From Bacteroidota bacterium (lineage in GTDB: Bacteria > Bacteroidota > Bacteroidia > Chitinophagales > Chitinophagaceae): a stretch of 64,000 nucleotides of DNA. Both the position numbers and the translations under genes were made by a program. The notes below the pieces were generated by a model, which was given only the letters and a program-made list of their open reading frames with translations, did not search any database and was not told where the DNA came from. The DNA lies in contig CANHGW010000006.1 in the NCBI GenBank assembly GCA_947460175.1, positions 1 to 64,000 of the forward strand, written 5' to 3'. Below are positions 1 through 64,000 of the stretch, piece after piece. Numbering within the stretch: the stretch's first letter is position 1; each line of letters begins with the position of its first letter.

Positions 1-149
1 ACATAGAGGCTTTTTACAACACCACCAGACGACACAAACATTTAAATAATTTAACCCTTTTAGAATTTCAAAAATTAATTAACAATAACAATTTAAAAAA
101 TGCAGCTTAATGATCAATTTAATTTGTCCACTTTATTCTTGGAATTCCA
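1..149 (+). mobile_element. Right end of an IS3-family insertion sequence (partial)
   Basis: The window opens inside an insertion sequence. Frame 3 (3-110) encodes the last residues of an IS3-type transposase. The 39 bases after the stop contain TGTCCACTTT and finish at TTCCA (position 149), which resembles a right terminal inverted repeat of this family (read inward: TGGAATTCC...AAAGTGGACA). The left end lies outside the window, so the boundary at 149 is an inference from the terminal-repeat look and from the change of character of the downstream reading frame. Confidence 0.6.
3..110 (+). CDS. IS3-family transposase OrfB, C-terminal fragment
   Basis: Thirty-five residues and a TAA stop are visible. 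They start with IEAFYNTTRRHKHLNNL and continue with LLEFQKL. This matches the end of the DDE integrase core of IS3/IS150-type OrfB proteins, where a (Y/F)IxxYNxxRxHxxLxxxTPxxF signature precedes the C-terminus. The rest of the gene is upstream of the window, so completeness and activity cannot be judged. The TAA stop overlaps the ATG of the following peptide frame (TAATG), so the downstream frame could be translationally coupled to the transposase. Confidence 0.8.
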   Translation: MEAFYNTTRRHKHLNNLTLLEFQKLINNNNLKNAA

Positions 150-307
150 GTGGAGGTTTAAAAAATCCATGTAATTGTTATTATGGCTACTATTGTTGGA
201 TTAAAGGCGGTGGTAGTGGAAGTTGTATAACAGGTAATTGTCAAACACCTCCTAAAGCAGGTTGTGGTGTTTTTGGAACTACAAATTGTGACGGTAAATG
301 TCAATAA
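110..307 (+). pseudogene. Cysteine-rich small peptide, N-terminus replaced by IS end
   Basis: The 65-residue frame has nine cysteines, mostly in pairs or spaced doublets (PCNC, SCITGNC, NCDGKC), and glycine-rich stretches. It has no signal peptide. The first 13 residues appear to be read out of the IS right end (110-149), while the Cys-rich part begins at about position 150. I infer that the native start and leader or signal sequence were lost by the insertion and the frame is now a fusion. The gene sits directly upstream of a membrane thioredoxin-fold protein, a context seen for short secreted or exported Bacteroidota peptides (NVEALA-type neighbourhoods). The family assignment is not certain. 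It could still be expressed through the TAATG overlap with the transposase. Confidence 0.5.
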
Positions 308-318
308 ATTTAAGTTTT

Positions 319-351
319 ATTCTAGGAAGTGAGATTGTCACTTCCTAGAAT
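319..351 (+). terminator. Perfect 14-bp stem-loop between peptide and thioredoxin gene
   Basis: The arms 319-332 (ATTCTAGGAAGTGA) and 338-351 are perfectly complementary around a 5-base loop (GATTG). Only a weak AT-rich run follows, with no long T tract. It is therefore more likely an attenuator or mRNA-processing/stability element separating the peptide gene from the gene at 369 than a full terminator. Confidence 0.6.
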
Positions 352-368
352 AATTAACATACATTAAT

Positions 369-1211
369 ATGAAAAAAAAACTACTATTAGCATGTGTTTC
401 AATCTTATTGAACATACTTGTTCTAAGTCTTATCAGAGGGTATTTGGGTTTAGATGTGGCTTGTATTATAGCGATTATCGCATACATGTTGTTTACCTAT
501 TATGTGTTCATTACTTTAAAAACATCAAAATTTCATTTCAAGCTTATAATAATACTTATTGGAACTATGATAGTACACGTACCACAAAGAATTATTGATT
601 TTAAAAGTCAACTAATATCTTTTCCAGAATTCATGTGTGAAATTTTAGGTGTGATATTAGGTTTGCTTTTCATTTATGTTGGTAAATTAGGTAAGCTTAT
701 AATTTTATTGATCACATTTTTATCATCATTGATTGTATATATTAAGCATGATAGTGTAATTGATAGTTTGATATATAGTAATTTATTTAATAAAAATACA
801 AAACAAATAAAAATATACGCTGTCCCTTATTTTGATTCAAACAATGTAAACATAAATGATAAATTATTTAATCCTGCTGATTTAATTGTATTGAATATTT
901 GGGCTACATCTTGTGGGGTTTGTATTGCTGAATTTCCTCAAATTGATTCTTTGTATAATTTGTCATTACAGTCAAGTAAAATCAAATTATATACTGCATG
1001 TATTTTACAAAATGGAGATAGAAAAACTCCTTATGAAATTGGAACTATCAAAAATACTAAGTTTCCCATTTTTACTATTCCCAATTGGGATTATGTAATT
1101 AAAGAATATGGCATGGATGGTGTGCCAGTTACTTTTGTAATTAAAAATAATGAGGTGCTTTTTCGCGGGACTCTTCTAAATGCTTGGGGCTTTGCCATTG
1201 AGCAAAATTAG
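369..1211 (+). CDS. Membrane-anchored thioredoxin/TlpA-like protein
   Basis: The 280-residue protein starts with about five hydrophobic segments (roughly residues 3-22, 27-50, 57-72, 88-105, 106-125) and ends in a thioredoxin-like domain (about 140-280). The active-site pair is Cys182-Gly-Val-Cys185 in an IWATSCGVC context, and a cis-proline candidate is Pro253 (GVPVTF). This predicts a periplasmic disulfide reductase or oxidase anchored in the inner membrane, in the TlpA/ResA superfamily. It lies 61 bases after the Cys-rich peptide frame, which suggests that the peptide's cysteines are a substrate, but that is inference. The membrane part is not a recognised DsbD or MauE domain. Confidence 0.75.
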   Translation: MKKKLLLACVSILLNILVLSLIRGYLGLDVACIIAIIAYMLFTYYVFITLKTSKFHFKLIIILIGTMIVHVPQRIIDFKSQLISFPEFMCEILGVILGLLFIYVGKLGKLIILLITFLSSLIVYIKHDSVIDSLIYSNLFNKNTKQIKIYAVPYFDSNNVNINDKLFNPADLIVLNIWATSCGVCIAEFPQIDSLYNLSLQSSKIKLYTACILQNGDRKTPYEIGTIKNTKFPIFTIPNWDYVIKEYGMDGVPVTFVIKNNEVLFRGTLLNAWGFAIEQN

Positions 1212-1384
1212 TCTAATTGTCTCACTAAATAGTTTTGGTTGCATTAGAAATGACTATTTATTTTTTATAATATGGTCTGTACTGTTTTACTATAATAAAG
1301 TTATCTATACCTTTTTAGCAAGAAAACTATTTCGTGCTTAATTTTTAGATTTACTTTTATATCGTCAAATTAAAATAGTACAAT

Positions 1385-3328
1385 ATGTCTTATCCATATC
1401 AGATTACATCTTTAGAACAATATCACGAAGTCTATAAACAAAGCATTGAAAATCCAGAAAAATTTTGGGGCGATATAGCCATGCATTTTCGTTGGAAAAA
1501 ACATTTTGATCAAGTACTCAATTGGAATTTTAATGAACCAAAAGTTGAATGGTTTAAAGGTGGTAAAATGAATATTACCGAAAATTGTTTGGATCGATGG
1601 GCTGAAACCCAGCCACACACTCCTGCAATAATATGGGAAAGCAATGATCCAGAAGAACATCATCGTTCTATTTCATACAAAGAATTATTGTTTAAAGTCA
1701 ATCAGTTTGCCAATGTATTGAAAAACAATGGCGCAAGAAAAGGCGATCGTATTTGTATCTATATGCCCATGGTGCCTGAGTTGGCAATTGCTATTTTAGC
1801 ATGTGCTCGTATTGGTGCAATTCATTCAGTTATTTTTGGTGGATTTTCCGCGCAAAGTATAGCTGATCGAATCAATGATGCTGAATGTAATATTGTGGTA
1901 ACAGCTGATGGAGGTTATCGAGGGAATAAAGAAATTCCTTTAAAATCAGTGATGGACGAAGCATTGATACAGTGTCGCTCTGTACAGAAAGTGATTGTAC
2001 TGACTCGTACACGAACTCCTGTAAGTATGCTTAAAGGAAAAGAAGTGTGGTGGGAAGATGAAATTAAAAAAGTAGAAACTGCAGGTAATCCATTTTGCGA
2101 AGCTGAAGCGATGGATTCGGAGGACGAACTATTTATACTTTATACAAGTGGAAGTACGGGCAAGCCCAAAGGGGTAGTGCATACTTGTGCTGGCTATATG
2201 GTATATACCAATTATACATTTGTAAACGTTTTCCAATATCAACCTGGCGATATTCATTTTTGCACAGCTGATATAGGTTGGATTACTGGACATAGTTATA
2301 TTGTGTATGGTCCTTTGAGTGCAGGTGCTACAACGCTGATGTTTGAAGGTGTTCCAACTTGGCCTGATGCTGGTCGTTTTTGGGATGTAGTTGACAAATA
2401 CAAAGTCAATATCTTGTACACGGCACCAACAGCTATTCGTAGCCTCATGAGTTTTGGATTAGACTATGTAAAAAACAAAGATTTAAGTTCGTTGAAAGTA
2501 TTGGGAAGTGTTGGTGAACCGATTAATGAAGAAGCTTGGAATTGGTTCCATGATAATATTGGAAAAGGTAAATGCCCAATAGTAGATACGTGGTGGCAAA
2601 CAGAAACCGGTGGCATTATGATATCAAATTTAGCAGGTGTAACACCTCACAAGGCAGCACATGCAACGTTGCCTTTGCCAGGTGTGCAACCAATTTTGGT
2701 CGATGAACATGGCCATCCAATTCCAGGTGGGGATGCATCCTTGCCAGAAATGCCAACAGAAACCGTGAGTGGAAATCTTTGCATCAAACATCCTTGGCCT
2801 TCTATTATTAGAACTACTTATGGCGATCATGAGCGTTGCAAACAAACGTATTTTTCTACATATGAAAATATGTATTTTACTGGAGATGGATGTCAGCGAG
2901 ATGCTGATGGTAATTATCGAATTACAGGTAGAGTAGATGATGTATTGAATGTAAGTGGACATCGAATCGGTACTGCCGAAGTTGAGAATGCAATTAACAT
3001 GCATACGGGTGTGGTGGAAAGTGCCATTGTTGGCTATCCTCACGACATCAAAGGACAAGGGATCTATGCTTATGTTATTTTTAGTGGCGTCATGGACGAT
3101 AAAAATTTAATTACACAAGACATTAATCAAACTGTTTCAAGACTCATTGGTGCTATTGCCAAGCCAGATAAAATACAGTTTGTATCAGGTTTACCCAAAA
3201 CACGTAGTGGGAAAATCATGCGTCGTATACTTCGTAAAATTGCAGAAGGTGAGACAGAAAATTTAGGTGATACTTCTACATTGCTGGATCCTAATGTGGT
3301 AGAAGAAATTAAGAATGGGAAGTTGTAG
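1385..3328 (+). CDS. acs: Acetyl-coenzyme A synthetase
   Basis: This AMP-forming ligase activates acetate to acetyl-CoA via acetyl-AMP in the cytoplasm. The 647-residue length is that of full-length Acs. The P-loop-like A3 motif YTSGSTGKPKG lies near residue 253, the hinge region GRVDDVLNVSGHR precedes the C-terminal domain, and the regulatory lysine is Lys610 in PKTRSGKIMRRIL, the site acetylated in other Acs proteins. It appears monocistronic, with about 170 bases of AT-rich DNA before it and about 270 after it. Confidence 0.97.
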   Translation: MSYPYQITSLEQYHEVYKQSIENPEKFWGDIAMHFRWKKHFDQVLNWNFNEPKVEWFKGGKMNITENCLDRWAETQPHTPAIIWESNDPEEHHRSISYKELLFKVNQFANVLKNNGARKGDRICIYMPMVPELAIAILACARIGAIHSVIFGGFSAQSIADRINDAECNIVVTADGGYRGNKEIPLKSVMDEALIQCRSVQKVIVLTRTRTPVSMLKGKEVWWEDEIKKVETAGNPFCEAEAMDSEDELFILYTSGSTGKPKGVVHTCAGYMVYTNYTFVNVFQYQPGDIHFCTADIGWITGHSYIVYGPLSAGATTLMFEGVPTWPDAGRFWDVVDKYKVNILYTAPTAIRSLMSFGLDYVKNKDLSSLKVLGSVGEPINEEAWNWFHDNIGKGKCPIVDTWWQTETGGIMISNLAGVTPHKAAHATLPLPGVQPILVDEHGHPIPGGDASLPEMPTETVSGNLCIKHPWPSIIRTTYGDHERCKQTYFSTYENMYFTGDGCQRDADGNYRITGRVDDVLNVSGHRIGTAEVENAINMHTGVVESAIVGYPHDIKGQGIYAYVIFSGVMDDKNLITQDINQTVSRLIGAIAKPDKIQFVSGLPKTRSGKIMRRILRKIAEGETENLGDTSTLLDPNVVEEIKNGKL

Positions 3329-3595
3329 TTACTATCTATAATGATTTGATTTATGACATTTCAAGCTAAGAATATTCAATATAATGTATGATTTTTATAG
3401 GTTTTAAATTTTATTAAGGTATTTATGCAGTAACTAAAAATTATCTGTTAGAGTTTTAATTTAATGTAAAGAAATATCGTTGCTAAACTTTCATTTTTAA
3501 GTATGTTCAGTCGATTATGCATAGTTATAATTACAAAATATATGATTTAAATTTAACTATCAAAATTAATTATATTCATTCAATTTTTCTTATTA
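3329..3595. other. Intergenic AT-rich stretch
   Basis: The gap between acs and the small secreted protein gene holds no gene, RNA or clear hairpin that I can recognise. Confidence 0.5.
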
Positions 3596-3946
3596 TTGCA
3601 CTCATTGAAAATAATATCGTTCATATCGTTTTTTTTCTTTTCATTTGTTTTAATCTCTGGAACTAATAATGTGATTAAAGTTCTAAGTCAATTAAGTGAA
3701 TGCATAGGTAAGCATGAGTTAGCAATAAATCTTAAAAAACCATCTAGTTCAATGTCGGATGAAGAAACGAACGATACTGACTCCGAAGAAGACAATATTG
3801 GTGACGTGAATTTTTATATTATTTGTCAAGAAGTCAATCAATTTAAATTGTATTATCAATCGACTGAGAACCAATATTTTGCTGCTACTGAATTCTTAAA
3901 TTCTAGGGAAGCAAATCCCATATTCATACCTCCTCCAAACGCTTAA
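3596..3946 (+). CDS. Small secreted or membrane-anchored hypothetical protein
   Basis: This 116-residue protein is not recognised. It starts with a strongly hydrophobic segment (IISFISFFFFSFVLISG) that looks like a signal peptide or membrane anchor. An acidic linker rich in Ser, Asp and Glu (about residues 50-70) follows, then a short domain ending in IFIPPPNA, an ending I associate with small secreted Chitinophagaceae proteins. The only start codon that keeps the signal peptide is TTG at 3596; the first in-frame ATG is far downstream in the acidic part. It precedes the SulP gene by 76 bases and could share its transcript. Confidence 0.55.
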   Translation: MHSLKIISFISFFFFSFVLISGTNNVIKVLSQLSECIGKHELAINLKKPSSSMSDEETNDTDSEEDNIGDVNFYIICQEVNQFKLYYQSTENQYFAATEFLNSREANPIFIPPPNA

Positions 3947-4022
3947 GGCTATAGTTGAATATCTTATCACACTCCTAAAAGCGAGTATAGTGGTCCACTT
4001 ATTTTAAATTTCAAATATTAGA

Positions 4023-5606
4023 ATGAATAACAAAAATTCAATGTTTTCGTACATGAAAACAGATACCCTTTCAGGATTAGTCGTTTTCCTAGTTGCATTA
4101 CCTTTATGCTTAGGTATAGCTGTAGCCTCAGGCGCACCGCCATTTGCAGGTATAATAACTGGTGTGATAGGTGGTATCGTAGTTGGTTTTTTGAGTAATT
4201 CTAATTTAAGCGTTTCAGGTCCCGCAGCAGGATTAATTGCTATTGTTTTAGCAGCTGTTACCAATTTGGGCTACGAAACCTTTTTGCTTGCTGTGGTATT
4301 AGCAGGTGTATTCCAACTGATTCTTGGTTTTGCAAAAGCAGGTAGCATTTCCAGCTACTTTCCTTCGGGGGTTATTGAAGGTATGTTGACCGCTATTGGT
4401 ATTATAATTATAAAAAAAGAATTACCACATGCCATTGGATATGACAAAGGTCATGAAGGTGATTTTTATTCATATGAGTTATTAGATAAGGCGGACCAAG
4501 GTTTTTTTGGCGAGTTGATTCATTCTTTTAACTACGCTCACAATGGGATTATACTAGTCACTTTAGTTTCATTGGCTATTTTAATCGCTTTTAATAAAGT
4601 AGCATTTTTAAAGAAAATCAAAGCAATACCTGGGGCACTTATAGTTGTTATTGTAGGGATTTTAATCAATGAACTATTTAGACTAACCAATTCAGCTTTA
4701 CTCATTTCTGAAGAGCATTTAGTGAAATTACCAACAGCTTCTTCATTTAGCGAGTTTTTTACTCAATTTAGTTTTCCAAATTTTGCTGGGTTTACCAACC
4801 CCGCTGTATGGATTACTGCGGCCACTATTGCGGCAGTTGCAAGTATTGAAACCTTGCTTTGTCTTGAAGCAGGCGATAAAATGGATCCATTAAAGCGTTA
4901 TTCAAGTGCTAATATTGAGTTGAAGGCACAAGGTATTGGAAATATACTAGCTGGTTTAATTGGTGGAATACCAATGACGTCAGTTATCGTTCGTACGAGC
5001 GCCAATGTAAATGCAGGAGCTCGTACTAAATTTTCAGCAATTGCACATGGTGTATTTTTACTACTTGCAGTTGTGTTGATACCAAGTCTTTTAAATAAAA
5101 TTCCAATGGCATGTTTAGCGGCCATTTTAATTATGATAGGATTGAAATTAGCAAGTCCAAAGGTATTTAAACACATGTGGCATGCTGGTAAATTTCAATT
5201 TATACCATTTATTGTTACTACAATTTCGGTGGTTGGCATAGACTTGTTGAAAGGTGTTGGCATTGGATTGGTTGTTAGCATTTTCTTCATTCTCCGTGGA
5301 AATATGAAATTGGCTTATTTCTTTAAAAAAGAAGAACATCACGAAGGTGAAACCATTACGATAGATTTAGCTCAAGAAGTTTCTTTTTTAAACAAAGCAG
5401 CCATTAAACAAACCTTGTCGCATTTGCCCAATAATTGTAAGGTTATAATAGACGCAAAAAATACAGTTTACATTGATTATGATGTGCTGGAATTAATCAA
5501 AGATTTTGTGAATTTTGGTTCAAAAGATAAAAACATTGAAGTTCAATTAATTAATTTTAAAGAAGAATATAAAATGGCAGATGCACAACATGTGCACTCT
5601 AAATAA
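4023..5606 (+). CDS. SulP-family anion transporter (probable bicarbonate uptake)
   Basis: The 527-residue integral membrane protein has about 10-12 hydrophobic segments (residues about 15-430) and a C-terminal STAS-like domain (about 440-525, with IDLAQEVSFLNKAAIKQTL and VIIDAKNTVYIDYDVLELIKDF). The family motif region VSGPAAGLIAIVLA is present near residues 64-77. SulP proteins move sulfate, bicarbonate or other anions. The next gene, 30 bases downstream, is a beta-carbonic anhydrase, so bicarbonate/CO2 handling is the most likely role; substrate is inferred from context only. Confidence 0.92.
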   Translation: MNNKNSMFSYMKTDTLSGLVVFLVALPLCLGIAVASGAPPFAGIITGVIGGIVVGFLSNSNLSVSGPAAGLIAIVLAAVTNLGYETFLLAVVLAGVFQLILGFAKAGSISSYFPSGVIEGMLTAIGIIIIKKELPHAIGYDKGHEGDFYSYELLDKADQGFFGELIHSFNYAHNGIILVTLVSLAILIAFNKVAFLKKIKAIPGALIVVIVGILINELFRLTNSALLISEEHLVKLPTASSFSEFFTQFSFPNFAGFTNPAVWITAATIAAVASIETLLCLEAGDKMDPLKRYSSANIELKAQGIGNILAGLIGGIPMTSVIVRTSANVNAGARTKFSAIAHGVFLLLAVVLIPSLLNKIPMACLAAILIMIGLKLASPKVFKHMWHAGKFQFIPFIVTTISVVGIDLLKGVGIGLVVSIFFILRGNMKLAYFFKKEEHHEGETITIDLAQEVSFLNKAAIKQTLSHLPNNCKVIIDAKNTVYIDYDVLELIKDFVNFGSKDKNIEVQLINFKEEYKMADAQHVHSK

Positions 5607-5636
5607 TAAAATACCTAAACAATAAAATATTAAATC

Positions 5637-6284
5637 ATGAAAAGTAAAAAATCAAAAGAGTACGTTAAATTAATTGAAAACAATAAAGAATGGGCAGCAT
5701 CGGTGGTTAAAGATGATCCAGAATTTTTCACCCGATTATCTAGTTTTCAAAAACCTGATTTTCTATGGATAGGTTGTAGTGATAGCCGTGTACCTGCCGA
5801 TAGAATAACGGGTACACAACCAGGAGAAATTTTTGTACATAGGAATATTGCTAATATGGTAGTTCATACTGATATGAATTTGCTTGCTGTATTGGAATAT
5901 GCAGTAGACCATCTTGATGTGAAACATATTATTGTATGCGGACACTACGGCTGTGGTGGTGTTAAAGCTGCTATGTCAAGGCACAATTTCGACTTGATAA
6001 ATAAGTGGATTCGAAATATTAAAGATGTGTATAGAATGCACAGAGATATGATCGACTTTCAAACCAAACCTGAAGATCGATTAAATAAATTAATTGAGCT
6101 GAATGTCGAAGAGCAAGTTATGAACTTAGCCAAAACAAGTATTGTACAAAGATCTTGGAAGAATAAGAAAAGTCCTGAAATTCATGGTTGGGTGTATAGT
6201 TTAGAAGATGGCCTAATCAAAGAAATTTGCACTATGACACACGAAGATCATTTAGACCCATTGTATGAGTTTGATGATTTGTAG
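5637..6284 (+). CDS. Beta-class carbonic anhydrase
   Basis: The enzyme interconverts CO2 and bicarbonate in the cytoplasm. The zinc ligands of the class are visible: Cys47 with Asp49-Ser-Arg51 (CSDSR), and His103 with Cys106 (CGHYGC). The 215-residue length is typical of the Can type. The RNIANMV and EYAVDHL segments around the active site are intact. It forms a two-gene operon with the SulP transporter upstream, a pairing common in bacteria and probably serving inorganic carbon supply or pH control. Confidence 0.95.
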   Translation: MKSKKSKEYVKLIENNKEWAASVVKDDPEFFTRLSSFQKPDFLWIGCSDSRVPADRITGTQPGEIFVHRNIANMVVHTDMNLLAVLEYAVDHLDVKHIIVCGHYGCGGVKAAMSRHNFDLINKWIRNIKDVYRMHRDMIDFQTKPEDRLNKLIELNVEEQVMNLAKTSIVQRSWKNKKSPEIHGWVYSLEDGLIKEICTMTHEDHLDPLYEFDDL

Positions 6285-6390
6285 TAGATTCATGATATTC
6301 AAATAGATTTTAATTTATACCAATTTTAAAAATACTCTTACTGATAGTATAAATTATTAAAATTGAATTGTAGATTTATGAAGTGAACCT

Positions 6391-8241
6391 ATGAAAAAAG
6401 TCACTGTATTCCTATTATTATTGTCAATTGGGTTAACTAGTTTAGCTCAGAATAGATATGTAGATAGCTTAACAAATTGGTTGAATTTGCATCCTATCAA
6501 AGATACGATGCGTGTAATGACTACACATCGACTTTCGTATCGATTATCTGAAATCAATACGCAACGTGCATGGCAGTATGCCAAAGAAACAGAAATTGTT
6601 GCTAAAGAATTAGGATTTGATAAAGGTATTGCCTTAGCCAATGTCAATTATGCCATTCTTGAAACTGGAGAAGGCAATTTTAAAAATAGTGCAGACTATT
6701 ACATGAAAGCAATTGCTATTTCTGAACGAATTAAATATACACGAGGTTTAAGTATTTCGTACAATAATATTGGAGAGAACTATCTTAAACTGAAACAGTA
6801 TGACAAAGCCATAGAGTATACTAACAAAGCAAGGGACTTGAATCACTCAATCAACGATATTCGAGGAGAAGCGATTAACTACGAACAAATAGGTAGTATA
6901 CAATACGAAAAAAAGAACTATGAAAAAGCCATTGCAAATTGGACGTTAGGCTTTGACTTAGCTAAGTCGGCAGGAGAACCAAATTTGATCTCACTTTATT
7001 ATATCAATTTCGGTAAATATTACTTAGTCACCAACAATATAAAAAAAGCAATCAGTAGTTTATCTATTGCAGACTCTATTGCAAAATCAAGATCAGAGTT
7101 GTTAACTCAAATACAATGTAGTAAAGCCTTTTCTGCTTCTTATGATAAATTAAATCAACATAGTATTGCAATTCAATATTTAAATGAAGGATTAAAATTA
7201 TCAAAGGAATTAAAGAATAAAACAGAAGAATGTGATTTGTACAATTTAATTTCTTTACAATATGAAAGAATGAGAATGCCTGATTCAAGTATCTTTTTTC
7301 TTCGAAAGCATAAGGAAATCAGTGATGTAATATTAAATGATAAAAATTTTGCTCATCTCACATTTATTCAAACACAATATGAAACAAAATTAATTGATCA
7401 AGAAAATGCTGAACTAAGGTCAATACAAAAGAAACAAACAAAAAAATTAAGTGAAAAGAATTTATTATTGATCGCTTCAGCTATTGCATTGCTATTAGCA
7501 TTTGTGAGTGTATTACTTATATACAATTCATTTAGACATAAAAAGCGTAATTTGTTATTAGAAGAACAACAGAAATTATCTGAATACAATCAGCAATTGG
7601 CCGAAATGGAAGTGAAATCGCTTCGTTCACAAATGAATCCACACTTCCTTTTTAACTCGCTTAATTCCATACGTAATTTTATTATAAAGAATGAGTCTCA
7701 ATTAGCAAGCGATTATTTAGCCAATTTTGCTTCACTCATGCGTAAAATATTAGACGCCTCTCAGCAAAGTAACGTTTCACTAGAAGAAGAAATAGAGATG
7801 TTGAAATTGTATGTAGGATTAGAGCAAATGCGTTTCTCAAATAAATTTGCTTACAACATTCAAGTGGATGAATCATTGGATTTTGCCAATATCAACATAC
7901 CTACTATGGTTATTCAACCATTTATTGAAAATGCGATATGGCATGGATTATTAGCCAAAGAAAGCAATGATGGCGTATTAAACATTCAATTTAAGGAAAT
8001 AGCCAATAATCAAGATGAAATACTTTGTATAATTACAGATAATGGAATCGGCAGAAAAATGAGTGAATCTATGAAGAGTAGATTGAAAAAACATACGTCA
8101 AAAGGAATCAATATTACGCTCGAAAGGTTGAAAAGACTGGCAAAAATAACGATTGAGAATCCAATTGAGATCGTTGATTTATACGATGAAAAAGGCAATG
8201 CGACCGGTACAAAAGTCATTTTACACCTCCCAGTATTATAG
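6391..8241 (+). CDS. TPR-containing LytS/YehU-type sensor histidine kinase
   Basis: The 616-residue protein has a signal peptide (residues 1-20), a periplasmic region of tetratricopeptide repeats (about 35-320), a coiled-coil approach, one transmembrane segment (about 355-377), a second coiled coil, and a His_kinase-type domain. The phospho-acceptor is His418 in QMNPHFLFNSLNSI. The ATPase N-box is in QPFIENAIWHG and the G-box in DNGIGRKMS. Kinases of this type usually signal to a LytTR-domain response regulator. None is encoded next to it, so its partner must lie elsewhere. The peptide or stimulus sensed by the TPR part is unknown. Confidence 0.9.
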   Translation: MKKVTVFLLLLSIGLTSLAQNRYVDSLTNWLNLHPIKDTMRVMTTHRLSYRLSEINTQRAWQYAKETEIVAKELGFDKGIALANVNYAILETGEGNFKNSADYYMKAIAISERIKYTRGLSISYNNIGENYLKLKQYDKAIEYTNKARDLNHSINDIRGEAINYEQIGSIQYEKKNYEKAIANWTLGFDLAKSAGEPNLISLYYINFGKYYLVTNNIKKAISSLSIADSIAKSRSELLTQIQCSKAFSASYDKLNQHSIAIQYLNEGLKLSKELKNKTEECDLYNLISLQYERMRMPDSSIFFLRKHKEISDVILNDKNFAHLTFIQTQYETKLIDQENAELRSIQKKQTKKLSEKNLLLIASAIALLLAFVSVLLIYNSFRHKKRNLLLEEQQKLSEYNQQLAEMEVKSLRSQMNPHFLFNSLNSIRNFIIKNESQLASDYLANFASLMRKILDASQQSNVSLEEEIEMLKLYVGLEQMRFSNKFAYNIQVDESLDFANINIPTMVIQPFIENAIWHGLLAKESNDGVLNIQFKEIANNQDEILCIITDNGIGRKMSESMKSRLKKHTSKGINITLERLKRLAKITIENPIEIVDLYDEKGNATGTKVILHLPVL

Positions 8242-8267
8242 AAATATCATTTAGTTTGAAAAAATAG

Positions 8268-8298
8268 TTGCATTTCTATCATTGTAATCTTATTTTTA
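8268..8298 (+). promoter_or_regulatory. Probable Bacteroidota promoter for the gene at 8317
   Basis: A -33 TTG (8268-8270) and a -7 TATTTTTA (8291-8298; consensus TAnnTTTG, one mismatch) are separated by 20 bases and lie 18 bases before the ATG at 8317. Confidence 0.4.
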
Positions 8299-8316
8299 GA
8301 CTTTAGAAAAGCAAAA

Positions 8317-9069
8317 ATGATGCTAAAACGAATACTATTTATTGCATTATGTACTCTTGTAGCTCTGCAATCAGATGCTCAGATGATGCGTAAAGCACTT
8401 AAGAAAAGAACAGCAGAGGCTTGTGTTTATGGTAATATTGGATATTATGGTAACCCACATTGGGGTGCTGGTGCCAATATTCATTATTTACATGGGATAG
8501 GACGCAAAAGACAAACTTTCAGTGTAGGTATGGGATTAAGAGCCAATGTGTTTAGCACAAAGAAACGTTCATATACCACTTCAAGCGAAGCATTGATAGC
8601 CTTAAACCCAGGTGGTGCAGATACGATGTATATGCCTGAAGTGCAAACAAACACGTTGAATGCTTATATTGCAGTAAAGATTCATATCAAAAAAGGAGTT
8701 GATTTCTTTATCAATACTGATATTGGTGGAATCAATTTTGGCGATAGCAAAACAGGCTATTTCAGATCGTACGAAACTGATCCAATACCTCCTGGTACAA
8801 AGTATAAAACAGAACCTTACGCTTTTAACATCAATATGTTCAATGGGGAAAGTTACGGTACTATTATGTCTGAAGCTTATGGATCTTTCCGCTTAAACAA
8901 TGTACTGTATTGGCGTTTAGGAATAAATTTCTACAGAAATGAGTATAAAGTAGATCGACAAATTCCTTTGAATGGCAAACGATTTAGTCAAAATCATTGG
9001 ATGGTAATGAGTGGCCTCGCATTTGATATTCGTTGGCACAAAACGATTAGACAAACACAGTTTTATTAA
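8317..9069 (+). CDS. Secreted outer-membrane beta-barrel-like protein
   Basis: This 250-residue protein is not recognised at family level. It has a signal peptide ending in LQSDAQ and alternating hydrophobic/polar strands with many Gly and aromatic residues. The last strand ends in Tyr (RQTQFY), as expected for a small outer-membrane barrel. It has its own promoter-like sequence and a terminator behind it, so it is probably transcribed alone. Confidence 0.7.
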   Translation: MMLKRILFIALCTLVALQSDAQMMRKALKKRTAEACVYGNIGYYGNPHWGAGANIHYLHGIGRKRQTFSVGMGLRANVFSTKKRSYTTSSEALIALNPGGADTMYMPEVQTNTLNAYIAVKIHIKKGVDFFINTDIGGINFGDSKTGYFRSYETDPIPPGTKYKTEPYAFNINMFNGESYGTIMSEAYGSFRLNNVLYWRLGINFYRNEYKVDRQIPLNGKRFSQNHWMVMSGLAFDIRWHKTIRQTQFY

Positions 9070-9096
9070 TATATTAATTAGTAGTTTTATATACAT

Positions 9097-9119
9097 AGGA
9101 GCTTATCGCTCCTTTTTTT
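9097..9119 (+). terminator. Rho-independent terminator
   Basis: The stem AGGAGC/GCTCCT (9097-9102 and 9108-9113) with a 5-base loop is followed by a run of seven Ts. It ends the transcript of the gene at 8317. Confidence 0.8.
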
Positions 9120-9153
9120 ATGCTGAAAATAGTCTGAATACAATCCTGATACC

Positions 9154-9162
9154 TTAATTTTG
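9154..9162 (+). promoter_or_regulatory. -7 element TAATTTTGC of the mtaB promoter
   Basis: It matches the Bacteroidota -7 consensus TAnnTTTG exactly. It ends only 7 bases before the TTG start of mtaB, so transcription would begin at or next to the start codon and the mRNA is probably leaderless. Confidence 0.55.
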
Positions 9163-9169
9163 CCACATC

Positions 9170-10444
9170 TTGAACAACGAACAATCAATAGCATTTCATA
9201 CACTAGGGTGTAAACTCAATTTTTCGGAAACATCCACATTGTCTCGATTATTTGACCAAGAGGGATTTCAAAAAAAGGAATTCAATCAAGAGGCCGATGT
9301 ATATGTAATCAATACATGCTCGGTTACAGAAAATGCTGATAAAGAATGTAAACAACTTATACGTAAAGTAAAAAAGCAAAATCCTAACTCAACGGTGGTG
9401 ATTACTGGATGCTATGCGCAATTGAAATCGGAGCAGATTGCAAAAATGGATGGAGTGGATATAGTGATAGGGGCTGGTGAAAAATACAACATAGTAGAGC
9501 ATCTTAAAACATACAAGAAAAACGGAACTACCAAAATATGCAGTTGTGATATCGATGATGTAGAAGGGTTTCATTCTTCATTTTCGCTCAACGATCGTAC
9601 TCGAACTTTTTTGAAGGTACAGGATGGTTGCGATTACAGTTGTACATTTTGTACTATCCCATTAGCAAGAGGGCATAGTAGAAGCGATACAATACAAGGT
9701 GTAATTGATAATGTAAAAGAACTGCAACAAACAGGCATACAAGAAATCGTTTTGACGGGTGTTAACCTAGGTGATTTTGGGAAGGGTTTCAATGGGAATC
9801 GTCAACATGAGGAAAATTTTTATGATTTAGTCGTTGCATTGGATCAACAAACTACCATACCTCGTTATCGAATTTCATCGATCGAACCCAATTTATTGAC
9901 CAATGAAATTATTGACTATGTAGCCAAGTCGAAACATTTTATGCCACATTTTCATATTCCATTACAAAGTGGTAGCAATACCTTGCTTGCGCTTATGAAG
10001 CGACGTTACCGACGTGAGTTGTATGCTGACCGAGTAGCTACTATAAAATCACTCATGCCACATTGTTGTATTGGAGTAGATGTAATTGTAGGATTTCCTG
10101 GCGAGACGGATGCATTGTTTCAAGAAACTTATGATTTTTTACATGGCCTTGATATTTCGTATTTACATGTCTTTACTTATTCCGAAAGGGAGAATACGCC
10201 TGCTATTGAAATGGAAGGTGTAGTGCCAATGCATATACGTAAAGAACGCAATGCTCGATTACGTGATTTGTCAGAAAAGAAAATGAATTATTTTACAGAA
10301 CAACACTTAGGACAAACTCGTGCTATATTATTTGAGCAAAGCGAAAAGAAAGGAATGATGGAAGGTTATTCTGATAATTATATTAAAGTATCAGTCCCGT
10401 TTAATGAAGATTGGGTCAATAAAATAGTGAATGTGATATTATAA
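9170..10444 (+). CDS. mtaB: tRNA (t6A37)-methylthiotransferase MtaB
   Basis: This radical-SAM enzyme adds a methylthio group to t6A37 in tRNAs reading ANN codons. The 424 residues comprise an N-terminal UPF0004 domain with cysteines in LGCKLNF (Cys14), NTCSV and TGCYAQ for one iron-sulfur cluster, and a radical-SAM core with Cys154-x3-Cys158-x2-Cys161 (DGCDYSCTFC) for the second. The TRAM-like C-terminal part is short. Translation starts at TTG (9170), since the MNNEQSIAFHTLGC segment must be included and no upstream ATG exists. Confidence 0.93.
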   Translation: MNNEQSIAFHTLGCKLNFSETSTLSRLFDQEGFQKKEFNQEADVYVINTCSVTENADKECKQLIRKVKKQNPNSTVVITGCYAQLKSEQIAKMDGVDIVIGAGEKYNIVEHLKTYKKNGTTKICSCDIDDVEGFHSSFSLNDRTRTFLKVQDGCDYSCTFCTIPLARGHSRSDTIQGVIDNVKELQQTGIQEIVLTGVNLGDFGKGFNGNRQHEENFYDLVVALDQQTTIPRYRISSIEPNLLTNEIIDYVAKSKHFMPHFHIPLQSGSNTLLALMKRRYRRELYADRVATIKSLMPHCCIGVDVIVGFPGETDALFQETYDFLHGLDISYLHVFTYSERENTPAIEMEGVVPMHIRKERNARLRDLSEKKMNYFTEQHLGQTRAILFEQSEKKGMMEGYSDNYIKVSVPFNEDWVNKIVNVIL

Positions 10445-10473
10445 AAAAAGCAACTCATCGAGTTGCTTTTTTA
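10443..10473. terminator. Bidirectional terminator between mtaB and the TlpA gene
   Basis: The hairpin GCAACTC-ATC-GAGTTGC (450-466 of this kb) is flanked by an A run on the left and a T run on the right, so it can act for both convergent genes. Confidence 0.85.
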
Positions 10474-10495
10474 GTTATTATACTTTTTGCTTGTA

Positions 10496-10990
10496 TTATT
10501 TTTTGCTAAGTTCTTTCAACAGATCAAACAATCCGTTTTCACTTCCTTCTTCATAGCCAGTATGTTGATAGACTATTTTACCATTTTTATCTACGATCAT
10601 AGTATAAGGTACATTTTGAAAGTTCAATGAACGTTTCAAATCACTGTTTGGATCTAAATAAACTGGGAATGTCCATCCTTGCGACTTAGAATATGTTTTT
10701 ACCATAGCCGTTGCACGTGAATCATCAATTGAAACGGTCATATAATTGAAATCAAGTTCTTTCTGCCAATCAGGTAGTTTAGTTTTGATATTTTTGATTT
10801 CTTGTTTGCAAGGTATACACCATGTAGCCCAAAAACTTACCAAGGTTAATTTACCTTTTTCGATTGTTTCATTGAAAGCAATTTGCTTACCATTGATGTC
10901 TCTTACCATTGTTTTTGGTAATTCTTGATTTTGTGCAAAGGATGCTAAACTTAAAAAAGCAAGGGCTGCACTAAAAATTATTTTTTTCAT
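10496..10990 (-). CDS. TlpA-family thiol-disulfide oxidoreductase
   Basis: This periplasmic thioredoxin-fold protein has 164 residues from the preferred start. It has a signal peptide (MKKIIFSAALAFLSLASFAQ) and the active site Cys58-Ile-Pro-Cys61 in SFWATWCIPCKQEI. A cis-Pro is present in NVPYTMIV. It belongs to the AhpC/TSA-TlpA group that reduces disulfides in exported proteins. An extended start at 11017 exists, but a promoter -7 box (11014-11022 on the minus strand) overlaps it, so the start at 10990 is preferred. Confidence 0.9.
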   Translation of the reverse strand: MKKIIFSAALAFLSLASFAQNQELPKTMVRDINGKQIAFNETIEKGKLTLVSFWATWCIPCKQEIKNIKTKLPDWQKELDFNYMTVSIDDSRATAMVKTYSKSQGWTFPVYLDPNSDLKRSLNFQNVPYTMIVDKNGKIVYQHTGYEEGSENGLFDLLKELSKK

Positions 10991-11013
10991 ATATGTATGT
11001 TTTAAAAACTTTA

Positions 11014-11022
11014 CCAAATATA
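11014..11022 (-). promoter_or_regulatory. -7 element TATATTTGG upstream of the TlpA gene
   Basis: Reading the minus strand, TATATTTG matches TAnnTTTG and lies about 23 bases before the ATG at 10990. It argues against the longer start at 11017. Confidence 0.4.
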
Positions 11023-11069
11023 GACTACCAATTCGAAATAATGTAAAAGAATGGCACGTTAATATCTCA

Positions 11070-12557
11070 TTAATGTTTAAAATGTCGCATGCCAGTAATC
11101 ACCATGGCGAGATTATTGTCTTTACAATATTGAATAGAATCCTTATCTCGAATACTCCCTCCAGGTTGAATAAAAGCAGTGATATTGTGCTGATGGGCTA
11201 TTTTTACACAGTCATCAAAAGGAAAAAACGCATCCGAAGCTAGTACAGCCCCTTTCAAATCAAATGCGAAATGACCTGCTTTCTCAATGGATTGTTTTAA
11301 GGAATCAATCCGTGAGGTTTGTCCGCAACCTTTACCAATGAGTTGTTTGTTTTTGACCAAAGCAATGGCATTTGACTTCAAATGTTTGCATATCAAATTG
11401 GCAAATAGCATATCAGCACGTTCTTGTTCGGTGGTTTCTCTACCACCTTCTTCTTTCCACTCTTGTATATTGCCTAAGTCGGCTTCTTGTTCTATGATAC
11501 CGTTGAGAATTTTTTTAGAAATAGTTGTCTGTACAAACTCATTGGTTGATTGAAGCAATATTCTATTTTTCTTTTGCTTTAGTAATTCAAGTGCATCTTG
11601 ATCGTAAGATGGTGCTATCAATACTTCAAAGAAAATATCATTGATTGCTTCAGCAGTTGCTTTATTTATGGTGCCATTGCATACAAGTACACCTCCAAAG
11701 GCGCTTTCTGGATCGCCTGCGAGTGCATCTTGCCATGCATCGATCATACTTGTACGACTTGCCACCCCACATACATTGGTATGCTTTATGATGGCAAAAA
11801 TGGATTCGTTAGAGTCTTTAAACTCTTGTATCAATTGCATAGCAGCATCTACATCCACGAGATTGTTGTAGGATAATTCTTTGCCATTGAGTTGTGTAAA
11901 TAATTGATTCAGATTGCCAGTGAAACTCGCTTTCTGATGAGGGTTTTCGCCATAACGCAATACGCTCGTTTGAGTATTGAAATAATTCGAAATGGCGATA
12001 TCATAATCCATTACTACCTTGAATGCCTTGGCTGCAAAGGCTCTACGTTGTTCGTAAGAGGTGGTTCCTTCTTGTTGTTTCAATATAGTTTCAAGAACTG
12101 CATAATCATCTTTAGATGCTAATACGGTAGTGTGTGCATGGTTTTTGGCGGCAGCGCGTATCATAGATGGGCCACCGATATCTATTTTTTCGATGATGAG
12201 TTTTTCTTCAATAGTAGAAGCCACTGTTTCTTCAAAGGGGTACAAATCCACTATCACAAGATCTATTTCGGGTATATTGTATTCCTTCATTTCGGCTATA
12301 TCCTGTTCTAGGTCTCTACGACCTAGTATACCGCCAAATACAGTGGGATGCAAGGTTTTGACCCGACCCCCTAAGATAGAAGGATAATGGGTAATGGTTT
12401 CAACACCGATGCAGTGAATACCTAATTGTTCTATAAACTGTTGAGTGCCACCGGTAGAGTAGATGATAACTCCTTGCTGATGTAGGGTATGGGCAAGTGA
12501 ATCCAAGCCATCTTTATAAAATACAGAGATAAGGGCTGAGGTAATTTTTTTGTTCAT
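11070..12557 (-). CDS. purH: Bifunctional AICAR transformylase / IMP cyclohydrolase PurH
   Basis: PurH catalyses the last two steps of de novo IMP synthesis: formylation of AICAR and ring closure of FAICAR. The 495 residues show the N-terminal MGS-like cyclohydrolase domain (about 1-190; STGGTQQFIEQLG, GGRVKTLHPTVFGGIL) and the transformylase domain (about 195-495; LRYGENPHQKA, KHTNVCG, FIQPGGSIRD). The C-terminus is a typical MVITGMRHFKH. Length and motifs are complete. It is monocistronic, with its own promoter just upstream. Confidence 0.97.
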   Translation of the reverse strand: MNKKITSALISVFYKDGLDSLAHTLHQQGVIIYSTGGTQQFIEQLGIHCIGVETITHYPSILGGRVKTLHPTVFGGILGRRDLEQDIAEMKEYNIPEIDLVIVDLYPFEETVASTIEEKLIIEKIDIGGPSMIRAAAKNHAHTTVLASKDDYAVLETILKQQEGTTSYEQRRAFAAKAFKVVMDYDIAISNYFNTQTSVLRYGENPHQKASFTGNLNQLFTQLNGKELSYNNLVDVDAAMQLIQEFKDSNESIFAIIKHTNVCGVASRTSMIDAWQDALAGDPESAFGGVLVCNGTINKATAEAINDIFFEVLIAPSYDQDALELLKQKKNRILLQSTNEFVQTTISKKILNGIIEQEADLGNIQEWKEEGGRETTEQERADMLFANLICKHLKSNAIALVKNKQLIGKGCGQTSRIDSLKQSIEKAGHFAFDLKGAVLASDAFFPFDDCVKIAHQHNITAFIQPGGSIRDKDSIQYCKDNNLAMVITGMRHFKH

Positions 12558-12588
12558 GAAAAATGTGTGCTATGCGTAAAAATAATGC

Positions 12589-12620
12589 GCAAAGGTAGAG
12601 AGAATGTGTAGGATATGCAA
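12589..12620 (-). promoter_or_regulatory. Promoter of purH (TTG ... TACCTTTGC)
   Basis: On the minus strand the -7 box TACCTTTGC (12597 down to 12589) matches the Bacteroidota consensus exactly and is preceded at 20 bases by TTG (-33). It lies about 32 bases before the purH ATG. Confidence 0.65.
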
Positions 12621-12660
12621 TGAAAACAAACCATTATAATAATGAACTATTTTTTTGGAG

Positions 12661-12845
12661 CCAAACAGTATAATGCTATTAAACCACTTCGAGCCTTTGT
12701 TCCAATCCTTGCCTTCAGAGCAAGGCAACGGATTTCCACGACAGTCTCAGCTAGTTTTCGACGTCTATTACATTGATGTAGCTATGAATAGGCAAAGCCT
12801 ATCAAGAACATAGTAGCCACGAAGGCATAGCCTTCGTGGAGAGGG
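12661..12845. repeat. 185-bp hairpin-rich repeat, copy 1
   Basis: The unit consists of a 41-base segment (12661-12701) and a 139-base segment (12707-12845), joined by 5 bases. It contains three stem-loops: CCTTGC/GCAAGG around 12707-12725, ATAGGC-AAA-GCCTAT at 12788-12802, and a perfect 10-bp stem CCACGAAGGC-ATA-GCCTTCGTGG at 12817-12839. The composition and folding suggest an intergenic mobile repeat or a structured RNA. Confidence 0.85.
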
Positions 12846-12846
12846 G

Positions 12847-13160
12847 CCAAACAGTATAATTCTATTAAACCACTTCGAGCCTTTGTTATACCAATGTGAT
12901 TTATTAAATATGCTAATATTTAATAAATCTTACAGTGGTATATGCCGATGCAACAAACAAATAGTAAAATGAGGCTTTAGCCAATATTGAACTATATTGT
13001 TTGTCCTATCGGTATTCCAAACCTTGCCTTCAGAGCAAGGCAACGGATTTCCACGACAGTCTCGGCTAGTTTTCGACGTCTATTACATTGATGCAGCTAT
13101 GACTAGGCAAAGCCTATCAAGAACATAGTAGCCACGAAGGCATAGCCTTCGTGGAGAGGG
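12847..13160. repeat. 185-bp hairpin-rich repeat, copy 2, interrupted
   Basis: The 41-base part (12847-12887) differs from copy 1 at one base, and the 139-base part (13022-13160) at three. Between them the 5-base joint is enlarged by a 129-base palindromic insertion (12888-13016). The strongest hairpin of the unit recurs at 13132-13154. One change (ACTAGG for AATAGG) weakens the middle hairpin. Confidence 0.85.
12888..13016. mobile_element. 129-bp palindromic MITE-like insertion
   Basis: The segment interrupts repeat copy 2 and is absent from copy 1. It starts ATACCAATG and ends TCGGTAT(T), giving short terminal inverted repeats. It folds into two hairpins: 12888-12941, whose arms contain GATTTATTAAATAT and its exact complement around GCTA, and about 12943-13015, whose arms pair CCGAT...ACAAACAA with TTGTTTGT...ATCGG and hold an inner GGCT-TT-AGCC stem. 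No coding capacity is present, so it would have to be mobilised in trans. Confidence 0.65.
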
Positions 13161-13208
13161 CTATCTGGGGCGTTTACTATTTAAGGCCATTCTTCTATTC
13201 TGCTGAAT

Positions 13209-13223
13209 GTTGGTGGCTGGCAT
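13209..13223. repeat. Inverted repeat arm flanking the gene at 13227 (3' side)
   Basis: GTTGGTGGCTGGCAT at 13209-13223 is, with two mismatches, the reverse complement of ATGCTTGCCACCAAC at 14117-14131. The two arms enclose exactly one gene and abut its stop codon and start region. This resembles the ends of a mobile gene unit, but no recombinase is nearby. Confidence 0.5.
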
Positions 13224-13226
13224 TTG

Positions 13227-14090
13227 TTATTCTTTGTTTTTTTTATCCTTTTTAGTTCTCTTTTCTTTGTTTTTATTAATTTTTTTCATCGATTCTGTTG
13301 TGATTACATTAAGTTCATTTGTCTGACAATTCCAAGTTGAAATGTAATTTTTAGATACAACATTATGCTGTTTCCATTTCGTGAACTTTTCGTTCAACAT
13401 TAATGTGCAAATATCAGTGGGTGTCATAAAGTCTTCTGTTTCTGACAAATGAGAATGCATTGTACTTACAACTTCTTTACCCTCTTCTTTATCTACATAA
13501 TTTATGGGAATAATATTTTTATGTAATTGTTTTTTTGAAATTAGCTTATTTTCATTATTAAATGTCAAAAGATAATCGTTTCCAAAAATTACAACGCCAT
13601 TTTCTGTTGGTCTTGTCAAAATATAAACCTTTTTCTCTCCATCGCTTATTAATGGAATGAAATTAAAATTTGTGTTTTTATAGGTTTTAAAAAAAGTGTC
13701 TTGTTGAACAATATTTAAAGCAATTTGTCTAATCTCAAATAAATCGTTTTCTGTTTTGGTTAATTCTCTCTCTTGTAAATCTGTACTTGCAGTGGTTAAA
13801 TTATTTATGCTGTCAAATGAAATTGTCCCAATAACTTTTGGTGTGTCACTTCTAGAAAAGAATACACATTTGGAAATTTCATTTTCTGTATATGAGACGT
13901 AACCGCCTATTTTTTCTGGATCTGCGAATTTTTCAAGAAACAAATCAGTTCCATACCAAGAGGCCATTTCAGTCATGTAAAGTCTTTTAGCTTCATCAAC
14001 AATGGGCTTAGTTAGTTTGTCAATGTCAGTTTGTCCATGAGCTAGTATAGAAATAGTCAAAAGTGAAATTATACTGAATATTTTTTTCAT
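13227..14090 (-). CDS. Secreted hypothetical protein with lysine-rich tail
   Basis: This 287-residue protein is not recognised. It has a clear signal peptide (MKKIFSIISLLTISILAHGQ), a mixed alpha/beta central part with the motif VSTMHSHLS (about residues 209-217), one Cys pair candidate (CTLM... and WNCQ), and a highly basic tail (KINKNKEKRTKKDKKNKE). The gene lies alone in an accessory gap between purH and comEC and is bracketed by a 15-base inverted repeat, which suggests it arrived as a unit. No enzyme motif is visible. Confidence 0.7.
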   Translation of the reverse strand: MKKIFSIISLLTISILAHGQTDIDKLTKPIVDEAKRLYMTEMASWYGTDLFLEKFADPEKIGGYVSYTENEISKCVFFSRSDTPKVIGTISFDSINNLTTASTDLQERELTKTENDLFEIRQIALNIVQQDTFFKTYKNTNFNFIPLISDGEKKVYILTRPTENGVVIFGNDYLLTFNNENKLISKKQLHKNIIPINYVDKEEGKEVVSTMHSHLSETEDFMTPTDICTLMLNEKFTKWKQHNVVSKNYISTWNCQTNELNVITTESMKKINKNKEKRTKKDKKNKE

Positions 14091-14704
14091 TGTTTATTTT
14101 TTAGTGTTAGTTCGATATGCTTGCCACCAACGGCAGTCTGTGAAAAAACTAACCCAAATCTATATAGTATTCGGATACCCACCAAACTGAAAATTCAGAT
14201 ATTCTATACTTAAGTGGTTGTTTTTAGTTTTTTCATAGCCTAAAGTGATCGGAGACTCCAGCCTCTTGGCCTCTTCGACTTAGAAAACGAAATCGTAATT
14301 ACATTCTTGTTATAAAATGATTATGTTTTTTATTTATCTTTACTAAATGACAGTACGAAAAAAAATACCTTATCAAAGCTGCATCTTTATTATCACATAA
14401 TGAATATGAAAGATATTAATTTTGACAAAAGGCTAATAGCATAAAATGTATTTATGTTTACAAAATATGAAGATGAACATTTAGTTCAGAAAGTCGCGGA
14501 GTACCGGAGGCGGGAGACACCGCGGGGACAGAATGGAGGATTATACCGATTCCATATCAGTAATAATCCAATCACAATTAGACTAAACTGCTATTCTCTC
14601 GGCCATGCCGCTGGCTTGGAATACATTTGCCACTTCACCACTCAAACAGACTTAGGCCTATTTATCGTTGGAATTGGTGTTACTTGCAAAGGATATTACG
14701 ATTA
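14091..14704. other. Accessory intergenic region with a GC-rich patch
   Basis: About 610 bases between the secreted protein and comEC contain no gene I can support. Two stretches stand out: 14244-14280, with GATCGGAGACTCC and CCTCTTGGCCTCTT, and 14490-14536, with GGAGTACCGGAGGCGGGAG and ACACCGCGGGG, which is far richer in GC than its surroundings. A 96-residue frame (14454-14744) runs through the second patch. Confidence 0.6.
14117..14131. repeat. Inverted repeat arm flanking the gene at 13227 (5' side)
   Basis: ATGCTTGCCACCAAC is the partner of the arm at 13209-13223 and lies 26 bases before the gene's start codon (reading the minus strand). Confidence 0.5.
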
Positions 14705-14744
14705 TCAAAGATCGCAACTAAATGCACCCTGTTCGCTTACATAA
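14454..14744 (+). CDS. Doubtful small ORF across the GC-rich patch
   Basis: The frame encodes 96 residues starting MFTKYEDEHLVQK and including YRRRETPRGQNGG. It has no signal peptide or recognised domain and no clear promoter, and its end overlaps the convergent comEC stop by 40 bases. Its composition differs from neighbouring genes. It may be chance reading through a repeat remnant. Confidence 0.2.
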   Translation: MFTKYEDEHLVQKVAEYRRRETPRGQNGGLYRFHISNNPITIRLNCYSLGHAAGLEYICHFTTQTDLGLFIVGIGVTCKGYYDYQRSQLNAPCSLT

Positions 14745-16804
14745 TGCACCGGTAAAGTGATGTGTTGAAAAACGGTCTTATATTTTTCGATTTCCCAATA
14801 TGGGATGCTACTATCGAGTATGAGTTGCTTGGGTTTAAAATATGAAAACAGTAAGGCTGAATCAGCTTTGAAGCCCTTGCTTAATATGAGAAAATCTACC
14901 GGAATAGGTTTGTCTACCAAGATATTGTTAGCGTTGATACGTGCAATTTTTTTATTATGAAATGAGAAAAGAGCAATGGCATTGTTCTCCATTGTATGCA
15001 CAATTGTTGGGTTATTGTTTTTTAAAAACATCGAGGTACGACCAGGTTTGAAAATATACAATTCTTGATTTTGTGGAGGGTTAATTTGATTCGTATCGGG
15101 CGAGTAATAATCATGACCATGTATGAACTGGATATAACTTTCTTTATTGATATTGTAAACCACCAATTTATGTTGATGAAGTATGTTCCATTCTTGTATT
15201 AAAAAAGTAAAAGTCAAAAGGAGAGTAGAAGATAAGGCTGGTAAAAGCCATCTTGACTTTTTGTGCATGAGCCAAATAGAAAAGAAAATGACACATAAGA
15301 ACATTAGAATGAACTGAAAGATGTTGATATTTAAACCATCCCATACTGCAAATGAAAGTTTGCCCATGAGGAATACAAATTCATTGAGTAAATGGATTAA
15401 CCAAGAAATGAATTGACCTAAGATTTTGGCTAGTGGTGTAAACCAATGAAAAGCTACAAATATGATTTCGAGATATAATATAATAGTACTTGCAGGTACT
15501 GCTACTAAATTGGTAATGATAAACAACAATGGAAATTGATGGAAATAATATACACAAAGAGGAAAGGTAAGAATTTGTGCAGAGATGGTTCCTGCTATGA
15601 GTTTCCATATTGCATCTGGAATTTTGTAGGAGAAATATAACCAATTATAGACTGATGTGTAAAATAATACAATGCTTAAAAGGGCAAGGTAAGATAGCTG
15701 AAATCCAACATCGATTATCCAAAGTGGATTGAAACAGAGTAGTATAAATGCAGAAGCTGCAAGATTGTTGTAGATAGCAATTTTTCGTCCTGTAATTTCA
15801 CCTATACCAATGGCTGTAAACATCACGGCAGCGCGAGTTACAGAGGGTGGTAATCCTGTCAAGGCAGCAAACCCCCACATGAATAGTAATGCAAATAGAA
15901 TTGCAATTGTTTTGCGTTTTTTGAAAAATGGAATGAGTAATAATAACCATCGTACGGTAGCATACACCATAGCCATATGCAAACCCGATATAGCTATGAT
16001 ATGAACGATGCCTGTATTGGAATAAGCTTGCCATATCTCTTGATCTACATCTTTGCGATAGCCAATGAGTAATGCCTCGGCAATACCTAATATGGATGAA
16101 TCTGAAATATAAGATTGGAGTATTGAACGCGTATTTCGGTTGCCTTGATTGAATATGGATGAAAGGGAGGTTTCATGCTTGGATAGTTGTTTCCATTCAT
16201 GATCTTTGAGAAAGGAGGATTGGTATATATTGTTGTTTCTGCAATACGCACCATAATCAAAACTGCCAGGATTGCCCGAATGTTGAATATCCTTGAATTT
16301 GTTTTTGACCAATAAAAAATCACCTTGATGAAGATTCGGAATAGTATCTCCTTTGCTTAAATAGAGAATAGCTTCACCTTGGGTCGATTTTGAATCTTGC
16401 CCATTGACCAATTGAACTACCTCTGCATTTATCTTATATGATTTTGCTTTTGGTTCGAGATCCGACACCAATTTTACCACTGCAAACTCATACTGTTTGG
16501 CATCATTTACATACCAATGTTTTGAAGATGATATATTATGTAGAATTGGTAATAAGTAACCAAAACTTCCTAAAAGCATATAGATGAATAGGCCTCGAAG
16601 GAATAAATTATTGAGTTTAAAAGTGATTGACTTATTGAATTCGAATAAGAAGAATCCTATTAGCCATATTAAAGTGATTGAAAGTGGTATTACCCAATCT
16701 TTAGTAGGTAATAATAGATATAGTGCTATTCCACAAGCAAATGGAATAAATAATCGAACAAATGGGGATTGCTTAATCGTGAGTAGTAGGTGTGACGATT
16801 GCAT
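14705..16804 (-). CDS. comEC: ComEC/Rec2-family competence protein
   Basis: ComEC forms the inner-membrane channel for single-stranded DNA uptake. The 699 residues start with hydrophobic segments, followed by a DUF4131/OB-like periplasmic region (about 80-215), the competence domain with IAISGLHMAMVYATVRW and GLPPSVTRAAVMF (about 270-350), and several more membrane spans to about 540. The C-terminal soluble part (about 550-699) aligns in place with the metallo-beta-lactamase-like domain of longer ComEC proteins but shows no HxHxDH motif. This reduced tail seems usual for the phylum. Confidence 0.9.
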   Translation of the reverse strand: MQSSHLLLTIKQSPFVRLFIPFACGIALYLLLPTKDWVIPLSITLIWLIGFFLFEFNKSITFKLNNLFLRGLFIYMLLGSFGYLLPILHNISSSKHWYVNDAKQYEFAVVKLVSDLEPKAKSYKINAEVVQLVNGQDSKSTQGEAILYLSKGDTIPNLHQGDFLLVKNKFKDIQHSGNPGSFDYGAYCRNNNIYQSSFLKDHEWKQLSKHETSLSSIFNQGNRNTRSILQSYISDSSILGIAEALLIGYRKDVDQEIWQAYSNTGIVHIIAISGLHMAMVYATVRWLLLLIPFFKKRKTIAILFALLFMWGFAALTGLPPSVTRAAVMFTAIGIGEITGRKIAIYNNLAASAFILLCFNPLWIIDVGFQLSYLALLSIVLFYTSVYNWLYFSYKIPDAIWKLIAGTISAQILTFPLCVYYFHQFPLLFIITNLVAVPASTIILYLEIIFVAFHWFTPLAKILGQFISWLIHLLNEFVFLMGKLSFAVWDGLNINIFQFILMFLCVIFFSIWLMHKKSRWLLPALSSTLLLTFTFLIQEWNILHQHKLVVYNINKESYIQFIHGHDYYSPDTNQINPPQNQELYIFKPGRTSMFLKNNNPTIVHTMENNAIALFSFHNKKIARINANNILVDKPIPVDFLILSKGFKADSALLFSYFKPKQLILDSSIPYWEIEKYKTVFQHITLPVHYVSEQGAFSCDL

Positions 16805-17024
16805 AATGCTAAACTACGATTTATTTTATATTTTCAAAAATGAAATGAAATATTTTCTGTCAATTATTCATGTATTTTCTACATCAAAAAAGAAGCTTAC
16901 AGAAATGAAAAAATATAGTAAAATATAATTATGTAAGTATTGTTACAAATAGTATAATGCTTTCGTTTCAGGTTGATCGCATCTTTGTACCTACTTAAAT
17001 ATCTAAGTAATAAAAACAAAAAAT

Positions 17025-17642
17025 ATGAAACAAATTATTTACTTATGCACCGCAGTACTATTAATGTCTGCTTCAGTATTGAAAGCTCAAACAAAAGCAA
17101 ACAGTCAACAACTGAAACAAGATGTGATAATGGTAGGTGGTAATATTGGAAGCTTCAGAACCAATTTTCAGACAGATGCTAATCAAGTGTCATTACAATT
17201 AACACCACGAATAGGTTGGATGTTAAGAGAGCGATTTATGTGGGGAGTTTTTGCAGATTTTGATTTTCAAGCTGTACAAAATGCACAAACTCAAATTCGA
17301 TATGGCGCTGGATTGTTTGCTAGAGCCTATACAGGTAAAGGTGGCATGACAGGTTATTCAAAAACAAGAATATTTGGTGAATTTTCAACAGGATTCGGTG
17401 GACTTAATTTGAGAGTAGCTGATAAAACTAAACCAAATTCAACAGTGAATGGATTGGCCATAGGTTTTGGTGGTGGTTTAGTTTATTTTCCAGCACAGAA
17501 TATTGGATTTGAATTGATGCCACGATATGTATTCAATACAGGCATGGGTTCAGCACAGGCGCGAGCATCATTAAGCATTACATTTGGTGCGAATGTATAT
17601 TTGCCAAGAGCAAAAGCAATTGAAATTTCTAAAGACATGTAA
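17025..17642 (+). CDS. Outer-membrane beta-barrel-like protein
   Basis: This 205-residue protein has a signal peptide (MKQIIYLCTAVLLMSASVLKAQ) and glycine- and aromatic-rich amphipathic strands (for example LTPRIGWMLRERFMWGVFADFDFQ, given here in part: PRIGWMLRERFMWGV). It resembles the OmpW/PorT-like small barrels abundant in Bacteroidota, but the exact family and function are unknown. A weak -7 element (GCATCTTTG near 16979-16987) precedes it. Confidence 0.65.
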   Translation: MKQIIYLCTAVLLMSASVLKAQTKANSQQLKQDVIMVGGNIGSFRTNFQTDANQVSLQLTPRIGWMLRERFMWGVFADFDFQAVQNAQTQIRYGAGLFARAYTGKGGMTGYSKTRIFGEFSTGFGGLNLRVADKTKPNSTVNGLAIGFGGGLVYFPAQNIGFELMPRYVFNTGMGSAQARASLSITFGANVYLPRAKAIEISKDM

Positions 17643-17662
17643 TTTTTTTTTTAGTGTTAATA

Positions 17663-17699
17663 AACACCCTTAAGAGCACATGCTTTTAGGGGTGTTTTA
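17663..17699 (+). terminator. Rho-independent terminator
   Basis: The hairpin AACACCCTTAAGAG ... CTTTTAGGGGTGTT is followed by TTAT, ending the transcript of the gene at 17025. Confidence 0.75.
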
Positions 17700-17848
17700 T
17701 TTTTAACTTAAATCATGACTCATTGTATTGAAATACATATAGGTAACTGTATTGAATTAAATACAGTGTATGTAAAATTGATAAGGATTTTAAATGAATT
17801 GATTCACAATAAGAATGACTTGTATTTTATAGCATTAATTTTATTATT

Positions 17849-18817
17849 CTATTTCAAAATATACACATTCCCCTTTGGATTGAAAAATTTACGAAGTGAA
17901 TCTACTAAGCGTGTAGTATCTCCTTGCGGTTGAGAAGCTTCAATAGCAACAATAAATTTTGCACTGTCTACTTTGGATACACTTGCATTGTTGCCATAGT
18001 TTTTAAGTTTGGCTGCTTTGGCTGTAGCGGCTGCTTCGGTTGTGAATGTAAATACAGCCACTTGATGTGCACCAGGACTAGGTGTAGCTATTGGAGCATT
18101 GTTAGTAACAATAGTAGAAGTGTCACTCGCAGGTCGCATAGAACTCGAATCAGTTGAATTATTGACTTGTGAAGTGTCGCTTACAGCATTGACATTTGCT
18201 GAAGTAGGAGTAGGGTTAATTTCTTCTGAGGTAGTGGCATTATTTTTATAATAATCATACCCGAAGTATGCACCTGCTAGTAGGAGTGCAAGCAAAACAC
18301 CTCCAATAATGTATTTGGAAGCAGAAGAGGATTTGCCATGATAACTCGCTTGAGCGGGAGGATAACTGAAATCGAGTTTATCACCTTTCTCTGTTTTTGT
18401 TTCAGGTACTGATACTTTTTGATCTAGCGTGGGAATACCAACAGGCTGATGTCCTAAATCTAAATCAGCTGATTGCTGAAATGCAATTATTTGATTTATA
18501 AAACTGAATTTCCCAAGATGATCGATTTCAAAAGTGCCAGTATGATTTAATTCTTCTTTTACTTTTATACAGTATTCACGTATGTTATTTGAGGCATTAC
18601 TGATACTAACGTTTTCGAAATTTGCAATAAAAGATGCAAATGAATCGTCGATACTACCAACAGGAGTAAATGAAATTTGATGAGTAGGTGGTGTAACTGT
18701 TCCTTCAGATTTGAGTATAGAACCTGCTACTTTTTTTAATTCAAACACACCAAGACCAGGCAAACTGCAATAGTTATTTTTGATTAAAAATTTACCAATG
18801 TATTTTCCAATATCCAT
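17849..18817 (-). CDS. HU-CCDC81-like and SPOR domain membrane protein
   Basis: The 322 residues contain two HU-related domains at the N-terminus (about 1-75 and 75-110; PGLGVFELKK, HLGKFSFIN), a linker, one membrane span (about 168-188, YIIGGVLLALLLAGAYFGY), a Ser/Thr-rich periplasmic linker, and a SPOR domain (about 245-322) that in known proteins binds denuded peptidoglycan at the septum. The topology places the HU-like part in the cytoplasm and SPOR in the periplasm. The architecture is recurrent in Bacteroidota; its exact role in division or chromosome positioning is not established. Confidence 0.85.
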   Translation of the reverse strand: MDIGKYIGKFLIKNNYCSLPGLGVFELKKVAGSILKSEGTVTPPTHQISFTPVGSIDDSFASFIANFENVSISNASNNIREYCIKVKEELNHTGTFEIDHLGKFSFINQIIAFQQSADLDLGHQPVGIPTLDQKVSVPETKTEKGDKLDFSYPPAQASYHGKSSSASKYIIGGVLLALLLAGAYFGYDYYKNNATTSEEINPTPTSANVNAVSDTSQVNNSTDSSSMRPASDTSTIVTNNAPIATPSPGAHQVAVFTFTTEAAATAKAAKLKNYGNNASVSKVDSAKFIVAIEASQPQGDTTRLVDSLRKFFNPKGNVYILK

Positions 18818-18884
18818 ACTTCCGTTGTTGAGTTAAAGGTGTAAATGTAGCACCATTCTATTATTCGAAAAATTATTTTAAGGT

Positions 18885-21800
18885 CTAATTTTTAGAAGTG
18901 GCAAATGAGCGAACTAATCCAACCCTGAATTGTGTACCCAAATTAGGATAATTGTACCAACGTTGGTACTTGGTACCCAATACATTTAAAATATTAATAT
19001 ATCCAGTCCATTTATTATTAAATTTAAAATCGGTCGTAAGATTTAAATCAAACCCGATATTAGAGGTAGTACTGTAGATAGAATTGACAATACTTGTTTT
19101 AGCCAAATGTGCGTATCCTGATCGAATGAAAAAATCAGCTTTGGTTGAAATAGTATTAGTGAGTTTCACTTTACTATAGAAATCGATTGTTGCGGGAACG
19201 TAATGCCAAGCTTTCTCAACAGTTGAGATTGATAATAAAGGTCTTAATTCAAAAATTGCGCCTGCATATAGATGTTGGTTTAATTTATAATCTATCTGAA
19301 AGTCGGTCATCCAAGCAATGGCTTTATCGGCAAAGAGAACATTGAATTGCTTGAAATCACTAGCCGTATCATTTAGAAATAATGGTAGATTTTTATATTG
19401 AGCGAATCCTATTCTAAAATTGTAAAAACAATTGTCATTCAAGCTTCCCTTTAATCCAGCAGTTAATTCAGTATTTTTGGATTGTTTTACGTTATAATAA
19501 TTAAATATAAATGGGTTTAGTTGGGTCAATTGCTTGAAGGTGTTTAGGTTCAAATAACTAACATAGTGCAGATTGAAATTACTTTGCAGCGAGGTAATTG
19601 GTAAAGAAACTGATACATCTGGTAAGAGATGATTTTGCTGTGCAATGGTAGGATAGAGGCCTATTTTAAAAGTAGCACCTTGCCATAGTTTGCTTACTGA
19701 AGGTTGTATGCTGAATGTTGAATTATTCTGTGTGGTTTTATTGATTACACTATATATATTCAAATCGGATTCTAGAGTTAAGTTTACATCTGTTTCAGGA
19801 TTTAATTTTTTATGTGCAGGTAATACAATTTTAAAATTATTTTCTTTAGCATCATAAGCGTCGGAATAGAAACCAACTTGTATTGATGGCTTAAGTTCAA
19901 TTCCTTTTAAGATATCTTGTGAAGGAATAAGTGTTGCACCTAGGCTAAGATTTTTAAATGATTGCTGTATACTAGATTTCTCATACTTATATTGAAGATG
20001 ATCGTAACCATAATAAAATTGCTTGTTTTGATCATATTCTCCAGTCAACAATAAGGAGAAGTTTTTTATTTGTTGAGTTGTATAAACACCCAAATGTGTT
20101 TCGCCAAATTCTTGACCCGTGATTTTGCCTTTGACTGAATTTCGCTTAAAGTTGAAATACAACGGTGATTTTGAAATGCCACTTGCATCAATACCAGTTT
20201 CAAATTCAAATCCACCTAAATTGCCTAAACCAAGTTTGATATAACTTGTATTGTTGGATGAATTGTTATTATTGAGATTGTTTGCTTGAGGTATAGGCGT
20301 GTATTGATATTGACTTGGAATTAAAGGTAAATCAAATGTAATGATATACGGGTCATTATCAATAATTGGGATTTTATCGGGTACGAAATTGGGTTTTAAA
20401 GTACCCAAGGAAACAGATGGATCGCCTTTTGAAGAAGGATTAATTAATTTGTATTCTTTTATCAACTTCTCTTGTTGATTTAAATGCATGAAAAGATAGC
20501 TTCTTAATAAATGAATATTTTTATCATAGGATGTGTAGGAAGCATTTCTTTTAAGGTTGAGATAATAATCGGAAAATATCAATGCTTGTTGATATTGTCC
20601 TAGTCTATATTGACATTCTGCTTGCCAAAAAGATGTAAGTATGATTAAGTCTTTATCAATTGGGTATTTGGTCGAATTTGTAAAATAGCTTAGTGCTTTG
20701 TCGGCATTTTGAGACTTCAACATTTGTACACCTTTTGCATAGTTTGCTCGCTGATATACTTTTTGAAGTGGAGCAGAAATTGTTTTCATCCGATCCATAG
20801 TCATGATTGCATCATCAAATCGATCTGTTTTGATATGAATATAAGATTCTAATTCGATGGCTTCATCCTTAAAGATGGATTGAGGATATTTTTTTTGAAA
20901 AAAGTTTAATTGCTTTTCGGCCCAAGCATCATCCCCTTGATCATAACTTAATTTGGCTAAATTAAATTCGGCAGCTTCATTAATTTCTTTATTAAAGTCT
21001 AGTTTTTTACTATCAAGCAAAGCGGTATAGGCTTTTTCTTTCTGATCTAATGCTAAATAGCAAATAGCCATATAATAATAACTAGCTTGTGTAAGTTCGT
21101 CATTTTTTTTATACATCTGCTCAAAATTAGAAATAGCCGATTCGAAATTTCCTTGTTGAAAATAGGCATATCCTAAACGGTAATAATCATCACGTCGAGT
21201 ATGATTCGATTGACTTATATAGTTGGATAAATAAGATGAAGATTTGAGATAGTCTTCCTTTTCAAAAAAGAGTTGTCCTGCAAGTTGGTTGTACTCTATA
21301 ACAGTATTTTTTTTATTAATTAAATTGGTGGTTGATTCCTTCAGGGCCAATTCTTTTTTACCAGTTAAATAATTTATTTCTGAAAGTATATATGGTATCT
21401 TTTTTTTGAAATTTGAATTGTTTTTAAGTGGTTTTAATAATGCACTAGCTGAGGAGTAATCTTTTTTATAAAAAGCAATTAGCCCATTTCGAAAGCTGTC
21501 TTGTGCTGTGACCGCTTCTTTGATGTCGATTTGTGTATATTTTTCTAGCTCATTGGTTGTCAAATAGCTATAATTTAAATCTGCTTGTTGTTTGTTGATT
21601 TCTTTTTTTGAAAGCATACTGTTGTTCGCTTTTTCAAAAAATGGAATAGCTCTTTCAAATTGTCCTTGTTGAAAATAATAATTGGCTAATTCGTGATTGC
21701 CAAGTAATACAAGCTGATCATATGGACATTGTGTTAGATACGTATTGAGAATGTTTTCAGCATTCGGTTGTTTGAGTTTGACATTTATTAGAAATAAAAA

Positions 21801-22052
21801 AAAAAGTGCTTCTTCTTTTAAAATATCTTTTTCATGAGTTTGTTGATTTAAAAAAGATTGAAATAATTGTTGAGATTCAGGCCAATGATTTGCCTGATAT
21901 TCTTTGACAGCGCTATAAAATGAACGATTGCTATTGGTAAAATAAATAGTACGTTGGCTAAATGAAGTATAGCTCTTGCACGAAAGTAGTAGGCTAAATG
22001 CTAAAAGAAACTTTTTCAAAATCAATCTTTTTATGAAGTCTAGAAGGTCCAT
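18885..22052 (-). CDS. TPR protein fused to an outer-membrane beta-barrel
   Basis: The 1055-residue protein has an N-terminal export signal (LILKKFLLAFSLLLSCKSY, possibly with a lipobox LLLSC), about ten tetratricopeptide-like repeats (about residues 40-560), a Pro/Asn-rich linker (about 575-625), and a C-terminal half made of alternating strands ending in RVGLVRSFATSKN, as in outer-membrane barrels. TPR plus barrel is the plan of polysaccharide exporters such as PgaA and BcsC, but no synthase gene is nearby. Its start overlaps the stop of the TonB receptor gene upstream by 13 bases, so the two are cotranscribed and probably work together. Confidence 0.75.
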   Translation of the reverse strand: MDLLDFIKRLILKKFLLAFSLLLSCKSYTSFSQRTIYFTNSNRSFYSAVKEYQANHWPESQQLFQSFLNQQTHEKDILKEEALFFLFLINVKLKQPNAENILNTYLTQCPYDQLVLLGNHELANYYFQQGQFERAIPFFEKANNSMLSKKEINKQQADLNYSYLTTNELEKYTQIDIKEAVTAQDSFRNGLIAFYKKDYSSASALLKPLKNNSNFKKKIPYILSEINYLTGKKELALKESTTNLINKKNTVIEYNQLAGQLFFEKEDYLKSSSYLSNYISQSNHTRRDDYYRLGYAYFQQGNFESAISNFEQMYKKNDELTQASYYYMAICYLALDQKEKAYTALLDSKKLDFNKEINEAAEFNLAKLSYDQGDDAWAEKQLNFFQKKYPQSIFKDEAIELESYIHIKTDRFDDAIMTMDRMKTISAPLQKVYQRANYAKGVQMLKSQNADKALSYFTNSTKYPIDKDLIILTSFWQAECQYRLGQYQQALIFSDYYLNLKRNASYTSYDKNIHLLRSYLFMHLNQQEKLIKEYKLINPSSKGDPSVSLGTLKPNFVPDKIPIIDNDPYIITFDLPLIPSQYQYTPIPQANNLNNNNSSNNTSYIKLGLGNLGGFEFETGIDASGISKSPLYFNFKRNSVKGKITGQEFGETHLGVYTTQQIKNFSLLLTGEYDQNKQFYYGYDHLQYKYEKSSIQQSFKNLSLGATLIPSQDILKGIELKPSIQVGFYSDAYDAKENNFKIVLPAHKKLNPETDVNLTLESDLNIYSVINKTTQNNSTFSIQPSVSKLWQGATFKIGLYPTIAQQNHLLPDVSVSLPITSLQSNFNLHYVSYLNLNTFKQLTQLNPFIFNYYNVKQSKNTELTAGLKGSLNDNCFYNFRIGFAQYKNLPLFLNDTASDFKQFNVLFADKAIAWMTDFQIDYKLNQHLYAGAIFELRPLLSISTVEKAWHYVPATIDFYSKVKLTNTISTKADFFIRSGYAHLAKTSIVNSIYSTTSNIGFDLNLTTDFKFNNKWTGYINILNVLGTKYQRWYNYPNLGTQFRVGLVRSFATSKN

Positions 22053-24319
22053 GAAATACCCAAACTAGGGAATATAGGAAATTGATATTCTCTAGTATTA
22101 CGTATTCTATCTATATAAAAAATGTTTTGTCGGTTATATACATTGCTAATGCTTGCAGCTGCTTCAAGGGAGGAGTTATTACCCGTATAAAATTTCTTTT
22201 TCATAGAAAGGTCTAAACGATGATAGTCAGACAATCGACCTCCATTGATTTTGCCGGCATATTGTATATCTAAAGTGCCGTTTTGAGTTAAATAATCGGT
22301 ACTAATCCCGTTTGAAAAATCAACTCGTTCTACAAATGCTTGTGTTTGTGTAAATGGGAATGCTGAACCATAATTAAATCGTGCAGAGAATTCCCAATCC
22401 CATTTTTTACCAGCTGTATAAGATGCTAAAAGATTCACATTATGTCTTCTATCAAAGGGTGTTGGATAAGTTTGTACTCCATCGTTACGATCTACATAGC
22501 CATACGAATATACTGCCCATAAGTATTGACGCCCTTTGGTATATTTCATCGTTAAATCTAAGCCATAGGCTTTCCCGGTTTCTATACTAAAATCGGGATC
22601 AGTAGGAAATAGTTTGTAACGATTGATTGCTATTAATTGTGTAAAGTGTTTGTACCATGGCTCGGCTGTTATTTCAAAATTGCCAAAATCAACTTCTACA
22701 CCACCTACTAAATGTTCAGATTTTTGAATATTATTTTTAGCTATTGATCCATCAGGATTTTTAATTTCATAATCAGGTGCAGTTAAGAATCCAGTAAAAA
22801 AGTTGACAATATCTCTATCAGATTTTGATGAAATTAAATTCTGAGAATACAACCCACCAGCTGCTTTTAATCGTACTTTATCTGAAAGATTATACTTCAT
22901 TGCAAAACGAGGTTCGATTCGCGAAGCAGGTAATGATGCATAATATTGTATACGTAAGCCTGGTTCTATTACCAATCTTTCACTAAAGGTTTTTTTCAAT
23001 TTTAAGAAAGCGCCGATTTGTGTGGTATAATCATTTTGTTCCTGACGTATTCCTATGAAATTATAATATTGATACGCTGTTTTGAAACCGGTAAATTCTA
23101 CTCCGTAATTGATTTCGCTATGTCCAGGTAGATAGGATGTTACTTTGATATTAGCATCGAAACCATTGATTCCACTTTCACGAGGACGATCATCAGATTC
23201 TTGAAGTTTGATATAATAATCGGAATAATACAAACCACCTGATATTAATGAATTGGAATTGGTAGGAGAAATTACAAAATTGCTACCACCACCATTGCTT
23301 TTCCATTGAAGGTCACTTGTGCCTGTATAATTTACTCTATCATTGAAACTGAAGCCAAACAAACTAAATTTACTACCATTGGTTGAGCTAATATTGATTT
23401 TGCCATATCCATCCGTGAAAGTGTAAGGCAATTTGGTTTTGTAAGGCTCACCCATTGCCCCATAAAGTGCCGAGGAGGATGTTTTCAAATAGCTATGTTT
23501 CAAAGAAGCGATATAGGTAATGGAAACAGTACTATCACCTTTTACTTTTACTAAAGGACCTTCTAAAAATATTTTTGAAAGAATAGGATTGATTGCAATT
23601 TTGCCCGACATCCTTTTTTTATTTCCATCTTTTGTCGTCACATTGACAATAGCAGATGTACGATCGCCATACTCTGCACCAAAACCACCACTCATTACAT
23701 CTGCATTGCGAATAGCATCCGTTTCGAATACTGAATATAAGCCAATTGAGTGAAAAGGATTGTAGATCGTCATACCATCCAATAATATTTTATTTTGAAT
23801 AGGAGAACCGCCTCTAATATATAGTTGTCCACCCTGATCGCCTGTAGAAATAACCCCGGGCATTACTTGCAAAAATTGAGCTATATCAGCTTCTCCACCA
23901 ATACTTGGTAGTAATTTTAATTCTTTGGGTGTGATACGAGTAATACCTACTTTAGTTTCAAACTTCTTATCCTCTTTTTTAGCTGATATGCTAACGCCTT
24001 TTAATTCCCTTGATTTTTTGGCTAAATATATTTTTGTAGTAAAAACTTCTTCATCTATTAATCGTACTTCTCTTTCATTTGGTTCAAATCCCATGGTACT
24101 CACTACGATTGTATAAGTACCCGAATCTAATTTTGGGATATTAAAATAACCATTTACATCAGTATGAGCTCCTATTTTAGTGCCTTTCAGTTGTATGGTA
24201 ACGCCTACCATGGGTTCGCCATTAGTCAATTCGTATACAAACCCTTTGACACGAGCAGTTTGTGCAGATGCTGTTGTATAAGCTATGACTAATAAAAGAA
24301 GGGCAGTTAGTTTTCTCAT
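22040..24319 (-). CDS. TonB-dependent outer-membrane receptor
   Basis: The receptor has about 759 residues from the start at 24319: signal peptide (MRKLTALLLLVIAYTTASAQ), a carboxypeptidase-like regulatory domain (about 20-105), a plug (GGEADIAQFLQVMPGV, LYIRGGSPIQNKILLDGM), and a 22-strand-type barrel ending in SLGISWTF with a terminal Phe. It lacks a SusD partner, so a SusCD polysaccharide system is unlikely. The 26 extra codons upstream (to 24397) precede the signal peptide and are not used. It forms an operon with the TPR-barrel gene that follows it. Ligand unknown. Confidence 0.92.
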   Translation of the reverse strand: MRKLTALLLLVIAYTTASAQTARVKGFVYELTNGEPMVGVTIQLKGTKIGAHTDVNGYFNIPKLDSGTYTIVVSTMGFEPNEREVRLIDEEVFTTKIYLAKKSRELKGVSISAKKEDKKFETKVGITRITPKELKLLPSIGGEADIAQFLQVMPGVISTGDQGGQLYIRGGSPIQNKILLDGMTIYNPFHSIGLYSVFETDAIRNADVMSGGFGAEYGDRTSAIVNVTTKDGNKKRMSGKIAINPILSKIFLEGPLVKVKGDSTVSITYIASLKHSYLKTSSSALYGAMGEPYKTKLPYTFTDGYGKINISSTNGSKFSLFGFSFNDRVNYTGTSDLQWKSNGGGSNFVISPTNSNSLISGGLYYSDYYIKLQESDDRPRESGINGFDANIKVTSYLPGHSEINYGVEFTGFKTAYQYYNFIGIRQEQNDYTTQIGAFLKLKKTFSERLVIEPGLRIQYYASLPASRIEPRFAMKYNLSDKVRLKAAGGLYSQNLISSKSDRDIVNFFTGFLTAPDYEIKNPDGSIAKNNIQKSEHLVGGVEVDFGNFEITAEPWYKHFTQLIAINRYKLFPTDPDFSIETGKAYGLDLTMKYTKGRQYLWAVYSYGYVDRNDGVQTYPTPFDRRHNVNLLASYTAGKKWDWEFSARFNYGSAFPFTQTQAFVERVDFSNGISTDYLTQNGTLDIQYAGKINGGRLSDYHRLDLSMKKKFYTGNNSSLEAAASISNVYNRQNIFYIDRIRNTREYQFPIFPSLGISWTF

Positions 24320-24375
24320 TATGTTCAAGATATAAGCTGTAAATATATAACATTCTCTATTAACTACTATTTGAT

Positions 24376-24383
24376 TATTTTTG
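24376..24383 (+). promoter_or_regulatory. -7 element TATTTTTG of the hisS promoter
   Basis: It matches TAnnTTTG exactly and lies 18 bases before the ATG at 24402. The alternative TTG start at 24381 would overlap this box, which supports the ATG. Confidence 0.6.
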
Positions 24384-24401
24384 CATCCCATAAACAAAAG
24401 T

Positions 24402-25760
24402 ATGAAGCCATCTATCCCACAAGGAACAAGAGATTTTGGACCAGAAGTCGTTAAGAAAAGAAATTACATTTTTGATATTATTCGCAAGGAATTTGAATTG
24501 TTTGGCTTTCAACCACTTGAAACACCAGCCTTTGAAAATATAGAAACCCTGATGGGGAAGTATGGCGAAGAAGGCGACAAGTTGATATTTAAAATTCTCA
24601 ATAATGGACTTGATCGTAAGGAAAAACATGAACAAGCTAATCTTGATTTTGAACAAGTTCTTCAAGGGAAAAATGTAAAAGGAATTACTGAGCGTGCGTT
24701 GAAATATGATCTTACTATTCCATTTGCTCGATATGTAGCCATGAATCATGGACAGTTGACATTTCCGTATAAACGTTATCAAATACAGCCTGTGTGGAGA
24801 GCTGACAAGCCACAACGTGGGCGTTATCGTGAGTTTTATCAATGTGATGCAGATGTAGTTGGAAGTCAATCTTTATTTAATGAAGTAGAATTGATTGGAC
24901 TTTATACCAATGTATTTGAAAAGCTCGGAGTTGAAGTTCAAATTTGTATCAACAATCGTAAAGTATTAGCCGCCTTAGCCGAATTGTGTGGAGGCGAACA
25001 ATACCTTACACCTATTACAGTTGCTATAGACAAATTGGATAAAATTGGGATTGATAAGGTAAAAGAAGAATTGATTCAGCGTGGTATTGTGGCGACTTCT
25101 GTTGACATTATTTCTCGTTATTTAAATATTGCACAACAAAATTTATCCAATGAATCTATTTTGAATGAATTGAAAGAAATGTTCAGATTAGTTACCATTG
25201 GGGAGGAAGGAGTATCAGAATTGGCGTATTTAATGACTCAATTTGAACATGTCAAATTGGACGTAACACTTGCCCGCGGACTAAATTATTATACTGGAAC
25301 AATCCTAGAAGTGAAACCATTGAATGTTCAAATGGGGAGCATAGGCGGTGGTGGCCGATACGATGATTTAACTGGTTTATTCGGCGTGCCAAATATACCT
25401 GGAGTTGGTATATCTTTTGGTGTTGATCGTATCTTCGATGTGATGGATGAATTGCATTTATTTCCAGAAGAAATTACGCATACTTCAGTAAAAGTGATGT
25501 TGGTTAATTTTGGGAATGAATATGAAACACGTAATAGAGAAATTCTTCAATATTTAAGAGAACGAAATGTGTCATGCGAGTTTTACCCCGAGCCGATTAA
25601 GTTTGACAAACAATTTAAATATGCCAATAAAAAGAATATTGAATATGTAATTATGATTGGCGAAGACGAACTAGCCGATCATTTAATAAGCATTAAAAAC
25701 TTTAAAACCGGCGAACAATCTAAAATACCCTTAGACGAATTATTGACGATCGTAAGATAA
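24402..25760 (+). CDS. hisS: Histidyl-tRNA synthetase
   Basis: This class II aminoacyl-tRNA synthetase charges tRNA-His. From the ATG at 24402 it has 452 residues, beginning with the family's usual MKPSIPQGTRDFGP. Motif 2 is visible around KRYQIQPVWRADKPQRGRYREF, quoted in part as PVWRADKPQRGRYREF; the histidine-specific loop LARGLNYYTGTILEV and motif 3 (GVGISFGVDRIFDV) follow. The anticodon-binding domain fills the last ~100 residues. It is transcribed divergently from the TonB receptor operon. Confidence 0.97.
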   Translation: MKPSIPQGTRDFGPEVVKKRNYIFDIIRKEFELFGFQPLETPAFENIETLMGKYGEEGDKLIFKILNNGLDRKEKHEQANLDFEQVLQGKNVKGITERALKYDLTIPFARYVAMNHGQLTFPYKRYQIQPVWRADKPQRGRYREFYQCDADVVGSQSLFNEVELIGLYTNVFEKLGVEVQICINNRKVLAALAELCGGEQYLTPITVAIDKLDKIGIDKVKEELIQRGIVATSVDIISRYLNIAQQNLSNESILNELKEMFRLVTIGEEGVSELAYLMTQFEHVKLDVTLARGLNYYTGTILEVKPLNVQMGSIGGGGRYDDLTGLFGVPNIPGVGISFGVDRIFDVMDELHLFPEEITHTSVKVMLVNFGNEYETRNREILQYLRERNVSCEFYPEPIKFDKQFKYANKKNIEYVIMIGEDELADHLISIKNFKTGEQSKIPLDELLTIVR

Positions 25761-25913
25761 ACCCAGAATCAGCATTAGAAATACTGAAACGATTAAGTAT
25801 TTGTAAATCAGCTTTTTGCAAAATCTGATAACAAATACTAAATTGGGATAACCCCAACTAACGCAGTATTCTTTTCCTTCGTCAAAGCCTATTGCGTAAT
25901 TTGGGATAAAAAT

Positions 25914-25944
25914 AAAAAAGGCACTCATTGAGTGCCTTTTTTGA
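25914..25944. terminator. Bidirectional terminator between hisS and the small lipoprotein
   Basis: The hairpin GGCACTCA-TTG...AGTGCC is flanked by A and T runs, serving both convergent genes. Confidence 0.85.
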
Positions 25945-25960
25945 TAAAATAATATCAATA

Positions 25961-26164
25961 TTATTTCAATTTGCAAGTTGTTGCACCAGCACTACTGTAT
26001 GTAGTTTGCGCTGTGTTACAAGTTGTAGTAGCTTCAGCTTTTGTAGCTTTAGGTACTGTAAAATCAATAGTTACAGCACCTGTGCAAGAACAAGTACGAT
26101 CTTTTCTGCATGAAGTCATTGTGAAAGCTCCTGCAATTACTGCCAAAAGGATTAATTTTTTCAT
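25961..26164 (-). CDS. Small cysteine-containing lipoprotein
   Basis: The 67-residue protein has a lipoprotein signal with lipobox TMTSC (Cys19), so the mature chain of about 49 residues would be lipid-anchored. It contains four more cysteines (CSC near the N-terminus, CNT and CKL near the end) and is rich in Thr and Ala. Similar short CRKDRxCxC lipoproteins occur in Bacteroidota, but no function is known to me. A -7-like TACATTCGC lies upstream on the minus strand (one mismatch). Confidence 0.75.
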   Translation of the reverse strand: MKKLILLAVIAGAFTMTSCRKDRTCSCTGAVTIDFTVPKATKAEATTTCNTAQTTYSSAGATTCKLK

Positions 26165-26272
26165 AATTTTTATTATTTAATGTTTAGGCGAATGTACGTG
26201 TATAAAATTTCTAATACAATACCCTCAATTGGGTATTTTCATGATTTTTATCATTAAAACACGTTATTCTAC

Positions 26273-26280
26273 TATTTTTG
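26273..26280 (+). promoter_or_regulatory. -7 element TATTTTTG upstream of the DUF4836 gene
   Basis: It is an exact match to TAnnTTTG, 16 bases before the ATG at 26297. Confidence 0.5.
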
Positions 26281-26296
26281 TAGAAATTGAAATAGT

Positions 26297-27961
26297 ATGA
26301 ACAAAAATAGAGCTATGCAATTAGTTGCATTTGTATACATGATACTTGCAATTGGGTGTACAAAAATACCCAATCATGCTCATTATATTCCTAAAGACGC
26401 CTTGCTAGTAGGTGCAGTTGACATGAATAAGTTGGGTAAGAAAATGATATGGAATGCAATCACAGGAAGTGAATTGTTTGATGAAATGCAAAAAGACTTC
26501 AAAAATGAAAAATCGAAAGAAGCCATGAAAGACTTCTCCTCAGTCGGATTGAATCAAAATTCAACTATATATTTTTTTTATACAGGAAGCCTTCGCCGTG
26601 ATAGTAAAATTTGTTTTTTGGTAGGAATGAAAAATCAATCCCAATTTGAAGAATTTATACAAAAAAATTTACAAGGCGTTACTATTCAATCGAAGTCGAA
26701 TTATAAATCGGCTCAAATAGAATCATCTGTTTATGCAGCATGGAATAAAGATGTAGCCATGTTTTTTCCGTTAGGAAAAATTTCTGATTCAGTGCAAGCT
26801 AATATTGGAATCAATACTGAATTTAATACTATCAAATCAGTTGAGGAGTTTCTAGCTACGGCATTCAATATTGATAAAGAAAAATCAATTACTTCACTAG
26901 CTCATTTCAAGGATTTACAAAAAAGCGGGCATGATGTTTCATTTTGGGCTAACTATGAAGAAATATTTAATCAAAATCAAGATTTGAATACTTCAGAGAT
27001 GCAGGCATTTATTAAAAAAGATTACTTTAAAGATGCTGCATTGGCTACAGGTGTAGATTTTGAAAAAGGAGCTACAGAGGTTGAAATGGATTATTATATG
27101 AGTGATGATTTGGCCAATATCTATAAAAAATACAGTACAGATAATGTAAATGCAGATTTGATTAAACGAATCCCTTCAAAGGATATAGCCATGATGATGT
27201 CATATAATTTGAAGCCACAAATGATACAAGATTTTTTGAAAAAATTTAATTTAGATGGATTAGCCAATCTTGGTTTAATGATGATGGGTACAAGTATGGA
27301 TAAGTTGGCTTCCACCTTTAAAGGAGATATGGTATTTGCAATTACTGATTTGAATTTAAAAGATACTGTGAAGAAAATACCTAATAGCGATCTAGAATTA
27401 GTAGTGAACCCTGAAATGAATTTTACGTTTGCTATGAGTATACAAGATGAATCAGCAGTAGAAAAATTTTTGAATAAAGGCGTAAAAGAAAATGTATTGA
27501 CTAAGAATGGAAATGTATATGCTATGGCTTCAAGTGAATCGGCGATAATCAAAAATAAGGATTTGCTCGTTTTTTCATCTAAGCAAACTATGGCTCAACA
27601 ATATGTGGATGGAGGAAGTAATGCGAAAGGAGTATTGCCAGGTGAAGTATGGAAAAATGTAACATCTTCTCCTATTGGATTGTACATTGATATCAATAAA
27701 ATACTTCAATTTTTACCTGATGATGAAATGAATGAAGATGATAAATTATTGATGGAAGAAACGAAGAAAATGTTTACTTACTTCGAAATGCATGGTGGGC
27801 ATATGAAAAATAATGCGAATCATCTTGAAGGGAATTTATTTTTTACAAACAAAGATGAAAATTCGTTATTACAGATTATTAATCTTGCTATGAAAGTAAA
27901 AAAGAATGCTGATAAAAATGCGGCTTCGAAATCTGCAAAAGATACCTCAATCGTATTGTAA
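26297..27961 (+). CDS. DUF4836-family lipoprotein
   Basis: The 554-residue protein has a lipoprotein signal ending in LAIGC (Cys21) and the sequence that follows, HYIPKDALLVGAVDMNKLGKK, is the typical opening of DUF4836 proteins of Bacteroidota. The body is a repeated alpha/beta domain without catalytic motifs. Localisation is predicted at the periplasmic face of a membrane; function is unknown. It is followed after 3 bases by the plsC-like gene, so the two likely share a transcript. Confidence 0.85.
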   Translation: MNKNRAMQLVAFVYMILAIGCTKIPNHAHYIPKDALLVGAVDMNKLGKKMIWNAITGSELFDEMQKDFKNEKSKEAMKDFSSVGLNQNSTIYFFYTGSLRRDSKICFLVGMKNQSQFEEFIQKNLQGVTIQSKSNYKSAQIESSVYAAWNKDVAMFFPLGKISDSVQANIGINTEFNTIKSVEEFLATAFNIDKEKSITSLAHFKDLQKSGHDVSFWANYEEIFNQNQDLNTSEMQAFIKKDYFKDAALATGVDFEKGATEVEMDYYMSDDLANIYKKYSTDNVNADLIKRIPSKDIAMMMSYNLKPQMIQDFLKKFNLDGLANLGLMMMGTSMDKLASTFKGDMVFAITDLNLKDTVKKIPNSDLELVVNPEMNFTFAMSIQDESAVEKFLNKGVKENVLTKNGNVYAMASSESAIIKNKDLLVFSSKQTMAQQYVDGGSNAKGVLPGEVWKNVTSSPIGLYIDINKILQFLPDDEMNEDDKLLMEETKKMFTYFEMHGGHMKNNANHLEGNLFFTNKDENSLLQIINLAMKVKKNADKNAASKSAKDTSIVL

Positions 27962-27964
27962 GGA

Positions 27965-28774
27965 ATGTTGAAATTAATCGTAACATTTTTTCAATTTATT
28001 TATTTTATCTATGTCATTAGTTGGTTTGTGATATTGATAATAGCATCTTTCATTGTCACATTGTTTTTATTGTTGTTACCCAATCGGATCAAGGATAAAG
28101 GGATGTATTACAATATGAAAATAATAAGCAACTTATGGTTTATACTATGTGGTATTATTACAAAAAATTATAATCGAGAAAAGATTGATTTTTCGAAAAG
28201 TTATATCATCACGCCCAATCATCAATCTTTTATTGATGCAGCTATTATTTATACTGTAGTACCTACAATTTTTAAAAGTTTAGGTAAAAAGGAAATTGAG
28301 AAAGCACCTATTTACGGTATTATTTATAAAATAGTGGTGATAACGGTGGATCGAAGTTCGATGATGGCAAGAGCTGCAAGCTTTCGTAAAATGAAAAAAG
28401 AATTGGAAAATGGGGTGTCAATTGTATTGTTTTCTGAAGGTACCTTTTCAAATACAATTCAAACTGAGTTGTTACCATTTCAAATTGGAGGCTATTCGTT
28501 GGCGATACTACAAAAGGTAGATGTGTTGCCTGTTTTATTTTTGGATGCAGCAAAAAGACATCATCCAAGTAAGCTATGGAAATTTTCGCCAGGAGTGAAT
28601 AGAGCTGTTTATTTGCCTCCTTTGTCAACGCATGCAATTGATAAAACACATGCTAATCAGTTGAAAGATTATGCTCAGCATTATATGCAGGCATGTTTAG
28701 ATTTTGGCCGAAAAAATAATCCTGAGGATGTTTGGGAATTTGCTGTAAATTGGCTGAACCAAAATAAAATTTAG
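27965..28774 (+). CDS. plsC: 1-acyl-sn-glycerol-3-phosphate acyltransferase
   Basis: This 269-residue enzyme would acylate lysophosphatidic acid to phosphatidic acid in phospholipid synthesis. An N-terminal membrane helix (residues about 5-40) precedes the acyltransferase domain. The HX4D catalytic motif appears as NHQSFID, the substrate-binding motif as SEGTFS (in place of the usual PEGTRS), and DRSS marks block II. It lies between the DUF4836 gene (3 bases) and the priA fragment (0 bases), as one transcription unit. Confidence 0.9.
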   Translation: MLKLIVTFFQFIYFIYVISWFVILIIASFIVTLFLLLLPNRIKDKGMYYNMKIISNLWFILCGIITKNYNREKIDFSKSYIITPNHQSFIDAAIIYTVVPTIFKSLGKKEIEKAPIYGIIYKIVVITVDRSSMMARAASFRKMKKELENGVSIVLFSEGTFSNTIQTELLPFQIGGYSLAILQKVDVLPVLFLDAAKRHHPSKLWKFSPGVNRAVYLPPLSTHAIDKTHANQLKDYAQHYMQACLDFGRKNNPEDVWEFAVNWLNQNKI

Positions 28775-29218
28775 TTGAAATACGCCGACGTCATATTGCC
28801 TCTTTCTATTCCTCAGTCTTACACTTTTGGAGTACCACTCGAATTACAAGATGATATTAAAGTTGGTTGTAGAGTTGAAGTTCAATTTGGTCAACGGAAA
28901 ATATACAGCGGTTTGGTAAAGCGATTGCACAATGAGAAACCTGATATCTATGCTGTAAAACCTATACGAAGTTTACTTGATTTAGTACCTGTTGTCAATG
29001 AGCAACAACTTAAGTTTTGGGAGTGGATAGCATCTTATTATGCATGCGCCGAAGGAGATGTGATGAATGCAGCCTTGCCTTCTCATTTAAAATTGGTAAG
29101 TGAAACGTGTGTGGTACTGAATGAAGATGTGAGTATTGATGCCAATGAATTGACTGATGATGAATTTCTATTATTACAAGCATTAGATATTAAACGAAAT
29201 CAACAAGATATAAAATAA
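28775..29218 (+). pseudogene. priA: priA remnant: N-terminal 3' DNA-binding domain only
   Basis: The 147 residues correspond to the start of the primosomal replication-restart helicase PriA: MKYADVILPLSIPQSYTFGVP and later GCRVEVQFGQRK form the 3'-end-binding domain, and WEWIASYYACAEGDVMNAALP follows as in full-length PriA. The protein ends at TAA (29218) in the segment leading to the winged-helix part; the ATPase, zinc-binding and C-terminal domains, about 650 residues, are missing. No helicase remnant follows in any frame before the metallopeptidase starts at 29254. Translation would start at TTG immediately after the plsC stop. Confidence 0.8.
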
Positions 29219-29253
29219 TTTTTCGCAAGGATTAGATTTCTTAACTTTATACT

Positions 29254-31050
29254 ATGAAGTTTATTTATTTATTACTTTTATTATCCATAGTTCCTCGATC
29301 TCTTTCTGCTGAGGGACATTTGTATTTTCCAAAACAGACGATCTCAATTGATAGTCAAGATGAAATCAAAAGTTATTTGAAAAATTATTTTAATGAAATT
29401 TATCATGAGGATTTTCAATTAGATTTAAGGTCTTGCAAAGCAACAAAACATATTGTTCATTATACATATTCGCTCGTCTATAAGCAAATCCCAATTCTTA
29501 ATTCAACTATCAAACTTAGTACTGATAGGTCTGGGAGAGTTTATTCAATTAAAAAGGAACTAAATGCACTCGATTATTTACCTTTTGTAGACTTGGAGTC
29601 AGCATTGAAGAAATGGGATGCATTAGATTTGAACAAATGGTTGCAACAACATACTATTGAAATCAATGATGTAAAATCAACTCAACTGAAAATTTCGTTA
29701 GAGTCATCGAAGCCATCCATTGTATTGGAAGTTAATCAATGGAATAAGGTAAAAGATATTACAAGTATTTATGAAATCGATGGTGCTAAATTATTGGAAT
29801 ACAATCATTCACGAAATTTAAATATTGATACAGTTGTCAATGCACGTATATTCAATCCTGATCCTATTACTACGCTTGGATTAATATACGGTGGTATAAA
29901 TGTTGATAGTGCCGATCGTCATCTTGATTGGATGTTGCCTGCATATAATCAAGTTACTTTGCCAGTAACATTTGATAACTTAAACAATACTTTTTATCTC
30001 GAAAATAGTTTGGTGAAGGTTGATGAATTTGAATCACCTGTGATTGATCCTGTTACTAGTTTATCTGATCAGTTTCTATTTTATCGAAATGAATCTGGAT
30101 TTGAAGATTGCAATGCTGTATATCATATCACAAAATTTCACGATTATATATCTTCAATCGGATACGATACGTTGATGAAGTTGCAATTATTAGTAGATAC
30201 TCATGGGCAATTTGGTGGAGATAATTCTGTTTTTAATCGCAATGGAGGTAATCCTACAATTAGTTTTGGTACTGGTGGAGTTGATGATGCTGAAGATGCT
30301 GATGTCATTATTCATGAATATTGTCATGGAATAAGTTGGAGCGCGAATGACAATGCTAATTTTACTTTTGAACGTAGTGGATTGGATGAAGGCTTGGCTG
30401 ATTATTTTGCAACATCGTATTCAAGAGCTATTAATCCATATAGTTGGCAACGAATGTTTACTTGGGATGGTCACAACGAATTTTGGAGTGGACGTAGGGC
30501 CAATTCATTTGCAAGTTATCCTAGCACAGGCAATATATATGCCGTCGGTGAAATATGGAATGGCGCTATGAGTGCCATCTGGACCGATTTAGGAAATATA
30601 GTTACGGATAAGTTGATGTTGGAGTCCCTGCATTTTTTTACAGATCAAACCATCTTGCCTGAAGCAGCTATGTATATATTACAAGCAGATTCTATTTTGT
30701 TTAACGGTGTTCATGTTCCAATAATTTGTAGTCATTTCCAACATCGTAATTTGTTGATGGGGAATTGTATAGCTGTTGGTTTTCATGATTTTGATACAGA
30801 TAGGAATGAATTTAAAGTAATTAATTCGTTAGGATTTGCCAACAATGAAAGCGATTTAAGGATTCAATTCAATGAATCGAAATCTGGTAAATGGATACTT
30901 TATACTTTATTAGGTGAGGTAATTAATTCAACTGATTTTAATGCAATGGAATCATTCGTGATATCACCAAAAGGATTAAATTCAGGAATCTATTTCTTAC
31001 AAATTCAACTACCTGAAGGGACTCAAACTATTAAACTATCAAAGCAATAA
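29254..31050 (+). CDS. Secreted M36/M4-like zinc metallopeptidase with T9SS tail
   Basis: The 598-residue protein has a signal peptide (ending SLSA), a propeptide-like region (about 20-200; FTP-type KQIPILNSTIKLSTD), and a gluzincin domain with zinc ligands His354 and His358 (HEYCHGIS) and Glu379 (SGLDEGLADYFA). HEYxHGIS is the fungalysin (M36) form of the motif. The last ~75 residues form a type A T9SS sorting domain (GKWILYTLLGEV, GIYFLQIQ, TIKLSK). It is predicted to be exported to the surface or medium as a protease. It sits exactly where the rest of priA would be expected. Confidence 0.85.
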   Translation: MKFIYLLLLLSIVPRSLSAEGHLYFPKQTISIDSQDEIKSYLKNYFNEIYHEDFQLDLRSCKATKHIVHYTYSLVYKQIPILNSTIKLSTDRSGRVYSIKKELNALDYLPFVDLESALKKWDALDLNKWLQQHTIEINDVKSTQLKISLESSKPSIVLEVNQWNKVKDITSIYEIDGAKLLEYNHSRNLNIDTVVNARIFNPDPITTLGLIYGGINVDSADRHLDWMLPAYNQVTLPVTFDNLNNTFYLENSLVKVDEFESPVIDPVTSLSDQFLFYRNESGFEDCNAVYHITKFHDYISSIGYDTLMKLQLLVDTHGQFGGDNSVFNRNGGNPTISFGTGGVDDAEDADVIIHEYCHGISWSANDNANFTFERSGLDEGLADYFATSYSRAINPYSWQRMFTWDGHNEFWSGRRANSFASYPSTGNIYAVGEIWNGAMSAIWTDLGNIVTDKLMLESLHFFTDQTILPEAAMYILQADSILFNGVHVPIICSHFQHRNLLMGNCIAVGFHDFDTDRNEFKVINSLGFANNESDLRIQFNESKSGKWILYTLLGEVINSTDFNAMESFVISPKGLNSGIYFLQIQLPEGTQTIKLSKQ

Positions 31051-31052
31051 AA

Positions 31053-31080
31053 AAAAGAACCGACACTAGGTCGGTTCTTA
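31053..31080. terminator. Bidirectional terminator
   Basis: The 10-bp stem AAGAACCGAC-ACTAG-GTCGGTTCTT (31055-31079) is preceded by an A run and lies between two convergent genes. Confidence 0.85.
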
Positions 31081-31104
31081 AATAATTTTATTAATTGGTT
31101 TTTA

Positions 31105-31872
31105 TTAGAATCTGTATCCAAAATTTAAACCAAATCCACGAAGACCTACCATGCCGAATTTAGTAGAAACACTTGCAGCGTTTGAAGTAACAGACACTAC
31201 ATTTTTCTTGAAAAATTGAGAATCATCTAATGTAGATTGCAAATCGTTTCTTAACTTAAGTTGATCAGCAGCAGACATTCCTGAACCAGAGATCGCGCCA
31301 TCAAAAGAACCGTTAGAAGATGTATAATGCAAGCCTAGTATAAACCAATCCAATGAAAATGATTTACCAATATTGAAGTGAGAGCCAATCATAAGTCCTC
31401 CACCAAATGTGGTCATTTTGCCATCAAGTGTCATAGTACGAGTAACATTGTTATCATCTTTGAATGTATACCCAGTTCCCATATTTATACTTCTGAATCG
31501 AAAATAAGGAGCAAGATAAAATCCTCTCATAACATGTTTAGGATAAAATCTAAATTCAGGTGTTATGGCAAAACTTCCTACAGTTAATCCATTGATAGTG
31601 CCTGCCGATGCATTTGGGTCATCTTGAATGGCTGTTTCCAATGAATTGTAAAACATAGGAGTTCCTTTTGGCATTAATCGTAATTGACAAGCCACTGCAA
31701 TTTTAGGCGTAAGGGCTCTTTCATATTGAACTCCAAAGTTTTTGTACACTAAAGAAGTTAAATTTAATTTCACACAATTTTTCTTAGCAGGCATACCTGC
31801 CGCTTCTTTGTCTTTTGCAAATGAAAACAATGAAGTTGCTGTTAATAAAGCAATGAGTATTAGTTTTTTCAT
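31105..31872 (-). CDS. DUF3575-like outer-membrane barrel protein
   Basis: The 255-residue protein has a signal peptide (MKKLILIALLTATSLFSFA) and strands typical of a small outer-membrane barrel (VKLNLTSLVYKNFGVQYERAL, in part; ITPEFRFYPK; FGLNFGYRF ending in Phe). The NLTSL...NFGVQYERAL opening resembles DUF3575 proteins. A promoter-like TACTCTTGC lies at 31893-31901 on the minus strand. Function unknown. Confidence 0.7.
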   Translation of the reverse strand: MKKLILIALLTATSLFSFAKDKEAAGMPAKKNCVKLNLTSLVYKNFGVQYERALTPKIAVACQLRLMPKGTPMFYNSLETAIQDDPNASAGTINGLTVGSFAITPEFRFYPKHVMRGFYLAPYFRFRSINMGTGYTFKDDNNVTRTMTLDGKMTTFGGGLMIGSHFNIGKSFSLDWFILGLHYTSSNGSFDGAISGSGMSAADQLKLRNDLQSTLDDSQFFKKNVVSVTSNAASVSTKFGMVGLRGFGLNFGYRF

Positions 31873-31950
31873 ATATATCTATTTTTATAATGCAAGAGTA
31901 CATTACAAAAAGTTGTAAGACAATACCATGTATAGGGTATTTTTTTAAAT

Positions 31951-34900
31951 TTATTTTCTTGCTTTAGGTGCAATACCAAGTGCAGAGTATAAAATAGATT
32001 GAGACTTTTCTCTCACATCTAGTTTATTAATTAATTTATTTTCGGCTGAAGGGTAGGTACGATTAGATAAAAATATAAATAATAAACCTTGCTCAGGATC
32101 AGCCCACACACAAGTGCCAGTAAAACCTTGATGTCCAAATGTTCTTAAGGAGGCATTGTCTGAACATGGATTACCTTTATTAGCGTTAGGCTCAGGCTTA
32201 TCAAAGCCAAGTCCTCGTCGGCTTATCAACGAATATTTCGAAGTAAATAAATCGACCGTTGATTTTTGAAAATATCGTTTGCCATTATAGATTCCACCAT
32301 TGAGCAACATTTGAAATAATGTACCAAGATCGTTGGGAGTCGAAAATAATCCTGCATGACCGCTTACTCCACCAAACATGGCAGCTCCCATATCATGCAC
32401 ATAACCTTGTATAATTTGATGACGAAAATAATCATCATATTCGGTTGGAGCAATTTCTTTACCAGGCATTTTTTTATATGGATTAAATGAAGTGGAATTC
32501 ATACCTAGGGGCTTATAAAATTCTTCATAAACATATTCATCCAATGGTTTTTTGGTTATTGTTTCTGCTACTTTTTGCAATAAAATAAAATCTAAATCAC
32601 TATAAACATATTTACCTCTATTCTCCAATGGGCTCATCATAATGCGTTTAAACATCGTATCAACCCAATCTGACCTCATATACAAATTGTTTGAAACTTT
32701 GATTGAATATTTTCCAGACATTGATTTACTATAAATATCAGTACGAGGATATTTTGTACTATCCAATGTTTCTTTATAGAATGGTACCCAACTCTTTAGT
32801 CCAGCTTGATGAGTGAGTATATCTTTCAATTTTAAATATTCTTTATCAGTACCTTTAGTCATTCGAAGGTATTTCCCTAAGTAATCATTGAGGTCGATTT
32901 TGCCTTGATCATATAGCTTCATGATGGCCATAGTAGTTGCTGCTACTTTAGTCACAGAGGCTATGTCATAAATAGTGTTTATATCAACCGAGTTTCTTCT
33001 GTCTTGTGTAAGATGGCCAAAAGCCTTATCGTAAAATACTTTGCCATCTTTTGCTGCTAATACTCTACAGCCAGGAAATGCGCCAATTCTAATTGCATTT
33101 GCCAAAAAATCATCTAATCGATCCAAGTCGTTAATATTAATTCCTAATGCCATGGGGCTAACACAACATTCTAATGGTATGTCTTTGATAAATGGGGCTT
33201 TGTTGATAGGATTTACATCTTTATTTTGCTTGACAAATTTGGTACTATCTACAATTTCTCCCAAGCTGTTTGTAAGGGATACAATTCCATCTCCTGCTTT
33301 AAAATTGTCACATATTGTAACAGGTAATCTTCCTTTTGCCTTCAACTGTCCTGTCACAATTAAGGCTGCAATAGATTGTGTTTCATCTGCTTCGTCGTAT
33401 GCTACCAATATACCTTCCGCATTGCAAAAATTCTTAACAGCATAAGGATTGCCGAATAAAACGGATATAGTATTCTTATTTTTTGCCAATTCTTGAATCA
33501 CTTGAATTTCAGTTTTATCTAATCCGAAATTTTGGGTAGGATATCCTGTTGTTTTATGTATTCCGATGATGACAGCATCAGCATTCTTCATTCGTTTGGT
33601 GAAGTCTTTTATTTCTTTTTCGTTTGTAGGGGCAAAAAATATTTTTTTAACACCATAGTCCTTTAATGCTTTTGTAAATGTAGTTTCTTCTGTTGTACCT
33701 ACACCAACATACACGATGCTTTTAGCCGCATTTCGTTTTATATTATCAATAATTTGATAAGGATCACTTAGCAATGTGATTGCAGCTTCTGCTACTTGTT
33801 TTCGTATAGAGGGGATATATTGATTTAAATCTTGATCGATTGATTCAGGATTGAGTTTGTTTAATTTATTGAGTCCAGCATTATATTTTGCACGTAATAT
33901 TTTTTTTACACTTTCTTCAATTCGTTTTTCACTGATAGTTCCTTTTTTAAGTCCTTCTTTTATTTTAGCAATGCCACTTGGTACATCTTGTGAAAATAAA
34001 AGCATATCGTTGCCTGCTCCGAATGCTTTTAAATCTATTTCGCCAGGTTGATAATATTTTGCCACTCCTTGCATATTCAATGCATCTGTAAAAATGAGTC
34101 CATTGAAACCCATTTTCATTTTTAATAAATCTGTGACTGTTTTTTCAGAAAGTGTGGAAGGGGTATGTTCTCTATTATCCAATGATGGAATTTGAAGGTG
34201 CGCTATCATCATGGATTGAATTCCATTTGCTATCAATTGTTTAAATGGATACAGTTCTAATTTTTCTAATTCGAAGTATGATTTACTTATCTCTGGTAAA
34301 TCTTTATGTGAATCTACATCAGTATCACCATGACCAGGAAAATGTTTGGCACAAGCCATTACACCATTATCTTGAAGTCCTCTCATGTATTGAATGCCAT
34401 AGTTTGATACTTTTTGTTTGTTTTCGCCAAAGGATCTGAAATTGATGACAGGATTGTTAGGATTATTATTAATATCGATAACTGGTGCGAAATCGATGTG
34501 TACACCCATTCGTCTACATTGACTGGCTATAGCAGTAGCCATTTTATATACAAGGGTACTATCTTTCATAGCCCCTAGCATAAGTTGTCGAGGGAAGTCT
34601 CTTACACCTGTTAAACGCATTCCTAATCCCCATTCTGCATCCATGGCAATCAATAAGGGTGTTTTAGATATAGATTGGTATCGATTGGTTTGTTCGATTT
34701 GAGCTTTGGGTGTGCCTTGCATAAATATTAAGCCTCCAATACTATTTTCACGAATCAATTTTTCAATCAATGGTTGATTGTATTTTTCCCCACCCGAATA
34801 AGCTGCTATCATGTAGAGTTGACCTATGCGTTGGTCTAATGTAAGGGAATTGTATATACTATCTACCCATACATTTATTTCAGATTGCAACGGAGGAAGT

Positions 34901-34989
34901 GGGATTGATTTGTTTGCTGGTTGAGCATTTAGAAAATTTAAGCAACAGAAAAACAAAAAAACACTTGATAGCAAGAACTTTTGAAACAT
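31951..34989 (-). CDS. Glycoside hydrolase family 3 / serine beta-lactamase-like fusion
   Basis: About 1012 residues from the start at 34989. A signal peptide is followed by a GH3 NagZ-like domain (about 25-380) with the His/Asp dyad loop KHFPGHGDTDVDSH and nucleophile Asp in FTDALNMQG, a GH3 C-terminal domain (about 390-590), and a serine hydrolase domain (about 620-1010) with SVTK as the SxxK nucleophile motif, YSD where YxN is usual, and HQG as third motif. The pairing suggests peptidoglycan or muropeptide processing in the periplasm. A promoter -7 box at 35005-35012 overlaps the longer start (35007) and favours 34989. Confidence 0.9.
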   Translation of the reverse strand: MFQKFLLSSVFLFFCCLNFLNAQPANKSIPLPPLQSEINVWVDSIYNSLTLDQRIGQLYMIAAYSGGEKYNQPLIEKLIRENSIGGLIFMQGTPKAQIEQTNRYQSISKTPLLIAMDAEWGLGMRLTGVRDFPRQLMLGAMKDSTLVYKMATAIASQCRRMGVHIDFAPVIDINNNPNNPVINFRSFGENKQKVSNYGIQYMRGLQDNGVMACAKHFPGHGDTDVDSHKDLPEISKSYFELEKLELYPFKQLIANGIQSMMIAHLQIPSLDNREHTPSTLSEKTVTDLLKMKMGFNGLIFTDALNMQGVAKYYQPGEIDLKAFGAGNDMLLFSQDVPSGIAKIKEGLKKGTISEKRIEESVKKILRAKYNAGLNKLNKLNPESIDQDLNQYIPSIRKQVAEAAITLLSDPYQIIDNIKRNAAKSIVYVGVGTTEETTFTKALKDYGVKKIFFAPTNEKEIKDFTKRMKNADAVIIGIHKTTGYPTQNFGLDKTEIQVIQELAKNKNTISVLFGNPYAVKNFCNAEGILVAYDEADETQSIAALIVTGQLKAKGRLPVTICDNFKAGDGIVSLTNSLGEIVDSTKFVKQNKDVNPINKAPFIKDIPLECCVSPMALGININDLDRLDDFLANAIRIGAFPGCRVLAAKDGKVFYDKAFGHLTQDRRNSVDINTIYDIASVTKVAATTMAIMKLYDQGKIDLNDYLGKYLRMTKGTDKEYLKLKDILTHQAGLKSWVPFYKETLDSTKYPRTDIYSKSMSGKYSIKVSNNLYMRSDWVDTMFKRIMMSPLENRGKYVYSDLDFILLQKVAETITKKPLDEYVYEEFYKPLGMNSTSFNPYKKMPGKEIAPTEYDDYFRHQIIQGYVHDMGAAMFGGVSGHAGLFSTPNDLGTLFQMLLNGGIYNGKRYFQKSTVDLFTSKYSLISRRGLGFDKPEPNANKGNPCSDNASLRTFGHQGFTGTCVWADPEQGLLFIFLSNRTYPSAENKLINKLDVREKSQSILYSALGIAPKARK

Positions 34990-35004
34990 ATGGACGATTT
35001 GTGC

Positions 35005-35012
35005 CAAAAATA
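35005..35012 (-). promoter_or_regulatory. -7 element TATTTTTG of the GH3 fusion gene
   Basis: It is an exact TAnnTTTG match on the minus strand, 15 bases before the ATG at 34989. Confidence 0.5.
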
Positions 35013-35190
35013 GTTTTTAATGTTCAGAAAACTTGTTTGTGAATATCCACAGGAATGCGGATAACTACCTTTAACATACTTTTAGAATATTCTCTCTATT
35101 ATTGAGTATTTTTACAACGTCTAAGAGGTGGTTCTATCTTTTTTATTCAATCAATAGAACTGCTATTATTTTAAACAAAAACAAATAAAA

Positions 35191-35775
35191 ATGAAAAAAA
35201 CACTTTTTTTAATTTCTGTCACTTTCTTGACTTTGAGTGCATTTGCCCAAAAAAACGAATCAAAATCGAATAATAATGATTTTGGTAAAAACATTATTGC
35301 ATTTCATCCTTTACATGCCGTTGCCGATAATTTTGTGGGCGTAGGTTTTTCATATGAAAGACTTGTTAATAATTATATCGGTATTAAAGTGCCAATCATG
35401 AAATCAATCAATACAAATTATGTTAATGTAGGATTGGAAGCAAAATTGTATCCAGCTCGCAATAATGGCGTTGTTAAATATGCAATTGCACCTTCAATTA
35501 ATTTCGGAACTGGTGATGAAAAATATTCAGACTATGTATACGATCCAGTATTAGGTTACAATGTTCAAACATTTACTAAATCGCCTCGTACCCATTTTGG
35601 ATTTTTATTAAATCAAACATTGAATGTTACGATTATGAAACAAATGTATATCGGCATTGATGGTGGACTTGGTATCAACTATTTCGATGATAAATCAAAC
35701 CGTAATTTTAATTCAAACAATAATAATATTACCTTGGCTGCTCAATTTCACATGGCCTTGGGTTTCAGATTTTAA
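35191..35775 (+). CDS. Outer-membrane beta-barrel-like protein
   Basis: The 194-residue protein has a signal peptide (MKKTLFLISVTFLTLSAFAQ) and Gly/aromatic strands; it ends in ALGFRF, with a terminal Phe as in outer-membrane proteins. The opening FHPLHAVADNFVGVGFSYERLV resembles DUF3575-like barrels and weakly the gene at 31105. No function can be assigned. Confidence 0.7.
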   Translation: MKKTLFLISVTFLTLSAFAQKNESKSNNNDFGKNIIAFHPLHAVADNFVGVGFSYERLVNNYIGIKVPIMKSINTNYVNVGLEAKLYPARNNGVVKYAIAPSINFGTGDEKYSDYVYDPVLGYNVQTFTKSPRTHFGFLLNQTLNVTIMKQMYIGIDGGLGINYFDDKSNRNFNSNNNNITLAAQFHMALGFRF

Positions 35776-35797
35776 TGCTAACAACATAGATTTTTTT

Positions 35798-35826
35798 AAA
35801 GGCTAAGTTTTTCTTAGCCTTTTTTT
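35798..35826. terminator. Bidirectional terminator
   Basis: The stem AAAGGCTAAG-TTTTT-CTTAGCCTTT is followed by Ts; it lies between the barrel gene and the convergent aroA. Confidence 0.85.
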
Positions 35827-37072
35827 ATGGATTAAGTTCAAACCCAATTTTTTGAATTTCTTTCCAAAACGTTGGAAAAGATTTATTGACACAATCCGTA
35901 TTGTTTAATTCTACATCTATTCCTATAAGTGCTACCATACTTAAAGCCATGGCAATACGATGATCATTGTATGTATTAAACTGAACTGATTTAGTTTCAC
36001 CTAGTTGAGAATGATGAATGAATGAAAGACATTCTTGCTGATATACTAATTCAATATTAAATTTTTTTAGTTCAGTTGATAGAGCAGTGAGTCGTTGGCT
36101 TTCTTTATATTCAAGATGATGAATGCCTGTCAATTTTACAAATGGAAATTTGATAGCACATAATACAATGAATGGAATAGCAAGGTCCGGAAATGATTCT
36201 AGGTTATAAGTGTTAGTAATTGTTAGTGGATCAACCTCATTTATTTTTTTTATAAATGTTAATTCATCTTCATACATTGTCTTAATTCCAAATACTTCTG
36301 CTATCTCAGCAATCATTGCATCACCTTGTGTGCTGTATTCATGAAGATGATTCAATGTAAAAGTAGATTTCTTTTCCATCATTATAAGCATGCAAAAAAA
36401 GAACGTTGCGCTGCTCCAATCATTTTCTATTTCATAGTCAATTGATTGATACGCTGCATGAGGTATGTCAATAGATGTTTCTTCATAGGACATATCAATC
36501 CCGAAATCATTCATAATACTCAATGTCATATCGAGATAGGATTCTGAAACAATTGTATTTTCTTGAAATATGTTAATCCCTTTTGAAAATGTAGGTGCAA
36601 CTAAACAAAGAGAAGACACAAATTGACTTGAGGTTGATGCATCTATCTTTACTTTTCCACCTTTTATTTCTTTTCCATGAATAAGCAAAGGAGGAAAGCC
36701 TATTTTGTTTAAATAAGTAATATCGGCCCCTAATGTTATCAGTGCTTCTACTAAATCACCAATAGGTCGCTCGCACATTCTTTCAGAACCAGTTAATGTA
36801 AAAGTTCGATTTTGTTGAATTGCTAAATATGATGTAAGAAATCGATAAACAGTTCCTGCATCTTCTGCATCGATTACTAAATTGGGCTTGAAAGAATTTA
36901 TTTCTGTGAGCAGTTTTTGTAATAGTTGAGTATCATTGGCAGTTGATACGTTTTTTACATTAAATGTATTTTTACACAAGGCTTGTATAATAAGAACGCG
37001 GTTACTTATGCTCTTTGAAGCAGGTAATTGTATTGTTTCAGTAATAGGTTTATTTGAATATCGAAGTAGCAT
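35825..37072 (-). CDS. aroA: 3-phosphoshikimate 1-carboxyvinyltransferase (EPSP synthase)
   Basis: AroA transfers the enolpyruvyl group of PEP to shikimate-3-phosphate in aromatic amino acid synthesis. The 415 residues open with LPASKSISNRVLI (phosphate/shikimate binding) and carry DAGTVYRFL, the region of NAGTA(M/T)R in classical enzymes, STSSQFVSSL, and the C-terminal YNDHRIAMALSM. The DAGTVYRFL form is common in Bacteroidota. It is the last gene of a tight operon behind aroB (2 bases). Confidence 0.95.
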   Translation of the reverse strand: MLLRYSNKPITETIQLPASKSISNRVLIIQALCKNTFNVKNVSTANDTQLLQKLLTEINSFKPNLVIDAEDAGTVYRFLTSYLAIQQNRTFTLTGSERMCERPIGDLVEALITLGADITYLNKIGFPPLLIHGKEIKGGKVKIDASTSSQFVSSLCLVAPTFSKGINIFQENTIVSESYLDMTLSIMNDFGIDMSYEETSIDIPHAAYQSIDYEIENDWSSATFFFCMLIMMEKKSTFTLNHLHEYSTQGDAMIAEIAEVFGIKTMYEDELTFIKKINEVDPLTITNTYNLESFPDLAIPFIVLCAIKFPFVKLTGIHHLEYKESQRLTALSTELKKFNIELVYQQECLSFIHHSQLGETKSVQFNTYNDHRIAMALSMVALIGIDVELNNTDCVNKSFPTFWKEIQKIGFELNP

Positions 37073-37074
37073 AT

Positions 37075-38094
37075 TTATTGATTTGCTTCATTGATTTCAG
37101 TTTCACTTACGCTTACCTTTATGATAGGTTCACCTGGTTTTTTAATTAAACTCATCGTAAATCCATCTTCATTTTTTTTATCATTTTTCAAAAATGGTAA
37201 TAATTGTGCTGTATCGAAATGTTGAGTTAAAGATGGGAATAATTCACGACGCATAGAATGGAATTGTTCAATAAAACGGTTGTCAAGTTGCAATTTCATT
37301 CGACTCAATTGTAATTCTACTTCCATACCCAATATAATAGCTTCACCATGTAACAATGGCTGTGAGGTAGTAAGACTGTGGCTTTCAATAGCATGACCAA
37401 TACTATGTCCAAAATTCAATGCCTGTCTAATTCCATTATCATGAACGTCATCATTTACATATCGATTTTTGATAGCAATAGAATGTTGTATGGCATCTAT
37501 TTGTGAAAAATCGTTGAGAGAATAGAATTGTATTTCGTTCCAATACTCTTCGGAATCTAACAACGCATGTTTAATCATTTCAGCGGTGCCTGATAGAAGG
37601 TTTCGTTCAGATAATGTTTGTAAAAAAAGTGTATTGATGTAAATAGATTTTGCAGGATGATAAGTTCCAATCATGTTTTTAGTATGATTGAAATCAATAC
37701 CTGTTTTGCCTCCATGTGAAGCGTCAACCATCGAAAGTAAAGTAGTTGGAATATGAACTGTATCAATTCCACGTTTGAAAACTGAAGCAGCAAATCCTCC
37801 GAGGTCGCTCACCATGCCACCACCCACATTGATGAGTAACGATTTCCTACTAGCGTTCATGCGATTCAATTCATCCCAAACCAATTCGCATGTTGTACAA
37901 TTTTTATTTTGTTCCCCATCGGGAATTATTATCAACGAAGAATTGGACAATGAAGGTATAATGCGTTTAAACAATGGAACACAAAAGCCATTCGTCTTTG
38001 CATCGGCTAAGAGAATGTATGATGAATATTGTTGTCCTTGTATATACTGTTCGAATTCGGATTCTTCTCCTTCGAAAAACAACTTTGTGCTCAT
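37075..38094 (-). CDS. aroB: 3-dehydroquinate synthase
   Basis: AroB makes 3-dehydroquinate from DAHP using NAD and zinc. The 339 residues contain the NAD-binding GGGMVSDLGGFAAS, VPTTLLS-type VHIPTTLLSMVDASHGGKTGID, AEMIKHALL with zinc ligand Glu, and metal ligands in NFGHSIGHAIE and HGEAI. Its start overlaps the ABM gene's stop by 4 bases (ATGA), so it is translationally coupled in the operon that ends with aroA. Confidence 0.95.
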   Translation of the reverse strand: MSTKLFFEGEESEFEQYIQGQQYSSYILLADAKTNGFCVPLFKRIIPSLSNSSLIIIPDGEQNKNCTTCELVWDELNRMNASRKSLLINVGGGMVSDLGGFAASVFKRGIDTVHIPTTLLSMVDASHGGKTGIDFNHTKNMIGTYHPAKSIYINTLFLQTLSERNLLSGTAEMIKHALLDSEEYWNEIQFYSLNDFSQIDAIQHSIAIKNRYVNDDVHDNGIRQALNFGHSIGHAIESHSLTTSQPLLHGEAIILGMEVELQLSRMKLQLDNRFIEQFHSMRRELFPSLTQHFDTAQLLPFLKNDKKNEDGFTMSLIKKPGEPIIKVSVSETEINEANQ

Positions 38095-38384
38095 GGTAAT
38101 TGAATTAATTTATTAGCTGAAAAAGCTTTTGGAGAATCATGAAACCATTTTTTTACACATGACCAAGTGTCTTGAAATAAATCGGACATTCGATAAGACT
38201 CTAAATCTGACGGCTGTTTCCATATGCTATATGTATAAAAAATGGATGCATCAGCTTCGTCTTGCCACAATTCTAAATATGTACAACCTTCAAAATTTCG
38301 AATGAGTTCTTTTCTTGATTCAAATAATTGTTTGAAATCTTCGATATGTTCTTGCTTGAAGTGCATTCGTACAACTCGTATCAT
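38091..38384 (-). CDS. Antibiotic biosynthesis monooxygenase (ABM) domain protein
   Basis: The 97-residue protein has the ferredoxin-like ABM fold pattern: MIRVVRMHFKQEHIEDFKQLF, then EGCTYLELWQD and FYTYSIWKQPSDLESYRMSDLF. Members include heme-degrading or quinol-modifying monooxygenases and proteins of unknown role. It overlaps both neighbours by ATGA junctions and so belongs to the aro operon; its substrate is unknown. Confidence 0.8.
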   Translation of the reverse strand: MIRVVRMHFKQEHIEDFKQLFESRKELIRNFEGCTYLELWQDEADASIFYTYSIWKQPSDLESYRMSDLFQDTWSCVKKWFHDSPKAFSANKLIQLP

Positions 38385-39175
38385 TCAAAAAATAATTTGA
38401 TATTATTGTAAAATAAATTTCGTTCATTTTTAACTTGAAACCCAAAGAGAGACGATGCATTGCCTTTATTGACACTGATTTCGAGATAATCTGCGGTATT
38501 AAAAAAGCATAATTTATGTCCTTCAGGTACATCATTGTAATTTTGACTCAATTCATGAATTTCTTCATCGCGCATAAAAAGTATTTTAAACTTTCGTCCA
38601 TTGCGCACTTCTTCAAACTGAGAGCGAGTTACATTCAGTACCACATTGCCGTAAGTATCTATATGTAATACTTGCGCCTCTAGAGTATTTTGATTATGAA
38701 AGGCATAAGTAGGATGTTTGATCAAGAGATCATTGACATCAATGTTTTCAATACCGATTGGGTTGTTGTGAATAATGCTAGCGACATGTGATAAGAAAGC
38801 ATCTGCAACTGTTAAATAATTATATGCTGGTATACGCTCAGTTAATCTAAATAATTGAACCGGCTTGTCATCAAATAACAGCGTCATAAAACCATTGTCG
38901 GCGCAAAAAATGTGTTGCTGGTTTTCAAAGGCATATAATAGCTGATGTTTTGAATCGGCATATAAATCATTGAAAACAAAATGAAAGGTATGAGGAGGGA
39001 AGTGAGTGTAAGCTTGTTTGAAAATATAAACGGCTTGTTGAAGATTATAAGGTGAAATACTGTTGGAGATATCGATCAAATTGCATTCAGGAAAAGCAGA
39101 GAGTGTTTTTCCTTTAATGCTCGCTAATGCATAATTCTGTGATCCAAAATCAGAGGTAAGCGTAAAATTGAGCAT
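38381..39175 (-). CDS. SAM hydroxide adenosyltransferase-family protein, divergent
   Basis: The 264-residue protein belongs to the DUF62/chlorinase-fluorinase superfamily whose members split SAM into adenosine or halo-adenosine and methionine. Visible matches are LTSDFGSQN at the N-terminus, CADNGFMTLLF in the middle, HIDTYGNVVLNV and FNTADYLEISVNKGNASSLF in the C-terminal domain. The DPGVGxxRR loop is replaced by FNDLYADSKHQ, and the FHGRD loop by TVADAF, so the catalytic Arg and His of the archaeal enzymes are not seen. Bacteroidota versions are generally divergent here. It starts the four-gene block with ABM, aroB and aroA. Confidence 0.75.
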   Translation of the reverse strand: MLNFTLTSDFGSQNYALASIKGKTLSAFPECNLIDISNSISPYNLQQAVYIFKQAYTHFPPHTFHFVFNDLYADSKHQLLYAFENQQHIFCADNGFMTLLFDDKPVQLFRLTERIPAYNYLTVADAFLSHVASIIHNNPIGIENIDVNDLLIKHPTYAFHNQNTLEAQVLHIDTYGNVVLNVTRSQFEEVRNGRKFKILFMRDEEIHELSQNYNDVPEGHKLCFFNTADYLEISVNKGNASSLFGFQVKNERNLFYNNIKLFFE

Positions 39176-39260
39176 GCTACAAAAGTAAGATATAAAAATG
39201 AAAAGGTGAAGAAGCGAACAAAAAGCTTAAAAAATGATTCAATTTATGCGTTAGTAGACT

Positions 39261-40049
39261 TTATTTAGAAGTGTCAGGTTCGGTTTGTTGCAGTATGTTT
39301 TCAATAGGTTCGAAATAGGTGTTGTAATAGCCATAGACAGCTTTTGTCATTTGAATTTGTTGCTGTAGATGCCCAAATTGGCATTCTATACTTATAAATG
39401 GACGATGATTTTTCCCATAAAATACACTCAAGGATCCATCATCTTGAATCGCTTCATTATTTTGTAATACAACATTGAAATGTTGCTTTTTGAAATAATT
39501 AAACTGGGTTGAGTCGGTTACAATATAAAAGTCATCCACATCCATCATAGGATTGATTGAAACACTAAGATAATTATTTTTGAATCTAGCATCTTGTTGG
39601 TAAGATTTTATAGAATAACGTCCATCGTGATTATTGTGCAAGGCAATTGTTAAATCTGCAGCGGATAGTTTTTCTAATAGATACTTAGCAATATGTTGTT
39701 TGATTGCATGACTTTCATCTTCATAATTTGTTGGAGAAGTCATTAGATTGAAAATACGATTTGGATCAATTTCGAATCGTTTTCCATCTGAGTTAATAGG
39801 AACCGTTCGTTTGCTATTGGTATTGATACAGTAATATATACCTGCCGAATCTTTAAGAACATTTTGAATTGCAGCTATTCCTGTTTGTTCGTCATGATGC
39901 AAGGTTATAAAAGCCAATGAAGTAGATTGATGTTGTATGATATCAATAGGGATTGTATTCTGTTTGACTACAATGGTATCTGTCCTTGTTTGACCAAATA
40001 ATGCATAGCTATAAAATACTAATAGTACTAATTGTAGAAATGATTTCAA
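39261..40049 (-). CDS. Secreted M14-like (aspartoacylase/AstE-type) amidohydrolase candidate
   Basis: The 262-residue protein has a signal peptide (ending YALFGQ). An M14-like metal site can be proposed: HHDE (HxxE ligands, about residues 51-54), DPNRIF (matching DxNRxF, substrate-binding Arg), ALHNNHDG (third ligand His), and ISIECQFGH with a late Glu. This is the motif order of succinylglutamate desuccinylase/aspartoacylase relatives, but overall similarity is not assured. Its neighbour upstream, 38 bases away, is a GH3-type acyl-adenylating enzyme, and the two are probably cotranscribed. Confidence 0.5.
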   Translation of the reverse strand: MKSFLQLVLLVFYSYALFGQTRTDTIVVKQNTIPIDIIQHQSTSLAFITLHHDEQTGIAAIQNVLKDSAGIYYCINTNSKRTVPINSDGKRFEIDPNRIFNLMTSPTNYEDESHAIKQHIAKYLLEKLSAADLTIALHNNHDGRYSIKSYQQDARFKNNYLSVSINPMMDVDDFYIVTDSTQFNYFKKQHFNVVLQNNEAIQDDGSLSVFYGKNHRPFISIECQFGHLQQQIQMTKAVYGYYNTYFEPIENILQQTEPDTSK

Positions 40050-40087
40050 TGGATAGAATTAAGATTAGATTTTAAAAACTAAAATTA

Positions 40088-41608
40088 TTACACCTTCGAC
40101 ATCGAAAATTCAAGTATCTCCTCGAGTAATTTACGATCATTGTTTAATCGTGGTACTTTATGTTGTCCGCCAAGCTTGCCCTTGCTTTTAAGCCAATCAT
40201 TGAAGGTGCCTTTTGGTACTATATTTACTCGGGGTATACTCAATGCAATGCTTTTATGTCGTTTGGCTTCATAGTCTGAGTTGGATTGTTGCAAATAGAT
40301 ATCAAGTATTTCCGTAAATTGTTCTATGCTTTCTGGATTAGTTTCAAATTCGATTATCCATTGATGACATCCATTGGAATCATCTGAAAAATAAACTGGA
40401 GCGGCTGTATAATCAGTCACGGACGAATTTGTTTCCTTGCAAGCTTTTGCAATGGCATAATCTGCATTGTCTACAATCAACTCTTCGCCAAAGGCATTGA
40501 TAAAGTGTTTGAGTCGACCTGATACTTTAATACGATAGGGGTTTACCGAAACAAATTGTATCGTATCGCCTACAATATATCGCCAAAGTCCTGAATTGGT
40601 ACTCACAACAATGGCATAATTTTTTCCAATTTCTACATCTTCTAGTTGAAGTGTTTCAGGGAATTCTTTGCCTTGCTCTTCCAAAGGCATAAACTCATAA
40701 AATATACCATGATTCAAAAAAAGCAATAAACCATCTCTGCCAATAATGTCCTGAGCCGCAAAAAATCCTTCAGAGGCATTATAGGTTTCGAGATAATTCA
40801 TTTGAGCAGATGGAATCAATTGTTTAAATTGTTGTTCGTATGGTGTAAAGTTGACGCCACCGTGCATATACAATTCAAGATTCGGCCATATTTCATGAAG
40901 GTTATTCTTCCCTGTTATTTCAAATATTTTTTTGATCAGTACGATTGTCCAAGTGGGTACACCAGCAATCATCGTTACATCTTCCAAAATGGTACTTTGC
41001 GCCATTTTTTCAATTTTCTCCTCCCATTCTTGCATCAATGCAATCGACGTATCAGGTGTACGAATCAATTGAGTAAAATAGGACATGTTTTGAATCATTA
41101 CAGCCGATAAATCTCCATAATATGATTCTGCATTGAGTTGATTGATTTGATGACTTCCACCTAATGTCAAACACTTGCCAGTGAGAATGCCAGATTGAGG
41201 GAAATTGCGATAATACAATGCCAATACATCCTTAGCCGATTTGTAATGACATTCTTCTAATGATTCATTACTAACGGGTATAAATTTACTTTTATCAGAA
41301 GTTGTACCACTCGATTTAGCAAACCAACTGATTGGTGAATTCCACAATACATTTTGTGAGCCTTCCATCATTTTTTGGATATATGGTTTCAGGTCATCGT
41401 ATTCGTGAACAGGTACATTTTTTTTATAATCTTTGATTTCGTTGATGTGCTGAAAATTGTGCTTACGTCCAAATTCCGTAAATTGGCCACTATTGATGAG
41501 TGAGTTGTATACCATAACCTGCGTGTTTTGTGGATTAAGCAAAAAATTATCGATGGAACTCCATCGCAATTTTAATAAGCCTTTCAACGCAGGGTTTAGT
41601 ATCTTCAT
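40088..41608 (-). CDS. GH3 auxin-responsive promoter family protein
   Basis: The 506-residue cytoplasmic protein belongs to the GH3 acyl-acid amido synthetase family of the ANL-like adenylating enzymes. Plant members conjugate auxin or jasmonate to amino acids. Motifs include SPISWFAKSSGTTSDKSKFIP for ATP binding (quoted in part: FAKSSGTTSDKSKFIP), NASEGFFA, and YRIKVSGRLKHFINAFGEE (in part). The C-terminal KSKGKLGGQHKVPRL is a family ending. Bacterial homologues are frequent in Bacteroidota, but their substrate is unknown. Confidence 0.9.
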   Translation of the reverse strand: MKILNPALKGLLKLRWSSIDNFLLNPQNTQVMVYNSLINSGQFTEFGRKHNFQHINEIKDYKKNVPVHEYDDLKPYIQKMMEGSQNVLWNSPISWFAKSSGTTSDKSKFIPVSNESLEECHYKSAKDVLALYYRNFPQSGILTGKCLTLGGSHQINQLNAESYYGDLSAVMIQNMSYFTQLIRTPDTSIALMQEWEEKIEKMAQSTILEDVTMIAGVPTWTIVLIKKIFEITGKNNLHEIWPNLELYMHGGVNFTPYEQQFKQLIPSAQMNYLETYNASEGFFAAQDIIGRDGLLLFLNHGIFYEFMPLEEQGKEFPETLQLEDVEIGKNYAIVVSTNSGLWRYIVGDTIQFVSVNPYRIKVSGRLKHFINAFGEELIVDNADYAIAKACKETNSSVTDYTAAPVYFSDDSNGCHQWIIEFETNPESIEQFTEILDIYLQQSNSDYEAKRHKSIALSIPRVNIVPKGTFNDWLKSKGKLGGQHKVPRLNNDRKLLEEILEFSMSKV

Positions 41609-41714
41609 AAGTCAAATTATGATTCAAAAAGAAAATTCTATCAAAAATTATAATTTTGAAACAATGTAAAAGTAATTTTTTTTATCTAAAAATAAAAGCG
41701 ATGGGGAAAAGACC

Positions 41715-42458
41715 TTAAAGGGATGCTTTGCGTCTGAGTTCAAAGTTTTGACCCAAATAGAGTTTACGAACCTGTTCATCAGAAGCTAATTCCTCAGCTG
41801 TGCCTGATTTCAGTATATTCCCATCGTATAAAAGATACGCACGATCAGTAATAGAGAGTGTTTCTTGTACATTATGATCTGTTATAAGTATACCGATATT
41901 TTTAAATTTGAGCTGTTCTACTATGACTTGGATATCTTCTACTGCAATAGGATCAATACCTGCAAAGGGTTCGTCAAGTAAAATAAACTTTGGATTGACT
42001 GCTAATGCTCGAGCAATTTCGGTACGACGACGTTCTCCTCCACTCAATACATCACCATTGCTTTTACGTACATGGGTTAGTCTGAATTCGCTTAATAAGG
42101 ATTCTAGCTTATCTTTTTGCTCCTCTTTGGTAAGCGAAGTGATTTCAAGTACAGAGGAAATATTGTCCTCAACAGTCATTTTACGAAAGATGGAAGCCTC
42201 TTGTGGTAAATACCCTATTCCCAATTGAGCTCGTTTGAACATAGGTAATTGAGTAATGTTGATATCATCCAAAAATACTTCACCTTCATCAGGTTTTATA
42301 AGTCCGACCACCATGTAAAAGGTGGTTGTTTTACCTGCGCCATTTGGGCCAAGTAACCCTACAATTTCACCTTGTTTTACTTCAATAGATACTTTTTTAA
42401 CTACCGTACGGTTACGGTATTTTTTTATAAGTTCTGTTGTTCGAATTTGAGATAGCAC
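41715..42458 (-). CDS. lptB: LPS export ABC transporter ATPase LptB
   Basis: LptB powers lipopolysaccharide extraction from the inner membrane with LptF/G/C. The 247 residues have Walker [14 protein letters not shown], signature [15 protein letters not shown], Walker [16 protein letters not shown], and the switch His in [32 protein letters not shown] (quoted in part: [15 protein letters not shown]) is the LptB Q-loop form. It follows gldH by 53 bases and is part of the same minus-strand series. Confidence 0.95.
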
Positions 42459-42511
42459 GCGGTAAAAGTAGTATGAAAAAATGAAAAGGAAATGTGAAAA
42501 AAAAGAATGGA

Positions 42512-42982
42512 TTAATTGACTATTTTTTCCAATCGGATGCCGACACTCATAACTTCAGGCAATGGATTCTCTCGCATGATTTGTTGCAATTCAATTTTGT
42601 ATTTTCCTCTGTTACTAAAGTGGACTGTACCATTATTATTGAGGGGCATTTTATGCTCCCAAATTTCGTTCATACCTCTTCCTAGCCATTTGCCATCGGC
42701 TTGCGCCAAAGGAACTTCTGTTTTCATTTCTGTAGGGGTAGTTTGATTTGGTAGCGACGTTTTTACATTCAACCATATATTTGAAAATGGATAAGCATCC
42801 GTATGACGTATGGTTAGAAACAATAAATAATTGGAGCTAGTATCTGTGATGTCAAATTCAAAACTAGGTTTGAAACTTGATTTCCATTTATTGTGAGGAA
42901 GACCTACATTTTTTTCAAATGTATTGGATGTAAGACAGCCACTTAATGTAAATAGAAGTATGACAATAGTAAAGATTTTCAT
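42512..42982 (-). CDS. gldH: Gliding motility lipoprotein GldH
   Basis: From the start at 42982 it has 156 residues with a lipoprotein signal and lipobox TLSGC. The mature part matches Gld[29 protein letters not shown], and [21 protein letters not shown]. GldH is required for gliding in Flavobacterium and belongs to the machinery linked to type IX secretion. The longer start (43003) would overlap yicC and put seven extra residues before the signal peptide. Confidence 0.92.
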
Positions 42983-42992
42983 AAAGGTTTTG

Positions 42993-43868
42993 TTACAGTG
43001 CATTGAGTAATTGTTCTTTTGATTGTTCTAGTTCGTCTTTCATCATCACTACAAGTTTTTGTATTTCTACATCATTGGCCTTAGATCCCATGGTATTAAT
43101 TTCACGACCAATTTCTTGTAATACAAACCCGAGTTTTTTTCCTTTTGTGTTTCCTTCTTCATTCAGTAATTCAAAGAAATAATCGCAGTGATGAGAAAGT
43201 CTGTTTTTTTCTTCTGTTATATCAAATTTTTCGATGTAGTAAATGATTTCTTGTTCGAGCCTATTTTGGTCGGCATTGGAAGTTTGAGAAAATTCGCTGA
43301 TGGCAGAGGTAAGTTTTTCTCGTACACGTTCAGTTCTGTTTTTTTCATGTGGGTCTACTTGCAGGCAAAAGGATTTTATTTTTTCTATGTTGGTACTTAT
43401 ATGCTTGGTTAGCATAATGCCTTCTTGTGCACGATGATTATTAAGTATGGCGCAAGTTTCTTCTATTTTTTCTGAGATGATAGCCCAGTCAGCCTCACTC
43501 AATGTATCATTGACAGCTGATACGATTTCGGGCATACGCATCAATGTAGAAAGCATGTCTTTTTTTTCAAGGTTAAGTTCATCCGCAATTTGAGTCATAG
43601 CTTCATGATAGTACTTAGCAAGATCCACATTTACAGTAACTGGTTTTGATATGCCATGTTGTTTTAAAAAGATAGTACAATCAATAGATCCTCTTGTGAG
43701 TAATTGTTGAATTTTGTTTCTCAATTCAATTTCATAGAGTTTTAGTATAGGAGGAATTTTCGTATTGATTTCAAATTGTTTTCCATTGAGTGATCTTATT
43801 TCGAGCGAGCAAATAAAATCACTGACATTAAATTCAGTACGTCCAAAACCTGTCATTGAATAAAGCAT
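42993..43868 (-). CDS. yicC: YicC-family endoribonuclease
   Basis: The 291-residue protein opens with MLYSMTGFGRTEF, the family signature, and ends with GREINTMGSKANDVEIQKLVVMMKDELEQSKEQLLN (in part), the DUF1732 domain. YicC proteins act as endoribonucleases on small RNAs or mRNAs in E. coli and B. subtilis. It is the first gene of the series yicC-gldH-lptB; the stop is 10 bases before the gldH start. Confidence 0.93.
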   Translation of the reverse strand: MLYSMTGFGRTEFNVSDFICSLEIRSLNGKQFEINTKIPPILKLYEIELRNKIQQLLTRGSIDCTIFLKQHGISKPVTVNVDLAKYYHEAMTQIADELNLEKKDMLSTLMRMPEIVSAVNDTLSEADWAIISEKIEETCAILNNHRAQEGIMLTKHISTNIEKIKSFCLQVDPHEKNRTERVREKLTSAISEFSQTSNADQNRLEQEIIYYIEKFDITEEKNRLSHHCDYFFELLNEEGNTKGKKLGFVLQEIGREINTMGSKANDVEIQKLVVMMKDELEQSKEQLLNAL

Positions 43869-44275
43869 AATCTTGTAAAGTTAAGTGGTTAAAAATAATT
43901 CATTAATACCGAACTGATTGAAAAAAATATTTTGTGATTCATCGAAAAAATAAAAAAACGAGTAAAAAAAAATTAAAAACAACATTCAATTAAAATTATT
44001 TTCAAGGAATAAATAAAACGTAGATGAATTGAAACTAAATAAAATGTATTGCTGAAATATTGATGAATAAAGGGTTGTAGAAGAAAATAAAAAAACCGAA
44101 CGAAAGAATCACTCGGTTTTTTTTGAATTTATGGGTTAGTAAGCGTTATAACCAATACAAGTATAGAGAATAATATTTATTTAGAAAAATATTTTAAGAT
44201 AAAAGTTATTCACTACTTGTTAATATTCAAGCGTAATTTTTTTTATGTTAAAAATAATCATGCTTGTATTTTTTA
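43869..44275. other. AT-rich intergenic region
   Basis: Some 400 bases separate yicC from marC. I see one terminator hairpin (44090-44122) and otherwise very AT-rich DNA without gene or repeat. Confidence 0.6.
44090..44122 (-). terminator. Hairpin terminator downstream of marC
   Basis: The arms AAAAAACCGA and TCGGTTTTTT enclose a 13-base loop. Read on the minus strand it ends in a T run and would terminate marC transcripts about 150 bases after its stop. Confidence 0.65.
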
Positions 44276-44863
44276 CTAAAGTGCAATATTTGTTCTAAAC
44301 ATTTTTACTGCAATAGCAATCAATATCACACCAAAAAATTTTCGAATAACAAGTATGCCTGATTGACCTAACATTTTTTCAATCCAATTTAAACTACGTA
44401 ATGCAATAAAAATAATTATCAAGTTGATTAAAATGGCAATCAAAATATTGTAATGATGATACAATGATTTGATTGACATGACTGTGGTTAATGTACCCGA
44501 ACCAGCAATGATTGGAAAGGCTATTGGAACTACAGAGCCTGCTTTTGCATTGGGATCTCCTTTAAAAAATTCGATACCCAACACCATTTCTAAACCAAGT
44601 ATAAACAATACTATTGAACCTGCAATTGCAAAAGAGCTGATATCAAGACCAAGTATTTTTAAAAATCGTTCGCCCAATGCAAAGAAAAGTAATATCAATA
44701 AGCCTGATACAATTGTTGCTCGCCATGCACTTATGTGACCCATTTTATTTTTGAAAGAAATCAATACGGGTATTGAACCTAAAATATCAATGACAGCAAA
44801 TAATGCAAAAGATGCTGTCAGGATTTCTGAAAAGTTGATGTTGCTGATATCATTTAGTGCCAT
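44276..44863 (-). CDS. MarC-family membrane protein
   Basis: The 195-residue protein has six hydrophobic segments and the MarC-type PIAFPIIAGSGTLTTVMS in the middle, with DILGSIPVLISF in the first span region. MarC/UPF0056 proteins are conserved inner-membrane proteins of unknown transport function; the early link to multiple antibiotic resistance was not upheld. The gene is divergent from pepT and its -7 box almost touches the start codon. Confidence 0.9.
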   Translation of the reverse strand: MALNDISNINFSEILTASFALFAVIDILGSIPVLISFKNKMGHISAWRATIVSGLLILLFFALGERFLKILGLDISSFAIAGSIVLFILGLEMVLGIEFFKGDPNAKAGSVVPIAFPIIAGSGTLTTVMSIKSLYHHYNILIAILINLIIIFIALRSLNWIEKMLGQSGILVIRKFFGVILIAIAVKMFRTNIAL

Positions 44864-44866
44864 TAT

Positions 44867-44875
44867 GCAAAGGTA
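44867..44875 (-). promoter_or_regulatory. -7 element TACCTTTGC directly before marC
   Basis: Exact consensus on the minus strand, ending 3 bases before the ATG (44863-44861). The transcript is probably leaderless. Confidence 0.5.
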
Positions 44876-44921
44876 TAATATTAAAGATAGGATGTATATT
44901 TACATCCATTAAAAAATTACT

Positions 44922-46169
44922 ATGTCTAATTATAATTATACAGTGTCCGAACGTTTTATGCGTTATGTTCAGATTGACACACAAAGTGATCCAGAAGCAA
45001 CTTGCTTTCCAAGTACTGAAAAGCAAAAAGATCTTGCAAAAATATTATTACAAGAACTACTTGACCTTGGCATTCAGGATGCAGAACTAGACCCTCATGG
45101 ATATGTATATGGTACAATCCCTTCCAACTCCTCGAAGCAAGTTCCAGTGATTTGTTTTTGCTCTCACATGGATACAGCACCTGATTGCAGTGGAAAAGAT
45201 GTAAAACCGATTCTGCATAAAAATTATCAAGGGCAAGATATTATTTTGCCCGATGATACTACACAAATCATCACAACCACTCAACATCCTTACTTGAAAG
45301 AACGGATAGGGGATGATATCATCACTGCTTCGGGTAATACATTGTTAGGAGCTGATGATAAAGCTGGTGTTGCCATCATTATGGATTTTGTACATTATAT
45401 CATGCAGCATCCAGAAGTACCGCATGGGGATATTCGTATTTTATTTACACCTGATGAAGAAGTAGGACGAGGTGTAGAAAAAATTGATATGCAAAAACTC
45501 GGTGCCCAATATGGTTATACACTAGATGGTGGCGAGCGTGGAGCATTGGAATCAGAGTCGTTCAGTGCCGATGGTGCAACACTTACCATTCATGGTGTGA
45601 GCGCCCATCCGGGTTATGCAAAAGGCAAACTAAAAAACGCAACTAAAATTGCAGCAGAAATACTGGATGCATTGCCAAAAGATAGTTGGAGTCCTGAAAC
45701 GACAGAAGGCAGAGAAGGTTATATTCATCCTACTGCAATCAATGGGATACAAGAAAAAACAATTGTAAAATTTATCATTCGAGATTTTGAAACGTCTATG
45801 TTGAAAGTACACGAAGATAGATTAGAAACTATTGCCAAAAATATAATAGCAAAATACCCTGGTACTAGTTATGAGTTTTCTGTCTATGAGCAATATCGCA
45901 ATATGATGGATATGATTCAAACTGTTCCATTTGTAGTTGATTATGCCGAGGAAGCTATGACAAGAGCTGGTGTAAAAGCTGAGCGTCATTTGATACGTGG
46001 TGGGACTGATGGTTCTCGATTGTCATTTATGGGTATGCCTTGTCCAAATATTTTTACGGGCGAAATGGCTATACATGGCAAGCATGAATATGTTAGTGTA
46101 CAAGATATGCAGAAGGCTGTTGATACTCTCGTCCATTTATGTCAGGTATGGGTTGAAAAAACAATCTAA
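44922..46169 (+). CDS. pepT: Peptidase T (tripeptidase)
   Basis: This cytoplasmic M20-family zinc aminotripeptidase has 415 residues. Zinc-site motifs are CFCSHMDTAPDCSG, the bridging Asp in LLGADDKAGVA, and DEEVGRGVEK; later ligands lie in YTLDGGERG and TGEMAIHGKHEYV. RGGTDGSRLSFMG is also typical. It converges with the prenyltransferase gene, the stops being only 3 bases apart. Confidence 0.95.
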   Translation: MSNYNYTVSERFMRYVQIDTQSDPEATCFPSTEKQKDLAKILLQELLDLGIQDAELDPHGYVYGTIPSNSSKQVPVICFCSHMDTAPDCSGKDVKPILHKNYQGQDIILPDDTTQIITTTQHPYLKERIGDDIITASGNTLLGADDKAGVAIIMDFVHYIMQHPEVPHGDIRILFTPDEEVGRGVEKIDMQKLGAQYGYTLDGGERGALESESFSADGATLTIHGVSAHPGYAKGKLKNATKIAAEILDALPKDSWSPETTEGREGYIHPTAINGIQEKTIVKFIIRDFETSMLKVHEDRLETIAKNIIAKYPGTSYEFSVYEQYRNMMDMIQTVPFVVDYAEEAMTRAGVKAERHLIRGGTDGSRLSFMGMPCPNIFTGEMAIHGKHEYVSVQDMQKAVDTLVHLCQVWVEKTI

Positions 46170-46172
46170 TAT

Positions 46173-47069
46173 TTACACCAATACCATAGAGAGTATCCCA
46201 AGCAATGTAATCCATTTTACATAAGTACTTACTTGATGGAAGTCACGTGCATGTTGAGCATCCTTGATTTTTTTCCATATCCAAAACAATGGAATAAATA
46301 CAAAAAGGCCAATGAATATAATCAATGGTAGGTTTGTATTGAAAAAATAGATGCCAATGGTGATTAGGAAAATAAACATGATAACAAGTAGGCTGTATAT
46401 AATTTGTTTGGCTTTGGTAATCCCCCAAACCAATGGAATTGTTTTGCAGTTTTGAGCAACGTCACCTTTAATATCTTCTATGTCTTTTACAATTTCACGT
46501 ATGAAAGTAATTAGAAATGCAAACAAACAATATGTCCATAATAACTTTGCGTGTTCTTGATTAGGATTCATCCATTGAAAGTTAGGTTCATACATTACAG
46601 TCGTAATCAATGTAAATGCAGTCAATACAGCAATGGTAAAATTGCCTATAATCAACTTACGTTTAAATGTAGTAGAATAAACTAATAACAAAAGAATACT
46701 GATTAGTTGAAGGCCAACGAGTCTAAGTTTGATATAATTTAAGGTAAAGTATACTACAATTATCAATGCAATTAGATTTAAAACAATATGCCATATAATA
46801 ATACTACGTCTCTTGAAAATATTTTCGATTGTAACTCTTTTGGGTTTATTAATTGCATCGATTCCTATATCAAAATAATCATTGATAATGTATCCTGCTG
46901 TGGCAATTAATACGGTTGAAAACGAAAATAAAATAAATTGAAGCACGCTTAAAGTTGGTGTACTTATACTAGGAAGGATAAGAAAAAAATAGGTCAATAC
47001 TTGCGTAAGAAAAATAAACACCAAGTTTGGAAATCGGATGATCGTAAATATGGCTTTTAACTTGGTCAT
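46173..47069 (-). CDS. UbiA-family prenyltransferase
   Basis: The 298-residue membrane protein has about nine spans and the Asp-rich motif NDYFDIGIDAINKPKR (prenyl diphosphate/Mg binding), plus a second Asp motif REIVKDIEDIKGD. Bacteroidota homologues are often annotated geranylgeranylglycerol-phosphate geranylgeranyltransferase; the acceptor cannot be told from sequence. It follows rpe by 25 bases and the two are cotranscribed. Confidence 0.88.
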   Translation of the reverse strand: MTKLKAIFTIIRFPNLVFIFLTQVLTYFFLILPSISTPTLSVLQFILFSFSTVLIATAGYIINDYFDIGIDAINKPKRVTIENIFKRRSIIIWHIVLNLIALIIVVYFTLNYIKLRLVGLQLISILLLLVYSTTFKRKLIIGNFTIAVLTAFTLITTVMYEPNFQWMNPNQEHAKLLWTYCLFAFLITFIREIVKDIEDIKGDVAQNCKTIPLVWGITKAKQIIYSLLVIMFIFLITIGIYFFNTNLPLIIFIGLFVFIPLFWIWKKIKDAQHARDFHQVSTYVKWITLLGILSMVLV

Positions 47070-47094
47070 TGAACCTTGTATCTATTGTGTAGGT

Positions 47095-47751
47095 CTAGCC
47101 TTGTGTGATCTTTTTCAATTCAGCAATGGTTGCAGTTGGATTTGCAGCAGAAAACACGGTATTGCCAGCGACCAATACATCCGCACCAGCATGTGCAATT
47201 TCTTGGGCGTTTTCCAATGTAACACCTCCATCGATTTCGATCATTACATCTAGATTTCTACGAGTTATTTCTGCTTTCAATTGTTGTATTTTTACTATAG
47301 TATGTTGAATGAATTTTTGACCACCAAAACCAGGATTCACACTCATCATACATACCACATCTATATCATGCAAAATGTCAAACAACGATTGAACAGGCGT
47401 GTGTGGATTGATTGCCACACCTGCTTTCATACCCAAACCTTTAATCTGTTGTATATTTCTGTGAAGATGAGGACATGCTTCTATATGGACACTTAATATA
47501 TCGGCACCTGCTTTTTTGAAATCTTCAGCAAACTTACCAGGTTCTTCTATCATTAAATGGACATCCAATGTTTTCTTCGCTTCACGTTTGATAGCTGCTA
47601 TCACGGGCAATCCAAAGCTGATATTAGGTACAAATCGACCATCCATTACATCCAGATGAAACCAGTCTGCTTCCGAGTCATTGATAAGTTGTATGTCTTT
47701 GCTTAAGTTTAAAAAATTTGCGGAAAGTACTGAAGGTGCTATAAGTGCCAT
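47095..47751 (-). CDS. rpe: Ribulose-phosphate 3-epimerase
   Basis: This TIM-barrel enzyme of the pentose phosphate pathway has 218 residues. Motifs: LSANFLNL, the metal/catalytic segment WFHLDVMDGRFVPNISFG, HLMIEEPGKF, MSVNPGFGGQKFI, and EIDGGVTLEN with the catalytic Asp. The gene follows the TPR lipoprotein gene by 7 bases. Confidence 0.96.
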   Translation of the reverse strand: MALIAPSVLSANFLNLSKDIQLINDSEADWFHLDVMDGRFVPNISFGLPVIAAIKREAKKTLDVHLMIEEPGKFAEDFKKAGADILSVHIEACPHLHRNIQQIKGLGMKAGVAINPHTPVQSLFDILHDIDVVCMMSVNPGFGGQKFIQHTIVKIQQLKAEITRRNLDVMIEIDGGVTLENAQEIAHAGADVLVAGNTVFSAANPTATIAELKKITQG

Positions 47752-47758
47752 AGAGAAT

Positions 47759-48769
47759 TTATTTTTTATTTTTTATACGTTGTAGGGCCGATTTGCTAGG
47801 CTCGTAATCAGGATTAAATGTCAAGGCTTGATTGTAATCTTCTATTGCTTGAGCATGATTGCCTTGTATTTCATAGCAAAGTCCACGATTATAATAGGCT
47901 TCTACATAATCTGGTTTTTCCTGTATGGCTATACCAAATTGTCGGATAGCCTTTTCTGTAGAATCTTCTTGTAGTAACATCCATCCCATATTATAGTAGG
48001 ATTTTGCATAAGTACGATCAATGGATACTAATCGATTGATTACTTTTTTTGCTTCAGGATAATTTTCTTGATTTTGCCAAAACATCACTTGACCATACAA
48101 TGGCTCAAGACTAGATGAATCAGCTTTGTAGGCATTTTCAAAGTATTTGAGAGCAATAGGATCGCGCTTGGCATCATAAATAAGTGCTAATTGCATGTGG
48201 GCATCTACATATCGTGGTTCGGCTTGTATTGAAGTCTGAAAACTTGATATTGCCTTGGCAGTGTCTTTCATGTTTTTGTAACACATACCTTTCAGGAAGT
48301 AAGCCTCTGGATTATATACATTCGTGCGAAGTACGACATTGATTTCAGAAAATGCCTTGGGATAATCCTCTGAAAATAAAAAAAGTTTAGCCATTTTCAG
48401 ATGTGCTGTCGGATCATCGGGGTTAAGAAATATAGCTTTTTGTATCCAAGGTATACTTCCTGTTACATCTTTATGTTCAAATAATAAATCGCCCACAGCA
48501 CTAAAATATTCCGCTTTGGTTGAATCCAAATTCACCGCCTTTTGAAAATCTGAAAGTGCAAGAGAATCTTTTTTGAGTTCATGTAAGATGAGTCCTCGTT
48601 TAAAATACAAACTAGCTTCTTTGGGATTTTTCGCTATTTTCTCATTGATAGCAGCTGTTTCAGGTAGATCTATTCCAGTTCCAGTACTGGTGTTTTTTGT
48701 TTCTTTTGCAAAAAAGCCACATGAACTCAGTCCAAAACACAACAACATACTGAGAATTATTTTCGGCAT
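47759..48769 (-). CDS. TPR-repeat lipoprotein
   Basis: From the start at 48769 the protein has 336 residues: a lipoprotein signal (MPKIILSMLLCFGLSSC) and about eight tetratricopeptide repeats (about 45-335) such as AEYFSAVGDLLFEHKDVTGS and AIEDYNQALTFNPDYEPSKS. It is probably a periplasmic scaffold. The 21 codons to the longer start at 48832 precede the signal peptide. It heads a minus-strand operon with rpe and the prenyltransferase. Confidence 0.85.
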   Translation of the reverse strand: MPKIILSMLLCFGLSSCGFFAKETKNTSTGTGIDLPETAAINEKIAKNPKEASLYFKRGLILHELKKDSLALSDFQKAVNLDSTKAEYFSAVGDLLFEHKDVTGSIPWIQKAIFLNPDDPTAHLKMAKLFLFSEDYPKAFSEINVVLRTNVYNPEAYFLKGMCYKNMKDTAKAISSFQTSIQAEPRYVDAHMQLALIYDAKRDPIALKYFENAYKADSSSLEPLYGQVMFWQNQENYPEAKKVINRLVSIDRTYAKSYYNMGWMLLQEDSTEKAIRQFGIAIQEKPDYVEAYYNRGLCYEIQGNHAQAIEDYNQALTFNPDYEPSKSALQRIKNKK

Positions 48770-48911
48770 CAATTTTTTTTGCAAACCTAAGAAAAAATAC
48801 TTAGAATCTATTTGTATACCAAAGGGTTTCATTGCAGTAGCTAATCACTGCCTGTGTTTTTAGTATCTTAAAATCTAATCATTCAACTAAATTGTCTATT
48901 TTCGGAATATT

Positions 48912-49673
48912 ATGAATAATTCCTGGAGAAAATGGTTCTTGTTTTTTATTTGTAGTATATGTGTTTGTAGATCAATTGGACAACCAACTAAAACATATGT
49001 TGCATATATAAATCCCATTTCAATATGTTTTCGAAATCCCACAGCTGGTGTTGAAGTATTTCTTAAACATACCCTAGTGAATTCAATTTTTTTGGAAGGG
49101 TCTTATTTGTTTAAGGATAATAAAATGGCTGGATTTCTTTCAAAGGGTTTTACAAACGAACAATCAAAACTAACTCCTTTTGAAAGCTATCCTATCAACA
49201 AATATCCTGTTTATGTGTATAATGGATTTACGTATAGAATTGGAATAAGTAAATACTTTAAACCTTCAAAGATTCATCAGTATATTTCTTTGTCAGCTAT
49301 CCTTAAAAAGCTACACTACGATTCATTAACCGTAAACTATAATAACAATAAATCAGAAAAACGCACCAGCTTCTATGATAATATTGAGTACACGACCCAT
49401 TATAGAACTCAACATGAAAGATTGAATTCTATAGGCTTAGGTACAGATTAAGGCATTAAAAAAGTGTATGAAAATGTGATGTTAGATTTTTATGTAAGAA
49501 TAAATCTATTGTATACTCAACGAAATATAACTTCTTACAACGAACAATTTAATACCTTTTATGGTAATGATTTAATCGGTAATAGCACTGATGTTAGTAT
49601 CCATCATAATTCATATAATATTATTCAGTTTCGACCTCAAATAGGATTGCGAATTGGGCTTACGAATTTTTGA
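48912..49673 (+). pseudogene. Outer-membrane barrel gene interrupted by an in-frame stop
   Basis: Two pieces are in the same frame: 179 residues (48912-49451) with a signal-peptide start (WFLFFICSICVCRSIGQ) and, after the TAA at 49449-49451, a continuation through GIKKVYENVMLDFYVRINLLY to 49673, ending in LRIGLTNF with a terminal Phe, as expected of a barrel. Full length would be about 253 residues. TAA differs by one base from the Tyr codons TAT/TAC, so a nonsense change is the simple explanation; sequencing error or readthrough remain possible. Confidence 0.75.
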
Positions 49674-49738
49674 TATTTTTATGCTTAATGATATTTTGAT
49701 TCTGTAGTTTATTTAGCAGAAAGGAAACTATACAACTA

Positions 49739-52700
49739 CTACCTCACCAATATCACATCTCCTTTGAGCAATTGTACATCATTGCTCAATGGGCATTTGT
49801 ATCGTACGATATAATAATACGTATCCAAGTCGGCATCGGTGCCTTTGTATTTACCATCCCATCCATCGAGGAGATCAGTGGTACGGAATACCATATTACC
49901 CCAACGATTGTATACTTCTAATGATACCAATGAAATATTGCCATAGCGTATCACTCTGAAAAAATCATTCTTATCATCTCCATTGGGCGAAAATGCATTC
50001 GGTAGATTTACTACACAACATGGGTCATATGTTATTTCAAATTGAGTAGAGTCCACACATCCCAATGAATCTTTGATATAAGCCCAATGAGTACCATAGA
50101 CTATATTGTTGACATTCGATGTTTTAGCAGGTGTCGCACTCCACCAATATGTATAAGGTGTAAACCCTCCAGTTACAGTTGCACTTGCTTTGCCATCATC
50201 ACCAATGCCATTGCATGTAGCAGGCGTAACTGATACATCCAATACAATTTCATTACCGGGCGTAATTGAAACAGTCGTGTCACCATAGCATCCCAATGTA
50301 TCCAATACTTGAATATAAAATACACCATTTGTAATATTAGTAGCTATGCTTGTAGCGCCATAAGCCACTGTGTTAAATATATAACGATAGGGTGGGAAAC
50401 AATCTACTGCATGCCAATCAATCATGCCATCTTTGTCGCCCGCACATAATACGCCTCGTAAGCTATCAATAATGATATGAGGTTTACGATCCGATGGTTT
50501 TACATTGTATTTGCCAGTCGATTTACATCCAATGGAATCAATTACAACTATGATATATTCTCCTGGACTAAGATTGTTATAAAATGTATCAACGCCCATG
50601 TTGTTACCATTCATATAAAATTGTAGTGGTGGCGTTCCATATTGTGAGGTAACAGTGACTGCGCCATCATTTACATCAATACAGCTAATATCTTTTATGC
50701 CCAATTGAAGCAATTGAACAGATGTGAGTGGTTCTGTTACTACAACTAATGTATCGTCAGTACATCCATTGGCATCTTTAATGGTGAGTAAATAATTACC
50801 TGCTGGTAAATTATTGAATTGATTGGAAGATTGGAAATTGACCCCATCCACCGAATAGGTATAAGGTATTGTTCCACCTATTCCATCCCCCATAATACTA
50901 CCTGCACTATCTCCTTTACATTTATTGGGAGTAGTTCCTAACAGCAATGCTGTCAATGGGAATTGAGGTTCTGTAATAGTAATCACTGTATCTTCTGCGC
51001 ATCCAATATTATCAGTAACTAAAATGGTATAACTACCTATACCTAAATTGGCAAAACTTCCAGAGTTACCATTCGGGATTGAATTAATGGAATATGTATA
51101 AGGACTAAAGCCTCCTGCAACTCCAAGTGATATAGACCCATCATTGCCAAATTTACAACTTACATTTTGAACGACTACATTATTGAAGCTCATATAAGGC
51201 GCAGGATTTAATTGTACCACAGTATCATTAATACAACCATTGATGTCTTGCACATAAATAGTGTAAGTACCTTGGATTAAATTAGTAAAACTATTGTTGG
51301 TTGTATACAAAGATGCATTAATAGCATATTGATATGGCGCTTGTCCGCCATTGGCAGTAATTGTGATTGAGCCATTGGTTGCGCTACTACAAAATGGTTG
51401 AGATATAGCAACTGATGAAATTAATATGGGTGCCGGACCTGTGATGGTAATGATCGTATCTTTAGTACAATTCAAACTATCTTTAACATGGATGGTATAT
51501 GTGCCTATTCCTATATTCGTAATCAAACTAGAAGTTGTATATGGATTTGCATTGACTGCATAATAGCGAGTGCCAAGTCCGCCTGTAGCATTGATTTGAA
51601 TTGTGCCATCTGTTGTATTATAACATAATGGGCTAGTAGTGTTAATCGAATTAATAATAATTGGTGGTGCTGATTGTATGGTAATTGTAGTATCAACAAA
51701 GCAACCTAATTGATCTTCTACATGGATTAAATAAGGACCAGCAATTAAGCCAGAAATATTTCCAGACAATTGAGGTGAACCACCATTGAAAGTGTATGTT
51801 ACAGGTACATATATAGAAGTGCCTGATACTGATATAGAGCCATTGCTTGCACCTGGGCATAACACTGGTGTATAATTTAAAGACGTGATTGAAATCAATT
51901 GATTCAATACAATACTGATGATGGTATCATGTTGACATCCATTCGCATCTTGTACATGTAAGGTATATGTACCAACTAATAAATTGCTGAAAGAACCATT
52001 GCTTGAATAGGGGCCTGCACCTATAGCAAATGTATAAGGTGATACGCCACCTGTACCACCAACACTAATTACTCCTGTGTTGCTAAAACAGCCGGGTGGA
52101 ATGACTGTAACATTCGCAAATCCTACCGGTAATGGTTCGAGAATTGTTATGACTGAACTATAAATACAATTCTTTGAATCACGAACATAAACTGTATGAC
52201 TTCCAGGTGCTAAGCCTGTAAAGGATCCAGAAGCACCATAAGTACCACCATCTATTTTATATTGATAACCAGGTACACCACCAGTCCCAATTACTGTTGC
52301 TGTTCCAGTGTTAGTTCCAGCACAAGTTGTAGGTGTCAATACAATTGAAGCAAAACCTACTTGTACAGGTTGAGCTAAATAAATGACGGTATCTTTCGAA
52401 CAGCCACTATTGTCTATGGCATGTAAGGTGTAAAACCCAGATGCTAATCCGTTAAATGTATTGCTTGCACCAAAAGCGCCAGCATTGATTGAATATTGAT
52501 AAGGTAATACACCACCAGTGACCGAAATAGAAGCACTTCCATCATTGCCTCCAAAGCAATTTGGCATTATACCACTGATTAATGTAACATAAAAATTGCC
52601 ATTATTATTCAACGTAATTATGGTGTCTTTTATACAGTTGTTGGCATCTTTAATATGGACAGTATAGGTTCCTGCTGCTAAAGCGGTAAATGAATTTACG

Positions 52701-55700
52701 CCAGAGTAAGCTCCAGCATTCAAGGCATATGTATAAGGAGAAATACCGCCACTTGCGTTTACATTAATACTACCTGTTGGAGCATTATTACAGGATGCAT
52801 TGAAAATAGCCATGCCTGTAATTTGTATTGCAGCCGGTTCGTATAAAAATATAGTGGTGTCATGAATACAATTATTTGCATCCTTTAAATGAATCACATA
52901 AGTACCCATAGGAAGGTTTGGCCATGAAGTTGTTGCTCCATAAGGACCTGCATTAACTGCATAGGTATAAGAAGGTACTCCACCTGCACCTTGCATGCTG
53001 ATACTACCAACGCCGCCATTACAAGGTGGAAACACAACGACAGGGTTTATATAATACAAAGGTGGAGGAGCAGTTATTGAAATGATCGAATCTTTGTGAC
53101 ACCCATTGGCATCAAAAACCGAAACTGTATAGGTGCCTGGTCCTAATCCAGTGAAAATACCAGTGGTATTAGACGCTCCAAAATTGAGATAATAAGTGAT
53201 GGGAGCGGCACTTACATTTCCACTTACATTGATCGTGCCATTTCCAGGATTATAACACAATGAATTTGTTTTACTTAAACTGGTTATAGCAACAATACTT
53301 GATGAAGTGATAACTACAATACTTGATACTGTACAATTGCTAGCGTCTCTAGCAGTTACAGTATAAGTTCCAGCTGCAAGTCCTGTGTAATTTCCACTTG
53401 CTTGATATGCACCACCATTTAAACTATATTGATAAGCAGGGTTTCCATTAGTTGCTGTTCCGCTTATAGTTCCGAGTGGTGCTCCGCCACAACCAACATT
53501 TGTCTTAGAAAAAGAAGAAAAGGTCAATGTATTTGACGAATTCAAAACAGCAATACTTGAAGATGTACAATTGTTGGCATCTTTAATGGTGATTGTATAG
53601 GTTCCTGCGCTTAAATTCGTAAAGGTATTTCCAGCTACAAAAGGTCCACCATTGATTGAATAAGTATAGGCTGGAGTTCCTCCGCTTGCAATTACATTAA
53701 TATTTCCTATGGTCGGAAAGCTACAAGATGGGTTCGTAATTCCTAAATTTGTAATCGTTGGAAGTTGTGATAGATTTAGAGTTATAGTTGTATCATGAAT
53801 GCAATTATTATTGTCTTTGATATGTAAAATATAAGTTCCTGCAGCAAGTGAAGAAAATGTATTAGCTGCTGAATATGGATTGGCATTGAGAGCATAAGTA
53901 TAAGGTGTTGCTCCCCCAATTCCATTTACGGTTATACTTCCCAGCGTAACACAAGTTGGATATACAACTGAAGTATTCGTGAAAAATAGATTGGCAGGCG
54001 ATGATAAAACAGTTGCAGATGAGGAAGTGCAGTTATTAGCATCTTTGATAGTGACCGTGTAACTTCCTGAGGCAAGTGAGCCAAACGTACTTGAAGCTTG
54101 AAAAGTGACTCCATTAATTGAATAGGTATATGGTGTAACGCCCCCAGATCCATTGATAGTAATGCTACCTGTATTCCCTGCACAATTGGGTTGAACTAAG
54201 GTTAAGGATGAAATAGTAACTCCGCTAATTGGAATTACAGAAACAATGGTATCTTTTATGCAATTATTTCCGTCTTTGATATGTATTGTATAACTACCTG
54301 ATGCCAACCCAGTATATGAACCACTCGTTTGATAACCACCTGCATTGAGTGCATAGTTCAAAGGGGGTGTTCCACCAAAGGCTGCAATAGATATAGCACC
54401 ATTGCTACTTCCACAAGTTGGATTTGTGATTGTTAATGTGTTGACCAATATTTGACCCGGAGATGATATAAACGCAATTGAAGTAGCAGTACATCCGTTG
54501 GCATCTTTTACATTTACTACGTAACTACCAGGTGCAAGATTAGGAATTGTATTGCTAGGCGTATAAGGTTGTACATTGACTGAATACGAAAGTGGTGGAT
54601 TTCCTCCATTTGCAGTTACAGTAATAGAACCATTGTTCACGCCATAGCAAGTGAGATTTGAAATACTCGTACTCGTTATGTTGATAGGTAATGAAGCTGT
54701 AAGATTGACTACAGTATCATCAATACAATTGTTTTGATCCTTTACATAAATCGTATATGTACCTGCAACTAAACCACTGAAAACGTTGTTGGAAGAATAA
54801 ACACCTGCGTTCAGTTTATATGTAAATGGAGGAGTACCTCCTAGTACACCAGCTGTTATCACACCTGTGGGACTACCGGCACAACCAAATTGTACAGATA
54901 CAGTAGATGTTAAAGCAGGTAAAACTGTAAATGTAATATTCGATCCTACAGGCATGGCATTGTTGCAATTATCAATCAGGGTATTGCCGTCGGTGCCATT
55001 TTTTACAGATAATGTATAGGTTCCAGCGGCCAGTCCTGTTGAAAAATTCAAAGTAAATAAATTTGAAAAATTACTCCCTGCGGCACAAGCTACACTACTG
55101 GCAGAAGTGATAGTGGCTGCTGCAGGTGCTAATTGAAAATCACTACCATTGGTTAAAAAAGAATTACATTTAATATTTTCAGATAAAAGGACTTTCATGC
55201 TTGTAGGTGCTGTACAGCCACTTGGAAGAGTATCACTTTTGATAGTTGGGGCTTGATTGTCGATCACTTGGCAGGTTGATCCGGTAAAATTCAACGTATA
55301 GCCACTTGCACTACCTGATGCATTATTAATTAGTATGACAAACGTTTGCCCAGAAACTGCGTTGATAGCGCTACTAAATGAAGGCCCTGCAGCACCAATT
55401 GATGGTATGGCTGATGCAGTTGATAAACCTGTAAGTCCGCCTGGGCTTGAATTGGCTAATGAGGCATAATTGCATCGAATGGGAGCAAGTCCTGTACTGA
55501 TGGCTGCACAAGATTTATCGGTTAAGTCCCAAACTGCAAAATCATAATCGCTAGACGTATTGGGTGTAATTGAAAATATTAAATTTCCTGGAGAGGATAC
55601 ATTGATAATATACCAAACAGAATTGTTTTCACCCGTAGTAAGACAGCCTTGGTTGGATGCATTCAACTCATTGATAGTACCTACTCCTGAATAAGCATTA

Positions 55701-55822
55701 TTTTGAGCATATACATTTTGACATACTGGAATAGCTCCCATACAATTTTGAACAGGGGCTTGTGAATAGGTATTGAATGAAATACCAAATAATAAAAAGA
55801 AAAATAGGATAGATTTATACAT
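49739..55822 (-). CDS. Giant SprB-repeat adhesin with gliding-associated C-terminal domain
   Basis: The 2027-residue protein has a signal peptide (ending FNTYSQ), an N-terminal domain with Cys-rich CMGAIPVCQN and TGENNSVWYIINV (about 25-185), a Big-like segment (about 190-300), 21 SprB-type repeats of about 70-75 residues (each with a Cys near the start, GG.xPY.YS.N, a GTYT-like turn, and a final D.nnC), and the C-terminal domain NLPNAFSPNGDDKNDFFRV...YNRWGNMVF, the T9SS type B/CHU_C tail. It is predicted to be displayed on the surface as a motility or attachment adhesin. It is transcribed away from metK. Confidence 0.93.
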   Translation of the reverse strand: MYKSILFFFLLFGISFNTYSQAPVQNCMGAIPVCQNVYAQNNAYSGVGTINELNASNQGCLTTGENNSVWYIINVSSPGNLIFSITPNTSSDYDFAVWDLTDKSCAAISTGLAPIRCNYASLANSSPGGLTGLSTASAIPSIGAAGPSFSSAINAVSGQTFVILINNASGSASGYTLNFTGSTCQVIDNQAPTIKSDTLPSGCTAPTSMKVLLSENIKCNSFLTNGSDFQLAPAAATITSASSVACAAGSNFSNLFTLNFSTGLAAGTYTLSVKNGTDGNTLIDNCNNAMPVGSNITFTVLPALTSTVSVQFGCAGSPTGVITAGVLGGTPPFTYKLNAGVYSSNNVFSGLVAGTYTIYVKDQNNCIDDTVVNLTASLPINITSTSISNLTCYGVNNGSITVTANGGNPPLSYSVNVQPYTPSNTIPNLAPGSYVVNVKDANGCTATSIAFISSPGQILVNTLTITNPTCGSSNGAISIAAFGGTPPLNYALNAGGYQTSGSYTGLASGSYTIHIKDGNNCIKDTIVSVIPISGVTISSLTLVQPNCAGNTGSITINGSGGVTPYTYSINGVTFQASSTFGSLASGSYTVTIKDANNCTSSSATVLSSPANLFFTNTSVVYPTCVTLGSITVNGIGGATPYTYALNANPYSAANTFSSLAAGTYILHIKDNNNCIHDTTITLNLSQLPTITNLGITNPSCSFPTIGNINVIASGGTPAYTYSINGGPFVAGNTFTNLSAGTYTITIKDANNCTSSSIAVLNSSNTLTFSSFSKTNVGCGGAPLGTISGTATNGNPAYQYSLNGGAYQASGNYTGLAAGTYTVTARDASNCTVSSIVVITSSSIVAITSLSKTNSLCYNPGNGTINVSGNVSAAPITYYLNFGASNTTGIFTGLGPGTYTVSVFDANGCHKDSIISITAPPPLYYINPVVVFPPCNGGVGSISMQGAGGVPSYTYAVNAGPYGATTSWPNLPMGTYVIHLKDANNCIHDTTIFLYEPAAIQITGMAIFNASCNNAPTGSINVNASGGISPYTYALNAGAYSGVNSFTALAAGTYTVHIKDANNCIKDTIITLNNNGNFYVTLISGIMPNCFGGNDGSASISVTGGVLPYQYSINAGAFGASNTFNGLASGFYTLHAIDNSGCSKDTVIYLAQPVQVGFASIVLTPTTCAGTNTGTATVIGTGGVPGYQYKIDGGTYGASGSFTGLAPGSHTVYVRDSKNCIYSSVITILEPLPVGFANVTVIPPGCFSNTGVISVGGTGGVSPYTFAIGAGPYSSNGSFSNLLVGTYTLHVQDANGCQHDTIISIVLNQLISITSLNYTPVLCPGASNGSISVSGTSIYVPVTYTFNGGSPQLSGNISGLIAGPYLIHVEDQLGCFVDTTITIQSAPPIIINSINTTSPLCYNTTDGTIQINATGGLGTRYYAVNANPYTTSSLITNIGIGTYTIHVKDSLNCTKDTIITITGPAPILISSVAISQPFCSSATNGSITITANGGQAPYQYAINASLYTTNNSFTNLIQGTYTIYVQDINGCINDTVVQLNPAPYMSFNNVVVQNVSCKFGNDGSISLGVAGGFSPYTYSINSIPNGNSGSFANLGIGSYTILVTDNIGCAEDTVITITEPQFPLTALLLGTTPNKCKGDSAGSIMGDGIGGTIPYTYSVDGVNFQSSNQFNNLPAGNYLLTIKDANGCTDDTLVVVTEPLTSVQLLQLGIKDISCIDVNDGAVTVTSQYGTPPLQFYMNGNNMGVDTFYNNLSPGEYIIVVIDSIGCKSTGKYNVKPSDRKPHIIIDSLRGVLCAGDKDGMIDWHAVDCFPPYRYIFNTVAYGATSIATNITNGVFYIQVLDTLGCYGDTTVSITPGNEIVLDVSVTPATCNGIGDDGKASATVTGGFTPYTYWWSATPAKTSNVNNIVYGTHWAYIKDSLGCVDSTQFEITYDPCCVVNLPNAFSPNGDDKNDFFRVIRYGNISLVSLEVYNRWGNMVFRTTDLLDGWDGKYKGTDADLDTYYYIVRYKCPLSNDVQLLKGDVILVR

Positions 55823-56038
55823 AGTGTTTACTGCCTAAAATTACTTGAAAACATTCAATCTAGGTTGTTTCGATATGATTTTTATGTGAAATATTACAGT
55901 CTTGTGACAAAAAACGTTCCAAAAACATTCTGAATTTTAGATTTAACACAGAAAATGATAAGATGGGTATCATTTCTTACTGAATGTAGCTTTTATGAAA
56001 TAAATTAGATTGCTATTCTGAATAATCAATTTGTACAT

Positions 56039-56046
56039 TACATTTG
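56039..56046 (+). promoter_or_regulatory. -7 element TACATTTG of the metK promoter
   Basis: Exact TAnnTTTG match, 34 bases before the ATG. I see no SAM riboswitch in the short leader. Confidence 0.55.
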
Positions 56047-56079
56047 CAACTCTTATTCATTTTTAAAAACAAATTATAA

Positions 56080-57360
56080 ATGCCATATTTATTTACATCT
56101 GAATCTGTTTCAGAAGGACATCCAGATAAAGTAGCCGATCAAATTTCTGATGCGTTAATTGATAATTTTCTTGCCTATGATCCTAATTCGAAAGTAGCAT
56201 GCGAAACCTTAGTAACAACTGGTCAAGTGATATTGGCTGGCGAGGTTAAATCTGAAGCCTATTTAGATGTGCAAGAAATTGCTCGCGAAGTAATTAAGAA
56301 AATTGGATATACCAAATCTGAGTATATGTTTGAAGCCAACTCATGTGGTATTCTTTCGGCTATTCATGAGCAAAGCGCTGATATCAATCAAGGGGTTGAT
56401 CGAAAAGTAAAAGCTCAAAGTTTTGAAAGCAAAGCCAATGCACAAGGTGCTGGCGATCAAGGTATGATGTTTGGCTATGCTACCCGCGAGACAGACAATT
56501 ATATGCCATTGGCACTTGATTTGGCACATAAAATATTACAAGAATTATCTAAAACTCGTCGTGCTGGTAAAGAGTTGAAATACCTTCGCCCTGATGCAAA
56601 AAGTCAAGTGACGATTGAGTACGATGATAATAATAATCCAATTCGTATTGATACGATTGTAGTTTCTACTCAACATGATGATTTTGATAAAGAAGCTAAG
56701 ATGTTGGCTAAAATCAAAAGTGATATTATCAGTGTGATTATACCACGCGTAAAAAAACAATTGAAACCAGCTATCCAAAAATTGTTTGACGATAAAATCA
56801 CCTATCATATTAATCCAACAGGAAAGTTTGTAATTGGTGGGCCTCATGGTGATACTGGCTTGACTGGTCGTAAAATCATTGTAGATACCTACGGTGGTAA
56901 AGGCGCTCATGGTGGTGGTGCCTTCTCTGGTAAAGATCCAAGTAAAGTAGATCGTAGTGCAGCTTATGCCACTCGACATATTGCCAAAAACTTAGTAGCA
57001 GCTGGACTTTGCGATGAAGTGCTTGTGCAAGTATCGTATGCAATCGGTGTGGCTAAACCTTGTGGTTTGTTTTTAAATACTTATGGAACTGCTAAAGTGA
57101 ATAAAACAGATGGTGAAATAGCTCGTATTGTTGAAAAAATATTTGATATGCGTCCATATGCAATCGAACAACGATTGAAATTGCGTAATCCAATCTATTC
57201 TGAAACGGCATCTTACGGTCATATGGGACGTAAATCAGAAGTAGTAACTAAAGTATTCAACAAAGGAAAAGCAAATGAAAAGAAAGTACAAGTTGAATTA
57301 TTTACGTGGGAAAAAGAGGACTTTGTGCCACAAGTGAAAAAAGCATTTGGTATTAAATAA
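56080..57360 (+). CDS. metK: S-adenosylmethionine synthase
   Basis: MetK makes SAM from methionine and ATP. The 426 residues carry [15 protein letters not shown] (ATP/Mg), [12 protein letters not shown], the methionine-site [19 protein letters not shown] (in part), the glycine-rich [19 protein letters not shown] and [10 protein letters not shown]. Complete and typical. Monocistronic, with a strong terminator 20 bases after the stop. Confidence 0.98.
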
Positions 57361-57380
57361 TTTCTTAATTATAAACTATG

Positions 57381-57409
57381 AAAGACTACTTCGGTAGTCT
57401 TTTTTTTGT
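57381..57409 (+). terminator. Rho-independent terminator of metK
   Basis: The stem AAGACTAC-TTCG-GTAGTCTT with a stable UUCG tetraloop is followed by eight Ts. Confidence 0.9.
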
Positions 57410-57678
57410 TTTGGATATCAAGGTCTGTGCTTCGATTAAGCGCAATAGTCCCGATGTTTTGGGAATCCGTTCAGGCACTATCGCATTACTTAGACTGAAA
57501 CAGTTTCATTTGTAATATGAATGAAAATAAGATACACGAATCGGTAAAGAATTAACTGTAATGCTAAGTGCTTTATAACAGTTTTGCCTATGATAATGTT
57601 TTTCGTAAAACAACGAATTCGAAGCGACACAATAGGTAATGTTTCGTGGAATTGATTTTATATGGTCAGTGAAGATAT
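57410..57678. other. Intergenic region with a structured repeat-like segment
   Basis: It holds no gene. A segment at about 57438-57482 pairs GCGCAATAGT with ACTATCGC and has inner TCCC...GGGA pairing; a short palindrome TGAAACAGTTTCA lies at about 57496-57508. It looks like a structured intergenic repeat, but no second copy is in the window. Confidence 0.45.
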
Positions 57679-58554
57679 TTATAAACTCATTGGAACTTCC
57701 ATGAGTAGTATTTCAGTCGCATCTTCATTTGACATAATTTCTAAGTTGTTAATGTTCCAAATTCCAAAACCATCTCTGTTTTCCACCACTTGATTATTAA
57801 TAGTTGCAGTGCCTTTCAGCATGAAAACATAAACACCATTTCCTTCTTTGTTCAGATTGTAGGTTGTTTTTATGTCTTTGTTAAATGTTCCCATGTTGAA
57901 CCATGCATCTTGATGAATCCACACACCTGCATCATGAGGATTGGGAGACAGAATTTGCTTAAATTTGTTTACACTCTCCTTTTTATTGAGTGTAATTTGA
58001 TCATATCTTGGAGTTACATTTTTTTTGTTTGGATAAACCCATATCTGAAGAAATTTTACTTCTTTGTCACTATTCTTGTTGTATTCACTGTGCATGATAC
58101 CAGTGCCAGCACTCATCACTTGAATATCTCCATGTTTAATTATGGTGGTATTTCCCATGCTATCTTTGTGCTCAAGATCACCCTCTAATGGTATGCTTAT
58201 AATTTCCATATTGTCATGAGGATGGGTTCCAAATCCCATTCCAGGATTAACTCTATCATCATTTAAAACTCTTAGTACCCCAAAATGCATTCTCTCTGGA
58301 TTGTGGTAGTTAGCAAAGCTGAAGGTATGTTTACTTTCTAACCATCCATGATTGGCATATCCACGCGAACTGGATTTATGCAATATTATGTTTTCAGAAA
58401 TGTCTGACTTAGAATTGGGTATATGATTAAAGCCTAGTATTTCAAGGTCTTTTAATTCATCAATGTCATTCTTGATTAAATTTCCAAAAGCAGCTGAAGC
58501 AGCAAACATACCAGTGCCAAGGAAACCTTTTTTTAAAAAGTCTTTTCTGTCCAT
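57679..58554 (-). CDS. Pirin-family protein with export signal
   Basis: From 58554 the protein has 291 residues. It starts MDRKDFLKKGFLGTGMFAAS, a Tat-like or lipoprotein-free signal with a hydrophobic stretch and no lipobox Cys. The bicupin pirin domain shows FANYHNPERMHFGVLRVLNDD, GFGTHPHDNMEIISIPLEG (in part) and GTGIMHSEYN; His residues of the metal site (HPHD, HSE) are present. Pirins include quercetinases and regulators; an exported one suggests an envelope oxidoreductase role, which is inference. The extended start at 58599 lies before the signal. Confidence 0.85.
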   Translation of the reverse strand: MDRKDFLKKGFLGTGMFAASAAFGNLIKNDIDELKDLEILGFNHIPNSKSDISENIILHKSSSRGYANHGWLESKHTFSFANYHNPERMHFGVLRVLNDDRVNPGMGFGTHPHDNMEIISIPLEGDLEHKDSMGNTTIIKHGDIQVMSAGTGIMHSEYNKNSDKEVKFLQIWVYPNKKNVTPRYDQITLNKKESVNKFKQILSPNPHDAGVWIHQDAWFNMGTFNKDIKTTYNLNKEGNGVYVFMLKGTATINNQVVENRDGFGIWNINNLEIMSNEDATEILLMEVPMSL

Positions 58555-58599
58555 AATTATGATTGTTAGGATGTTAGAATACGTTGCAATTTCGGTCAT

Positions 58600-58889
58600 C
58601 TAACCATACTTTTTTAAACTTTATGAAGAATTCTTTATCAGTTATACTTATCTATCATCGTTTTTTTTGAATCCTATTTTTTTAAATTTGATTTAGCCTA
58701 GGATTAATAAGTATTTCAATGCATTAGATTTACATAGTTGGACGTAAAAGATACTTGATTGATTATTTCAATATTCATATTCGTTTTTACATTTTGTATC
58801 AAAGTCATAAATGGTTTTCTTGATTTTTTTACATTTTCTTATGATTTTTAATTGCCTTTTTAAATTTAGTTTTGTTCAAAACTATTTAT
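58600..58889. other. AT-rich intergenic region between divergent genes
   Basis: It holds the promoter of the T9SS protein gene at its right end; otherwise I see nothing in it. Confidence 0.5.
58867..58874 (+). promoter_or_regulatory. -7 element TAGTTTTG of the T9SS protein gene
   Basis: Exact TAnnTTTG match, 15 bases before the ATG at 58890; it overlaps the longer possible start at 58872 and so argues against it. Confidence 0.5.
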
Positions 58890-59921
58890 ATGAAAAAAAT
58901 TACAATGATTGCGTTGATGTTAGTCGCATTTATGGGAACAAAAGCACAGGTGATGTATCCGTATAGTTTCACTAAATTAACTGCACCCTATGCCAATTTA
59001 GTAGGGGCTACTAACCTCACCTCAGGAGTTTCTTGGGATGATACTACGATAGTAGTACCTGTTGGTTTTAATTTTAAATGGGCGTTGGACAGTCGCATCG
59101 TAGACTCCATTGCTATTGATTCATACGGAATGCTTTATAAGCCTTCTGATTATGATGTAGTGAATGATTTCCCTACTCGAATTATGATGCCTTATCAAGT
59201 AGATTTAGCTGATCGATCCTACAATACAAATCAAATCCCGGTTTCGCCTATTTCCTATCAAACTACAGGTAATCCTGGGAGTAAAATATGCAAAATAGAA
59301 TTTAGAAATGCAGGTTTTTACAGTGATAGTACAGGAATGGATTCAACCAATTTTCAAATTTGGTTATACGAAGGCTCGAATGTGATTGAATATCGATATG
59401 GTCCTCAATCGGTCGCTGATATTGCTACAAGTTTCGATGGAGAAAATGGGCCTTGGATTAATTTAACGTACCAAGCAACCATTAATCTCGCAAATCAGAC
59501 TGTCACATTGGATACTTGTACATATATAGCCGGCAATGCATCTACGGCTGCTGCGGTTAATCCTACTACAGCTGTCAATTTACTTTTGCCTCCATCTGAT
59601 TTCGCATTTGTCGGTTTGCCTGATAATGGTCAGGTATTTCGATTTGCACCAAAATCAATCGGAGCATCTGTGAATGAAATTGAAGCACTCTTTGCAAGTA
59701 TAAAAGTATATCCAACCCAATTCAATGAATCTGTGAACATTGAACATCAAGGGCAACTTGCATCAGTAACTATGGTTGATATCAATGGAAAAATTATTTT
59801 ATCAGAGAAAAATTTAGTGAATAAAACTCAACTCAATACATCATCGTTGAGCAAAGGAATCTATCTATTGAAATTGACAGATTATAATTCCAATACTAAA
59901 TCGTATAAATTGATAAAATAA
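58890..59921 (+). CDS. Secreted protein with T9SS type A sorting domain
   Basis: The 343-residue protein has a signal peptide (MKKITMIALMLVAFMGTKAQ), a beta-rich body (about 25-255) with no known enzymatic motif, and a C-terminal sorting domain of about 75 residues: IKVYPTQFNESVNIEHQGQ (in part), MVDINGKIILSEKNL, and SSLSKGIYLLKLTD...YKLIK. It is exported by type IX secretion and probably attached to the surface. The body resembles the generic DUF-type beta-sandwiches common in such proteins. Confidence 0.85.
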   Translation: MKKITMIALMLVAFMGTKAQVMYPYSFTKLTAPYANLVGATNLTSGVSWDDTTIVVPVGFNFKWALDSRIVDSIAIDSYGMLYKPSDYDVVNDFPTRIMMPYQVDLADRSYNTNQIPVSPISYQTTGNPGSKICKIEFRNAGFYSDSTGMDSTNFQIWLYEGSNVIEYRYGPQSVADIATSFDGENGPWINLTYQATINLANQTVTLDTCTYIAGNASTAAAVNPTTAVNLLLPPSDFAFVGLPDNGQVFRFAPKSIGASVNEIEALFASIKVYPTQFNESVNIEHQGQLASVTMVDINGKIILSEKNLVNKTQLNTSSLSKGIYLLKLTDYNSNTKSYKLIK

Positions 59922-59927
59922 ATATTT

Positions 59928-60329
59928 TTACTGATAATCTATATCAGCAGGGGATTCAGGTTCGATGTCAATATCAGCTTGAATCCCTTTTTCGTTTTGT
60001 TCTTGCAGGCTCAACATATCAGTATGTGTAGTTTGAAGCCATGTGCCACGTTGAAGTCGTAAAACTTGAATATGCAATTGATGATTTTTTTCTACTGAAG
60101 CCTCAAATTCTCCTGTTGGCATTGAAGGGTTTATAGTTAGTTCAAGGTCGTTTGAATGTTGTGTTATTTCAGCCAATGTTACATTGTGAAGATATTGCTC
60201 TTTCTTAGCGTTTCCTTCTTCGGTATGATGTGGTTTTTTGTAAAACTCAATCTTCAAATGACTAAAGTGTTGTTGGAAAGCTTGTTGTATTTCTTGTATG
60301 GTAGATGATGACTTTAAGATTAGTTTCAT
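59928..60329 (-). CDS. Conserved hypothetical cytoplasmic protein
   Basis: The 133-residue protein is not recognised. It has no signal peptide or membrane span, is rich in Gln, His and Glu, starts MKLILKSSSTIQEIQQAFQQHF (in part: MKLILKSSSTIQEIQQAF) and ends in an acidic tail (DIDIEPESPADIDYQ). The stop is 6 bases from the convergent T9SS gene's stop. Confidence 0.6.
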   Translation of the reverse strand: MKLILKSSSTIQEIQQAFQQHFSHLKIEFYKKPHHTEEGNAKKEQYLHNVTLAEITQHSNDLELTINPSMPTGEFEASVEKNHQLHIQVLRLQRGTWLQTTHTDMLSLQEQNEKGIQADIDIEPESPADIDYQ

Positions 60330-60481
60330 GGTTTGAATTAATTTGTATTGATATTCATTTTTAATCTTACAAAGGTATCTCTACTTATTGCATCAGAAAA
60401 ATGATATAAATCATCTTATATATCTCACTACAGTTACTTTTATATAGAGTTTGCTTCCCCTTTCTGCCGCTAGGCAGGGAT

Positions 60482-60523
60482 CCTCGCATTTACGATGTCA
60501 ACTTTAATATCGTCTTTGCGAGG
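60482..60523. repeat. Stem-loop repeat containing GCGAGGAACGAAGCAATC
   Basis: The arms CCTCGCATTTACGAT (60482-60496) and ATCGTCTTTGCGAGG (60509-60523) are complementary apart from a few positions. The sequence continues AACGAAGCAATC, a motif found as intergenic repeat in several bacterial genomes. It lies in the gap between two genes and is richer in GC than the surroundings. Confidence 0.55.
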
Positions 60524-60595
60524 AACGAAGCAATCTGAATTTATTACCGTAAGAAAACAACATGGACAATCTAATCATATCAATGTTGTAGTAAC

Positions 60596-61972
60596 TTATT
60601 TACCCCAACCTAGCCAATCATTGGCATTTGCATAAACCATCAAGATGAGTAAAAATATCATGCCTGCTATTTGTGCATACTCCAATATTTTTTCGTTGGG
60701 TTTGCGACGGGTTATCATTTCGTATAATGTAAACATCACATGACCGCCATCTAATGCAGGTATCGGCAACAAATTCATGAAGGCTAATACGATGGATAAA
60801 AAAGCTGTCATACTCCAAAACGACTGCCAATCCCATACGCCAGGGAAGGCGTTGGCAATGGATTTGAAACCGCCCAATCCTTTGTAAGCACCCGTTTTCG
60901 GATTCAAAATCATTTTAAATTGAGCAATATACATATTCAACTTCTCAATGGTTTTGTTCCAGCCAGCAGGGATAGATTCTATAAAGCCATACTTTTTGGT
61001 TTCGATTTTTAATAAACCAAGACTATCCATTTTTTTCAAGTCGTAAAAAATGGGAACAATTCCTAGTTTGCGATCATCCATGAATGAGGATGTAAGTTGT
61101 AACGTGTCTGTTTTTCTCAATACAGTTAATCGAGCAGAATCGCCAGTTGTGTTTTGTAATACGGTTCTGATTTCATCAAAGTAATTGACCGGTGTTCCAT
61201 TGACTGCCAATACCACATCCCATTCTTTCAATCCAGCTTTCATAGCAGGTGTATTGTCAATGCCATCAAACGAACCAATCAATGCAGGTACACGAGGATC
61301 CATCATCATGGTACCTTTCTTTTTGCGACTAATCATATCGCCAATCAAACTTTCTGGAAATGTAAGATTCACTTCTTGTTCATTGCGTAATATCTTGGCC
61401 GATTTGCCTGTGATAACAGCATAGGTAAGATTGTCAAAATATTCAATGGGTTTGCCATCTACAGCCACTACTTTATCACCTTGTTGAAATCCTATTTTGT
61501 AAAAAATACTATCCTGAAAAGTAATACCATATTTCATCGATGAAATAGGTACTTTTTGTTCGCCCCATACAAATAAAACCATGGCATAAATAATAATAGC
61601 AACAATCACATTCATGATAATACCACCAAGCATGATAATCAATCGTTGCCAAGCTGGCTTGCTTCTGAATTCCCAGTCTTTGGCAGGTTGTGCCATCGCT
61701 TCTTTATCCATGCTTTCATCTATCATGCCCGATATTTTTACGTAACCTCCTAGTGGTAGCCAGCCAACTCCATATTCGGTATCACCTATTTTCTTTTTGA
61801 ACAATGAAAACCATGGGTCAAAAAAGAGATAAAATTTTTCGACTCGACACCCAAACCACTTAGCGGTAATATAATGTCCAAACTCATGGAGTATCACAAG
61901 GATACTCAATGCTAAAATTAATTGTCCGGCTTTTACACCAACTACAGCCCAGTCTATTGCTAATAAATGCAT
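60596..61972 (-). CDS. rseP: RIP metalloprotease RseP (site-2 protease)
   Basis: This inner-membrane zinc protease cleaves transmembrane substrates such as anti-sigma factors. The 458 residues show HEFGH (29-33) in the first membrane span, GGYVKISGM, two PDZ-like regions (about 150-330; GFQQGDKVVAVDGKP, GLKEWDVVLAVNGTP), and the third-ligand motif LLPIPALDGGH in the C-terminal span. It follows dxr by 15 bases, a common Bacteroidota operon. Confidence 0.95.
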   Translation of the reverse strand: MHLLAIDWAVVGVKAGQLILALSILVILHEFGHYITAKWFGCRVEKFYLFFDPWFSLFKKKIGDTEYGVGWLPLGGYVKISGMIDESMDKEAMAQPAKDWEFRSKPAWQRLIIMLGGIIMNVIVAIIIYAMVLFVWGEQKVPISSMKYGITFQDSIFYKIGFQQGDKVVAVDGKPIEYFDNLTYAVITGKSAKILRNEQEVNLTFPESLIGDMISRKKKGTMMMDPRVPALIGSFDGIDNTPAMKAGLKEWDVVLAVNGTPVNYFDEIRTVLQNTTGDSARLTVLRKTDTLQLTSSFMDDRKLGIVPIFYDLKKMDSLGLLKIETKKYGFIESIPAGWNKTIEKLNMYIAQFKMILNPKTGAYKGLGGFKSIANAFPGVWDWQSFWSMTAFLSIVLAFMNLLPIPALDGGHVMFTLYEMITRRKPNEKILEYAQIAGMIFLLILMVYANANDWLGWGK

Positions 61973-61987
61973 GTTTTTTTCTAAAGT

Positions 61988-63136
61988 TTAAATAAGTGAA
62001 GATGCGTATTTACGTGTCTCTGTATTGCTTTCTATATAATCGTTGAGGCCAGGTAGTGCGATATGGCTTATTTTCCCAAGACATTTCTCGATGATGTCAC
62101 TCATTTCAAGAAAACTAATTTTATTTCTTAGAAAAGCATCTACCACTACTTCATTGGCTGCATTGAGTATACAGGGCGCATTGCCACCTTGATACATAGC
62201 ATCTTTTGCAAGTGCAAGATTACGGAAAGTTTTTGTATCTGGCGCTTCAAACGTGAGTGAAGGATAATTTTTAAATTCTAATCGCTTGTGATTATTCTTG
62301 ATACGATTTGGAAAGCCCATTGCATATTGTATAGGGAGTTTCATATCAGGCAAACCCATTTGAGCTTTAACACTACCATCTTCAAACTGTACCATGGAGT
62401 GAATAATGGATTGTGGATGTACCAATACATCAATTTGATCATTCTCTAAGCCAAACAACCATTTTGCTTCGATCATCTCCAAGCCTTTGTTCATCAAACT
62501 GGCCGAATCAATGGTAATTTTAGCACCCATTGCCCAATTAGGATGTTGCAAGGCATGATCTTTTTTTACATTGATCAGGTAATTTGGTTTTTTACCTAAA
62601 AAAGGACCACCAGAGGCAGTTAATATAATTTTTTCAATAGCGTTTTGATGTTCACCAACCAAACATTGAAAAATAGCAGAATGTTCGCTGTCAACAGGTA
62701 TCAGTAGGGATTTGTGTTTAATAACCATTTGAGTCACTAAATCGCCTGCTACTACAAGGGTTTCTTTGTTGGCCAATGCAATTTGTTTGCCCGCTTCAAT
62801 GGCGGCCAAGGTAGAAGACAAGCCAGCATAGCCAACGATGGCTGCCAACATAAGGTCGTATACATCACTTGCAGCAACTTCTATCAAAGCTTTTTCGCCT
62901 GCATATACTTTGATTCCAAGAGGTGATAAAGCATTATTTATCTTGCTATACAAGGTTTCATTGCTAATAACGACTATGTTGGGTTTGAATTCTATCGCTT
63001 GCTCAATCAATAAGTCAACATTGTTATGCGCTGTGATAACCTCTGCTGAAAATAAGGTGGGATTTTCTCGGATGACTTCTAATGTTTGGGTTCCAATAGA
63101 ACCCGTGCTGCCATATACGGCGATTCTTTTACTCAT
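61988..63136 (-). CDS. dxr: 1-deoxy-D-xylulose 5-phosphate reductoisomerase
   Basis: Dxr catalyses the second step of the MEP isoprenoid pathway with NADPH and a divalent metal. The 382 residues contain the NADPH site GSTGSIGTQTLEV, ALANKETLVVAG, the metal/catalytic segment PVDSEHSAIFQCL, TASGGPFLGKK, and HPNWAMGAKITIDSASLMNKGLE (in part). Complete. It heads the dxr-rseP operon. Confidence 0.97.
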   Translation of the reverse strand: MSKRIAVYGSTGSIGTQTLEVIRENPTLFSAEVITAHNNVDLLIEQAIEFKPNIVVISNETLYSKINNALSPLGIKVYAGEKALIEVAASDVYDLMLAAIVGYAGLSSTLAAIEAGKQIALANKETLVVAGDLVTQMVIKHKSLLIPVDSEHSAIFQCLVGEHQNAIEKIILTASGGPFLGKKPNYLINVKKDHALQHPNWAMGAKITIDSASLMNKGLEMIEAKWLFGLENDQIDVLVHPQSIIHSMVQFEDGSVKAQMGLPDMKLPIQYAMGFPNRIKNNHKRLEFKNYPSLTFEAPDTKTFRNLALAKDAMYQGGNAPCILNAANEVVVDAFLRNKISFLEMSDIIEKCLGKISHIALPGLNDYIESNTETRKYASSLI

Positions 63137-63231
63137 GAAGGGTTGAAAACGATTTCTTAAGGGGTTAAAGTTACTACAATATCAAGAATAATAAGTTTAT
63201 ACATTTTTTTTAACGCCAATTTAAACTTCGA

Positions 63232-63240
63232 TACCTTTGC
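63232..63240 (+). promoter_or_regulatory. -7 element TACCTTTGC before the terminal lipoprotein gene
   Basis: Exact consensus, with TTT 20 bases upstream in the -33 position; 29 bases before the ATG at 63270. Confidence 0.55.
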
Positions 63241-63269
63241 TAAGTCTTAGTTAACAAATAATATAAAAA

Positions 63270-64000
63270 ATGAAATACACAAATTTTAAGCTTGGATTGG
63301 TAGCGATCGCACTAACAAGCAGTCTGATGTTTAGCTCATGTCGCAGAGATAAAAACAATAATACAGACAATGACACTGAAATGGCAAGCGACAATTCAAT
63401 AAGTGAATTTGCTTATAATGATGTAGGTAATATCGTCGATGATGCATCTGATAAAAAAACAGGCGACAACTTAGGGAATTATAAAACGGCTAGCAATTGC
63501 GCTACTGTTACTCATGACACAGTTTCAAATCCAAAAACGATTACGATAGACTTTGGACCAACGAATTGTTTATGCAACGATGGTCGATACCGTAAAGGTC
63601 AAATATTGGTCTCTTATACTGGTAAATACAGAGATTCAGGTTCTGTACATACCATTACATTTAATAACTATTATATCAATAATAATCATGTAATGGGGTC
63701 TAAACAAGTAAGCAATATGGGTAAAAATGCCAGCAATCAAAGCTATTTCAATATCAATGTGAATGGTTTGATTATAAAAGCAAGCAATGATTCTGTTTTA
63801 TGGACTGCAAGTCGTGTACGCACATGGATACAAGGTGAAGCTACCCAAACTTGGGGCGATGATATCTATGAAATTACGGGGAACGGAAGTGGACAACGCG
63901 CCAATGGCAATACGTGGACGATGAACATTATACAGCCGTTGGTCAAAGATTTAAGTTGTAATTGGATTTCGGAAGGTAAAATTGAATTACAACCAACTGG
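63270..64000 (+). CDS. Lipoprotein, cut by the window end
   Basis: The frame is open from ATG at 63270 to the window edge (243 codons seen). It begins with a lipoprotein signal, MKYTNFKLGLVAIALTSS followed by LMFSSC as lipobox, then an Asn/Asp-rich linker (RRDKNNNTDNDTEMASDN). The mature domain has cysteines in SNCATVTH, NCLCNDG and LSCNW and a beta-rich look. I recognise only a general Bacteroidota surface lipoprotein; the function is unknown and the C-terminus is outside the window. Confidence 0.75.
   Translation, partial: MKYTNFKLGLVAIALTSSLMFSSCRRDKNNNTDNDTEMASDNSISEFAYNDVGNIVDDASDKKTGDNLGNYKTASNCATVTHDTVSNPKTITIDFGPTNCLCNDGRYRKGQILVSYTGKYRDSGSVHTITFNNYYINNNHVMGSKQVSNMGKNASNQSYFNINVNGLIIKASNDSVLWTASRVRTWIQGEATQTWGDDIYEITGNGSGQRANGNTWTMNIIQPLVKDLSCNWISEGKIELQPT

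Follow-up and report, generated by a model that had tools for sequence, protein, structure and literature searches.

A multi-span membrane thioredoxin gene adjoins the leaderless remnant of a fulvocin C-related precursor in a Chitinophagaceae genome

The 64,000-nucleotide stretch analysed here, hereafter the window, covers positions 1 to 64,000 of contig CANHGW010000006.1 in an assembly of the family Chitinophagaceae (Bacteroidota). Near its left end lies the C-terminal remnant of a precursor related to the bacteriocin fulvocin C, followed by an intact gene for a multi-span membrane protein with a C-terminal thioredoxin domain. This gene pair recurs across many other bacteria, which makes a role of the redox protein in folding the peptide probable. 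We favour, with moderate confidence, the reading in which the multi-span thioredoxin serves as a dedicated periplasmic oxidase or isomerase for the presumed disulfides of the cysteine-rich core and the locus is a decayed bacteriocin-like unit. The oxidative folding proposed in a preliminary description of this DNA thus appears to be the best fit to the sequences.

Position 1 of the window is the first base of its contig, and the contig opens within an insertion element (Table 1). Window bases 1-149 are 99-100% identical, over at least 148 bases, to the element end at five further genomic sites, and a sixth site holds the last 68 bases of that end. Identity among the seven copies, that of the window included, extends through ...GGAATTCCA; past base 149 or 150 they diverge. 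The genome search returned these seven right ends only and no left end of the element. The short transposase tail on this end has a weak match to rve_3 in Pfam (13 bits, below the cut-off). Since the element spans bases 1-149, residues 1-13 of ORF 110-307 (65 amino acids, nine cysteines) and one of the nine cysteines are not native. This ORF is a chimera, in which 13 codons of the element are fused to a leaderless precursor remnant, the element having displaced the front of the gene. The nine-cysteine peptide frame of the preliminary description does exist as an ORF, with 13 codons and one cysteine contributed by the element, and a short secreted peptide with nine cysteines is ruled out for that reason. 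The apparent start of the 'peptide' came from an insertion element, which is a warning to readers of genomes.

Table 1. Features at the left end of the window (positions in the window)
Feature	Position	Strand	Basis or detail
Insertion element end	1..149	+	Same end at six other genome places; IS3-like by eye
Transposase tail, last 35 codons	3-110	+	IS3-type by eye
Native remnant, eight-cysteine C-terminal core of a fulvocin C-related precursor	150..307	+	NF033852 positions 107-149
Hairpin	314..358	+	Perfect 16-bp stem (317-332/338-353), downstream of the core and ahead of the thioredoxin gene
Membrane thioredoxin	369..1211	+	ORF of 280 aa, full-length relatives, AlphaFold model
CGVC redox motif, residues 182-185	912..923	+	C182 and C185 invariant in alignment A6

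The native frame begins at about position 150, encodes eight cysteines, and has neither a leader nor a signal peptide. The peptide aligns with the end of the 150-position NCBIfam model NF033852 (bacteriocin fulvocin C-related protein; E-value 6.3e-5, 23.8 bits). It shares the eight-cysteine spacing of this family, which takes its name from the Myxococcus fulvus bacteriocin fulvocin C, and lacks model positions 1-106. Because its score is below the model cut-off of 35 bits, the window copy is filed as the remnant of an NF033852 member and not as a member. In an alignment of the window copy with nine relatives (A8), seven cysteines of the remnant occupy invariant columns and the eighth a column conserved in at least 90% of sequences. 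Invariant cysteine columns number seven (A1) and six (A4) in two other alignments, fewer because the loop that holds the third cysteine varies in length. A search of all six frames of the window gave a single match to the spacing of the eight cysteines, and 100 first-order Markov surrogates gave none, using a pattern composed after the family had been seen and with the window member included; its presence in the window is not due to chance. An NVEALA-type peptide was set aside since the peptide has no Pfam match, and so was an anti-phage or phage origin, since searches of PADLOC and PHROG at E 0.01 gave nothing.

Neither NF033852 nor a model built from 12 intact precursors detects a precursor leader elsewhere in the genome. 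The second genome match of the 12-precursor model is chance-like (13 bits, model positions 3-50, E 0.145), and in leave-one-out searches the leaders alone were detected in 12 of 12 cases with E-values below 1e-10. Given an assembly rated 98% complete and the lack of a leader match, loss of the leader is the most likely case; unassembled sequence could still contain it. The organism can probably no longer make the proper precursor of this peptide, with the thioredoxin gene alone left intact. The hairpin between the two genes has a folding energy of -23.7 kcal/mol (z -6.59, none of 200 shuffles equal or better), and it is absent from the terminator-like list of the terminator scan.

Intact relatives show what has been lost from the window. 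The 22 intact Bacteroidota precursors are 194-288 residues long, and a lipobox was found by regular expression in 21 of them, the exception being L112. These counts omit the L095 row, and a regular-expression 'lipobox' in L113 was not counted. The eight-cysteine core pattern is present in all 24 intact precursors examined, including two from Actinomycetota, and the eight core cysteines are invariant across the 12 precursors of alignment A3. The AlphaFold model of the L110 precursor, made from 10 sequences, is helical over residues 31-110 (pLDDT 81-88), and its core is unstructured. Comparison of this model with solved structures gave no match for the prodomain fold (best E 1.7), and the best hit in the search for a solved homologue of the precursor is chance-like (E 0.049). 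The lipobox and the helical prodomain indicate that a lipoprotein with a folded prodomain, and not a short leader, carries the core. The short exported peptide supposed in the preliminary description is therefore not what the intact genes encode; their products have a lipobox (21 of 22) and a long helical prodomain, both missing from the window copy.

Precursors of this kind are patchily distributed. NF033852 scores above its cut-off in 11 of the 244 Chitinophagaceae genomes and 7 of 315 genomes of the class; precursors were counted in 12 of the 244 (one weak match dropped) and 8 of the 315. The unit is intact in the named isolate Gynurincola endophyticus (L106, with precursor, thioredoxin, and DUF1573 genes) and on a plasmid of Bacteroides finegoldii, a gut species. 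The label 'bacteriocin' is used here as the name of the NCBI model, given by resemblance to fulvocin C. Fulvocin C, a peptide of about 45 residues with four disulfides, has a sequence that reportedly dates from 1981; to our knowledge, bacteriocin activity is known for no other member of the family. Two publications name the fulvocin bacteriocin, one when listing RiPPs of myxobacteria (PMC8708641) and the other among its keywords (PMC12333140).

The downstream ORF is intact and encodes about five N-terminal spans followed by a C-terminal thioredoxin domain, confirming the multi-span membrane protein with a CGVC motif of the preliminary description. Span counts were taken from Kyte-Doolittle windows and not from a trained predictor; there are six such windows in the window protein and three to seven, mostly five, in full-length relatives. 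C182, C185, and P253, which we take from the family pattern to be the cis-proline, are invariant among the six sequences of alignment A6. The AlphaFold model (pLDDT 64, six sequences) has four long N-terminal helices, with helices at residues 2-139, and its C-terminal domain resembles StoA, ResA, SdbA, and TlpA, with StoA as the best Foldseek match (E 3.4e-6). The predicted C-terminal fold, the CxxC motif, and the conserved proline are common to these proteins and the window protein. TlpA-type proteins have a single anchor or a lipid, whereas about five spans precede the domain in the window protein, and the domain is probably periplasmic under the predicted topology. The CxxC dipeptide varies among relatives (CGVC, CMPC, CMIC, CYAC, CAPC, CKPC, CPPC, CAYC, and others). 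The TlpA/ResA-like fold is more often reductive, and together with the varying dipeptide this makes the proposed oxidative direction tentative. SdbA, one of the fold matches, is described as a disulfide catalyst for secreted proteins (PMC5112981).

The membrane part of the protein is not recognised by Pfam. In the window protein, the weak Redoxin and Thioredoxin matches both lie in the C-terminal half (Redoxin 17.6 versus a gathering score of 26.6); the gathering score of Redoxin, AhpC-TSA, or Thioredoxin_8 is reached by L110, L111, L146, L147, L162, and L164 and not by L112. No Pfam model matches the membrane part in the window protein, L110, L111, L112, L147, L162, or L164, and that of L146 has sub-threshold matches only. 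The MauE model PF07291 has no match in the eight full-length thioredoxins scanned, and kinship of the membrane part with MauE was rejected after an hhalign comparison with one MauE protein (probability 0.1%). Kinship with DoxX was likewise rejected, as profile comparison with one DoxX-like protein (L072 3969-4934, labelled by eye) gave nothing. The earlier statement that the membrane part matches no DsbD or MauE domain holds for Pfam. The electron conduits DsbD and CcdA carry a conserved cysteine pair in the membrane domain; the multi-span thioredoxins differ in having no conserved cysteine in the membrane part in alignments A2 and A7. Relatives of the thioredoxin domain are common, with matches in 204 of 395 genomes of the phylum at E 0.001, and among the matches listed, all but the window's own begin at residue 61 or later. 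Plasmids searched with the window thioredoxin as query gave no match.

Precursor loci were collected with the precursor models from 244, 315, and 296 Bacteroidota genomes (partly overlapping samples), with Actinomycetota represented through two loci only. The multi-span thioredoxin is found in the cluster at 19 of the 30 distinct precursor loci; it is adjacent at 18 and separated by a DUF1573 gene at one (L111). In Chitinophagaceae (244 genomes, 13 loci kept), a thioredoxin stands beside the precursor at nine loci (the window, G482 twice, G421, G520, G464, G546, G605, and G426) and is lacking at G457, G476, G570, and G435. From the 16 family rows, G553:C32 and G570:C2 were dropped as weak partial matches (E 0.003 and 0.0098) whose ORFs have four cysteines each and no cysteine-rich tail. 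The two rows of G605 were merged, as were two of G131, and L105, L106, L107, and L109, which are contigs of G520, G421, G457, and G570, were counted once. The class-wide sample (315 genomes) added six new loci from four families (a single genus supplies three of the loci), and the thioredoxin is present at all six, that of G817 being found by profile search. The pairing with a cysteine-rich gene, proposed in the preliminary description, is borne out as a recurrent one. The class sample also re-found the window and G029, which has no multi-span thioredoxin and is counted under the phylum. Besides the window, the phylum sample (296 genomes) contains three precursor loci (G029, G131, and G286), none with the multi-span thioredoxin; at G286, a one-span TlpA-like protein is encoded on the other strand. 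A contig scan with one short core pattern, derived from five precursors and far from exhaustive, gave 11 loci, and the thioredoxin accompanies three of the seven new ones (L110, L111, and L112). The single plasmid match, from B. finegoldii, has DUF1573, precursor, and thioredoxin genes in a row (1/1).

The gap between precursor and thioredoxin is -4 to 61 bases in 16 of the 18 pairs measured, with 61 in the window. The outlying gaps are 566 bases in L111 and 215 bases, from the annotated start, in L164; L101 was left out of the measurement, and L069 and L160 were taken with a start downstream of that of the longest ORF. A DUF1573 protein scores above the Pfam cut-off in the cluster at 8 of the 30 loci (L093, L095, L096, L101, L102, L072, L111, and L164), as tested on ten candidates picked by eye at these loci. 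The profile used for the pairing was trained on ten family thioredoxins beside precursors and on the orphan G427, and matches in the other samples were held out; the weakest of these, in G874, scores 29.8 bits over model positions 31-276 and has five spans and a CAYC motif. The multi-span protein is missing from 11 of the 30 loci, including all three of the phylum sample. Among the precursors that lack it, those of G570, G286, G029, and Prolixibacteraceae L114 are intact, and those of G131, G435, and L108 are broken or truncated. In G457 and G476, a small multi-span protein with no thioredoxin domain occupies the position of the thioredoxin, and these two proteins have no similarity to the thioredoxin membrane part at E 1e-3. 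G605 has a broken precursor and keeps the thioredoxin, perhaps with a shortened N-terminus.

In the converse search, the full-length multi-span thioredoxin was found at 14 loci in the 244 family genomes, nine of them beside a precursor. Full-length copies (at least 97 bits) are separated by score from proteins matching in the thioredoxin domain only (at most 88.5 bits). At the other five loci (G427, G436, G541, G595, and G549), no gene with the eight-cysteine spacing was seen in the 10-13 kb inspected; G436 retains a DUF1573 gene. According to the preliminary description, thioredoxin homologues with no adjacent cysteine-rich gene would speak against the pairing; these five are of that kind, and the pairing is strong and not obligate. 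The profile for this search was built from the same copies, mostly paired, plus the two small membrane proteins and may favour paired copies, and because 10 candidates were scored per genome, orphan thioredoxins may be missed. With the window thioredoxin alone as query, two of three other full-length relatives lie beside a precursor. A looser cysteine pattern has one match each in L147 and L148, with another spacing and on the strand opposite to the candidate gene order, and these were not counted. A Gly-rich lipoprotein beside the G541 thioredoxin was considered as a second general partner and rejected. Its relatives occur in 10 of the 244 genomes and coincide with a full-length thioredoxin only in G541 and in the genome of the window, where the two are on different contigs.

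Other redox proteins accompany the precursor outside Bacteroidota. In Pseudonocardia nigra (L113), the precursor (108.2 bits) is followed by a MauE protein (PF07291, 46.4 bits, cut-off 27) and by a thioredoxin-like protein with a CSGC motif, whose Pfam score of 17.9 bits is below the cut-off. In Streptomyces monomycini, an N-terminal segment with a CGTC motif, which Pfam does not recognise, precedes the precursor in the same ORF. These loci, one per genus, suggest that different thiol-redox proteins can stand in for the multi-span partner. No redox neighbour was seen at Prolixibacteraceae L114 or Acidobacteria L108.

In the mechanism we propose, the intact precursor would be exported as a lipoprotein by the general secretory route and held in the envelope by its folded helical prodomain. 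The C-terminal core of about 45 residues would have its eight cysteines oxidised, presumably to four disulfides, and would later be freed by proteolysis. The neighbouring protein would be anchored by about five membrane spans with its CxxC thioredoxin domain facing the periplasm, where the domain would most likely form or reshuffle the core disulfides, as BdbB does for sublancin. Its designation as 'dedicated' would follow from the position of the gene. A folding role is supported by the loci of Pseudonocardia and Streptomyces, where another thiol-redox partner can be present when the multi-span protein is absent. Against it stand the orphan thioredoxins, the precursor loci lacking a partner, the broken substrate gene of the window, and the membrane part devoid of conserved cysteines, which bears on how the CxxC motif would be re-oxidised.

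Bacteriocins with their own thiol oxidoreductase are already known. The sublancin operon is sunA-sunT-bdbA-sunS-bdbB, and BdbB is involved in forming the two disulfides of sublancin (PMC6391423); the disulfide-bonded EntV of Enterococcus faecalis requires DsbA for activity, and a postulated thiol-disulfide oxidoreductase gene adjoins the gene for bacteriocin F4-9 (PMC6606811). Like the paired loci here, sublancin and enterocin F4-9 thus combine a cysteine-containing bacteriocin with thiol-disulfide oxidoreductase genes in or by the cluster. Both peptides are glycosylated, and SunT cleaves the leader of sublancin and exports it. The Bacteroidota unit differs from that of sublancin in its lipoprotein signal, its long helical prodomain, and an oxidoreductase fused to a multi-span membrane domain, and no peptidase-transporter was seen by eye among the neighbours at precursor loci. 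The decRiPPter study mentions, as speculation, a part for MauE in disulfide formation and reports candidate RiPP clusters of Streptomyces with MauE (once MauD) and precursors of at least eight cysteines, in which these proteins are proposed to modify the precursors (PMC7794033). In this gene content those clusters resemble Pseudonocardia locus L113, whereas the Bacteroidota form is a single protein with a membrane part not detectably MauE. The lipoprotein prodomain and the fused multi-span thioredoxin set this unit apart as a variant of that known kind. In the literature searched, whose coverage leaves out most subscription journals, no published description of the pairing of this precursor with a thioredoxin or DUF1573 gene was found, and both neighbours lie outside the NF033852 model.

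The main rival to the folding role, which we regard as unlikely, is self-immunity. Here, the thioredoxin would reduce the disulfides of the peptide in the periplasm of the producer, or the membrane domain would be an immunity protein fused to a thioredoxin. The gene occupies the usual site of bacteriocin immunity genes, small multi-span proteins with no thioredoxin domain take that site in G457 and G476, five of the 14 full-length copies occur with no precursor as orphan immunity genes do, and the thioredoxin persists beside a broken precursor in the window and G605. Three observations weigh against it: intact precursors with no such neighbour exist (G570, G286, G029, and L114), the MauE and thioredoxin-like proteins beside the Pseudonocardia precursor point to maturation, and the small membrane proteins of G457 and G476 are dissimilar to the membrane part. 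Somewhat less probable still, the cysteine-rich core could be a surface-anchored or structural domain for adhesion, signalling, or redox sensing and not a bacteriocin, with the thioredoxin folding or reducing it all the same. The bacteriocin label comes from the resemblance to fulvocin C in the name of the NCBI model, and lipoprotein precursors with a large folded prodomain are unlike typical bacteriocins with short leaders; against this, the patchy distribution, the plasmid copy, the decayed copies, and the variable core loops would be usual for genes of antagonism. A reading of the thioredoxin as a general thiol enzyme of the envelope, next to the precursor only by accident, is very improbable from the pairing counts, common as its thioredoxin-domain relatives are, since full-length relatives are rare and mostly stand beside a precursor, and the pairing repeats at the six new class-sample loci.

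Returning to the folding role, a wider extension of it is doubtful at present. The family may comprise widespread, envelope-anchored, disulfide-rich bacteriocins of Bacteroidota, including those on Bacteroides plasmids, in which one thioredoxin would fold the peptide and, once the precursor is lost, give immunity by reductive unfolding. Such a double role would account for loci that have kept the thioredoxin beside a damaged precursor or with none at all. A family named by its resemblance to a bacteriocin gains a recurring, testable partner with a membrane domain that Pfam does not recognise in the eight proteins scanned. As the unit consists of two or three genes and is intact in G. endophyticus and on a plasmid, it lends itself to direct tests of its presumed antibacterial activity and of what the thioredoxin does.

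Not every precursor locus carries a membrane thioredoxin gene. In genomes G457 and G476, small multi-span proteins that lack a thioredoxin domain occupy the position of the thioredoxin partner, followed downstream by a DUF1573 gene and by a short DUF1573-like gene below the Pfam cut-off, respectively. The intact precursor of G570 has no thioredoxin gene, and transposase-like ORFs were recognized by eye on its flanks; insertions may therefore have cost this precursor its partner.

The window itself begins with the end of an IS3-like element, further copies of which are present on contigs C7, C15, C23, C46, C49 and C51 of the same genome (G000). Several G000 contigs start or stop at or near such an end. 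Given this repetition and the position of the contig edges, other G000 genes may also have been cut at contig edges.

A second bacteriocin-like family comprises lipoproteins with a Gly-rich and hydrophobic C-terminus, and a small multi-span ORF of 62, 73, 78 or 119 aa follows the lipoprotein gene at the four loci listed. In G541, from the same genus as the window, a Gly-rich lipoprotein gene lies immediately upstream of a membrane thioredoxin gene. In G410, a Gly-rich protein is followed by one of 195 aa that looks secreted and has a tail rich in Cys. Among Actinomycetota, Pseudonocardia nigra has another Cys-rich ORF (110 aa), with a Tat-like signal as judged by eye, downstream of the MauE and thioredoxin-like genes that adjoin its fulvocin-like gene. 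A single ORF in Streptomyces monomycini joins an N-terminal segment containing CGTC to a hydrophobic stretch and a fulvocin-like core.

Coordinates of the features described (L, inspected loci in their own coordinates)
Feature	Source	Position
IS3-like element end	window	1-149
Hairpin	window	314-358
Hairpin	G482:C18 (L094)	
Small multi-span proteins, no thioredoxin domain	G457, G476	L095 5914-6234 (minus); L099 7328-7756
Intact precursor	G570 (L097)	around 6159-6791
Tandem thioredoxin genes	G482 (L071)	5941-7702
Gly-rich lipoprotein	G000 (L169)	C1:221206-221973
Gly-rich lipoprotein	L147	3627-4526
Gly-rich lipoprotein	L166	
Gly-rich lipoprotein	L168	
Cys-tailed protein	G410 (L170)	1704-2291
Second Cys-rich ORF	P. 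nigra (L113)	2747-3079
Single fused ORF	S. monomycini (L115)	4503-5435

In the window, a very strong hairpin (z -6.59) with no T run separates the remnant of the peptide gene from the gene for the thioredoxin. A hairpin of similar stability (-25.3 kcal/mol) is located at the equivalent position in G482, and most other measured precursor-thioredoxin gaps lack a comparably stable one. G482 also encodes two thioredoxins in tandem. Their C-terminal halves are almost identical, whereas their membrane parts and CxxC dipeptides differ (CMIC vs CYAC), which suggests gene conversion.
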